The notes beneath the pieces were generated by a model. The model did no database searches. It saw only the letters and a program-made list of their open reading frames with translations, and was not told the origin of the DNA. A stretch of 64,000 nucleotides of DNA from Paramacrobiotus metropolitanus (Eukaryota > Tardigrada > Eutardigrada > Parachela > Macrobiotidae): assembly GCF_019649055.1 (NCBI RefSeq), contig NW_026570224.1, positions 3,410,001 to 3,474,000 of the forward strand, written 5' to 3'. Below, piece after piece: positions 1-64,000 of the stretch (its first letter is position 1; every line of letters begins with the position of its first letter). The translations under genes were made by a program, and so were the position numbers.

Positions 1-338
1 CCATAAGTATAACCATCAATCACGAATTAAACCGCCACGCCAGATTTCCTAAATTTTTTAACTGCAAGAATGTTATGCTAAATTACGAAGTATTCCCAAT
101 TTCGCAACATCACATCAATCATAATTATCTAGCTTATCAAATTACGAAAACACCAGGTATTATTATAGCCGTGACTAGAAGGCAACTATGATAAATTTTA
201 TGAAAAAGTCTGTTTAAGAAGTTTCCGCTGCCGAACCGACAGCAAAGACCATAATATAAACTTCGTAATGCACCATGTGCACCCTATTAAAGCAAATATA
301 ATTGTAAATCAATTTTGTAGTGTATGCACTCGTCCTCG

Positions 339-1289
339 TTAAAACGAAACTGCCTCATCTTATGGTAGAAATAAGTAAAACTGCAATAACTTCGCTTATG
401 AGCTTGCTATTACAAGTAAATTTTCTTACTTTTCAATGCCTAACTAATAAAAATAGTATCTACCACCATACATATAAGTACATGTACAGCAAGTAAGTAA
501 AGAAACACATCAAAACAAGCACGCACTATCAAAAATGGTATTCTTTTTAAAAAACACAAAGCCAAAACAGGGAACTTACGTTGACGATTCATAAGCTTTT
601 CTTGTCCGAGTTTCTGGAGGTTAGTCAACTGCACATTGATGAACTCAATACGCCGCTTAAAGTGTTCTCTACATTTTTCATGACTCTGAAACAAAAAATG
701 TGAATCAGAAATTACACTTTTCGAATCTAACCTCGTTCCCAGTTGCACCATACCATTTCCACAAAGTATCCAGCGCCAATATCTACAAGGTTAGTTCCAC
801 AATCCACCGTTTTACCTCGTACTAGGAGCTAAAAAGCAAATCACACGGGTTATTCGATAGAAATACCTAACTAATTATTTAACTGCCTAGACAGCTCAAG
901 TGTTTTAACACTTAACAGCTAAGTCTAAGTCTATTCTAATTACCCCATCACATAAAGGGACGAGCAGTTCCTCCCCGTTTCCTATCTGTTCCAGCTGCTT
1001 TGTAGTCTCCTGTGAAGCTAGAAAATGTTGCTGGACCGCTTGCAATTTCTGGATGGAATCCGTCAGCAGTGTCATATCCTAATTCGGCGATCATGATAAG
1101 TATGCAAGTCAGGGGATCAGAAAGTACTCATTGACTATTTCTATTGCTGAGGAAGGACGAAACCACGTCGCTGGTCCGCCAACGAGCACAGGGTACTCAC
1201 TAACTTACATTCTCAAATTTCTGTTTAATGTTCTGAAGTTCAGTCAGCGCCGCAATCTGGCGTTGCTGGTCCGCGACTGGCCCGGCCAT
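339..1289 (-). CDS. PFDN5: Prefoldin subunit 5
   Basis: Five exons: 1289-1209, 1078-944, 828-754, 685-580 and a tiny last exon at 358-339, giving about 138 residues; human PFDN5 has 154. The product is an alpha-type subunit of the prefoldin hexamer, which hands nascent actin and tubulin to the CCT chaperonin in the cytosol. Supporting sequence: an N-terminal helix (MAGPVADQQRQIAALTELQ), the conserved GNGEELLVPLCDG turn, then LVDIGAGYFVEM, then the C-terminal helix beginning CREHFKRRIEFI. These align in order with human NEGKELLVPL, LIDVGTGYYVEK and DFFKRKIDF. All internal junctions keep phase. The 20-base last exon (HEAVSF then stop) is the weakest part; reading through the donor at 579 instead adds an unrelated hydrophobic tail. 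The start is the first ATG of exon 1. Confidence 0.85.
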
Positions 1290-2417
1290 TTGGGAATAAA
1301 TCAAAGCTGATACAAAAGAACCGAATAACACTTAAAATGAACTACGAGTACTGTACTCCGTCTTAATAATCACGGATTCACAAGCTGCTCGATTCCACAA
1401 GTGGTGCGCGGATCGCTCTCCGAAGAAGTATTCATAAAACAAGGGTGAAATTAAGAATGAAAAAATTCAATGCGAGTAGCAGAATATCAAATTATCGATC
1501 CGTAGTCTGTTCAATGATAATTTCAAGATTCCAACAACTTATTTCGGTAAAATTTTATTCTGAAGTTGTAAATTGTAAGCTAACTGCTGACTTGCAACTT
1601 GCTTTGAAGTTTGAACTACCATCCGATTCCAGAACAAAAATTGTTAAACGATGCAATCGCCCCCTTATGGCAGCTAGGTTCTGTGGAGTTGTTTTTGTCA
1701 GTATTTTGGTCTTTCACTCTTTCCTGCCTTTAAAATCATGTGTTGAAACTTGAACGTATAAGTACTTGCGTGCGCTGCTCGCACAAATTAAATTAAAACC
1801 GCGTGTTACTACTATCGAATACGAAGTTAAATATCTCTTGAAACTAAATTTCTCTGCTTTTCATACATATCATCATGATAAGAAATTATTGTCAAAGATT
1901 ATCGTGAGATACGTCGCATAAAATATTCTGAGTAACTGCGGAAGGTCATAATTGTCATATCCATCACCAAATCGAGGTTCCGGCCAAGTTTTAATCGTTG
2001 TTCTCGTAAAAACAGGCTTTGCCGCTGTAGAATCCATAATAAAAAACACCACTGTAGAACCCTTTGTAACATAAATGTAACATCTGGAAAGTTAGCTAAA
2101 TTATCTGTATCAACCCTAGTTTCTTCGTTCTATTATCAACTATGCACAGTCAGAAAACAATCTAACATAAGATGAAAACCTAGTTTTGTTTGCAATTTAT
2201 GAACGCCGGAACAGTACATAAAACAACAGAGACACGTGAAGAAGTAGATGCGCTCAGTGACCGCTAATAAGTGTGTCTTTATAAGCAATCACGTCTGTGA
2301 ACTGAAGTTCGCATTGTGGATGTCCATGCAACACCTTCCTTCGTAGACTCATTTGGCTGCAGATGCAGAACTTGACTAAACCCACAGCATGGTACCAAAA
2401 ATGGCAGATGGATCTTC
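1290..2417. other. Intergenic, no gene recognised
   Basis: About 1.1 kb between the divergent start of prefoldin 5 and the 3' end of the RRM-RING gene. A 102-codon open frame at 1445-1753 (+) has no recognisable domain, and no flanking exon could be found for it. No repeat or RNA gene was seen. Confidence 0.5.
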
Positions 2418-4443
2418 TCAGTCGTCATTTAGTTTCTCCCGTTTGTCAATCGGCCCACCACATCCTATCTTGGGACAATTTTTCAGTTGGATACCACAAT
2501 CATAGCAGGTGTCGTTGTGACCTATGAGTAGGTGTTGAAGATCGTAACCGATTTCCTTCCACGTTTAAAACGAAATAAACTTCGTACTCACAGCGTTTAT
2601 CAAACTGTTTATTTGTGTACAATAAAATAACAAAGGTCTACTATTAAAGTATTTTTCTGCTAAACAGCTCTGCTGACTTACCACACCACAGCATGAGACA
2701 GTCTCGAGGATTTGTCTTGCAGATAACGCATATATCATTTTCCCCGCTGGCGCGTTTGCAATCTCCATTAGTGCCGGTAACGTCAAGAACTGCAATGTGA
2801 CAAACGTATTAGTGAGGTAATCTTATTCAAGCTTTGGAAGTTTTCCTTCGCAACAATATTATAACTTCCGACCATAGAAAAACAGTTAACGCTACTTAAC
2901 AAGAAAACTATCGACCATACAATTTATTGAGTAATGTCACCATAATTCTGACGACTGGGACATCAGCGTGCTCGCTTACACATATTACTGCCTTCGGTTT
3001 GCACATGTTCCACTTCGCCGGTACAAGTCTCATCGTCGTTTTCCACATCGTCATCTGCCAATAATTCAGGTGGGATGGTTTTGGGGTCGTTCAAGATAGC
3101 TGCTTTGGTACGCGTATTCGGTTTGCATTCCACCTGTTATGATAACAAGACAATCAATTCGTGTACTCAAAGAGTTTAAAAGGTCCTTAAAAGGCCGTTA
3201 TTCCAAAAAGCAACTGGGTATGTAAGACAACAAGGCGTACATACTACAATAAAAAAATGTTGCCATTAAGAAAACCAAGAAAAACCAAAGATTAAAACTC
3301 TCCACAAACTATGAAATTAGCCGACACAAGATGAATTTTAATCTTAAGCCAGACTCGTTTTGCCACAAATCATTAACCCCCATAAAGATAAATAGTAACA
3401 AAAAAATTGCACATCGTCGTACCATGAAACATTGCCAATAGTTCAGAAGTCTAAAGTAGTACAAAATCTGTTATATCTGGCGCAGTTTTTAGTCGAAAAG
3501 TTAAATTTTAGTTTTACACAATTTTACAACGATTACGATGGTAAATCATTACACGGAAGTGCAAGTTACCTTTCTGTTACAGATCTGGATATACCGAATG
3601 TTCAAGAGATATTTAGCATCTTCCATACTCTCCAGATCAATATACGCGAAACCTCGATGCCGAACGCGGTCGTTTTCGTTAATGTAAAGTACCCGAACAT
3701 CTCTGATCTATAAGCATAAAACATGCTTCAAAACCGGAAGCGAAATGTTGCCGCCGGGCCAATCAAAAGTTTAGCAGTGGCCACCGAATAAATTACAAGA
3801 CAAGTAGCCACTATTTTATGCAATACTACATATTATCACAATTAATAATGCCATATAATGACACACATACGATAATTTCATGCGGTAAGTTAGTCAAGAT
3901 ACAAAAAGTTTGCAGTCCCACCCCGCGAATCAAATGAGGACGGATAGCTTCTTGCACAATTGCCACATCAGCCTGAACCGGTATACCACCGAGAAAGATC
4001 TGATATTCCGTTTGTTTGACGGAGCGAGCAGCAGGGATCGGTCGGGTGTTGGACTAATAAAGTGAAGACATTAATCAGTAACATTATTCGCGAAATTTGG
4101 AAGAATGGATGAGATAATACTGTTAAAAGATGATACACCAACCACAACGACTCTGTGATCTTACGCGATATGGTTTTGGAATTATTTCCTCCCCGTCGAT
4201 GAAGAATTTCTTGTGTAGAAGCGCACGGGCTGTTCCGATGTCCTCGAATCCCACACAGGCCACGTTCCATTTCCGCGGTGCCGGCAGTTCGAAAATACGC
4301 AGATCAATGATGGTTCCGTATTGGGAGAAATAATGGTACAAAGTGTTCTCCGACGTTCGAATATTCAAATGTGACAAGAACAGTTTACTGCAACAAATAC
4401 TGGTTGTTGAATAACGTATGTGGTGCTTTAGTTTACATGCCAT
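2418..4443 (-). CDS. Two-RRM protein with C-terminal RING finger
   Basis: Six exons: 4443-4165, 4053-3871, 3707-3570, 3133-2980, 2789-2682, 2521-2418. They join in phase to about 321 residues. Residues ~15-90 form a first RRM (SKLFLSHLNIRTSENTLYHY, later WNVACVGFED as the RNP1-like strand). Residues ~105-190 form a second RRM (IFLGGIPV as RNP2, RHRGFAYIDLE as RNP1). An acidic linker (LLADDDVENDDE) follows, then a C3HC4-type RING: CVIC, CLMLWCGH, CYDC, and a final CPKIGCGGPID in place of the usual CPxC. RRMs bind RNA and RINGs usually recruit E2 enzymes, so an RNA-associated E3 ligase is inferred. MEX3 proteins (KH plus RING) and CNOT4 (RING plus RRM) are functional analogues; I do not recognise this exact order from a named family. 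Substrate unknown. Confidence 0.72.
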
Positions 4444-4953
4444 AGTGACAGCTGACGATCAGCTGACTGCACCAACCATACTATACTACAGCTTACACAC
4501 ACTTGACCATGGCCAATACTATACTACACTTGACCAGGTCAAGTCTAATCGTCCAACACGTACAGTAACGTTTTAGCTCCTACTGTAGACGTAGCATTGT
4601 TCCATTGTAACTGCGTAGCATAAAGCGGACAATTAACAGGAAGTAGTTTAAGTACTATTCATTCACAATTACATACACAATATTAATACACACATTGTTA
4701 TTTTTTTCACTTTGTAAAAAAATACTACATAGTACATACTAACCATAAGTGCTGTACTAACTTGCAACCGAGAAACTTATACAATCAACAAATTTATGCA
4801 ACAAATCTGGTGTGGGATCTTCCTTTACAGAAAATCTTATAAATTTTTTTATAAGATGCAAATAACAAATTGTCAAAATTGTTTTCAATATTCAAGTTGT
4901 TCTTAATATGCAAACTTTTTTTTATAAAATGAAAAACTGCTTCCTGGGGTCAA
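4444..4953. other. Intergenic, nothing recognised
   Basis: A+T-rich spacer between the start of the RRM-RING gene and the 3' end of the next gene on the same strand. Near 4490-4540 there are short repeats of the tactatac/cttgacca type. No coding exon or RNA gene was seen. Confidence 0.45.
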
Positions 4954-5831
4954 CTACCAGAGCGCATGATATTCCCTGTAAAGCAGCAAACTCTAGGTCT
5001 GCGCTCTAGCCCGCTCTCATCGTTAGCATTACGATAAATATCATGATTACGGTCTAACGTATTCAACCTTAACGAATTTATGAAAACGCTAATTCTAACT
5101 TACTGCTGATCGGGATACGATGAGGTTTTCCGGTATGACGGGCCCGCGGCGTAAAGCGGCGGAAGCTTATGTCCAGAGCGCGGTTCCCCGTAATGAACTG
5201 CTGCGGAACTGGCCACATTGGCGCTGCATGGTGACAGTGGCGATGAGCCCACTCCGTGATGCCCACTGCCCCTTCGGCCTTTATTCGGATATCCAAGTGC
5301 CCCGGGCGAACGACCATTATCGTCCTCACTATAAATGGATTATGGATTTTGGTTTCGCATATGCCGTGTTATTTGCGACAATCAAACGCGTCTTCGTCGC
5401 TTACTGGGGTTTGCCAATTTCGTCAAGCAGCTTGGCTACATCGTCAAATACATTGGTCTGCAAATAACAAGCAGAATTAGGGTACGTACCGTATTAAACT
5501 TGTACTCGACATTGAACAAATAAGAGCGAAACCCAAACGGGACCAGAGAAAAAAAGTTTACCACTGCTTTCAGGAGCAGGCGATATTCTTCGTCGCTCGA
5601 TACGACATCACGTGTTGCTTTGATCAGCTCCTCAAGTTCCGCTTTGCGAACCAATATTTCCCCAACCTGACCACGGAAATGCACTTCACCACCGTTTGCT
5701 TTGTATTGGTTCGCCATTTGACTTGCGATTCGTAGTCGAAAAATGTGCTCACTAAACTCTGAAGCGGCGGTAAGTAAGGAAGGAAGGCTACTTATTGGTG
5801 ATAGATCATACAATAAGTAACTGCCAGACAT
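4954..5831 (-). CDS. Unidentified protein, helical N-terminus and disordered tail
   Basis: Exons 5831-5562, 5457-5405 and 5328-5104 join in phase. A strong donor (GTAAGT) at 5103 suggests a fourth exon, 4975-4954, giving 189 residues; without it the frame stops at 5100 (TAA). Residues ~1-110 are rich in charged helices (GQVGEILVRKAELEELIKAT, then TNVFDDVAKLLDEIGK). The rest is Gly/Ser/Pro-rich and probably disordered. No signal peptide, membrane segment or known motif was recognised, and I cannot name the family. The support is three in-phase exons with good acceptors and an uninterrupted frame of about 75 codons in exon 3. Plus-strand open frames here are shadows. Confidence 0.55.
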
Positions 5832-7024
5832 GCAAAAACAAAAAAAAATATCACGAAAGCAAAAAAGGGACTACCACGTTAGATCCCTTATTGTGACTTT
5901 GAGGACTGTATTTTGCATAAAAAAATGGAAAAGGACTGTACGTGATTGCACAAGGAGCAATGCTAAAAAAATCTCCAGACTTTAGCGCATCACAAGTGAA
6001 CCTGTAGTTGTGGCCAGCCGGTTGCTGCCGGTTTGCAGCATGTTTGGCTGACCCTGGCGAATGATGTTCGTGGAATACATGGCTTGAGAATGATGAAAGT
6101 GTCGATAGAGGTCACACCATTTCGATTAATTTTTAAAAACTTTTTTAAAGCGGCCGGGCAGTGGTCGAATTTTAGCCACTGCCCATCACCGTTTCCGGTC
6201 CGTATTAAATAGGTACCTACATTTCTATGACTTGTATAATATTTTATTGTGTTATTATACTAGTACTTATATACTTCTATAATTGCAATTTGTACATTAA
6301 ATTTTATTGACTATAAATTTCATCACAGTACTTAATTATTTTATCGTGAACTTATGCGGTTCTGTATTTGTTGATGTCATCGCGGAATGGTAGATATGTA
6401 TCATTGGTTCTGTTACTCACTAATTTTCTGCTTTACAATGAAATTTTCATACCATATTTTTATCCGGTATACTGATCACCAAAACTGGGGAAGAAGATTC
6501 GACAGTGGTCAGAAAACAGCTGGGATATGTCGATTCGAGCGACGGAGTATTCTTACGCCAGCGAATTAGCGGTCCAGAAAATGCAGCATCTTGTCCTGGG
6601 AACTGCGCACCGCTAATTTAGATCAAATGTTCACTGGAATTCGTCTGGGTTCTCGCTGTGATGCTGTTTACAAGTTAGTATGTGATGATTCTTTAAAACG
6701 AATTTCACTGAAGCGAGAAGTTTTAGGTCCGTAAGGTCAGATCTAGAGCTTTTCAAAGCCCTCGGTGATGTTTCGGTAGGGACTTCTTAGCTTTGTTGAC
6801 GTTCTACTCTGTGCCGGATCTATTGCATAAGCAACGTACAATATTGATCGGATTATCATTTTATTCGTAAGAATCACATATGCACTTATCTGAATAAATC
6901 TTGACGATAAAAAATGATGAGAACATTTTTTCGGATCGAGAGATTTTAAAATTTGGCGTTGGACATCATAAGTGATCTGCATTTTGTTATTTGAGCGGAG
7001 GTCGCGCATACTAACTTTTTATAC

Positions 7025-7058
7025 TATACTCGTACAGTTTGTATACTCGTACAGTTTG
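7025..7058. repeat. Tandem 17-bp repeat (third copy at 7416-7432)
   Basis: The unit TATACTCGTACAGTTTG is present twice head-to-tail at 7025-7041 and 7042-7058. A third identical copy lies about 360 bases downstream at 7416-7432, and a partial copy is near 7390. Function unknown; this may be local duplication upstream of the SAHS gene. Confidence 0.8.
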
Positions 7059-7524
7059 TATCTAGATGTTTTTTTTTCACTGTCTTGTTCAAACCAACAT
7101 GAGCGGAAACAACTGACAATTAAGATGATTTTACGACATTCGCGAACCTAACAAACACAGAGATCGACAGAAAAAACTACGGAAACAAGCAGCCAGAATC
7201 CACAGGTGGCACACGAACGAGCTCGCTGGTTAAGGGCCAAACGCAGAGCGTTGTAAGGACAAGCCCCCAGATTGCTTCGGGCATAACAACAGGAACATCC
7301 GACCGCAAACATCCGCGCTTCCTCAGTCCGTCTCCAGAGCCTGGGAGATCCACGTTCGTTCCAAGATACCCCAACGACATGAACAACGACAGTTTGTATA
7401 CAAGAACTAACTTTGTATACTCGTACAGTTTGTACAGCAGCTACTGCATGTATGTATAGCTTTTGCAAATTATATTCAGGTGAGGATACTGATTACAAAA
7501 CATTTATTACGAAGTACGCATACA

Positions 7525-7587
7525 ACAGTTACTGTATATCCAATACGAGTTTTTGTGAACAGTTATATCCAATACGAGTTTTTGTGA
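7525..7587. repeat. Imperfect tandem duplication, ~30 bp
   Basis: Copies at 7525-7558 and 7559-7587 share ATATCCAATACGAGTTTTTG. The first copy has five extra bases near its start. This lies about 460 bases upstream of the SAHS start codon. Confidence 0.75.
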
Positions 7588-8043
7588 TATCTACAATCCT
7601 ATTTGTGAAGCTTAATGCACATTAGACGATTACAATCAGGCGATCTGAATCAACACCAAAGACTTTGATTCATAAAGGTGATTTCTTACCACCTTCCGCA
7701 TTACACAGCAAACTACTACAGTACAACTCTGCAAGTAACACTTCACGAGTAACTTATACATGGCAGGCAAGCAATAATTTCACCGCTGATCAAGGCATTA
7801 TCAAGCCGAAAATTTTGTGCATTATACACCAACAAATCCTTCGGGGATTTACTTTCTTAATCAGCGACAAGTGATATTGCGCGCGGTAGACGGTTTGAAA
7901 TTTTCATCGGATTGTGTTCACTGGATGTGAAGGTTTCGCTTACTAGTATTTGTTGCGACAAAGTGCTAGTTTTCACGTAATTATATTCGCACAGTTTGTT
8001 TATTGGAACCGCTTTCTTCCGTGAGACAGATTATGGTTAAAAG

Positions 8044-9504
8044 ATGACTTCTACTGCAGTTAGACAATATACGGTTCTGTTTGTTCTTGGGACAATAGGT
8101 AACTGCAGACTGTATATTTGGCTAAGATTCCTTTTGCTGCTGTTATTTTATATGCCGTCTAATGCGTTATAATACTCAGATGTACAGCAGTAATGCGCAT
8201 AGAATATACATACAATAGATAATAGGACTGTATACAATAGAACGTGTTTTAAGTTGTTAATTGTCTATTTGTTTCTTATAACTTCGTAATAAAGCTCCAT
8301 AATAAAATTATAAGCAAAGCAGTATTACGAAAACCAGGAATATAATTTATTGCTTATTCATTCCCGAGAATATTGTTCTTTGTAGTTTGTACTTACAGTA
8401 AAAATCGTATCATGACAAATATTTTTTAGCAGGAGTCGTAACGGCAGTTCTGCCGGCGGATCTGGCATCCAAAGCTGCAGTAAACAGCAGCGACACAAAT
8501 GACGCAGTTGATAAACCTGCACTGCTGATACCGTTTGGAAAGTTTGAAGCAACAGATCAAACAGAAAACTTTGCCAATTACCGGTCAAGGTATGCAGATT
8601 ATGCGATGTAACCAAAATTGAGTAATCCATACAGTACTCAGTACTAATTGCAGACTCCTCTATAATACGGCAATTACCGTAAAGCAGCGATTGCGCAGTG
8701 GTTTTGTTTTCAGAATGTCATTATAATATATGGCCGCTTCATTATTAATGATCTTTTTTTCGCTCCAGCTTTTCGAAAAAAATTCTGTTTGTAATTTGTA
8801 GTTAAATTAGCAAATAACACATCTCAAAACTCAATTCGCATTACAGCCTTAATGTGGAGTTTAAAGGATTTTCCGCAAAGCACTTGAAAGGCAAAGTGCA
8901 ACACGAATTTAGCCGCATAAACAGCACAACTTACGCTCATGCATTTTGGATTGTGGATACGCCATACAAGCAAAATCTACCGTTTGAACTTGGCCGCGAA
9001 TATCCACACAGCTACAATGGGACCGCCTTTAAGGTAAGAGTATTTTATTTCTACCGAACTGCATTAAACTTTTTTTGCGAAGTACAGTATCTTACAGATA
9101 TCTCGTAGTGGTGCATTGTATGTTCTATTCGTTTCATGTTATACAAAACTTTAAGCTGTTATATGAAATTTCGTGTTTTTTTCGTAGTACCGGTATTACC
9201 AAGAGCCGAGTCAGCTTGGTTTACATGCAGTGTTCCATGTTCCGGCGGATAACCCACTCCCTATCGAACATTTGTACACATCCAGCTCAGAAGGTTTTAT
9301 TTTGGTAAGCTGCGGTAAATTATGAAAAGCTGATCCGTTTGACCTTAAATGTGCACACGCATTATATGGTTGTCGGAAAAACACGCGATTGATAGCGACG
9401 TTAAATCAGCTAAATTAATTGTCCTCTTGTTCTTAAGAATGTTTATTTTTCAGACGTACAAAATCGGAGATATGATAGCCAAACGCTCATACAAAAGGGT
9501 TTAG
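8044..9504 (+). CDS. SAHS: Secretory abundant heat-soluble (SAHS)-like protein
   Basis: Exons 8044-8098, 8433-8589, 8847-9033, 9188-9304 and 9454-9504 join in phase to 188 residues. Residues 1-~24 are a hydrophobic signal peptide (VRQYTVLFVLGTIGVVTAV). The mature part opens with FGKFEATDQTENFANY, matching the SAHS GKWESTDRIENFDAF pattern. It carries an IPSR-like HVPADN strand, and ends in LTYKIGDMIAKRSYKRV, close to the family's TYKVGDVTAKRWYKK. SAHS proteins are secreted, fatty-acid-binding-protein-like beta barrels found in tardigrades; they stay soluble on heating and are linked to desiccation tolerance. This copy looks full length and intact, with no second SAHS gene in the window. It appears divergent: the central region shows little similarity to the SAHS pattern I recall. 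Start chosen because it alone supplies a signal peptide. Confidence 0.85.
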
Positions 9505-10064
9505 AGTATGAAGAATTACCAGACTACGGCCTTCTTCCATTACTCCGCAAGGACTTCAGCTCACACAATGCCGGCCTTTTTTGTTGAAGAAAGTGTATAT
9601 CTAACTATTCGCTCGCAGCACATCGTAGCCCATTTTTCAATGGATACGACTAAGCATTTTGCTGCACTAATTTTTCGACACTCTTGGAGATGCACTTAAT
9701 ACTTGACACTCTTGAAATGTGTGCACCATATCGTAAAACAAAATACATTAACTTTCACAAGCAGTGCCGTCCAGATGACATACTGTCTAATTCTTTGAAC
9801 TTACATTGTTAGTCACCTTTTGTAATAAGGTGACTAACAATGAATGAGATTCTGAAATTCGAAGATATACCCCTTTATTAATGCACACCAAGCGACGTTC
9901 AAGGTGATTTAAAACAACAACCCAAATTAAAATCTCGCAAACATGACCTGGACGACGGTGAATTTATCATCATTTTAATGACACACCACAACATCATACT
10001 CATCAGAAATTCAAAACGGTAAATCGGTTGTACTCGTACTATTAAAAACTATACTAAAAAAATT
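9505..10064. other. Convergent intergenic spacer
   Basis: Lies between the 3' ends of the SAHS gene (+) and CDK5RAP3 (-). It holds the perfect hairpin described at 9804-9842 and no recognisable coding sequence. Confidence 0.6.
9804..9842. repeat. Perfect 16-bp inverted repeat (hairpin, 7-base loop)
   Basis: Left arm CATTGTTAGTCACCTT at 9804-9819, loop TTGTAAT at 9820-9826, right arm at 9827-9842 the exact reverse complement. It sits in the convergent 3' spacer between the SAHS and CDK5RAP3 genes. It could fold in either 3' UTR or be a tiny foldback element; it lacks a following U-run. Confidence 0.85.
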
Positions 10065-12886
10065 TCATGTTACAGCCTGAATGCCACCAAGAATTGTTAC
10101 ACGTCGATCGTGGTATTTTCGTGAAATTTCTTGCTCAATAAATTTTTGTACTTCCCGAGTGCCTGTGATGAGTTGCTGCAGTTCTGGATCGAGCTTCTTG
10201 CGCTCTTCCGCGGCTTCCAAACGGTGAATCTTGAAAGACTCAGCTCGATCTTCCATGCGCCTAGCCAAAGTTAGCTTGTGCTCCAGCTGTTTCGTCAGGC
10301 GTTCTAAAAACCTGTAAGAAAACGATACTCTTAAAACCGTCAGGGAAAACAATTTCCATATACATACTGTACAACTACAAAGTTAAAATGCAAATTTCAT
10401 TCGTTGTAAAACTGATATGCGAAAACAAGCGCAATGTTTCAAACAAAGGCGTACGTGGTAGAGTCGTGCAGTTTGCAAAGCGACTGCAATCGGTGGTCGT
10501 TCAGCAAATCCAAAATTTCCTGGACACTGCCAATATGCTGTTGCACAGTCCTCTTATCGCCAAAAAGGACCGAATCAGCCAACGTTTGCAAATTCAAAAA
10601 AGATGATGCCATATGTTCTGTAGTCTGCTCTTCCAGTCTTCGTTGCAGAAACGCTAACAGCTCGTGCAATTCGTTGGTCATCTGAATTCTCGTTTCAGGA
10701 TTATCAAGGACACTCCGCTTGGCAAAATCTGAAAAATCGACCAGTTTAGAATTTACGATTCTGAAACAAACAAGCTGCATGTATCCGTTAGTCAAGAATT
10801 GTCTCCAACCAATATTTCTTACGGGGAGCGTACGTAACAGTACTGTACTCAGAGCAACAAGTTTTAGGCAAACCCACATTGACATGCGACAGACATTAAA
10901 TTTATCATAAAATATTTATTTTCTATAGCAGCCAGGATTTCATACGACTAACAGTTCATAAGTCGCACGAAAACGTAGGTTTAATTTAAAATATTATACT
11001 ACATTTGAGATCCGAATATTTCGACGTTAACATATAGTAAGTAAATTCAGAGGCTACGTAGCAAACAAAAAACTTTTAGCCCAGCTCGAAATGTACATGT
11101 ACAAAATGTCGCTAACCCAACTCACCACACGAATCTTCCACCGTTATGCTGATATCATCGTTTCCTAAATCCCAGTCAACTTCGTTGTCACCTTCCGGTT
11201 CCTCAATATTAAAATCAATAACATCGGCCACATCGGATTTATTGAGTTCATTAAGATGATCGGCAATCGTATCGTTCAAATTAACGTCCAGCGAAAAACG
11301 GCTGGATTCTCTGTCCTCCTCGGTAACAGCGGGAAGGGCAGTGTCCATCACCGCAATATTAGCCACAGTGTCTTCCAAATGTGGCTGCTCCGTCAAAGGA
11401 TACGGTTGATTACCGTACTTCATAAGATGGTGAACAAGTGGAAACAGGTCTGAACCAGTCTGCTCTTCTTTTGTACTGCTATAAAGTAGAAAAAATATAC
11501 TCTGGATAGATTATGCAATTAAAGAGTATTTGGAAAGTCGTACTTAAACAACTCAGAAGCAAACTAAAACACTAACACTAACTAACCGCTCTAATAAATT
11601 TCACTATATATTTACAATTTCTTGTTTCGGCGAAGGAATGACTTACCCTTTGTGGATTGCGGCAATAAATTCTTCAACATTTTTACACAACGGCTGCAGA
11701 ATAACCGATCGCGAGGAAATGCTGTCGTACATTTGTGGCAACACTTTAGCGCCTAGCAGAAGTTCTTCCATCACATTCCGTCCCTGGAAAATCAATAATC
11801 TATTTGTGTTCAAGAGTGTGCGAAAACGGAAGCCCCCGTAAAAGAAAACGAATTTGGTATTAGATACCAGACCACTTCCTAACACACTACGTACTTCTAT
11901 TCCCAATACTTCACATTCTTTGCGATACTGATCATGGAATTCCGCAGCATTTCTAGCAGCATCTTCTGATTTCTTCCCATACTCGGTAACAGATTGGTCC
12001 AGTTTGTGCATTTGTTTCTTGATAAATGGAATGTCGTACGTTATGTTGCGATATATGACTTGACCCAATTCCGCTAAAAATGCAATAATAACATTCAAAA
12101 AAATGCATAAAAAATAAAGTATTAGTGTGGAAACTGCAAAAACATAAGTAACAAATTAGATTTTTCATAGCGAGGCAATTATGGTACTACAGTCTGCAAA
12201 GCCTCTCAAATCTCCGCAAATTTTTGTAACAGCACTTAGACTTTACTGTTTGCTACATTCCAGTGATTTCAATGACGCTTTATACAGAACTGTACCAAGA
12301 TATGTGTTGTCTTTCTCATAGAGCTTCATAACTTCGTTCAGGTCCTTCATCAACGGAGACTGGTATTGGCCCAACAAATTTTTGGCTCCAAGTGGCGATT
12401 CATTCAGTAGTTCAAAAATCTTTTTACAATGGACGTACAGAAGATCTACGAGTACCGAAAATGTAGTAAAATTAACACCGAACGCCAACCCTTGATATCC
12501 GCAGACAAGCATCAGACAGGTAGAATTTAATGATTACGAAGCGCCGTCGAAAGAAAACGAGACTCATACCCGAGGCTGTAGTGGGAAGTTCAGCAGTTGA
12601 CAATATACTCTGTATATTTCCATCTTCCTGCAGTTTCGGGAATAACGAAGCCAGCTTCTCCCGGACAGCCGTAAGGCTCGCATGCCAGTCCCTGGTGCAG
12701 TGTCGCCGACTGATGAGCCATTCTGTAATAGGCAAAACTTAGAACCAGGCAGCGAAATCAAACAGTCCGAAACTCGTGGAGATTAGGTGGAGTAGCGTTC
12801 AGTCTTGCGCCTAGCGTACTGTTCGTACCTAACAGCTGTCCCAAATGGATGTCTATTGGAATGTGGCGAGAGCTGTCGGAAGCCAT
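10065..12886 (-). CDS. CDK5RAP3: CDK5 regulatory subunit-associated protein 3 (UFM1 ligase adaptor)
   Basis: Eight exons: 12886-12829, 12722-12570, 12445-12296, 12073-11895, 11783-11647, 11478-11126, 10728-10455, 10311-10065. All are in phase, giving 516 residues; human has 506. The product is the adaptor of the UFL1-DDRGK1 ligase that attaches UFM1 to ribosomes at the ER and links to ER-phagy. Supporting sequence: N-terminal HIPIDIHLGQLLEWLISRRHC, then GAKNLLGQYQSPLMKDL and KLYEKDNTYL, the acidic central segment with VIDFN and VDWDL resembling the human shuffled Atg8/UFM1-interacting motifs (IDWGDF type), and the C-terminal FIEQEISRKYHDRRVTILGG. The start in exon 1 is fixed by PIDIH, conserved at the human N-terminus. 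No lesion was seen. Confidence 0.93.
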
Positions 12887-13868
12887 GGGAGATCTCAGTA
12901 CAAATTTTCCCAGTCAGTACTTTAAATCAGGTACGTACTTAAATCAAGTCAAAAGCATTAATGATAATAAGAACTGTCCTGAATTTCTGTGCGTGCAGTT
13001 TAAAAAATTTAAAAAATACAGTAAACAGTAATGAAACTACTTTGGCTGTTGGCACTTGGCACCATGTTTGTATAGTACGTGTGCGTGCTGTACGTCCTAC
13101 GTTGCACGCATACGTCACTGCGTCGGTCGCGCACCGTCTGTAAAATAGGTAAGTACTGTAACTGAACTTTTTCGAAGAATACCCTGTGAGATCTTCTAAC
13201 TTATAATTCTCCATAGACCAGCTGTAACTGGTTTTTATAAGTTTTAAATGACAGAACCTGATCAAAGTTTCAACAATGATAGCCTACAAATACGTCAGAA
13301 ATTTGAAAGAAACATCATGGAGGAATAATGGGATAGGAATTGTGTTGTGTCAAGCCGGAACTCTCCCTATAAGAACGAGACAAACCCATACCGATTGCAA
13401 GCCTGATTTCCGGCGCTCCGATGCTAATCTTTGGACCAAAAAGGTTATTTTAACAGTAGTCAAAATCCACTAAATATGGAAAAGAAAAGGAGAAAAGAGG
13501 TAACGGACAAGAATAGCCGGTTAGGGAATTGTTACTACCGCTTGTCATACATACGGACTCCATGGGTGACAGTTCCATACACAATGCTCTACTTACCGGT
13601 GCGAATGACCAACTGCATGCTGCCACACCACAAGAAGTGACCACTCACGGCAAGTCAAATCGTGTTGCAGCTAATACATTCACATTAGGTGCTTGTGCTT
13701 ACGCGAAAGATTGTGATTTTACCGTTTTCAACTTAAAGAGCTCGCATTCGAAGAAATTAAGAATTCAGTGATACATATATATATGTAATTAGATTCTGAA
13801 CGGCGTTTTTAGTTATCTTTTTAATTATAAACGTTTCAATACGCGGCACGCTTGGCTTACATTCCAGT
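12887..13868. other. Divergent intergenic/promoter region
   Basis: About 1 kb between the diverging starts of CDK5RAP3 (-) and the single-exon gene at 13869 (+). Short open frames on both strands at 12939-13771 lack domains and overlap one another. A TATA-like run (TACATATATATATG) at about 13771-13784 lies roughly 90 bases upstream of the 13869 start and may serve it. Confidence 0.45.
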
Positions 13869-14414
13869 ATGTCTGACCGTCCGTTTACCATAACCGAGAT
13901 GGGCGATCTGCAGACTGATGAGGATCTTCAGCATGCGAAAGAATCTCCCGTTATTCAGTACAAACAGGCGCTTCAAGCTCCGTTATCTCGGGATCCTCTC
14001 GCTCGATTGCATCGCGGACCGTTTGCTCATATGATCCCTTCGCGAAAATATGAAGGAGACTACGAAGGAGAGCGTGTTAACTTCGATGACGAATTTCTGG
14101 ACAACGGTTTGCAGGACGGGGTGGAATATGGTTCGACTTCGACCAAGACGCACCTGCCAGGTCCGGATCAGAATTCGTCGATGAATAACCTTTTTTCGCC
14201 ACAGATGAGTCCGGAATATGTCGAGCAGCATAAATTGGGATATATGAGAGATTTCGAAGAAATGGATGGGTTGGCTGTAACACGGGACGTCAGGAACGAG
14301 AACCATGCATATCGACTGCATGAACATGCAAGTCCGAACGCGGAACCGGAAGTTCAAAAAGAGAACCAGAAAGTCAGCTTCGGCGCGAAAATCCTTAATT
14401 TCCTGCACTGGTAG
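13869..14414 (+). CDS. Single-exon hydrophilic disordered protein, unidentified
   Basis: One uninterrupted exon of 181 residues, unusual here because nearly all neighbours are multi-exon. The protein is acidic and polar, rich in Asp, Glu, Asn, Gln, Gly and Pro, with few hydrophobics except a short amphipathic C-terminus (VSFGAKILNFLHW). No signal peptide, no cysteine and no recognisable domain. Such composition predicts intrinsic disorder. Tardigrades have several lineage-restricted disordered stress proteins (CAHS, Dsup, LEA types), but this lacks the CAHS helical repeats and the basic Ser/Ala-rich Dsup character, so no link is claimed. An ATG-ACC-rich shadow frame on the minus strand at 13983-14408 has biased, non-protein-like content. 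Coding status rests on length and composition. Confidence 0.6.
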   Translation: MSDRPFTITEMGDLQTDEDLQHAKESPVIQYKQALQAPLSRDPLARLHRGPFAHMIPSRKYEGDYEGERVNFDDEFLDNGLQDGVEYGSTSTKTHLPGPDQNSSMNNLFSPQMSPEYVEQHKLGYMRDFEEMDGLAVTRDVRNENHAYRLHEHASPNAEPEVQKENQKVSFGAKILNFLHW

Positions 14415-15721
14415 TGGTAATTATTCGGCATATTTCTTAAACTGCATGCGGTTTCATTCTGGATTGCGTACTTGTACTTTCAGGAAGCAATTGTTTTTAT
14501 CATCACTGCCATGATGGAATGCATGTTTTTCTTAAGGATGCGTTTGTCTGTTTTTTTTTGTATGATGGTGGTACATTTTGAAGTATTCATTTTCAGTATT
14601 TACACTCACTTATGCATGTGCAGTGCGCCGAAGTTTTAGGTTGATTGAATTTAGCACGAATACTGTACAGTTAGTTCTGTGTTATGTGGAGAATAGTTTT
14701 TCAGCTATTGTTTTTCAAGTAAAAATGTCAGTCTTGGTTGCCTGCATTCGGAACGTCAATGATATCACAAAAAGAAAACCGTAAATAGATTTATAATTTT
14801 CATATAGCTTAAACACTGATTCCACCGACTGCATCACCACAGAAATTCCTGGGATGTTGAAAGTCCTCTGCCAGCTGCTGACTGGTCATTATTGCTGCAT
14901 ATTGTATTGCACATCCAGCAGTCTTGCTTCCGGCTTATTTATAAACCCTTCGAAAGCGTTAACGCTAATCTTTAGAGAAAAACAAGACTTCTGATTTTTT
15001 TTATTAAGAGGAGAATGATTATCAGTGGTTTCAGCGTTGCAAGCCAAAGGTATTGTACACATGGACATAAAAATGAAGAGTCTGGATTGGCGTGCACGCC
15101 GTGCAGTACAGTAGACAGTGACACCGAGTGGAGGCTGTAGCCATGCCGCTAGTCTCACACTGGAAGTACGTGGTGGTACCATCACCCCGGCCTGTCGCCG
15201 TGTCCGGTCGGTCGTTCACGCAAATGAACCCGACTTAGTAATTATTCTGACAATTTTGGCTGCCATACAGAACGTTCATGAGGGTCTGCTGGGATACTTC
15301 TACTGACCATGTTCTTGGTAGAATCGGGTAAATATGTAAATACTACATCTCTTGTGCACATTCTTACATGCACCCGTGCTCGGTTTATGACCTCAAGCTT
15401 ATTAACAAAGCTCAAAGCTGCGGCAGGCTGGGAACTGGACTTAAATGTGACTAAAATCTAAATCGCTTACTTCGCCCATAAACAAGTACGGACAATGAGG
15501 ACTACTTACATAGTCGCGTAAAAGTTTTAGTCGAATCAGTTGCTCACAAGTCAGAAATGATACCATTCGGATAGATGTTAAGAAAGACAAAACTGCCAGA
15601 AGGTGATGAATCTGCGCAAAAAAATTAGCGCAATACTCAGCTATTTGCAGTTTCAACTCGGCCAATAAAAATCTGGCCGCTGTTGTCAAGAGCGGCGATA
15701 TTCATCACGCTGGAAAACTCG
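14415..15721. other. Intergenic, nothing firm
   Basis: About 1.3 kb between the 3' end of the single-exon gene and the 3' end of ATRIP. Open frames at 14889-15306 and 15441-15689 were inspected; none shows a domain or consistent exon structure. Part may be untranslated region. Confidence 0.4.
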
Positions 15722-18700
15722 TCACGGTAGCTCTTCCAAGCCTTGCAAACTTTTCGCAAAGTCCCCACAGGCCACAGCTACAGTTAATGAGATCGATTCA
15801 GTTAATCGGTATCCATGACTGGACACAGTCTTAGTCTTTTATTGTTCCGGGACGTTTTCTTTGGCTCGTGTTTAGGATACTCGAGGTAAAACCGTGTAAG
15901 CATCTCGCCTACAACAACAAAACTAGTTAAAACCGAGAGTCTAGACTTCAGAAATCGTTGACGTAATTTCGGTGCGCTATCTTTCTATTTTACTGTTCTT
16001 CTACAACCACTACTGGTAGTAATATTATAGTTTTTCCGAAAGCCAGAACCTTACCGAAATCCTCATCGTATTCATACAGGTGTTCGTCGTGCAGTACCAC
16101 TACAATGGCCTGGACAAACTGTTCCACGTATGAAAAATATTTGTTCCATATTCGGTGCTTCTGTTTTCTCTTCAAGGCAAACAACCACATGACTGATTTG
16201 GTAACAAACTGCTGCACGTTCGCAGGGACTTCCAAATCCGGAATGTACATTCGAGAAGACTGAATCAAACAGACATAGGCATGCAGGAGCTCCGTCAACT
16301 GCCACGCCAGCTGCAATACACAAAAATTTCATGTATAAATAGTGCATCGTGCCCTTGTGATAGATTTAAAAATTGCGAGAATTGGGCAGGCGGTTAAAGG
16401 ATGCTACGGGAGAACGACGCTCTTACGAGTTTCTGCTACAGCGTATTAGCATTGAAATACAGCGGTGGAATGCGCTGTCCGTGACTTCAACTGTACCGCG
16501 TTCTGATGGTTTTAACGCTGTTTACTTTGTTTTATGATGTTGATGCTTAAAACTTCTGAACGATAAGCAAACCAATAAAATCTATAAACCTTGATTTAAA
16601 AATTTTATCGTAAGAGATGCAGAGCAATACGGAACCACAACTTGCAATTTCCCCTACAACAGTTAAACTCAACACGGTCAAAAGTGCAAATAATCAAGTG
16701 AGCATTGAGCACTTACAAATATAGCTATAAATAACGGCTGTTCGTTATTACAAAGTCGGGGACTTTTCAATCAATCACGCACCGGTTCAGTACAATGTCG
16801 TTTCTTTTGGCAGACAAGGGAGCAGATTTCGGCATCATCGCTCATCAATATTTCCAAAAGAAGATCGATCAGCTGAATATGCAGATCACACCCGGTCAGC
16901 AGTTCTTGCTTGTCCGTGGTAAGAAACACATTGTAATACAGCCGAAGAAGGATACATGTATCTAGAAAAATCAGTTTGTTAAGCCAAAATTTACGTCATG
17001 TTAGAGCCACAACATCATACCAATATCCTTTGAGCACCAAGTGATGACAAACGGCTTAAATTTCACAGAAGCCAAAAGTAACTCCAGTACCGGCGCAAGG
17101 AGATATTCCTCAGTTTCCGCCATGGCCACGTAGTTCAGAACCACTTCATTCTCCGGAAGCCGTTCTGCACTATACAAAGTTATCCCATAAAGACATAAAA
17201 ATGATATAGTGCTATTTCCAGCTGTGACCGGCACGTCCACTCACACTATTCGTCCTTCCTTGCTGTAAACGTCTACGATGTCCGCTAAGACAGTCACCAC
17301 TAAACATGACAATCTCATGATGTCGTACTCAAATATCTGCAACAGAACTGATTGAGAAACACAATGCAAAATTTGAATAACAAAGAAAAATATCTTTCTG
17401 TACCTTAAACTGTAGAGGATCCATAAGCATCAGCATGAGATCCAGAATTGAGGTAGATCTTAGAATCTCGGGGAATTTCATAAAGCGAATTATCATCTGT
17501 TCTTGTGCAGCCTGACCAATTCCATAACCGGATGTAATATGATACGCAATCCAGTCACCATGGAGGCTCTTGCGGCGGTCCCTTCCGTGGCTTTTTAGAG
17601 AAAGAAACGAAGTAATCGGCTCATTATCTAAAATATAAAACGTTTACAAGCTACCTTACTTTTGCAGTAAAGTAATTATCTACCAAGTAATGAAAACTAT
17701 ACTCATAAAAAAGTCGTACACATAACAAAAGGATAGATAACAATACCAATTACTCAAGAAAGCATCCATCCTTACCAGCACATTCGGAAGTTTTATCCGG
17801 ACTATCGGCCATTTTTGGGATTTTACCTCCATGAGCCCCTTCACCACATGGAGTATGTTGCACGTACAATTTGTGCAACTCCGGAAAATTCTCCAAAAGT
17901 TTTCGTAGTATCACCAATGCCACCTTGCAGTTATGTTCCATCGCTTTCAGATACTGCACCGTTACGCTAGATAAACTGCGCAAAACTTTCAGGGCATACT
18001 CCAAAAGCGTCATCTTACCACACACAATACTTATTTCCTCCAGAACATACACCGAACAACCGCGAATGAGTTGATTATGGAACCAGCATAGGTTATACAG
18101 GAGACCGACATATTGCCGCACATGCTCGCCGGCAGCAGACACCAACGCACTCAACAAAAATTCATAGCAAATCTCCGGGCTTTCGATGTGCAGTGCTGCA
18201 TTTGACTCCATGAATAAATGCAATGCATCGGCAGCAACGAGATGCGTGGGCCATGTATTCTGAGATCCCTGCTTCCAGATTGTCTTAATTCCGTCCTTTA
18301 GTTCATTCCTAGATATCGTAAGATTTTCCTCTGCTACAGGCACATATTCCTTTCGGTTGTTAAATTTAATTGAGGATGTCAGTGTAAATTTTGGAAATGG
18401 ATTAATCAGCACGGATGTACTGAGACGCTCGTCCACTTCCAATCGACAATCATTCAGATCAGCCAGGAACTCAGAAAGTCGCGCCATTCTCTCAGATCTC
18501 ATTGAATATAAATCATCACACTGTGGAACCGGGACCGGATCAGATACCGCAGACTTTCCCGCGACAGAGAGCTGCGAGAAATCAGTCTGCACTTCCGCTG
18601 AGACAGTTTGTACGGGCGATTCGGCCATCTCTGCATATGAGCGCTTACACGATTTCTTTCTGGCAGAGCCGCCATGGAAAGGCCAATTAGTTTGAAATCC

Positions 18701-20088
18701 ACCATTTTCGTGTTGTTCCAGTTGGTCGGTAGGACGCTTGCGACCAGCTCCTATCACATCTGAAGCCGATGCCTCATGAACGTTTTTCTGCATTTCCAGT
18801 CGGTGCAACTGGTCTGTCATTTTAAAAAGATCCTGATCCTGAAAAATGGTTTGATTCGCAAAATAACTTCGGTCATATTAACTCACTCTAAAGTCAAGCC
18901 AAAATTGAGCTTATTTTTCAAACTTCTTCAGTCTAACTCACTTTTGAGTAATGATCACGTCAGTTTTCTAACCTTGAAATTAATGTCTGCTTCACATCTT
19001 TTCTTCACAAGCGCCAGCTCACTCTCCAAATCGGTTTCTCGTTGCTTTGCAGATAGAATAATTTCCTGTTTCTCTTTGCCGTGGTTGCTAATTTCGGTTT
19101 CTTTTTCGGAAAGTTTCTCCCGGAGTATCTTTGTTTCACCAGTTTTAGTCCGCAGCTGCAAAATTTGCTTACTAAATTCAATCAGAATTTTAAAATAATG
19201 CACACAATCCACAAAACAACACATTCATTAAGCGTATAACAAAAATATCCGAAATCTGCAATTTTAAAATAAGTCACGCCAAGAAAACTGGCAAACTTTC
19301 TTGGCTTTTCTATTCTCAGCTTTCCGCGTAAATTTTTTATTTCGGATTTTCATCTGAGAAACTGCTAAGCTTACCTCTGCCTTCAGCTGATCAATCTGTT
19401 TTTGTAAATCCGCAACACTTTCACCTTCCAAGGGTTGAGCACCAGATGACACGGCTGAGCTGATGCTTACAAAGCTGGCAACCGGACTCACAGCTGGCAA
19501 CTGGGTCCCCAAAAGGGATTTGCGAAGGCGGGGGTCGCACAGCTTGGCCACTAGCACAGTGAACGGCTACGGCCGGTTTGGAATAAGTTGGAATATTCCT
19601 CCCACTGCTCTTTGAGCAGGAACCATTTGACTAGGCGCAAACGGGTAGGAGCTTCTCAGATTGTTCAGCTGCGTGCCCATAGGAGCACGGAAACTTTTCT
19701 GGGATGGGGCAGGATAATGGGGCTGGTTGGGCCGTGGAATTGGTGCTGCTGGTCGCTGTGTACCGCGTGGTGCGGGAAGCATTGGTCGTGGAACAGATGC
19801 ATTAACGGAGGGGGCATTACTAGGCATTGGTAGGTTGGAACGAGAAGGCCCACGCTGGAGGGGCTGCACGGGGCGCACGCTTGAAGCAGGGGCATTGTTT
19901 GGCAATGGCGCAACGGGGATGTTTTCAGTTTGTGAGGTTAGTTCGAAATTGTCGGCCAGCGACGCGAACAGCTCATCATCACCATCACCCCAATCCGAGT
20001 CCGATGAGGTCTTTTTTCGAGGTGGGTTCCTGGCGGAGGCTGCATTTCCAATCAGGATGGGTCGCTGCATCGGCCCTGACAGCGCCAT
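15722..20088 (-). CDS. ATRIP: ATR-interacting protein (ATRIP)-like checkpoint protein
   Basis: Exons 20088-19375, 19155-18973, 18838-17776, 17627-17404, 17336-17245, 17169-17021, 16961-16783, 16310-16055, 15777-15722; phase is kept throughout, ~950-970 residues. ATRIP brings ATR kinase to RPA-coated single-stranded DNA. Supporting order: N-terminal acidic motif WGDGDDELFASLADNFE resembling the RPA-binding motif of human ATRIP; Pro/Asn-rich linker; coiled coil (VADLQKQIDQLKAE to RCEADINFKDQDLFKMTDQL); then HEAT-like helices ending in a segment patterned like the human C-terminus (ILLRLYYNVFLTTDKQELL, FVTKSVMWLFALKRKQKHR). Exon 1 carries an in-frame TAG at about 19567-19569. It may lie in a 57-base GT-AG intron (about 19624-19568, in frame), be an error, or mark two genes. 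Similarity is by pattern and domain order, so the name is probable, not certain. Confidence 0.68.
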
Positions 20089-20327
20089 TGCCTTACAGGG
20101 GACGATGCGGAGAATCACATTTAGAATCAGAAATGGCCAAATAAAAAAATTCTAATAGATAACTCCAAAAGACAAAGTCAAGAGAGCAAACGCTATTGCA
20201 AACTCTAATCAGTGAGCCAATGCTGTCAGTGAGATCCACAAGGACCACAACAGGTGCCCCCTGAAATTTAACTGATTTTAAGTAGTAACTAACAGATATC
20301 TAAATTTAACATACTAGCTCGCACGTT

Positions 20328-20446
20328 ATAAATTCATAATCATAAAATCACAGAAAAGAGAACGGTTGGAAGAAAGGTTCCGTCACTTTCGTACGCTCCT
20401 AATTTCATACTCATAACTCACAATGAGATTATGATTATGAATTTAT
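20328..20446. repeat. 18-bp perfect inverted repeat, 83-base spacer
   Basis: ATAAATTCATAATCATAA at 20328-20345 is exactly reverse-complemented at 20429-20446. It lies about 240 bases upstream of the ATRIP start. It could be a cruciform or a small foldback element; no target-site duplication was recognised. Confidence 0.75.
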
Positions 20447-22268
20447 GACTGAACTACGAAGTCGGATTCAAGTGGCAGCAGACAAAAGAGCCGGTGACAC
20501 CAATTCAGCTTGCCGCTATTGGCAAAGCGCCATCTGCATTCTGCACAGTGAAAATACTCGTAGAACGGAAAAGTAATAATTTGTTTTTGCTTTCTCAGCT
20601 CTGCTTGTGTGTTCCATATTTTTGCCCTCCTAATAATGAAAATTGATAACTTCGTAATTTGCATATATATTTCGAGGCAAAAGCCGCAAAGATGAACATT
20701 ACTAATCGAGGCATTATTGCTCTCCATCAGGCATCAGCAGTAGGCCGAACACAGCAAAAATTTAATATTTCCTCTGGTAGTAGCCAGAACTGGAACATCT
20801 TATGACTTACATATTTTTAAAATGCAATAAGTGCAACAACATGATTCATCGGCTATTCGAAGTTTGTATCGTAAGGTCATGACGGTACATCTGACATCAT
20901 CATAACTCTTATTAATAAATTTCTTCGCTAACTGCCAAGATATGGTTGTCTTACTCACTGCTTTACATTTCCTTGGCTAAAAAAGTGAAAGCATGCCTTA
21001 CGGTTAAACTTGAACTTTAGCGGGGTGCACGATGGCATTGGTCTAGCCGCGTAGCCGCCATTATTAATTATTACCTACGTATTTATGATTTTCAGACAGT
21101 TTTATTCAACTTTTACAGTACGTGTTTTTTAATTTGAACATTAATGTAAAAGCATAAAGAACAAAAATATTAAAAGTTAAAACAGAATACGAGCATTCTC
21201 TATATCTATTTTTACAACCGTACATTTTTTACGTCGGTCTGCACACAGATGCAGACTTAACACTACTATGAAAAGAAGAAGACTAGTCTTCACATAGGAA
21301 TAGTGTTAATGTCTTGTTTTTGGTTTGTCTATGGAGGTTCGTAACCAAAATGTTACACGCCTTTGATTCGCCCATTTTAGGGGAGTGGTTTAGTATTTTC
21401 CGGAGGGCAAAACCCTGCAGAGTGCAGTGAGTTATGCATACATAAACATACTGTATACGTATAATACAAAGACTGTAAGTATATACGGCTTGCTTTTGAA
21501 CGGTTAATACCTTGTAAGAGGATAGTTTAGCATTGCTGGCAGTGTAACTGTGCAACCATCCACAGTTGTTGGTTTAGTTACTTAAGTAAGCCGCTGACCG
21601 CTGGTTGTGCTCCACACTCCATCGACTTGAACGCTAGCTTTGAGTGTTATCGACTCATTCAATTTCGCTGAATCTCCCAAGCATGGACTTTGTAAGGATA
21701 TTAGCAATTACATTTAACGCAAAAGCCAAAAACATTTAACGCACACATGCACAAAGATACAGGATCAGAAATTTAGCAAATTTTCTAGTTTAGAATTTGC
21801 CTTTTCATTTGAAACCGGTCAAGGGAAAATTCTGATTGCCGGTTCACAAGCATCACAGAAACTGAAGGCGGCGGCTGTGGAGTAAAACGTACAAAATCGA
21901 TTTTCAATTCTTATCACTTACTCAAAATGAACTTAAACGTTTCATAAGCGCGATTCCGAATGTACAGAAATTTCTTGGCAGCGACAAAAGTTATCACAGA
22001 AAGCTAATTTTTGAAGTTGGTTTGTTTTAAACAGTGACTGATCGAGCCACACGAGTAGGAGTTATCTTGCAAGCCCGAGAGAAACAACCAGCCGTGAGAA
22101 TCTGTATTAAACCGTCGCGTGTTTGCGATTGCATCAGTTACAGTGCACCTGTTAACATGTTTTTTCAAAATATCTATTTTTTAATTTTGGCTTAATCCAC
22201 GCCTAAGGGGCTAATTCACTAATTCAGGCAGGAAATGGGTGCTAGAATGAGCACATTCTCATTCCAGC

Positions 22269-22650
22269 AGCACGATGCTGGAATGAAAATCTTCGAAAAT
22301 TCGTAACTTTGTTATTTTCCGTGCTGAATTTTTTGTATGCGCTTAAAAAATATATAATATATACTATTAGGAAGAATAACTGATTTTCTGGTTTGGTCTC
22401 AAGGTTTGCACTCAGAGCATACGTGCTTAGCATAGCCGCCTGTGAGAAATCTCGAATGAGTCTTCCATAAACAGGTACTTATATTAACAGCGAAGGCTGC
22501 CAGTGAATATCCCGAAAAGAAAAACGAAGAATCAGTTGTTTTGCCTAACGGTATGCGTTATATTGTATTTTTTAAGCTTATACAAAGGAATTTAACACTA
22601 ATATTAACAAAATTACGAATTTTTGAAGATTTTCATTCCAGCAGCGTGCT
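22269..22650. mobile_element. MITE-like foldback element with ~120-bp diverged inverted repeats
   Basis: The left arm (about 22269-22387) reads AGCACGATGCTGGAATG, then AAAATCTTCGAAAATTCGTA, GCTTAAAAAATA and later AACTGATT. The reverse complement of 22528-22650 shows the same blocks in the same order (AGCACGCTGCTGGAATG, AAAATCTTCAAAAATTCGTA, GCTTAAAAAATA, AACTGATT). The arms are clearly homologous but diverged, with small indels. They flank a ~140-base centre without coding capacity, for a total of about 380 bp. The outer end also contains a 10-bp palindrome (CATTCCAGCA / TGCTGGAATG, 22260-22285). This structure fits a non-autonomous foldback or MITE; no transposase is present. Confidence 0.7.
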
Positions 22651-23501
22651 CCATGGGCCACCGCACGCGTGCTTCAGCTACGTTGCTGTTAGACAGCTGG
22701 CAAAATTTTGCCAGCGGCCCAGCAGTATGGCAAACAAAATCGACAATAAATTCAAGAAATAAGAATGGACTGCTTTGTAAATAGTATGCTCTCGTCGTCC
22801 ATTGTATAGTACTTAACTACCCTCCAAAATTGTTGCAAACAGGTGCGTGTCACAATTTGGTTACTGACTCCCGTACACCGTTCAGAAACAAGCCGTATAT
22901 AGACTATAGAAAGTCTCATGTGTTCTCGATATATACCACGACCGACGGATTTATTTCCGCGAGGAAATGCCACGAAGTGTTTTGTTATTTTTTTGTACAT
23001 ACGTGTACGAGTATTTTGCGGTCTCACTACTCATGGGTAAGTACTAAGTAGTCAGTAGACTCAGTACTCGCAACTCGCAAGTTTCCGTCACCCGTGTTAG
23101 TGTACGAGTACAAAGCAATCAGTGATTCAGTACCCTAAATTTCATAATCGCTTCTCGAATTCTTTTTTTCACCGTTTATCTTTTTATCTTTATTTCAAAC
23201 TACGAATACAGTAGCATTTCACTGAACGTGCGAATTACCAGCGTTCGGAAGTCCAACAGGCAACTACTAATTCCAATTCGAAAAGCAATACATTCGAATG
23301 TTCCGACACGCACTTTCCAAGTTTGCGTAAACTTTTATGATTATTGTCAGTTAATTCAAAATAAACCGTCTTTTAATATCGATACTTATATAAAATTGAC
23401 CAGACCAGACCACAGCAGGAATGCAGGTCTTTACAAAGCGCAGTCCAAAAAAATGCGACAGATCTATACAAGTTGTATATGTTTTTGCACGACATGCAGC
23501 T

Positions 23502-24459
23502 TTAGCGTAACAATTTAGAGTCAATAAACTGTGGGTAAATATTCATTTCAGAGTTGTTGTCAAATGGGTTCTTCGGAATGGGTGCATAAATTTTCACTTG
23601 TCGAACGTGCGTATCTCGGCCATTTTGATGGTTAGCCACAATGGCGATCTGCAGCATCCATGCCCGGTGTGGTCGGCCGAACATCTCGTCGATGGTGATT
23701 GTAACCCAGCCGCGTGGTTCATTGAATTCCGCTGTCTGCATGTCTTGGAGATCATTGAAACTGGTTCCCGTTCTTACTGTTATTCTGCAACAAATCGTCT
23801 TATAAAAATATTCTGTCTAGATACGAGTCAAATCAGTAAGCTTTCAAGTCCCACATCTTTTGCCTGCCATACACCAATTATCACCCACACGAAAACTGCT
23901 ATTTCGAGATTATTTAAATTCTAATTTCATAAGAGTCGGCCGGCCCGAACGTACTTAAATTGAAGGAAATTCATCGAAGCGTACAAAGAAAATACCTATA
24001 ACTTACTTGTAAAATCCAGCAGTCAGAAATAATGTAAATCAGCAAATGACAAATCGTCACAAATGTGTACAGTGTAAATAATCGTAATATCGTGACTATC
24101 ATGATTATTAAATATTATCACTGTTGATGTAATCAATTTATGATAGCCACTGGCCCACTAGCCAGTACTCACTTCTGTGGAGTGTAACTTTCGTCCGCTT
24201 TGAAATCACAGTATAGGGAAACATATTTTAAATCAGTTTTCCTCGGAAACTGAATGTTGATTAGATGAGGCTGTGAACCATCTGACTGCCAAAAAGTATC
24301 CAGGCGATTATCACGAAGCTGCTCGATGCCTGTCCCTGATTTGCAGGATGACAAGCTCCAGAAAGCGTTCTGGCCAACTTCCCGATGGCATTTTTCTTCC
24401 TCGTAATCAAGCGGACATAAATCTCGCCGAAGCTTTCTGCTCGGCGTTTCTGTGGGCAT
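23502..24459 (-). CDS. ANAPC10: Anaphase-promoting complex subunit 10 (DOC1)
   Basis: Two exons, 24459-24173 and 23784-23502, give 189 residues (human 185). APC10 is the jelly-roll (DOC domain) subunit that, with the CDC20/CDH1 coactivators, helps bind D-box substrates to the APC/C ubiquitin ligase. Supporting sequence: [46 protein letters not shown] at the exon junction, then [20 protein letters not shown], all nearly identical to the human protein. The C-terminus (FIDSKLLR) ends in the conserved Leu/Ile-Arg tail that docks on the APC/C TPR subunits. The N-terminus is slightly longer and basic. Divergent to the Smad gene, 840 bases away. Confidence 0.95.
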
Positions 24460-25299
24460 TGCGGCGGATTACGCTTTCCCTTTTGGTAACGCTCCACGCT
24501 GTAACAGATTGCAGATTAATCAGTTTTCACATTAGCAAATACGAGCCAATAATACTGAAGCAACACATGACAGCTGGGAAACGTATTTAAAAAGCGAAGC
24601 TTCGGAGAAGCAAAACTTTAATATGACACAGGGGAGTTTGTTTTTGTTTAGCTGTGTTGTTTTTGTTTAACAGTTGTGTCAGTTTGCACTTTGCACTCAC
24701 TGCACTGTGCAGACACAGTACTGCCAGTAAAAGTGGATACAGGGAAATTATTGCTATCGGGTAATTTGCCAAACCATTTTCAACCAATATTGAACAACGT
24801 GTTTTGGTGGATTCCCAGTAGTTCTGGCGGAAACTTGACTGACATTGTGACTGTAAAAACTAAAGAGTTAAAAACTAATTACTAATAATTACTATGGAAA
24901 TAAATTAAAATCTTATAAAAATCTGTCTTCCCGCTGATTCTGTTGGAAGTTCGACGGATAACTTTCTGCACATTTTCCACAGATTTATATGAAAATTTGC
25001 AGTATAGTATTTTACGGGCCTTAAGACTTTGTGCGGTATATCTTGCCCCACTTGCCTTCAATATTTCGCTTCACCTGATTTTGTTATCGCACTGTGTGGG
25101 CTCAGGCTCTCCTGGGGCTGTGTATCGGATTCCCTCAGGATTTTGATCTCGGATCCAACATTCTCGTTTGAATACTGATAATTAGTTGGCCAGGATAACC
25201 AGCTCCAATTGCGCTGCATCGAAGTGGCTGTAGGTTTCTGCAGTATCCCTGAAAGCTACGCAGGTGCGGATTGCTCTTGTTTCTCCGAGGGAATTCACT
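24460..25299. other. Divergent spacer between APC10 and Smad
   Basis: 840 bases searched specifically for an MH1 domain belonging to the downstream Smad; none was found in any frame. The short frame at 24943-25146 (+) has no recognisable content. Probably promoter sequence for both genes. Confidence 0.5.
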
Positions 25300-26755
<1,456 letters not shown>

Positions 26756-27781
26756 GATGCTGCTGCTAGATCTGAATGGATGTCACTCTCGTTATTCCCG
26801 ATGCTGCTTTTCACGCCGAAAGAAATAGGTAAATTTTGCAGTTTTTATGCGATTGGTTGCTGCTGTTCTCGCTTTTGATTGCTTTCGATTGCCCAGTATT
26901 TTAGACAATATTTTGCTCGTTGCCAGTTGTTACGGAATATTTTGAACAGTTATTGTTATTCTGTTTTTTGTCTTGTGTATATTTAAAGATAATTCAGTGG
27001 CTTGATGATACATATATTTCACTTTGATGAATCAAAACGATCTACATTTGTAATAAAAATCACTTCTGCCAACGTCTTCCGTGCATGCACGCTATAGGCG
27101 AAATAAAACAAAGTAACAGAAGATAAGTCTACTTTTGCGAATCGGTAGATTACTCTGTCGGTGTCAAAATGTCATTAATACGTAACAATTAGTATTTTAC
27201 CAGCACAACCTTTTGTGGTTTTGAAAATAAATGACGTGATCAGTGAAAGCAGCCGGTAACTGACTTCCGCATATTAAAATATAGTCATCCTGGATAGCGA
27301 ACAAAAGAGCTAACGATAAGCTGCGTCGGCAGAAATTTGAATGTTTAGAAGCACCAGGCAAACCGGATTCTAGACGGTGAGGTGAAATGGTATAGTTCTG
27401 GGGTGACTGTTCTGTACAGTAGCTAGTAGGTTTTGGAAAAAACGATGTCGAAGCACATTCTGTTGTGTTGTACTCAGCCCTCGTGTACACGAGTACATTC
27501 TGCCGAAGCTGGTTGTTCGGCGGCGCAGCTTTGGTGGCACCTTTGCTACGCAATTGTTCATATTATTTTATGGCTATATTTAATCACATTAACGGTATGT
27601 GCAGGCAGAGATAAAATGTTGGACTTATATTAATTTACTAAACAAAAAAAATTGTGATCGTGGTGAATGTGCGGTCGACAAGTTGACAGTTTTCTAGTCT
27701 TATTTATTGTTAGTTCCGGTTTTGGGCAAGTGCGTACATCGAAGTAGGGAAGCCGAAGCTAATGAATTAAGCGTACCTGTT
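26756..27781. other. Intergenic, nothing recognised
   Basis: About 1 kb between the Smad 3' end and the Kazal gene. Open frames at 27197-27633 on both strands lack domains. Probably Smad 3' UTR plus the Kazal gene promoter. Confidence 0.45.
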
Positions 27782-29541
27782 ATGGAGGGTATCAGTGCAA
27801 TAAAACCAAAGTTTCCGAAATTATTCCTTCGCCTTTTTACGAATGCGCTGCTGGTGTCCGGCATCCTAGGAAATGGTAAGGTGTTGAGTCTGTTGACATA
27901 AAATTCTTTATGAATCTTTGCAGTTCGCGCTCATATATGTGCGCACTCTTATTTGTATTGTACGTAACTGAAGGTAAAACATACAGGCATGCAAGTATAG
28001 TCTAATTATTAATACAAAACTATCAACATATTTATTATGGTAGGCGCTAGTCGTTGGAGCAATGAAAAATTGTTATGTGTGAAAATTTACGGTCACTTTG
28101 GACTACTGATTCCCTACTATGATATGGTATTGAAAAATCATCGATAATTCGATTTTATGTCTTAATCGCGTATGTAGGTACGTCATGTGTGAAACTGTGA
28201 ATACAAATGCAAAAAACAAAGTGCATGCTTATTTAGCTATCAGTAAGGTCAGGAGAGTGCGCGCATCCCACTGCGACTGTCCTTCCGACAAATCCCAGCC
28301 AATCTGTGGCACTGACGGAGTTACATATGATAACTTTTGCCAACTTCGTTGTGCATCTTCCAAAATGGTACCAGGTACGATTTTTTGAAGATTAGCGTAA
28401 TCAAAAGCACTGTTCATGCTTTAACAATACATGTTAACTATCTAGAAAACGTTTAAGCACAACATTCTGAATTATTCAAGCTTGTTATGTTTCGAAGGCC
28501 TTGGTGGGCGATGCCGGGGGAAATGCCCATGTGAAGCGCGTAAGTGATTTTAAGATTCCCAAACAATGTACTGCACACAAAAGTGATATATATAGCCGAT
28601 GAGTTAATTCTTATTTAAACATTTAAACTTGCAGTGGTGCCTTAAAGAAAAACACTGTTTTTTCTCATTAATTTTAGCTTCTCCGCTGAGCAATTTGATA
28701 TGCGAAGTTCGAAATAACTGCCCTCCACAAATCCCCAAAGGTCAACTTTGTGGAACTGATAACAAGACATACGAAGATGCCTGCGTTTTCCTGTGTGCGC
28801 AACATTCCGATAAAGGTACACTGTCTGACAACATCACCCGCCCAGCTCTAAATTACATTAATGCTAAATTTTACTTTATTTTCTTACGCACAACACACTT
28901 TTTAGTAGATGGTGTGTAAATATAAATGCAATGCAGCTTATGTCGCTATGGACAAGAAAAACATTTTTACTTGTTCAGAGCGACATCTAGGCGGCACTGC
29001 ACTTCAATGGCATTCGTTTCTTAAAACTACATGTATCTATTCTTTCAACATACTAAATACGGTGATTACGCAGGTTTAGGAGTACAGTGTGGAGGAGCGT
29101 GTCCTTGCCCAAAGCGTAAGTTTGTCTTCATTTACTGGATATTATGAAAGTGTTGGACAATCCGAACTGAATTACTATGGTGTTGGTATTAATATTACAT
29201 TCGAACACCATTAATTCTAGCGGAAAGCCCTTGCAGCAAATGTCCAGACGAATACCGACCACTTTGCGGGAATAATAACATCACTTACGGAAATCAGTGC
29301 ATGTTCTCTTGTGCTCGAATGGCAAGTTCAGGTATTGCACCAACTACACGAGTAATTTGTAGCATATATATAGATATCTATATAATTTTTTTAATCAAGC
29401 GTCTACAAGTTATATACCGTAACGTTTTTTGGTGCCCTTATTGCAGCTTTGTACCCTTCTTGCCGGTCAGAATGTCCGTGTGTACCACCGACGAAGTCGT
29501 TCGAAGATCATCTGAAGGCAGTCTTTCTTATTCCTGTCTGA
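27782..29541 (+). CDS. Secreted three-Kazal-domain protease inhibitor
   Basis: Exons 27782-27875, 28258-28374, 28498-28539, 28678-28815, 29074-29115, 29221-29331, 29447-29541; 212 residues. All introns are phase 1. Exon 1 encodes a signal-peptide-like hydrophobic segment (FTNALLVSGILG). Each Kazal core has its own exon (CGTDGVTYDNFCQLRCAS; CGTDNKTYEDACVFLCAQ; CGNNNITYGNQCMFSCA). Each core exon is followed by a linker exon with a CxGxCPC-type motif (CRGKCPC, CGGACPC, CRSECPC); the first two linker exons are both exactly 42 bases. Kazal domains usually inhibit serine proteases outside the cell. The P1 residues and target proteases cannot be told from sequence alone. The join of the signal exon to the first Kazal exon is the least certain splice. 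Confidence 0.82.
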
Positions 29542-30003
29542 TGATGGGCAGGCTGAAATTCTAATTAAACAGTATTATCAAGTCTCATAGTGTGATAAAT
29601 ATTAAATAACTGCAATTTAGTGCTGTTCCTAATGAAATCCCGTCATTTTCTTTCATTTTGAACAAATACAAATGTGAACGGCTTGTGGTGATCTGATACT
29701 AATTGAACCAAGAAAAAGTTTCGATTGTCTGTTCAATGGCCATAATTTTTTATCGTCATTGCTCCTAATTTATGGAAAACAAACGCTCGTTACAAAATCA
29801 ACCTCTTTCATCTTATAAAGTTTTTTTTTTCATTTTTTTACATAAAACGATCATCTCCCGGTAAGCCAAAGGCACAAGTTACTGTACTTAGAAATCGCAG
29901 TCCGTACTTCAACAATTAACAGGTATACACACCGTCTTATAAAGGTCACCGTTACTGCCAATAATCTACCCCACCCAAACCCGTTCAACGACAAATTAAT
30001 ATT
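29542..30003. other. Convergent intergenic spacer
   Basis: About 460 bases between the 3' ends of the Kazal gene (+) and ABCC10 (-), probably both 3' UTRs. It holds T-rich runs and nothing else recognised. Confidence 0.5.
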
Positions 30004-33000
30004 CTATGGCACGGTATCCGCTATGGAACGCTGGCTTTGTTGATACAGCATAGCAAAATGGGAAGACGGACTACGCAATAAATTGGACGGACTATCCGTT
30101 TCCACAATTTTCCCATCGCTCATCACAATGATACGATCATAGTCCATTACCTATATTAAGGCATTTAGAGTGATGCAACGATACTTTGTACAGACGCCAG
30201 TCAAAATTCACAAAGCGATATTACCGTATGCAAACGATGCGCTATTGTAATAACTGTGCTATGGGCAAACGCTTCACGAATTGTCCTCTGCATTTTCTGG
30301 TCGGTTTCATAATCTATGCTGGCTGTAGCTTCATCCAGACAGAGGACCTGTAAAAGACGAAAAAAAACTAAACTACAAACAGTTTCTAACAACAGCTGAC
30401 TAAATATCCACCAAGGCGCGATCGAATGGCCATAACTTAGAAATTTTACGTGAAGGCATATCCTGTCCAATGTACCGTTTGGTTCGCGTACCTTGGCTTT
30501 GGTCATTATGGCCCGCGCCAAACATACAAGCTGCTTCTGTCCCAGTGACAACTTTCTGCCATTTTCACCCAACATAACGTCCAAATGCCCTCCCAGTTTC
30601 CCAACGGGATCCCTCAAATCACATAAATCGATGGCTGCCCACACTTCTTCGTCGGTATGTTGGTGTAAAGGATCGATGTTCTCACGAATAGATGCATCAA
30701 ACAGGTTGGGGGTCTGCGGAATGATGGCCAAGCGCGATCTGCACAGTGCAAACTAGATTGTCCCGACGAACGAAAACGTACATTTTCTTCTCTTTATCCT
30801 AATTTTAACGCTTACGAAATTTCTACCTTTCCATACTCGTACGCAGCATCATGCATGTGATGGATGCACATTCCACTGCGCCAGATGGCGGGGACACAGC
30901 TTCATCTACAACTTACCGCAACTGCTCCAGAGGCAGTGTAGCCAGATTCACACCGTCAATCGACACAGCACCCTGCTCAATTTCCACCACACGGAAAAGC
31001 GTGGCGAGAAAGGAGGACTTTCCCGCACCTGTGCGCCCCACCACACCAATTCGTTTGCCGGCAGGAATCTGCAGACTGATGCCCTTCAGTACGAGAGGAA
31101 GATCATTTCGGTATCGCAAGCTGACAGTATTAAAATCTACGGCGCCCAGCTGTGGCCAGTCCCGTGGAGCCTAAACAAATTCAAATAACACTTGAATAAC
31201 AATTGCAAACATGTACTTTTTATTACAGCACTCGACATACTTGCAACAGGCCGTCGTATTTTTCCTCCTCAATATCATCGAGATATTGGATGACGCGCTC
31301 AACGCTAACAAGTTCCTGGAAAAAAGAATAAGTTCAGCAACGGCTTCTTAAACCTAACCGGACGGCAGCCATCCCTAACTTATTTTTCGTACCTTTTCTG
31401 TTTCGATCAAGGACATGACAAATCCGTTGAGAATTCCCACAATTGTAAGAGAATACGAAACAGTTAAACCAAGAACTCCTACAAAATAAAAGAGATAACA
31501 TTTCCAAATTTCCTGGTTAATTTATTGTACCATAAATAGCATTACCGATCCGAAAACGCAGCGCAAGATGGTTTTGGGTTTTGACAAACAAAACGCTTAC
31601 CTGCTGCCGATTTGACTAGAAGCGCAATAACCACCACACCACTGACGATAACTATTCCCAACAATTGCAAACGCATGGATAGCCACTTGTTGCACGCGAT
31701 TTCCGCGAACTGTGAGCGCAGATAATCATCCAATAGCAGTTTGTACTTTTTATAGAAAAATTCCGTGGCTCGCATCACACGAATTGTGGACAATCCATGA
31801 ACAGTTTCCGCATACAGGCCAAAAATCGGAGACTGGGCAAGCGTGCTAACTCTTTTAATTTCCCTGTAAAATATAAATGTACAAACCACCATCAAAGAAG
31901 CTGCTACAATATAATCCACCTAAAACTAGGGAAAATACTCGTATTTCAAACGAAAATAATTTCAAAAAATCGAATGCATATTATAGAAAACTATTGAACG
32001 TATCAAGGCTCGTATCAAGAATGTTTCATATGCCATATAAACTTTATTAGGCAATACCCATCAACAGGACAAATTAATTATTATTTATATCTATTTCTAT
32101 ATTCTATGCCATCATAGGAAGTTTTTACTATATTTATACTACTAACCTAGACGTACTGCGATAAAAGCGCTGAATAAAAAAATAGAGCGGAATAATGGGA
32201 ACGAGGACGATAATAAACCAAGGCAGTCCATAGCAGATCACAATCAGAATGCCCACCAGCTGGAATATGCAGGCCAACAAAATGTTAACATTAAACGGCA
32301 GCTGAGAATCCACCGATGTGACATCTTTGGCAAAACGATTCAGAATCCTTCCCGATGGAGTCGTATCAAAAAACATCATCTTGGCGCGCATGACCTTACT
32401 GAGCAAACTGTCATGCATACGGTAGGCAGCACGTAGGCCGGCATATGCAAAAACAAATGATCGAATAAGGGCAAAGAAAGAATTGCCAGCTCCAATGCTT
32501 CCGTAAACGGTTAGATAGTAATTAACATCCGATTGGGTTTCGTTGGTTGTAGTATTAACCACAATACGTTCATGCGTAACCCAGTAGGACAGCCACCAAT
32601 CCGTGGCGTTGTAGGACGCTGCAACAACAAAACCATTATTTATCATCTTCATCTTCGTTTTCAAAATTTTCCAAAAAGAACTGCTTATAATTCTGTTCCA
32701 ATACAAGTGATCTTGGAATGCATTAGATATTCATACAAAAATTACTGCTGACTTCGGAGAAGAGAGAAGACAAATTTCAAGCAAACACACATCAGTCTTA
32801 CCCTGCATCAAGAAAAGCGAAACAAACACGGCAATGCTCCAGAAATTCCCCACCGCCTGCCAGTACTGCCGGTAAACGGACAATTTTAAGCTGCCAAACT
32901 CTCGCTGCTCTTCCTGCACCAATTGGACCGGTGCTTCTCGAGGTTCGGGTTCCTGCACACTGGTTCTCCTGGAGGTTGCCTGTGAGATGTCGGACAGCAC

Positions 33001-36000
33001 TCCCGATACACCTTCCACACCACTCACACTTTTTTCGCCAGTGCTGCCCGGCCATTTAGGCCCGAAACCAGTCAGCTTGGACAGAATTTCCAGCGGTTGA
33101 CCATTCTCGACAATATGTCCATCTTGCATAACTATCAGGCGGTCCATCGCGCGCAGAAAATCCAAATGGTGAGTCACAAGAAGGCGAGTCTTATTTTTGA
33201 GAAGTCCCAAAACACACTTGTCAAAAATGTGGTTGGCCACTTGGGCGTCCCTACACACGATAAACTACGTAAGGAGATGCAAAGGCAAAAACCAAAAATA
33301 TTGGAAACTGACGCTTACTTGTTCTTTTTAAATTTAAATCAGAGTGTATAAGAAAAAAAGTATGAATCACTTAACAATCCACCTTGCGGATCAAGACTTC
33401 GAAGAAAATCAAGTAATACTTTACGGATCCATGCGGTTAAAGTCTCTTTGAGATTCAGTTACGAAAAATAATGGATTGTGAAAAATTAACGATACCGTGA
33501 AAAGGCACGCAAAATTCACGGTCACCATTACTCTGTGCGCCATACACTGCAGAAAACGGATCGTCCATCAGAATGATATCTTTATCCTGCAGAACGGCCC
33601 GCGCCAGCGCAATTCTGGCCTTCTGTCCTCCGCTCAATGTCACTCCCTGATCCCCAATCTGCGTCAAAGCTCCATGCGGCAGCTCTTCCAGATCATGTGT
33701 CAGTGCACACGCATCGATAACATTCTGTAAACCTTCCGGCTGGACGTCGGTCAGTGAGAATTTAATATTTGACAGCACCGTGCCCTGCTGCAACCAATTA
33801 TCCTGCGGCACGTAGGCAAATCCATTTACCATCGTATTCTGCGAGATCTCGATACTGCCACCCGTCCGATACAGTTCGGCCATGACAGCATGCAATAACG
33901 ACGTCTTTCCGGAACCGACTTTTCCCACGATTCCAATCCAGCTCTCCGCGTCGGATCTCCAGTGTTATACCGTCCAACTGGTTGCGGACAGCCAACAGTG
34001 GTTCTCGCGGAGTGGGTGATACGACAGAACTATCGGAAAGAATTTCGTTGCTTTCATTCCCGGTCCATGTGAAACTAGCGTCGTGGACAGTCAAAATGTT
34101 GGCCACAGGATTCACTATGAGATCGGTGTTCACTGCGTAGTACGATTTGAGGTCGATATCCGAAAGCCGAAAGAACTGCTGCAGTCGCTTAGCGGATATC
34201 CAAGCTTCCACTGTACCGGTAATAATCCAAGGCATGGCGTTGAGAGGAGCGTACACAAGGCCAAAAACGGAGAGGCAGGTGAAAACTTTGGCGGCGGTCA
34301 GCTGTTTGCCGAACGATACGTACGTCACAAATGTCAGAACCGACCTATAAACGGAACATCCATTGTACCTTCAAACAACCGGTAAATCGGATTGCTAAAA
34401 CCAGAACCGATCTACTGAGCTTGAAAACTGAATTCGAAGAAGCCAAAAAACGATTCAAAAGCCATTCGGAATTATTTGCGAGCCAATAAAAAAATAAATC
34501 TGATATTACAGTGAACCTACATTATAAGCGGCGTAGTGGCCCAAAAATACACGCAACAGGCATCCAAGTATTTGATACTTTTCACGGTGGCCATTTCCCT
34601 TTGTCTGACCGCGTCCACTCGGGCACTGAACCATTTTTCCCAGGCATAATACTTAATAACCCGAATGGCACTCAGTGCTTCACTCATCAGTTTCACACGA
34701 GCATCGCGCTCCTTGAGATTGCGCTCAACCTGTCGGGATATTTTGCTGGCAATAAGCTGATTGAGTGGGACAAGAAGAACGGTAAAAATGACCCCACCGA
34801 TGAAGGCGTAGCCAACTTGCTGGTAGAGAAGATACAGCGCCACAGCCATCTGCAGCGGGAGTGCCCATAACTGATGGAGGTACTGGATATTGTCAGAAAC
34901 CTTCTGGCAATCAGTGCCGACCAGATTAACAACATGTCCCGCCGCCATGTTGTTGTTCAGGGCCGAAGCGTGCACCTGCACCAGTTTGTAGTATACCGTG
35001 TCCATCAAGGCACCGCGAATGCACCTGAAAAAATTAACAATCAATTACAACAAAACCGCAATTAGGTCCAAAAATTTACAGCTTTACACTACGCAGTAAA
35101 TAAATTAAATTCCATCTACTAACAATGCAAGTTTTTCCATCTGAAATGCATAGTGCAATTGTACACTGTTGGAAATTAGATTGACCAGAATGAGGCCCAA
35201 TCCATACACATATCCGAGATAATCCGGCTGCGATCCTGGTTGCTCAATTAACGCCACCAGCACATTGACAAACAACGGCGAACAATACTGCAGAAAGGAA
35301 TAAGCCAGCTTCATCACCCCCAACAACAACCATTTTCCACCCCATATGCGTAGAATAATTTGCTGTAAATAAAATCTGGACGATTTCAAATTCTTCGCCA
35401 ACGCCTTCTGCAGGGCTTCGGCATGCAAATCCGCTTTTAATTTGAGAGGTAATTCAAAGAGATCATCCGGTTTCTGCAAATGGCCCTCCGCACCATATTC
35501 CATCAATGGGTCGACCCATAAAAACAAGAAAAAGCGCAATATGCCCCATGTATTCGGTGGACCAAGTCGAGGCACGAGAGATGTTCTTTCTGGCATCACA
35601 TTTAACAGCCGTGCAGTATCATTATCGGCTTCGTCAGGTGGTGTGCGTGCACGCTCCTCCGAATCGAATGGTGAAGTAACAAACAAACATGTGCTGTATA
35701 TATGAAGCACCGTTGAGAAAATGTAGAATACATGAAGACCAAAAGTCACCATGGTGACTATGGACGAAACTACATTGGGACTGTGATGTAGCACTGCGGA
35801 ACGGAACTCCACACTGGACACTAAGAAAACCTGGAAATAATAACGCGCTTTCAACAGATTTAATAACCCAATAAATTCCGTGTACTTATTTACATACAAA
35901 ATTTTTAAAACAAATACAACGTCATCTGAAAATTCCACTTAGTAATATAGGTTGTCCGTACATTGCCCATAGATGGAAATTTGGAGCGAAATAGCAAACC

Positions 36001-36791
36001 ACCGAAGACAAAATGTTCAGTAAATGGAAACTACCAAAGAATTCCTGCAGTTCAACAACTGATGCATATCATGAAAAGAGGGATGTCATGTGCATCAATT
36101 GATTCAACAGCTGATTTCGAGGGCTTGCAGCAAAAAATTTAATTAATTAAATTCCAAAATGCCCGTCAACGGCTAACGTGGAAATAATGAAAAAATTACA
36201 AACCCACAAAAAACTACAGCAAAAAAAATCTAGCATAAAACGTCATATGAACGAATGCAAGAATTTTGTATCAAAGAGGAATTCCAAGCGTACCGGAAAC
36301 CAAGACAGGAAGATAGCGCAGGTATCACTGCCATCCACAACGCCGCGGTGTTTTCCTTTCTTGGATAAATTATAAGCAACAACTACATGCACACTCCATG
36401 AGATCACCACTAAACCGAAATCCACATACCCAACCAAACCAAAGGCATTCCAATCGCGCCACGCCACCAGTTGCAGAGCCATAGAAATCACGCTGGCTGC
36501 AATAATACTGACCGAAATCAGAATTCGCAGAATCCATGTTGCAACGACAAGACGGTGAGCGTTTCTTGTGGAGCCCCAACCAAAGAAATTTTCGGCATAG
36601 ACAATGCGTGTCGGCGCAATATAGTATGCGTTTACAATAAGAAATACCATGTGAACAACCACTGAAAATATTCTCTCATAGCAAAACGGAAAGTCATTGC
36701 CTGCAAAGTCCCAGACTGTCGCGAAGCTCGTGTTGATAATACCGAACCGCGGACACAGCGCTGTCCATGCAGCGCCTCCGGAATCGGACAT
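30004..36791 (-). CDS. ABCC10: ABC transporter, ABCC10/MRP7 type
   Basis: Exons 36791-36294, 35830-35124, 35024-34521, 34344-33546, 33250-32802, 32618-32147, 31863-31601, 31478-31393, 31315-31241, 31170-30917, 30738-30492, 30347-30225, 30150-30004; ~1,540 residues. This family exports organic anions and drugs using ATP. Order: an N-terminal membrane domain, first transmembrane domain (DARVKLMSEALSAIRVIKYY, YLDACCVYFWATTPLIM match ABCC10 closely), NBD1 (Walker A GKVGSGKTS, signature LSGGQKARIALARA, Walker B IILMDDPFSAV), second transmembrane domain (YNATDWWLSYWV), NBD2 (Walker A GRTGAGKSS, LSLGQKQLVCLARA, VLCLDEATASID, H-loop IAHRLHT). One extra base near 33933-33941 shifts the frame just before Walker A of NBD1; all other junctions keep phase. 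I treat the gene as intact with a probable sequence error. Confidence 0.9.
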
Positions 36792-37732
36792 TTCTTGTGA
36801 GGTTCAAATTTCGCAAGATGGACGCACACGTCTGCTTAGCGATTACGAAGCTCGCCAAGGATCATTCCGTCGAAACCGGTGTACAAGCTGAAGGGGATCT
36901 CGATCATTGGTTTACCATACCGGGCACGCCGCGCATGCAAATCTTATGGCGGTTACCCCGCCAATTATACACTTCTATTATTATATAAGAAAGCAACCAA
37001 ATAAGGACCATGTGGTACGTGAGAGGTACTTACTGTATTAAGGGAATTTGAAACTGTACGTCAAAATCACAAAAATAAGTACTTAACAAAATAAAATATC
37101 TCACCGGAGAAACCACAACAAACACCCAGACGCGCATGCGAAGGCGGAAGCAATAGTGACAACATTTTTGTACGGTTGTGGGCCTTGTGGCTCGGCTGCG
37201 GTCCTGATAAGGAACTGCCACTAAAGTGAAAAAAGGAAAAAGGATCAAGGACAAGCTGCCGCAAACATCAAACCACAAAGTAACATTTGGTAGCACAAAT
37301 TTTAAGATCGCGCCTTCAGGTATTAATTTAATTAAGTGGAGCTTTCTACAGCATCACTATTCTATTTTTAACTTATTCCTTAAATTTCCTTTAAAGTTTA
37401 AAAGAATTCGAGCTAAAAACTAATTATTTCGCATCGGCTCGTTGGCAGCAATAACAAGACCGAAACAGCCCGACGTGGGACTGACGGATTCCACTGACGA
37501 CGGCTGTTAAGTAACCAAAATAGATTTCTGAAAATGTTTCAAAGGCGAGTTTCAAAGTGAGCCGTGAGTCACTTTAACTTTTCAGTCGAAGCTGAAAGAA
37601 TGTAGAAAACAACCTTGATTGTAATCCTATTCCGATGGAGCTGGTCAATCTCGTATCAAATTGAATCTTATTTCTGTGTATAGATTTGTGATGTCATGTT
37701 AATTGTATGCCCGAGAGACATAGAATCTCAGT
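36792..37732. other. Divergent promoter region, ABCC10 / AMP deaminase
   Basis: About 940 bases between divergent starts. Open frames here on both strands lack recognisable domains. Nothing further seen. Confidence 0.45.
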
Positions 37733-40700
37733 ATGGCCGAAAATCTCATCAACCACAACGACATCAGTCTCTCAGCGAGTCCCAGTCCCACCATCGACAT
37801 CCTGATCAACGATCGTTCAACATTTGCCAACTGGATCAATTCCGCTAATAGTCCTGTGCCCGCCTCCTCACCGATACCTATTGCCAATTATCATAATACC
37901 AACATGAATGGTTACTTTCCGGACCAGGTTGCCTCGATGGATAGTTTCGAAACAGCGCCAGGTCGTAACAATAATATCGGATTCTATGTTGGCCCGCATA
38001 CACCCCAACGCCAGTTATCCTCATCCAGTCTGGATCTCCTGTCGTTGTCGGAGAATCGTACAGGTGCGACGGCGGATGCCGCTCTAATAGGCTCACCCAC
38101 CGTGCGCACCAAGAACAGTAATGCCAGTAGCGAATCATCAGCGCGAATTGACACTTCGATCGCGGCACCCTATGAATTCGCACAAGCACCCATTGAGCGG
38201 ACGGAAGAAGATCGCCAGATCCAGCATCAATTGTCGCAAGCGTGAGTGAATGTGTTCCCTTGGTTCGATTTTTTCTTGTTTGGGTCTGTCAGAGACTCAT
38301 GAGTGAATATGCAATTATCACTCCACACATTTCCCCTCTTTACCTTTCCACTTAATGTATTGTGCCACTTGGTGATCCTTCAGTGCCTACGTGACTGTAA
38401 AACGTTTTCACACAATTTTCTACTGTGGCTTAGAACACCACTCCGTGACCTCCCTCACTGCTTCCCCTGTTTAATTGTGCTTTGAGTCTTTCAAGGTGTT
38501 GCTTACAATCTAAGCGAATGTTCTGGAATAATGGGTCTTGTTTCTTTCATGGCTGCAGTTGTAGCTCTAACACCGGCTTCCGCGGAAAGTGAGTATACAT
38601 ACTATTTACAGTTTATACTTACTAAAAATTTCCATATTATTTCGGCTGGCATAAAATTATTTTTGAACGTTAAAATCGCTGCCCGTTGAATTAAAACCGC
38701 ATTAAACCGGCTCAGTTTAGGATACAGTGCCCGTTTCGATTTTTTATGAATATTCCTAGTGTGATCAATTGTCGTAAAGATTCGACCTGCAAAATATTCA
38801 CTTGGATAATCGTAAACGACGTTCGTCATACGATCAGCTTCGCTTTAAGAATTCCATAGTTTAATTTGCAGCTTGGAATTTACTGATTGTTAACATGGCA
38901 ATATAGAAAATTTTGCAGTTTTATCTTGGTTTGCTTGGTTAATGGTTTTATCTGTCATTGAACTGATTGAAGTGTATGAACAGGTTCGCGTAATATTTCG
39001 ATACATTTGTTGTTTCTGACGGTGATGTCGCTTTAGTGCTTTTCTTTTATTTGATTCTACAAAATGCTGTACCCGTCTGTACAAAAAAGGCTGAAAATCA
39101 GGTTTTTTTTCTGCTTACGCAATATCAAACATGCAGTGGCATCACAGTGTCGCAGCGGTTTGCATTCTTCTATTTTAAACTTTCCGCTGTTCTTTTGGAT
39201 GACCGTGGGGTAATTGCTTGGTGTAAGTGCACACATAAAGAACATTTGTATTTTGATAAAGCCAGACTATGATTTTCTTCACATTTCCTTATCGCAGGTC
39301 GATAAAAAATAAACTTGCTATCGCTTGCTACCTTGTAGACACACTGGTATTGATAAAGCGCGAGTTTCATCGGTTGCGTAATCTTTATCTGTTCTGCTTT
39401 TTCCACGAGGACAGCTGTATGCGACGATCAGCTATGTGAATCGTGGACTTTGTGATTTCGTTGCTGAAGGGCTGTTGGTTTCATTTGACAATAGTTACGG
39501 GTAGATAATTCAAAGCTTTTGATAGTTACTGCTTACAATTAAAGAAACGATCGGAATTTTTTTCGATTCTTAATTTATGAAAATGTCTTCGGACACGAAA
39601 CCTTTTGATGTACATCCTTTAGAGGTAGCGGAGGAAATGCAATACCACGCGTAAGTTTACTGTTTTTTCAAGTGGAAATATATAAAAATAAAATCTGTAT
39701 ACCTACTCGAGTAAGTCGAATACAGTATGTACAGTAGCAGAGCGATTTTTGGGCCAGATGCTTTAAATCGTTAGGAACTGCAAGCAGAGCTACTTATTTT
39801 TGCCGCATGCGCTGACTGATTTATTGCTTCTGCTAGTTTTTTCTCTTCGGCTGGGTTCGACCTCGGTTGGTGGTATTTCCGTTTGAATCATCAAGTGCTT
39901 TTTTTGTTTATTGATGATTTGGCGTGTGCTTCGCTTGTGCCCGTAACTCAATTCGCACTGGTGATAGAGTAATTGCCATGTGTTTTTAATAGGTTTATTA
40001 ATTTGAAAGAAGGCAAACTCAGCCGGCGTGCGTCCAGCGAACTGCTGGATCAGCGTGATGGCGGTGGCAGTGTCAGTGCCTCGTATTCGCGCAATCTGGA
40101 CCCAAATGCGCCTGACTACCAGCGCGTGGCTATCAGCGGCTTTGATGATTTGCATATCGCCAAAGAGGTCACTACGGGACACACCAAACTTTTTTTGTCG
40201 GCTGTGACTGACGTGACTATGTGTTTTATGTGTTTGTTGGGTGATATTTTTAGTTGGCGGCGTGTGATGATTTGGTGCGATGTGCGCAAGAAATCGCTGA
40301 GGCGTTGGATATTCGACGGCGCTATATGCGTATTGCCGGGCAATATTTCCCGCCGACAGTTGATCGATACTTGGAAGCGTACAGGAACCATCGCCGCTCA
40401 CCGAAGCCGGCGGCCAGAGAAATGGAGTTTAGAAAAACGATTCAAGGTGAATGCGGATTGTGTTGTGTGTTTAGTACTCGTAAATAAACAGGTCAATGAT
40501 GCCAATGGGAAGCATTTTCTTGTGCACAAATACGGAGCAATTTGGATAAAATTGTTTCAGGATGGTTTAGGCGTTCATAATTGCTTGGGCTAGGCATCAT
40601 TAAATTGGTTTCTCTTTATTTAAAATAATATAATTAACAATGACATTGAGAAATCATTTTGTCGGTTAATGTGTTTTTAAACGGATGATAGTTGTACAGA

Positions 40701-43700
40701 GTCAGTAATGTTACTGTTCTACAGATTTAAAATTTGAAACTTGGAATGGTGGCTCAGATTCCGACGATTCACTTCGATTTCACGCGAAATAGAATTTACA
40801 GGCTCAGTTAGTTCCTGGAAAATTGTCCATTATTTAAAGCGCGATTTGATAATTAAATTACGGTCGAGTTTTAAAATTTCAGTTATATGAGATGAGAATT
40901 GTTTGCGGTTGGTGATGTTAATACAGTACGTAAAGGGCGAACCGTTTAGTTTTATTTTTTAAGCAAAGTTATCTCCGTGGTTTCTAGTTTCAGTTATTCA
41001 TTGTTTCTCAGTAGTTTATTCGCCATTTGCCTTTTTTCAGCTGCTATTTTCTGTTCGGTACTTGTGACGCTTTGTTCTGATATTTTATTTCCCAGACGAG
41101 GTTCTGTGGACTCTGCACAAACGCAGTGAACAAGGTTAGCCGACCGTGTGATTCCTGCTTATGGCATGGCTTCGGCTCCTCTTTTACCCCGATACTTTCT
41201 GTGTTTTTGTATTCTTTTGCCCCTTCCCACCCTGTTTCTGGTGAACATCCTCATTGACGCGCTTTAAAAGTCGCGCAGCATGTTGAATTTAGGCGTGAAT
41301 GGGTGTTATACTCCTTTGTAGACCATCCTATTCATCCGCCGACGTTCCACGGAAAGTTTTATAGTCATCCCGTGCCGGAACCCAGTGAGCATATCTTTAG
41401 GATGGTTAAACGGATGTTATGAAGTGTACCCGTCGCAAAAACACGTCGACAGTGGAGATAAGCCGACACATTTTGGAATTGATAGAAACCTCTTTTGGCG
41501 GGACTACTCGATTATGTGGTATATGATATTGGATGGTCCACTGTAAGTTACATTTGCGTTTGCTTTCTCGTAAATTTTAACTAGCTTTGAAATTTAACAT
41601 GTTAAAGGAAAAAGCGTTTATCGTCGTGTAATTCATGCTCGAGTAGCGCATACATTTTTCATTTTAAAAATATGTATACATTTTTCGCAAAATAAATTTA
41701 CCTTTTGCTTTGACACGGTAATGCATTCAACATCTTTGCCACTCACATGCTTGCGCGGTGTTTGTTTGATATTGTGGTATTTTTCCTGTGGTTTATGTGG
41801 AATTTGTTGGTCATAGCTTGGTAACAGTTTAGATTATCGAGTTTTTTTATAGGAGTTTTGCAGTGGCAGTGGTATGAAGATTTCCTTACTGACATAATTA
41901 TTATTGTTGTTTTCTTATACAGGAAATCATTTTGCTTCCGGAAACTTAGCTTCCTGGAATCCAAATTCTTACTGCATGCTAATCTTAATGAGAACCGAGA
42001 AATGGCCGCGCAAAAAATGGTTCCACATCGAGATTTTTATAACATCCGAAAGGTGAGTTGCAGCTGTGATCGTTCCCTGACCATAGTCGCAGCGTAGCTT
42101 TTTGCGTTTCCTGAAATTATAGATCGATAAATAAAATATGAACCTGTTTTCGATGGGCATTTTTCCCATCGTCTGAAGATAGTGTTGGAATATATTTTAT
42201 CGATTTGTCCATGCGATAATTGATCGATATTGTAGTCATTAAATATTGAAGTATCCAGTTATTAAAGACTGAGTGTGTTTGCATTTTCAGGTAGACAACC
42301 ACATCCATGCCTCATCGTGCATGAACCAAAAACATCTGCTGCGTTTTATTAAACGTCAAATGCGCATCAATGCGGACACGCCAGTGATGATCGATAAGAA
42401 GACCGGCCGACCCATGACACTATCGGAAGTCTTTCAGAGTATGAATCTAACGACATACGATTTAAATGTGGACCGCCTGGATGTGCATGCCGATCGTAAC
42501 ACATTCCATCGGTTCGATAAATTCAACACCAAATACAATCCCATTGGGCAGAGTATGTTGCGTGATATTTTCATCAAAACGGATAATTATATTAAGGGGA
42601 AGTTCTTTGCGGAAATCCTCAAGGTAAGATACGTATGACCTTCGTGACCGGATATGGTATGATGTGTACTCTTTCACCAGGAAGTGATGGCGGATTTGGA
42701 AGAAAGTAAATATCAGAATGCTGAACTGCGCTTGTCCATTTATGGCCGGTCTATCGATGAATGGGATAAGCTGGGTAAATGGGCTGTGGATCATGGCGTG
42801 TGGTCGCCCAATGTGATGTGGATGATTCAGATTCCTCGACTTTAGTAAGCGCAGGCATCAGTCTGCTTTTTGTGACTTGGACGTGGACATCTTTTACATT
42901 CATTTTCTGTAATTGACGGAGTGCCTTGCAGTGACGTATACAAGGAGAATAAATTGGTGAACTGTTTTGCGGACGTTCTGCGGAATATTTTCCAGCCGTT
43001 GTTCGAAGCCACAGCATATCCAGAAAGGCATCCTGAACTTCATCAGTTTCTTCATCATGTACAGAAATTAGAATAGGTTTTATGCACAGTCTTTTTATAT
43101 CGGTTTTGTGGAATTTCAAGCATTCGTACAATTAGTGCCCTACAATGTATTGATTTTGTCTGCTTGTTTGACAGGTTGTTTCCTTCGATTCAGTGGACGA
43201 TGAGTCCAAGACCGAACATATTGCTTTCTCAATGAACGTTCCTACTCCGGAAGAATGGACAATGGATGAAAATCCTCCGTACACGTACTACCTTTTCTAC
43301 ATGTACAGCAATATGGTGGCATTGAATAATTTCCGGCGTGAGCGCGGCATGAATACCTTTACACTGCGGCCACATAGTGGTGAGGCCGGACCGGTGAACC
43401 ATCTGATTTCTGGATTTATTTTGGGTGAAAGTATCGCTCATGGTTTGATGCTGCGCAAGGTAAGGTCTTGAATGGGATACCGGTTTTAGGGCTTAAATGG
43501 AATACCCGCTTGCACGGACAGCTAACAAGTTTCGTGTTGCAGGTTCCGGTGTTGCAGTACCTGTTTTATTTGGCCCAGATTGGCATTGCCATGAGCCCTC
43601 TAAGCAATAATTCCCTCTTCCTCGATTACCATCGGAATCCACTACGTGACTATTTTGTTCGGGGATTGAATGTCGCATTGTCAACGGATGATCCATTGCA

Positions 43701-44105
43701 GTTTCATTTTACTAAGGTATGGATTTCCGTTTTCCTTTTTTAATCTTAATGTAGAAAGGGCTTCGTTAAGCGTATCAGCCGTTTCATTCATCTTTTTGCC
43801 TTACAATAATTACGTGTTTCTCGGACTTGTAGGAGCCTTTGATGGAAGAATACAGTATTGCTGCGCAGATTTGGAAACTGAGCGCTACTGATCTCTGCGA
43901 ACTGGCTAAGAACAGTGTGTTACAAAGTGGCTTTTCTGATATTGTCAAGCAGCACTGGCTGGGTCCCAACTTCAAAGCCGAAGGCGTCCAAGGAAACGAT
44001 ATCAGTCGCACCAACGTGCCGGATGTGCGGGTGGCATACCGCTATGAAACCCTCCTGGATGAATTGACCAATGTCTTCGAAGCAGTCTATAATGACAACG
44101 TGTGA
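37733..44105 (+). CDS. AMPD2: AMP deaminase
   Basis: Exons 37733-38241, 39993-40167, 40254-40446, 41322-41542, 41923-42052, 42291-42623, 42681-42844, 42932-43058, 43175-43459, 43543-43716, 43833-44105; ~860 residues. It converts AMP to IMP and ammonia in the cytosol. The N-terminal ~190 residues are Ser/Pro/Asn-rich and regulatory. Catalytic features are all present: zinc-binding HIHA ([10 protein letters not shown]), [30 protein letters not shown], and SLSTDDP-type [14 protein letters not shown] near the end, followed by [14 protein letters not shown]. One extra A in the run at about 41408-41411 shifts the frame between EHIFRMV and [12 protein letters not shown], while both sides match the family; probably a sequence error. 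The donor after exon 2 (GTCACT) is weak, so that edge is approximate. Two further candidate first exons are listed separately. Confidence 0.92.
38518..38588 (+). CDS. Candidate alternative first exon of AMP deaminase (second)
   Basis: ATG at 38518 opens a 23-codon frame ending in a good donor (GTGAGT) after 38588, phase 2. That is the phase needed to join the common exon at 39993. It would replace the long Ser-rich N-terminus with a short Cys-rich peptide ([16 protein letters not shown]). Support is phase and donor only, so it is tentative. Confidence 0.35.
39577..39650 (+). CDS. Candidate alternative first exon of AMP deaminase (third)
   Basis: ATG at 39577 opens [20 protein letters not shown] and reaches a consensus donor (GTAAGT) after 39650 in phase 2, with split codon GC|G, exactly as in the 37733-38241 exon. 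Splicing to 39993 gives an Ala at the junction in both forms. AMP deaminase genes commonly use alternative 5' exons to make N-terminal variants. Confidence 0.6.
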
Positions 44106-44323
44106 GCCCGTCCGAGTGAAGATGCTCCAGTTGATTTTGATATTACGTTTGCTTGACTAAAGTGATATATATTTTAAAATATGCGGCTTTGCTTTCCGTG
44201 GAGAATCGATGCAACTATCTTTAGTTTCTTTCAAATTTGTAACTTTAATGGATAACAATCACTTCGCTATCAACGCAATGATTGGAACTGCAAAAATGGT
44301 GATTGTCAGTGAAACATCAAAAA

Positions 44324-45955
44324 TTAGTCTTCATCACTATCTTTGTGAAGGGGAAATTTAGTGCCGGTTCGATGTCGGGGGTCTTCTTCTTCGCTTTCAG
44401 TGTCCGTAGGGGATTTCCTACGTTTCTTTCGCGAGTGTGGTTCATCATTAGAGTCGCTTGAGCTATTGGCGTCGGATTCGTTACTTGGCATCTCCTGCAA
44501 CACCGAATAAAAATTAAATCAAACACCGCGCGCAAAAATCCTCCGGTGTGGCTTTGTCAAGCTTTGTCAAGCACAGTGCAACTTCCGTAAATTGTAGCCA
44601 TTAGCAATCGAAAACGACTTCGACACTTTTTTTAAAAAAACCAAATGAACTAACTCAAAGCGCTTAATCGTAAAATTATAACACGATGAATACCGAAACT
44701 TAAAAACGGCAAATCCGTTCACGGAGTAACGTACTAACACGAAATCCACAAAAGAATCATTTCCAGAGATTACGTACTCACTATTTTCAAGTGCATTAAT
44801 TTATGTTTATGGAAATCGAAATCTACTACTCGCATGTAGTTCAACGAATCTTACCAGGTCACTTTCGTTAGCATTAGCGTCGTCATCATCGCTCTCCGAT
44901 GTGCTAGTATCATCCAGCGGCTCATTATACACCAGTATCGCTTTCTTCTCAGCCAACTGCGCTTCCGTTCGTTGACTAATCCGCTGTTTGGCCAAATCCA
45001 CCGACGCATTAACCACTCCGGCCAATTTAACAAACCGGTCTGTGTATTTTGTTCGGCGATCGGCATGCGCATACAGATGGCTAAGCAAAACAGGCAAATC
45101 GGGAACAGTCGTGAGGTACGACGACCGAATGGTCAGCACCGCCGACAACCAGTGCAACGGGGCTTTATTGGGTTTGGCGCGTTCTTCCGCGCAGACCTTG
45201 CCCAAATGCTGGATAAGGGAGACTGTATACTGAACGGGGAGGTTTTCAATAGTTTTCCGGATGATGGTTTCATCACTGCGATCTAAGACGCTGTTCAGGA
45301 GGGATAGATCGCCGCTTTTCAGGCCTTGTTCTGCAAATCCCACAATTGATCAGTTGTTAAAAACAGGCATTTTTAAAATTACTGTTTCAGAATTCCCATA
45401 GTTTCGCTTAAAAAAAAAGAGGTTCCCGACAAACTTTGGTCGGAAGGTTGTTCTGCAGTTACCACAAATGCAATTAATACAAGCGCAAAATTTTATAAGA
45501 AAATGCAGGAAGACTGCAGAATTACCAATAAAACTGCAGAGAAACAGCTAAGTAAGTAATTAGTTGTCAGTAGTAAATCTTGAGAAAACAACACCGAATT
45601 AAAAGAAAGGCATATTTTTACGCACTCTGCTTATACACAATTAAAATTTTACATAGAATTTTTACCCTATTCTAAGCAGGATTTGTTCCTTACCTAGAAG
45701 AACAGCTAAGCTGTCGGCCCGTGGGGGACCACTCTCCGGTTCTCCGCTGGAGTTCTGAGCTCGCTGCAAGATTTCCCCGAGCGATGGCTCGGAAGGGACG
45801 CGGGAAGACAATTCTGAGGCAGTAGCACTCGTATCATTGTGATTGGACGAAGCAGCCTCACCATGGGATCGATTCTGAGCAGCGCGAGGAGTTCCGTATG
45901 ATACAGTTGGCTCAGCTGTTTTGCGAGAATTTGGTGCAGCCGACTGCTTTGGCAT
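44324..45955 (-). CDS. Utp12-domain protein related to WDR43/Utp5, no WD40 propeller
   Basis: Exons 45955-45694, 45330-44855, 44494-44324; 302 residues, all phases consistent. Residues ~85-200 match the C-terminal Utp12 domain of WDR43 (GLKSGDLSLLNSVLDRSDE, IIRKTIENLPVQYTVSL, LHWLSAVLTIRSSYLTTVPD). It is followed by acidic Ser/Asp tracts and a basic nuclear-localisation-like RKKRRKSPT. WDR43 is a t-UTP subunit of the small-subunit processome that supports pre-rRNA transcription and 18S rRNA processing in the nucleolus. The family normally carries about 330 residues of WD40 repeats before this domain. Here the frame opens with an ATG and a disordered ~85-residue leader (MPKQSAAPNSRKTAEPTVS). 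The 745 bases upstream, as far as ARL1, contain no WD40 exon. Either a genuine split or shortened protein, or an incomplete model. Confidence 0.8.
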
Positions 45956-46700
45956 ACTGCATGAGTAGGTAAATTACCCTGATACTTTCACATCACACCA
46001 CAGCATGGGGTGCTGATCAAAGTCAGAAGGAGTAAAAAGAGTGAAACGAAACAAGCTTTTCACTGTTGCGGGTTTTCGCCTTTTAACTTATAAATTAAAA
46101 TAAAGATAGTAATAGATGCTCAACAATTAGTTACAAAACGGAACATTCAAACGAAAATTCAAAAAAGCTTGGAGACGATGAGCGCAAGACCCAGAAAAAC
46201 CGGCAACCACGTTCTGAGGGGGGTGCCATAAGCACAAATACTAAACAAGTTAAGTACAGTACTTAGCATTGGCACACGGAACTCACACAGCTACCAAAAG
46301 TATTTAATAGGATCAGAATTATAAGATCATAAAGGAATAATTACGTACATAGTTTTGTTTCAACTTTAAGCTTTAATAATTAAAGTCCAGTTGTTAGAAA
46401 TTGTGTATAATAATGCGATAAAAATAATGTTAATTATTATTACTCTGTGTGACAAAATTAGAACCAAACAAGCAATAATCGCGAAATTTTTACAATCCGA
46501 CGGAAATTTAATTCGCAATTCGCAGCAAAAAACAGACGCAACAATAATATTAAATCGCAACCAAATCAACTTTGTTGGCTTATTAATTCCTGATGTTAAA
46601 ATCAATGTACCCAAATTAAGAAATTTTACTTTCGTGGATAAGGAAAATCAAAATACATCGCGCGAAAAATCGTCCTGCAAAAAAAAACAGATCCATCCAA
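45956..46700. other. Intergenic, A+T-rich
   Basis: About 745 bases between the Utp12-domain gene start and the ARL1 3' end. Searched for missing WD40 exons; none found. The overlapping frames at 46366-46726 are of random appearance. Confidence 0.5.
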
Positions 46701-47243
46701 TCACTGCGCCACCTTCAAAGCATTGACTAACCACTCCATAACCGGCTCGAGGCCTTCGTTGTTCTTAGCAGATGTCTTAAAAATCTGAAATGTGCGATTC
46801 TTGAGCGCATCCAATCCGAGCGCCTTATGGACATCGGCCACGGACATTGCCTGTGGGAGATCCTGCTTGTTGGCCAGCACCACAATCACCGCCGACTTGA
46901 GCTCCTCCTCTTCCAGCATATGCACCAGTTCCTGCTTGGAAATGCCCATACGCGCATGATCCGCACTATCCACCACGTAGATAATGGCGTCCGTGTTGGC
47001 GTAGTAACAGCGCCAGTAAGGCCTGATGGACGCCTGTCCCCCCAGATCCCAGCACTGGAATTTTAAATTTTTATACGTCACTGTTTCCACGTTGAAACCA
47101 ATGGTGGGAATGGTGGTAACGGCTTCGCCCACTTGCAGCTGGTAGAGAACGGTGGTTTTGCCTGCACCGTCCAGGCCTAAGATGAGGATGCGAATCTCCC
47201 GCTGGCCGAACAGACTCTTAAAGTAGCTCATCAAACCGCCCAT
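46701..47243 (-). CDS. ARL1: ADP-ribosylation factor-like protein 1, single exon
   Basis: One exon, 180 residues plus stop, starting at the second in-frame ATG (47243) so that Gly2 (MGGLMSYF) is available for N-myristoylation; an upstream in-frame ATG at 47267 would bury it. The protein is a Golgi small GTPase that recruits GRIP-domain golgins and other effectors. All GTPase motifs are intact: GLDGAGKTT (P-loop), [11 protein letters not shown] (switch I), [13 protein letters not shown] (switch II), NKQD and TSA. ARL1-specific features include [12 protein letters not shown] and [11 protein letters not shown]. The lack of introns among intron-rich neighbours could mean intron loss or retroposition, but no lesion marks it as a dead copy. 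Confidence 0.93.
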
Positions 47244-48243
47244 CGTAACGTTCTCGGAGTTATACACGCCTGTGTATGTGGAATTTAAGCGGAGAAAGAC
47301 GTTATAAAAAGGATGTAGTACTTTTAGTGATCGTATTCGCTAGCGATCCAAATTCTCGGGACAGACTGCACAGCTGTTCAGCTTGCGTCCCCGTCCGCTT
47401 ATCTATAACGTCGCTCCCTTCCTCGTAGCAGGTACTTTGATGCAAGGAACAATAATTAATCGCTGATCATGAGCAAATCCACATATTACATAGGGAAAAA
47501 AACACTCGCAATCCAGATTTCCACGTAGGGTTGGAAAAGCGCACTATCAAGTATTAATCTATTTCAGGAACACTCAGAAGCTCCGAATTGATGTTGGTGG
47601 CAAAATTAATTAATGTGAACGCTTCCCAGACATTATATTATGGCTAATATCGTAGCTCAAAGGAAGGTATAGAACATCTGATCGATGTTTTTATAACTTC
47701 GAAGTTCCAATTTCGCTACTACTGAAAAAACTGAAAAACTGGAAAAAATTGAAATAGTACTGTACAGTGTACTGTTAAACTGCGATGACGTAGACCATAG
47801 CGTATAGCGCGCGTAGGCTAATTTCTTCGGGGCACCATCGATGCGAGCAACAACAGTGCAACCTGTGCAACCTTTATGGCAACCACCATCAGACGTTAGT
47901 AAGGGCAAAACACTGCCTAAATCCAAAAAATGGGCCCAACGAATGTATTACTTAATTAGCATTTGATTGATTTGAATTTTGAAATTTCTTTCTTAAATTT
48001 CTTTCGTAATTTTCTGCTATTATTATTTATTTTGAAATATGATCTTACAACCAGTGTTTTGTTTACCTTCAGAGTCTCTTTTGTTCTTTTTAAAGTTTAA
48101 ACTGTAGATTTCGAGTTCGTTGCGGACCGTGACTTTACTTGTTAAAGCGACTGAGGGTGTTTTGTTTCTTTTCATTTTGTTTGTTTGTCAGCGGGACGTT
48201 TCTCACACGGTGCTCTATCCTGCGAATCATTCCACGTCGCACC
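47244..48243. other. Divergent spacer between ARL1 and MDP1
   Basis: 1 kb between divergent starts, with the promoters of both genes expected. The frame at 47657-47926 (-) includes a Cys/Gly stretch (GGCHKGCTGCTVV) but no domain; it may be 5' UTR or chance. Confidence 0.4.
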
Positions 48244-49164
48244 ATGGGAGAAGAATCTGCCGGAGCGCCGACTTCCAGTACCGATCCGCGGAAACCGAGT
48301 CTCATTGCTTTCGATATGGGTAAGTCGAAACTCTTAATTGCATACCGACCATTTGTCATTGGTACGGAGGGACCGTAATTCTTACGGCGTAAACGGTGAG
48401 ATGTCTGGCACAGTGGCACTTAAGATGTAATGATGAATTATCATGGGTCTGTTTTATTTAGATTATACACTTTGGCCTTTTCATGCCGGTAAGCGGGTGC
48501 TTTTGTTGAACAATTGATTGCAGATGGTAGCTGTTCGCTATACGATTTGTGTTGTACCAGTATGAAAATTCCCCGGTTTGAACTGAGTTGTGTGATGCAG
48601 ATACAAATCCTTATCCACCTTTGCGTTTGGATAAAGATGGAAAAATCAGAGACCGCATGAACGCTGTGTTCGCCCCGTACCCGGGAGTCGGGGATTTTCT
48701 GGAGGAGTTGCACGAGCAGGGAACGAATCTGGCTTTGGTGAGCAGGTGAGTACGTACCCATGAAACACACCTTGTAATATATATATATATTTCTGCTAGA
48801 CACATGTGATTTCCGGATCCGTATAGTGTAACTGGGAACTCTTTGTTTCACTTTTGCCAGCTGTTTGTTTGTATCTAGAACTGAAGCTCCACCGGTCGGA
48901 AAGGATATGATACGCTATCTCAACTGGACACGATTTTTCAAATATCAGGAAATTTATCCTGGAAAGAAGACGACGCATTTTCACAAGATCCGAAAAGATA
49001 GCGGAGTGGAATTTAAGGATATGCTGTTCTTCGATGATGAGTACCGAAATATTCGGGATATCAGTGCACTGGGTGTTACGTGCTTCTATGTGGAGGAGCC
49101 CATGAGCCGAAGTTTGTTGAATAAGGGACTGGAAATGTTTGCCAAAGGACTTTCACACAAATAG
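48244..49164 (+). CDS. MDP1: Magnesium-dependent phosphatase 1
   Basis: Exons 48244-48319, 48462-48488 (only 27 bases), 48601-48745, 48879-49164; 177 residues. A HAD-superfamily phosphatase; the mammalian enzyme acts on protein phosphotyrosine and on sugar phosphates and helps repair glycation. Motif I (FDMDYTLWPF, with nucleophile and acid/base Asp) spans the first two exons. Motif II (LALVSR, continuing RTEAPP) spans exons 3-4. The motif III lysine is in EIYPGKKTTHF, and motif IV is MLFFDDEYRNI, followed by LGVTCFYVEE and the family's LEMFAKG C-terminus. The N-terminal ~18 residues are a short polar extension. Confidence 0.93.
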
Positions 49165-49666
49165 AACAGGAATATTTTTCGGTAACCCCGTAATGCGTTC
49201 ACACCTCCGGGGGATCACTCACTTGAAATTTTTTTCAGATTCTAGAAAGATATTTGCGCTGATAATTGCGCTGATAATTGCGCTGATATTTGCGCTGAGG
49301 CTTAGAATGTTAGGTTAGGAATTCTGTTAGGTAATGAATCCTGTAAAACTGATTTTGAAATGGTTTCATATTGTTTTGTTGCTTTTTTCTTTGTTTCACT
49401 GGAAGTACTGTATGCTTTGTTGCTAAGTGCGCAATATGACTGCGCTTCCAAAGAAACTGATAAAACTTCCCTAGTTTTTCACAACAATAATGAATAAAAA
49501 CGGTTTGATTTCATGTGTTTTGTAATTATGTAGTATTTCAGAAAAATTCCCGGCTGTTTCGGGGAATCGGGAGCTGCTGCATTGTCAGCTCCATGTTGTT
49601 GTACTTATTTTACGAATGTTACCCTTTATGTAATCAGTTTGGATATATTCCCTACAAAATTTATCG
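49165..49666. other. Intergenic, contains 12-bp tandem repeat
   Basis: About 500 bases between MDP1 and the speriolin-like gene. It includes the repeat at 49250-49297 and a possible polyadenylation signal (AATAAA) near 49494. Confidence 0.5.
49250..49297. repeat. Four tandem copies of a 12-bp unit
   Basis: Units ATATTTGCGCTG, ATAATTGCGCTG, ATAATTGCGCTG and ATATTTGCGCTG lie head to tail. The outer pair and the inner pair are each identical. They lie just past the MDP1 stop codon, probably in its 3' UTR. Confidence 0.85.
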
Positions 49667-50549
49667 ATGTCCTCCAATAACACCATCAGTGGACTGGCTT
49701 GTCGAATCGAAAATTTAGAAGGTGCGCAGCTCTAAACGGATATTTTTGTTTATGTTTAATTTATTTTCAGCTAGTTGAATATCTGGTAAAATTATTCAGT
49801 TTTCATTACAGAATGTGATGGAGACCGTTGCAGTTAATGTTGCTTAACTTATACGTTACCTGTTTCGACGCGTGACTTTTTAAAAGTGTTTTTGTCAACA
49901 GTGTTTATTTTACTTACCTAATCCGATTTTTTTAACCAGTATCGTATACAGATTTATTTTCCATTTCGTCAATCCGGTAAAGGATCAAACATGGTTACAG
50001 TCACTTACATATCAGCGATATCACTCACATGAACTACTGAAATTTTATTTAATTATAGCCAAGATCGACCAGTTGACCACCTTGTGTTGTAACAGCCAGT
50101 CCACTGGTTCTAATGGCCCTTGTAAAATTACGGAAACTGCGACGAAATGCAGCAAGAAGAGCAATCCTTGCGAACCGGCAAAATTATCCGCGTTTGATGA
50201 ATTGATACTGGACGGTTTGGATCGTTACGCAGTAATCGGGGAATTACTTTTTCAATTCGAACGGCGTGTCTTTACCTGCGTCGTACCAAAATGTCAGAGA
50301 TTTTACGGCTATGCTGTACGCAACATCGATCAACTGATAGCGCGAGAGGATAGCGGCTTGGATAGAGCAGAGTTCCGCTGCAATCTCAGCAAACTGAATA
50401 ATAAGTTGCGACCTTTCGGATATCTCCCTTACTTCCACAGCGAACTGTCTTGCGCCATTATTAATGAATATGGTGTTCTGGCAAGATCGGCTAGTGAAAT
50501 TCGCGCCATGTCGACACGTACGTATTTTAGGCAGTGCATTCCGTTATGA
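49667..50549 (+). CDS. Speriolin C-terminal-domain protein (SPATC1L-like)
   Basis: Exon 1, 49667-49721 (MSSNNTISGLACRIENLE), joins in phase to 50059-50549, giving 181 residues. The junction completes a short coiled coil (RIENLEAKIDQLTTL). Residues ~70-165 match the C-terminal domain of speriolin/SPATC1L: IGELLFQFERRVFTCVV, RFYGYAVRNIDQLI, LRPFGYLPYFHSELSCAIIN, EYGVL. Mammalian speriolin is a centrosomal protein of germ cells, and SPATC1L lies at the sperm head-tail junction; the tardigrade role is unknown. A donor at 50518 (GTACGT) could instead splice to 51059 and end as a different short tail (SALLEQKH), so the last ~11 residues are uncertain. Confidence 0.75.
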
Positions 50550-51152
50550 AACTGGAGATTTAATAGAAATATTTAATTTGATTTGTCTTTTTTGAAACTT
50601 TTTGTTTATTACTACTCTACAGATAGTACTTTTGATATTTTTTAAAAATTGGTCGTTTGCTTATCCATCTGAGGTAAAAGCGCTGTATGTCGCCGATATA
50701 GCTTCGATATATGTAGCTTGCAACATTAAGTGATTTTTATCCAGCGTGATCAGTTTTGGTCGGCATAATTCCATTAATTTATTCTTTAGGTTTGGAAAAC
50801 ACACCCTTTTTACGTAGATTAATTTGCGCAACTATTCCTTCAAATTTGTTAAGCGATGTTTTGGTCCTCTTCGATTGTTTATTGTATCTTTGTGACGGCG
50901 GAAAAGTGTTTTGTTATTGACCGGAGTTCTGACATTGGTGGATCTGACGGGAATTTATTTCCTTGTTGACGGTATTAGTTTAGTAACACACTGCTTTAAA
51001 TGCATGTTTAATTCTTTTAATTTTTATTGTTTATGTTTTACCAGTTATTCATGCAGTGAGTGCATTGCTTGAACAAAAACACTAATGTGGTGATTTATAT
51101 TAACCATAATGCCGACAATGATCAACAATCACCGATTCAGCTCTATGTCAAC
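50550..51152. other. Convergent intergenic spacer
   Basis: About 600 bases between the 3' ends of the speriolin-like gene (+) and CIBAR1 (-). A possible extra small exon of the former lies at 51059-51085. Otherwise nothing recognised. Confidence 0.45.
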
Positions 51153-52284
51153 TCAGTCACTTTCAGAATCCTCCATTTGGCGGGCATTCCGGTAGGCCGG
51201 TGTCGGTACCGGTCGAGCGGTTTGTCGTTGCACAATGGCCGATTGCGCACGGAACAGGTGTTGCCGATCAACCGGCGCTGGCGCATTCGTTTCCGCTGTG
51301 GTTTCATTCCCGGTCAGCGCCGGTTGCGAAATACTGTTGCGCATCCCTGATGGTGCCACCACCATCGGGGCAATTCTGTTCTAACGACGTCAGTATTTTC
51401 ATTACTATTCATCGCGTCGCAGGCTGTCAGGAATTCTTTCAAATCCTCCTCCGTGTTCCATTTCTGTAAGCAACGTGCGGCTGCCGTGTACGTTTCCAGT
51501 GCACGACAGTGGAAAATCATCTCGGACACGACAAAATTATGCAGAATAGCTTTTAAATCGTGCAGTTTATTTTCTTCAAAATCCTTCCCATGCAAGCGCA
51601 GCAGCTGCAGTTGGTGCATGGTTTCCGTGTGATTTTGCCGGTAGTTGTCCAGTGTGGCATGATACAATGACGACGTTTCGCCACTCTTGGCACGAATTTT
51701 CTCCAAAGTGTCCAGCGAATGCTTGCTCTTTTCGCTGACGGCTTGGCATTTTTTCACTTCCTGTTTGAGCGCTTTGGTCGAGTCTTCATACTTGTGAAAG
51801 GGCGGAATAATTTTGCTCATAATGCGCGTGGCGGAGATATGCCGGAAGTCTTGAATCAACGCCATCCAGTGGGTGAACTCGAGGAGTTGTTGACGGGCGG
51901 ATGGGTTGTAGGATTCGCTTTCGGCATACGAGGTCAGAATATCCACGAGATCGTCGCCTTTGTCGCGTGCGGCGGCCATCTTCCTAGCGTATGCTGACAG
52001 CTAAAACACAAGACAACTTAAATTAGTCGTTCCCACATTGATCTATGTCATAGTAAATTTAACATTCAAACAAGTTAACGAAAGTGTGTATGCCCATTGA
52101 GGCTCTGAATAAGGAGTAAAATTATTATAATTCACACGTAGAGTACCGTTTGAAAAATGAGCGAAAAATGCTTGTTGACATTGGTGGCCCGACCGAGCAT
52201 AATCCTGCATTGATAATCAACCGGAGTGACAGCACCATTTTGGCCGGACACATTGCTGCTCGCTGCTCCAAAAATAATCGCCAT
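51153..52284 (-). CDS. CIBAR1: CIBAR1/FAM92 BAR-domain protein
   Basis: Exon 1, 52284-52147, contains ATNVNKHFSLIFQT, aligning with human SNVEKHFGELCQIF. Exon 2 starts at 52000 (LSAYARKMAAARDKGDDLVD). The protein is a membrane-curving BAR-like coiled-coil dimer that works with CBY1 at the ciliary base and also acts on mitochondrial inner membrane shape. The helical domain runs through TRIMSKIIPPFHKYEDSTK, LHDLKAILHNFVVSEMIFHC and ALETYTAAARCL, all family hallmarks. As written, the frame stops at 51314 after a poor tail (RWWWHHQ). One more C in the CCCC run at 51367-51370 restores a 70-codon tail ending MEDSESD at 51153, which looks like the true acidic C-terminus. With it the product is about 328 residues (human 289). 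Confidence 0.85.
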
Positions 52285-53610
52285 TTTCGAAAAAGGTTTC
52301 CTTCATCCCATCATTATCAACAAAGCACCAATATCAGAACATATTTATTACGAGGTACGGAAGTTTTAGTAATCATTATAATTGAAAATGTCGATACAAG
52401 CAGGTGTGCGGTCATACAGTTCCCATATTAAGCGCATTCTTATTCAGATTTTGAAGGCGTGCTGCAGGTTTATCCGGCTCTTCAACGTGTGCATTTAGAT
52501 GTGGATCAATCGATTATGTTACGGTAGTAGGTGGACTGATCTGCTCTTCCTGATCTGGTTCTTTCATTCTTTCCTAAATACTTGCGTGCTTACTGGTAGC
52601 CAAAATCAATAATTTTTGCTCTGATGATTACTCACCTGTCAAAGTATGCCGATCTCATAGTGGGCAGTGCGAATTGTCGTGTTTGGATTCTGTTCTAATT
52701 GCTGTACGTAAAACTGTGCTACTGCAGCGCTTGCACAATGTACATACATTAATACTCTACATATTGCACTGTATCGGTGATATTTTATATTATTTTTGAA
52801 TCTTCAACAGCAAAAAACTATTACATTAAGAGAGCGTTAACAAGCTAACCGACACAGCGCACGCTAACCGACACATTAACTATGACGTTATATATGGAAC
52901 ACTATGGAACACGTTAACGCTAAGACGCTATAACGGAGGTTTTTATAATTAATACCAACCGGAAGTGCTCGAAGATGCCGTGCGCTGTAGGTACAAAATG
53001 GGCCAAGCCCTAAAACATTCAAAACCCTTATAGCCCACCCTCCACTTTTTACTCAGTACTTTTTACTCAGTAAACGTGTGGAAGCAGATGCTGGCAAGCA
53101 TAAAAACATAAAACACAGAATACTCCAGAGATGCAAGACATTTGATATCTATATACGAGTACTGGGCTCTGCTCAAAACGGTGTTAACTTGATCAACAGT
53201 CAGTTAATTTTACCGCTCAAACCTGAAGGCAAATAACGCCATGTTTGTTATGTAGATGACTGTTTCTACTCTTATTCTCTTACTACTTCTATCAAGTTAT
53301 AACAGCGCGACAATATTTACTTTAATATGCTTTGGCTCTTGTGGTTTACACCGTATGATGAGGTATGAATGACTATGCGCTATATCAACTTAAACTTCCG
53401 TTTTTATGAGACAACTACGACGGTCTACGTGTGACTTCACTGCCATTAACAGCAGACATAATCTTCTTATCATATTACCGTTTTGATTGGGAAAAGTTTT
53501 CTCGCTTTACACGGTTACAGACTTACAGTACAGAACGTAATTACATATAAATTAAATAGTCCGATCACAACTGCGTGACTCTCACTCAACTGCGTAAAAA
53601 CGTCTTCACC
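52285..53610. other. Intergenic, minor direct repeats only
   Basis: About 1.3 kb upstream of both CIBAR1 (-) and the receptor gene (+). Short duplications such as GCTAACCGACACA near 52847 and 52864 and TTTTTACTCAGTA near 53048 and 53060 occur. No coding exon was recognised. Confidence 0.45.
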
Positions 53611-55769
53611 ATGCATTCAAATGGAAGTGCCGAATTCGTATTGCCGAAAATGTCCTTTTCCTCCAAAAAGATGAAAAAGCAGGAGCCGGCCGGTAATTTT
53701 GTCAGCTGTAGTAAACTGATACGGAAGTTTATCAGTGCAACGGACGACTTGCCACTGGTTTTCGACACACCTAAACCAAAAATCAGCTTAACAAAGGAGA
53801 CGACCCGAAAAACGATCATTCTATATGCGTTGTCCTGCCTGTTCGGCCTAATATTTGCTGTTGACTTGGCGGACATTTTTTCTGGTGGAGGTAATTTAAT
53901 TTGCATATAACAGTAATGTATGGTACAAGACGTTTTACTGAATTTTTGTATCGCTTTAATTTATATGTACAACATATAATTATTACAAAGCCTCCTCAAT
54001 ACGTGTAGATTGATAATAATAAATCTAATAGAGTCGATCCATTTAGATCATTCCTTTTTCTCGTGTAATAGCTAGTGCCTAAAATTTAGAATACATATAT
54101 GCATGTGTTCTGGACGTAGAATACGAACAAACGCCCTTTGGGCAGAGAAATCCTTGGGTGTCACGCTTGGGATTCTGCTCCAGTCAGGTGTCGCTCTTCA
54201 TTACCTGTATCGGCTTGACCTTTTTGATAAAGCACTCCACCCAGATCATCCAGTGCGCACGTATACTCGACACGCTGTCGATGACTTTTATGCCATATCT
54301 ACCCAAATACAGTTTACTCCAAAATAAACTGTATACTCAACGGTACATTATGGCTTTGATATTCCTGGGTTGTGGACGTTTCGCCTGTGCATTATGTTCG
54401 CCGAGCATTCTGCACAAGTTCTGGACAAATTCTACGTACGTCTGGATAGCATTACCAAAAGGTGCTGTTGTCCTGTATAATGAAAGCTGCATGCTAATCA
54501 GTCTGGCCGTCTCCGTCCCAGTTACAGCCTCATTTACGTATTTATCAGGAATTTTTATACAGTGTCTGGAAGCATTTAATGCCGAAAATAACGATTTATG
54601 TATCAAAGTGCATAAGCCCGAGTCCCGGGTGAACAATGCAGAAAAGGTCATGGGAACCGCCATGCAGAATTCCGGGATAACGGTGGACCTGTTTTCATCT
54701 AAACTAAAAACTCTTCGTATTCACCATGAAGATCTGAACGATACTTACGATAAGTTACAGGAGATTTTCGGGTTTAAAATGATCATTGATATGGTGACCA
54801 ACCTGTTTGCACTGCTGGCCGTAATCGCGTGGTTCACAATGACATCGTCGGCAAATCAGTGGATGGCACCTGCTGTTACGTGGATATGGCACAGTGTTTC
54901 TATTCTTATTTATCTTGGAACGATTTGGATGGTGGCAAATCGCCCTTTGTTATTGCAGCGAAAGGTATGCATGCCGCGATTTTTTGCTCGGTTTAATTTA
55001 CTGCCATGACCCAGTTAAACTTGTTCCCGTACTGAAACACTATGTATGCAATTATGCGTTATGCCAGTTCAAATCCCACCATAGGGATTGAATCTCACTG
55101 TGCATTCTGTGCAGTTACGTGTTTGTGTGCTGTGTTTATGTTACAGCGAATTAACAGGTCACACAATTGCAAATGACAGCAGGATTACTATGTACATAAT
55201 ATGAAAAGTGCGTTTTTAAGCGATGTGGAATAATCTCTACCATTATTTTTTCATTTTTAGCACACACAGATGGTTGACATGATAGAGCAGCTCTTATTTC
55301 AACGGCAACTTTCAACAACATCGGTAAGTAAAGTATTTATTTAGTTACAGTAATTATACGAGCATGCCGAACTGTTATTGGCGTGCGGGTACCAGTTTAC
55401 GTATGTCATTCTACTTGCGAAAATCATTTTTCTCTATATTTTGTGCATGTAGAAACCAAGTCGCGAAGAGATCATTGTCACTTATGCACTTCGACAGCGT
55501 CTGCGGTCAAAGGTTTTAAGTTTCAGCGCTGGCGGCGTTTTGGATATACGCCACATGGCGATTTCGGTAATATTACTCAGAACCAGTTATGTAAAAATTA
55601 AGAACATTATCTTAGGTTTCCTTATTAAATTTTTACTTTTTAGTTTGTAGCTGCTGTTGGAGGATTCATTGCATTTATGTGCGAACGCGTATCCAACATG
55701 GAAGGCAAACTACAAGACCACGATAAATTCGCAGCAGAAGTAGTTGCAAATGCAACCTGTAACAAATAA
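53611..55769 (+). CDS. Gustatory-receptor-like seven-transmembrane protein
   Basis: Exons 53611-53890, 54120-54964, 55261-55323, 55453-55566, 55644-55769; 475 residues, all phases consistent, the last three introns all phase 0. It has a long cytoplasmic N-terminus and several hydrophobic spans (TIILYALSCLFGLIFAVDLA; VSLFITCIGLTFLI; YIMALIFLGCGRFACALC; MLISLAVSVPVTASFTYL; IIDMVTNLFALLAVIAWFTM; AVTWIWHSVSILIYLGTIWM; FVAAVGGFIAFMC). Small phase-0 exons near the C-terminus, with an SFSAGGVLDIRHMAISF segment before the last span, resemble the insect gustatory/odorant receptor family, where this region holds the TYhhhhhQF signature; here that signature is degenerate. These are ligand-gated cation channels with inverted topology. 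The family call is by architecture, so another 7TM class remains possible. Confidence 0.62.
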
Positions 55770-56029
55770 AAATTTTATTCACTAAGTCTCTGCTTAACTT
55801 GACATAACCTTTTGAGTTACAAAATAATCATCTGGGCTATTCAATCCCAGTTTGCGCAATTCAGCGGAAGTTCACCAAACGATGTTAAAACAAGACGGTG
55901 TTACTGTTAACAATCTTCATACCAAAAGGACTCATTTATTAGGCAACGTCCATCCGCAGTGATGGAAATATCCATGCCGAAATTAAATAAAAAACTATTC
56001 CAAACAATTATGGTTAGCATACGCACAAT

Positions 56030-59000
56030 CTACTTGAAATCCCACGCTACGCTTTTTGAGATTTCAATAAGATTTAGGATGACCCTTCGCTCTCCTGACC
56101 GGAAGTAAGCACTAAAACCGCCCCCGCCCAACGCCTCAGTTGTGACTTTCATATCCCTTTGCGGCTGGATAACGTCCACTAAATAGACTCTTCGTTTTTT
56201 AACATCATCACGGAGTCTAGTAAGATCATTCAGGTCGCGAAACCATAAGTAAAATACCACTCTGCAACACCGAACTTTGAGTTAATTCAAAATCTAAAAA
56301 AAGTTTCTGACTTTCGACTAAATTTAACGAACGGAAATGCAAAGTACTAGCTAAAAACTGCTGTATACTACGATGTTAAACTCACTAGTATTCTAAGTGG
56401 AAAAAATTACCGTTCGCGTCTTACCAAGCAATAATACAGTAGTACTCGTTTAGAAAGAAAATTCTAGCGAAAAGTTTTAACTTACCCGTTCAACTGGTCC
56501 AGTGACAAGTAGGTATTCAGTATGAGACCTCCGGCAGCTCGATAGATTTCAACCAGATCGTCCAGCTGATCGCGGAATTTGTGGATGGTCGATGCGCGTT
56601 TCAGTGCCGTTTGATAATAATCCACGGAAGTAATAAACAAATCAAAGAACTGGATCTTCTCATTTTTCATACAATTTCCGAAACGATTAACTATGAGGTC
56701 AATGCGGTGCAGAAGGCAGTGAGCAAGGTCATAGTAATACGAATCTGTTCCATCATCCGCCACCGTCGCAATCACTAACAAAACGTACAATTGGATTTTC
56801 GTAATTTTAGCATTACCTTATAGACTAAGAAAGACTGCAGTAGTAGTTTCCAATTTTCTATCAACTGTATACTGAGGCAATGGCGCATCCTGTTGTCAAA
56901 GGTATTAGCGATCCTTACTTTTTTGGTTTAACGCTGCCAGTTCCTGCTGGATTTTTTGTAGTTCTTCCGGGTTCCCTTCAATCAAAAGTTTCAGTCGGTG
57001 TTGTTCGGCTTCCGTAAGCACCGTTTTGAACTTTGTGTACTGCAAATATTCCAACCAAGAGACCACCGAAACGGGGCAATTACGATACCGTCCACACATT
57101 TTGATATTCCTCAGTATCAAATTCCGTTCGTCGGCGTACTTGGTAAAAAGTTGCCAGACGTTCCTATTAGAACAAAAAGTCAAATCCTTTAAAATTCACG
57201 GAAAAATTGGGTAACAAATAATACTTACGGCTCGAGGATTTTGGTATTGAAACGTCGGAAATCAATAATATTTTCCAGTGGTCTACTCCATGCAATGAGG
57301 GTATTCTGTGTGCAAAGGAAATGTATAGCTAACCGGAGTAGCTAACCGCTATGTAAAATTACGAAAAACAGCTGTTTTTACTTCATCGAACGGCACTCCA
57401 GCACAAGCAGGCAGGATTATCACCAGCGATTCCGTGTCGAATCGATGTTTGTAACAAGAGGCATGGGACGCTTTGATGACCAACTGTCTGATGCAATTCG
57501 CCAGCGGACTGGTAGATGCAGAAGCAGCGGCGACAACTGCCGTTTCGGATGACCGCATCTTCACAACATACTTCACTTCTTCCCTGAAAAAATTCCAAGC
57601 AATTACAAAAGGTAAAACTGGTTATGAAAAAAAACGGAAATTCTAAAACACTCGTACAATCTAGCTAATTTATCAAGGCCGAAGAAATGGAAGTGCAAAA
57701 GCAAAACCGCGGATATAAAACGTCTACATGTGGAAATCGTCAATAATTAATATATACTTCTACTGTAAGAAAACACCGAAATCGGCAGCTAACTATTATC
57801 ATGTCAAACAATTTTCAGCACACTGATATTAAGACAACAACCGTACTGGTCAACGTGGAAAGGCTTCAAAATCATTTTCCACACGTCATCTTGTTGCTGG
57901 AACTTGCCGTCCACTTCACCGCACCACTGCAACTGATGCCACCATTTGACCAATTCTTCCACTTGGTCAGCACACGGTTCATACCGCTTCGGATAAATCC
58001 ACACTTCCGCTTCTAGCTCCTTCAAAAACAAAATGGTACACCAATAGATTCTCATACCCCAAACAAGAAATTTGTATTATGTACTCAGTGCGTGTTAATA
58101 ATAATGACAATCACGATTATGTCACCTCAGCTATAAAGGGCAACCGATTCAAAGTCACCAATCGGGCCACGGCGCTACGACGCAGTGCATCATCGAACTT
58201 GCTGTCCTCTGCGTTGTTTATGGCCAATTCCGCAGCGCTGCGCGAACGGAAGGATGCCACAAATCCTCTGAAATGATACCAACAAATTAAACACGTTTTT
58301 CAATTTTTTCATCAGCAAAGCCGTCGAGAAGAACGCAAACCGGCTGTGACCTTTGACATCCTTCATTATACAAGCACGTATTAAAGCTAGCCACCTAATC
58401 CATAGTGGTATGGCAATATACCGTATTAAACCGAAGTCAACAGACTCAAATTCAATACATTAATAAGTATTTTCGGTGTTCCAAAACCGCAACCAAATAG
58501 TACCGTAATGTAATCGGTTACCCGTGTCTTTAATTACAGTACTGAAATTAATTCTAGTTAGTAAAACATTTTTTAATCATTGCATCGCAGTGTGATTTGA
58601 CAGACCTTGAAAAATTTTCAAAGTAGCCCAAAAGTACCAGTACTAGAGCTAGGTATTAAAGTTCGATTTTTACACAAATTTACTGCTTGTAGCACAGTTA
58701 AATGTTTAACGTTTACCTTGTTTGCGGGGAAATGTCGCAGCAACCTTGAATTCCGTACATTTTGAGAAATCTTTCTGCCGAGAGGACAACCTCTTCATAT
58801 CTTCGCTACAAAATCCTCAGATTAACCCACTGCTGATAGAAAACTGATAATGCCATTACGGCAGAATTACCGTTCGACCATTTGGCCACACGCCAATAAA
58901 AGCATGCCAATACTCCACGACATCCTTCACTTTTTGCGGCGGCCGCTGTGTGGCTTTCTTCTCTTCCTGGACATCGTCGCATACCGCATGTGAAGGAAAA

Positions 59001-59125
59001 TCTCGGACAAAATATGCACTTTCAGATCGTCTCAAGGAATTACTGACATCCACACTGGGCGATTTACACTGCAGCGACCGCAGTTCTTGCGCCGACTTGC
59101 AACGGGACAATGGTGGCACCGACAT
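56030..59125 (-). CDS. Unidentified nine-exon gene
   Basis: Exons 59125-58871, 58805-58717, 58267-58126, 58019-57847, 57583-57382, 57305-57229, 57163-56919, 56774-56486, 56261-56030 join with consistent phase to 567 residues. The N-terminus is basic and Ser-rich (SLRRSESAYFVRDF). The body is helical and charged with conserved-looking segments (YWHAFIGVWPNGRTRRYEEV; FDTESLVIILPACAGVPFDE; LIAWSRPLENIIDFRRF; SVVSWLEYLQYTKFKTVL; YYYDLAHCLLHRIDLIVNRF), ending in RRVILNLIEISKSVAWDFK. No signal peptide, membrane span, zinc ligand set or enzyme motif was seen. The splice signals and unbroken phase make it a real gene; I cannot name it. Confidence 0.7.
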
Positions 59126-60729
59126 GGGTAATGATTATTATTCTACGTGCTAACTACAGAATCTCTTATCACTGCGATTAATAATTCAAACCCCAAATGC
59201 TGGAATTCGTTCAAACCCAAGGCGCAACCAAAATTGTAAGCACATAAAAACCGGACGTGAGCAATGGCAATCGCAGTCAGATTTATCCTGCTTATGGTTT
59301 AGTCTTAATAGGCTTTAAAACTGATCGAATCACAGCTGTCTCCTGGTAATAAGACAAAGCGGATGCAATCATGCAATTAACAAATGGCCCGCTGCTGATA
59401 CAGATCTCAAAACAATTCTAGTGAAGGTGTCTGCCTCGTATTAATCAAGTTCTTTGAAGTTCAACTTTTTGTTAACTGGCGTACGGTTAACCTAGGTAGG
59501 AGAGCAGATTAGAGGATGCAAAATCAGTTTAAAAAAATGGACCCTTCAGATGGGTAAGCAAGCGGCAGTCTGTCTAGACAAATAAAACTTCATACTACGG
59601 TAAAACCCATCTAATTTACAATAATTTTTAGTGACGTAACTACGGCAACCGTGCTTCTGTATGTAGTGCTATGTACTACTGTATACTGCGTAACTACGTA
59701 CGTAAGTGCTTCCTGTTTTTGCAGGTTTAGTACGAGTACTAATGAACGGTAAAGATAAGTGCTTACAAAATTAATAAAAGAATGCAGAAAATTTGAAAGA
59801 CATAAGTGTGTAAGTACTTCAATACGTGACAGTTTATCTATTTATTAATACGACCCCAGAAATACTTACAGTACAGTACTGCGCATGCTAGAAAGTAATT
59901 TAGTTGATTAACGCGAGGTTCCCAGCGGATCGGTATTTTGCGGCAACCGATAGGGTGGCATTCTAGCACGGGATTTTAAACCTGGCTGGAAGCTAGTTAA
60001 CATCAATACTTATTAATAATCGCTAGCAATACATGAAGAATTATGAATGGAAAGAATTAATGATCAAGAACTCAACAGGCGCAATAAATGGACCGGATGA
60101 CGATGTAATACGTTCGACATTACATACCGCTCAACAAACCTTTATTGTATTAATTAATCTTGAGATTACGCGTACACAATACCAAAATAAAACAACAGAC
60201 AATAAAAAACTACAGAGATTACAATAATGGCGACACAAAAACCGCTGCCTATCAAACTGACTAACCAGACCAGAACCCACTGGGCGCAACGAACAAAGAA
60301 GCCAAAGAAAAAAACATTAAAATTTAAAACGAATTAATAATTAGTGGAAATTCTTGATTTGAGACATCAACTTTGCACCAGCTGCAATTCACTTTTTGGA
60401 AAAGCACAACCCACAAATACACAATATGCACCCGACTGTTAATAACCGGTAACTGACGAACAGAAACAAAAAGCGTACACTGCCACCTTAAAAAGACATA
60501 AAATAATAAAAGACAGAAAAAAGAGATAAGAAATGCCATGCACCGTGCCACGGGGATCTTTGTCCGCTGGTTGTAATCGCTGCATCGGGATTTTCCTTTC
60601 AGGTGTGCTGGAGATTCCATATGACCTCTGTTCATTTTGGCACAGGGTATGTAGCGAATTTATAGATGTCGTGTCATGTTCGAGTATAAAACTGCATATA
60701 ATTGGTGTCCCATCCGGGATTTTGGGCAG
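59126..60729. other. Intergenic, nothing recognised
   Basis: About 1.6 kb from the start of the unidentified gene to the stop of the G-beta gene on the same strand. The frames at 60033-60635 are low-complexity or lie in the probable G-beta 3' UTR. No repeat or RNA gene was recognised. Confidence 0.4.
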
Positions 60730-63905
<3,176 letters not shown>

Positions 63906-64000
63906 GATGGGGCTATCAGGCTTCGAAATGGACGCTTTACAAAATTGTACAAAATAACATTCAATCCCAACTACGATGAGCAAGGAGAGCTATAATCCAC

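Follow-up and report, generated by a model that had tools for sequence, protein, structure and literature searches.

A diverged SAHS-family gene of a eutardigrade and its shared intron positions with fatty-acid-binding protein genes

Few protein families restricted to tardigrades have been tied to the survival of drying; the secretory abundant heat-soluble (SAHS) proteins are one of them. An origin of this family from fatty-acid-binding proteins (FABPs) has been argued earlier on the basis of fold and sequence trees. SAHS proteins are reported from eutardigrades and not from heterotardigrades (PMC10799326), and the shielding of membranes and extracellular structures on drying has been shown for RvSAHS1, RvSAHS4, RvSAHS6 and HeSAHS4 (PMC11127935). 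The SAHS1 and SAHS2 genes were reported to have four exons and to show no conservation of splice sites between RvSAHS1 and RvSAHS2 (PMC3429414). A four-exon form also predominates among the FABP genes of animals (PMC3796463).

The window analysed here is a 64,000-nucleotide stretch of contig C4 in the Paramacrobiotus metropolitanus assembly (170 Mb, 533 contigs). We are highly confident that positions 8044-9504 on its forward strand form a protein-coding gene of this eutardigrade, specifying a secreted, probably N-glycosylated, FABP-like beta-barrel of the SAHS family. The initial annotation had proposed five in-phase exons encoding a signal-peptide protein of 188 residues. When the gene was rebuilt from the sequence, the five exons were recovered with GT-AG borders at every intron, a single open frame and a TAG stop, and the translation proved to be one residue longer, at 189. 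The exon boundaries are predictions that combine a spliced aligner with consensus splice sites (Table 1). The last intron falls between the Leu and the Thr of FIL|TYKIGDMIAKRSYKRV. Export of the protein is predicted from a hydrophobic run followed by V-T-A, as judged by hydropathy and by eye, and from the phase-1 intron in this region that is shared with other SAHS genes. A further sequon, NSS at residue 37, lies in exon 2.

Table 1. Exons and introns of the SAHS gene, and domains located elsewhere in the window
Feature	Position	Strand	Remarks
Exon 1	8044-8098	+	Contains the start codon and the beginning of the signal peptide; phase 1 at its end
Intron 1	8099-8429	+	GT-AG; within signal peptide; common to all SAHS genes modelled
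Exon 2	8430-8589	+	Remainder of signal peptide, 29-residue linker, first strand, start of helical lid
Intron 2	8590-8846	+	Phase 2; a few bases (about 2 codons) upstream of the usual SAHS/FABP phase-1 site
Exon 3	8847-9033	+	Mid-barrel; sequons NST (residue 97) and NGT (residue 129)
Intron 3	9034-9187	+	Phase 0; alignment column shared with FABP intron 2 and with all SAHS genes modelled
Exon 4	9188-9304	+	Later barrel strands
Intron 4	9305-9453	+	Phase 0; alignment column shared with FABP intron 3; missing in the seven cluster SAHS genes
Exon 5	9454-9504	+	Final 16 residues, TYKIGDMIAKRSYKRV, and stop
Utp12 domain	44807-45343	-	
Arf-family GTPase domain	46701-47267	-	
Speriolin C-terminus domain	50073-50549	+	
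FAM92 domain	51314-51979	-	

Several other features of the window were recorded. Two head-to-tail copies of the 17-mer TACTCGTACAGTTTGTA lie at 7027-7060 and a third some 360 bases on, at 7418-7434; they precede the SAHS gene by about 1 kb and 0.6 kb, respectively (0.02 expected by chance). The next gene downstream lies on the opposite strand and carries a CDK5RAP3 domain (11643-12098). Several adjacent open frames on the reverse strand at 30201-35938 resemble, by eye, the exons of one ABC transporter; a Pfam scan of one of these frames gave no match.

The assignment to the SAHS family is supported by sequence, tree and gene structure. In a search against all solved structures, the best match of the window protein was RvSAHS1 (E=3.6e-14 over residues 54-188), followed at a distance by RvSAHS4 (E=0.011) and by the top FABP (E=0.83). 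Both peptides that had been quoted as SAHS hallmarks of the two barrel ends are present in the translation. A Pfam search with the protein returned no match, lipocalin included, as was likewise reported for SAHS proteins by the founders of the family (PMC3429414). In spliced alignment to RvSAHS1, the gene region scores 163.6, whereas 153 further 1.6-kb segments from the window, taken on both strands, have a mean of 39.7 (sd 7.2) and a maximum of 69.7; the match is therefore not due to chance. No second SAHS copy was seen among those 153 segments. In a tree built from the barrels of 13 SAHS proteins, the window protein included, and eight FABPs, the window protein falls on the SAHS side with a support of 100/100. 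It sits on a long branch of 1.34 changes per column, and its joining point among the SAHS proteins lacks resolution. We conclude that this is a real but diverged SAHS member, and one that is ordinary as a gene.

A search of the genome with RvSAHS1 uncovered seven SAHS genes clustered in tandem on contig C3 (446-468 kb) and three single SAHS-like genes at C78:512928-513992, C13:843482-844458 and C41:331305-329498. Among the latter, the C78 and C13 proteins also prefer RvSAHS1 over any FABP in the solved-structure search. The presence of an entire SAHS cluster upholds the tardigrade origin that had been read from the window alone. Given the cluster and the three single genes, the earlier statement that the copy stands alone is correct for the window and incorrect for the genome, where at least 10 relatives reside on other contigs. 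A recent survey of P. metropolitanus gives 13 SAHS-like genes, five of which are singletons (PMC13006486); these probably include the gene described here, which would then be catalogued already. Two of the cluster genes (C3:459685-460690 and C3:466689-467524) are near-identical and reflect a recent tandem duplication.

Profiles PF00061 and PF14651 run over the genome returned none of the SAHS genes; their matches were limited to a small number of lipocalin- or FABP-like loci. One of these, C2:3177-3181 kb, was initially taken as a lipocalin match and turned out to be a four-exon FABP gene. Neither a SAHS nor an FABP model was obtained at the C20 and C148 loci, and the loci on C16 (157 kb and 594 kb) and C14 (194 kb), which gave no convincing complete model, were omitted from the tree.

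The arrangement of introns provides a further view of the family. The phase-1 intron in the signal peptide is present in 11 of the 11 SAHS genes modelled. Three of the genome's FABP genes, those on C2, C67 and C18, have the four-exon form, and their introns fall at columns 20 (phase 1), 84 (phase 0) and 124 (phase 0) of the alignment. The two phase-0 introns are shared exactly with the window gene and with the single genes on C78, C13 and C41, and in each of these four SAHS genes 48 coding bases follow the last intron. The cluster genes carry the column-84 intron in all seven cases and the column-124 intron in none, a distribution that is explained by one change on the tree. The aligner is blind to intron positions. 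Under random placement, the chance that at least two of three introns coincide exactly is about 1e-4. Intron 2 of the window gene deviates from the phase-1 site that most SAHS and FABP genes of this genome use; this reflects sliding or replacement of the intron, or misalignment through the variable lid region.

For C13, C41 and the majority of the cluster genes, a fixed cut-off close to the end of the alignment was applied to the barrel models. The codon that follows the end of these models is not always a stop, and their true C-termini extend by some residues; a last exon of 51 bp with its stop is established in no genes other than the window gene, C78 and an FABP gene on C107. The fixed ends leave the intron positions unmoved.

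Some FABP genes of this genome have departed from the four-exon form. The C107 gene (C107:414452-415149) has lost the middle intron and kept the last, the opposite of the SAHS cluster. An intronless FABP gene is located at C14:1066159-1066575, and genes of this kind are reported in other invertebrates (PMC3796463). At C39:885036-885275, the final two exons of the FABP gene on C2 recur with the same translation, and no matching upstream exons were found; the locus is either an incomplete copy of that gene or a duplicate created in assembly.

Because introns are shared with FABP genes and a signal-peptide intron has been added, these structures support descent of the SAHS family from an FABP gene that acquired a secretion exon, and the family seems to have arisen in this way. 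As the cluster genes are the only SAHS genes modelled that lack the last intron and a single change suffices on the tree, one later loss in the cluster lineage is likewise supported. On the simplest history, the first SAHS gene would have formed when an FABP gene gained a secretion exon, and early members would have kept the FABP barrel introns. Loss of the last barrel intron would then have occurred in one descendant, which expanded into the tandem cluster, with the scattered set, including the window gene, retaining this intron of the FABP ancestor. We put forward more tentatively, at slightly less than an even chance, that the scattered genes are surviving early SAHS genes that record both the FABP origin and the intron loss preceding cluster expansion, and that they may still be lipid carriers.

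Shared intron positions constitute independent evidence on the FABP origin, and the difference between scattered and clustered genes offers a simple marker for ordering SAHS history, which also helps researchers choose copies with which to examine protection as opposed to lipid carriage. We found no open-licence paper that compares SAHS with FABP introns; the accessible part of PMC13006486 draws gene structures, and such a comparison is not among them. The intron pattern, for which no earlier report was found among these papers, is what we consider worth retaining.

The initial annotation had described this copy as divergent in the middle, and indeed identity to RvSAHS1 is 48% over the first 21 aligned residues and 67% over the last 15, versus 24% and 28% in two middle stretches. 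Residue equivalences were taken from RvSAHS1 positions (PMC11127935, PMC5916119), and the mapping depends on the alignment. On this mapping, the pocket residues His72, Tyr117, Tyr141, Arg161 and Tyr163 are kept, as are the core residues Phe98, Leu100 and Leu124. The Arg161/Tyr163 pair of RvSAHS1 holds a carboxylate (PMC11127935, PMC5916119). Changes affect Trp41 (to Phe), Trp75 (to Ser), Lys150 (to Leu) and Asp139 (to His), along with Val143 (to Ser) and Leu148 (to Phe) in the core, and the Trp immediately before the barrel is missing. The Asn109 equivalent, a glycosylation site at the mouth of the cavity, is kept, two extra sequons occur in the barrel and in the linker, and the protein is less hydrophilic than the cluster copies.

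The sequence is consistent with a ten-strand, FABP-like barrel resembling that of RvSAHS1 (5xn9) with a partly polar cavity. Such a secreted barrel could hold a carboxylate ligand through its Arg/Tyr pair, and, like other SAHS proteins, would help to protect membranes and extracellular structures as water is lost. By analogy with characterized members, a role in protection on drying is the likeliest job of the protein.

A serious rival, given that this copy keeps the fatty-acid pair and loses other SAHS traits, is that it belongs to the family by descent and not by job, and is a constitutive, secreted lipid carrier, neither abundant nor heat-soluble, that moves fatty acids in body fluid. Loss of the Lys150 and Asp139 equivalents and of core Trp residues, the location of the gene singly and outside the cluster, and its ancestral layout all favour this reading. 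We nevertheless consider it less likely than not: the protein retains equivalents of Tyr117 and Tyr141 along with the SAHS-type glycosylation site, and cavity residues vary greatly among the SAHS proteins of R. varieornatus as well. Far less probable is a decaying or silent copy on its way to becoming a pseudogene, to which the long branch and the several lost family residues might point, but 189 codons run without a stop or frameshift, all eight splice sites are canonical, and the C-terminal motif and ligand-binding Arg/Tyr pair are intact. That an ordinary FABP resembles SAHS through chance or convergence is scarcely credible and was rejected, for despite the common fold family and identical intron places, SAHS1 leads every FABP by more than 10 orders of magnitude, the 100/100 tree split and the 163.6 alignment score agree, and the window gene, unlike a cytosolic FABP, carries the signal-peptide exon and its phase-1 intron.

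The window protein can be set beside its closest described counterparts. RvSAHS1 of Ramazzottius varieornatus (PDB 5xn9, 5xna) is alignable over the entire barrel at 34% identity, and both proteins bear a signal peptide. Equivalents of Arg161/Tyr163, His72, Tyr117 and Asn109 are common to the two, whereas Leu, His and Phe stand in the window protein for Lys150, Asp139 and Trp41, respectively. Its gene has five exons, compared with the four reported for SAHS1 and SAHS2 (PMC3429414). The C3 cluster genes resemble it in the signal-peptide exon with its phase-1 intron, the phase-0 middle intron and the conserved barrel ends, but they lack the last barrel intron, retain the pre-barrel Trp and are only 19-37% identical to it over the barrel. 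The genes on C78, C13 and C41 are alike in the last barrel intron, the 48 coding bases beyond it and the signal-peptide exon, although C13 and C41 form a separate pair and the ligand Arg of C78 is replaced by Val. Finally, the C2, C67 and C18 FABP genes of this genome match the two phase-0 barrel introns of the window gene, but the tree separates them from the SAHS genes with full support.
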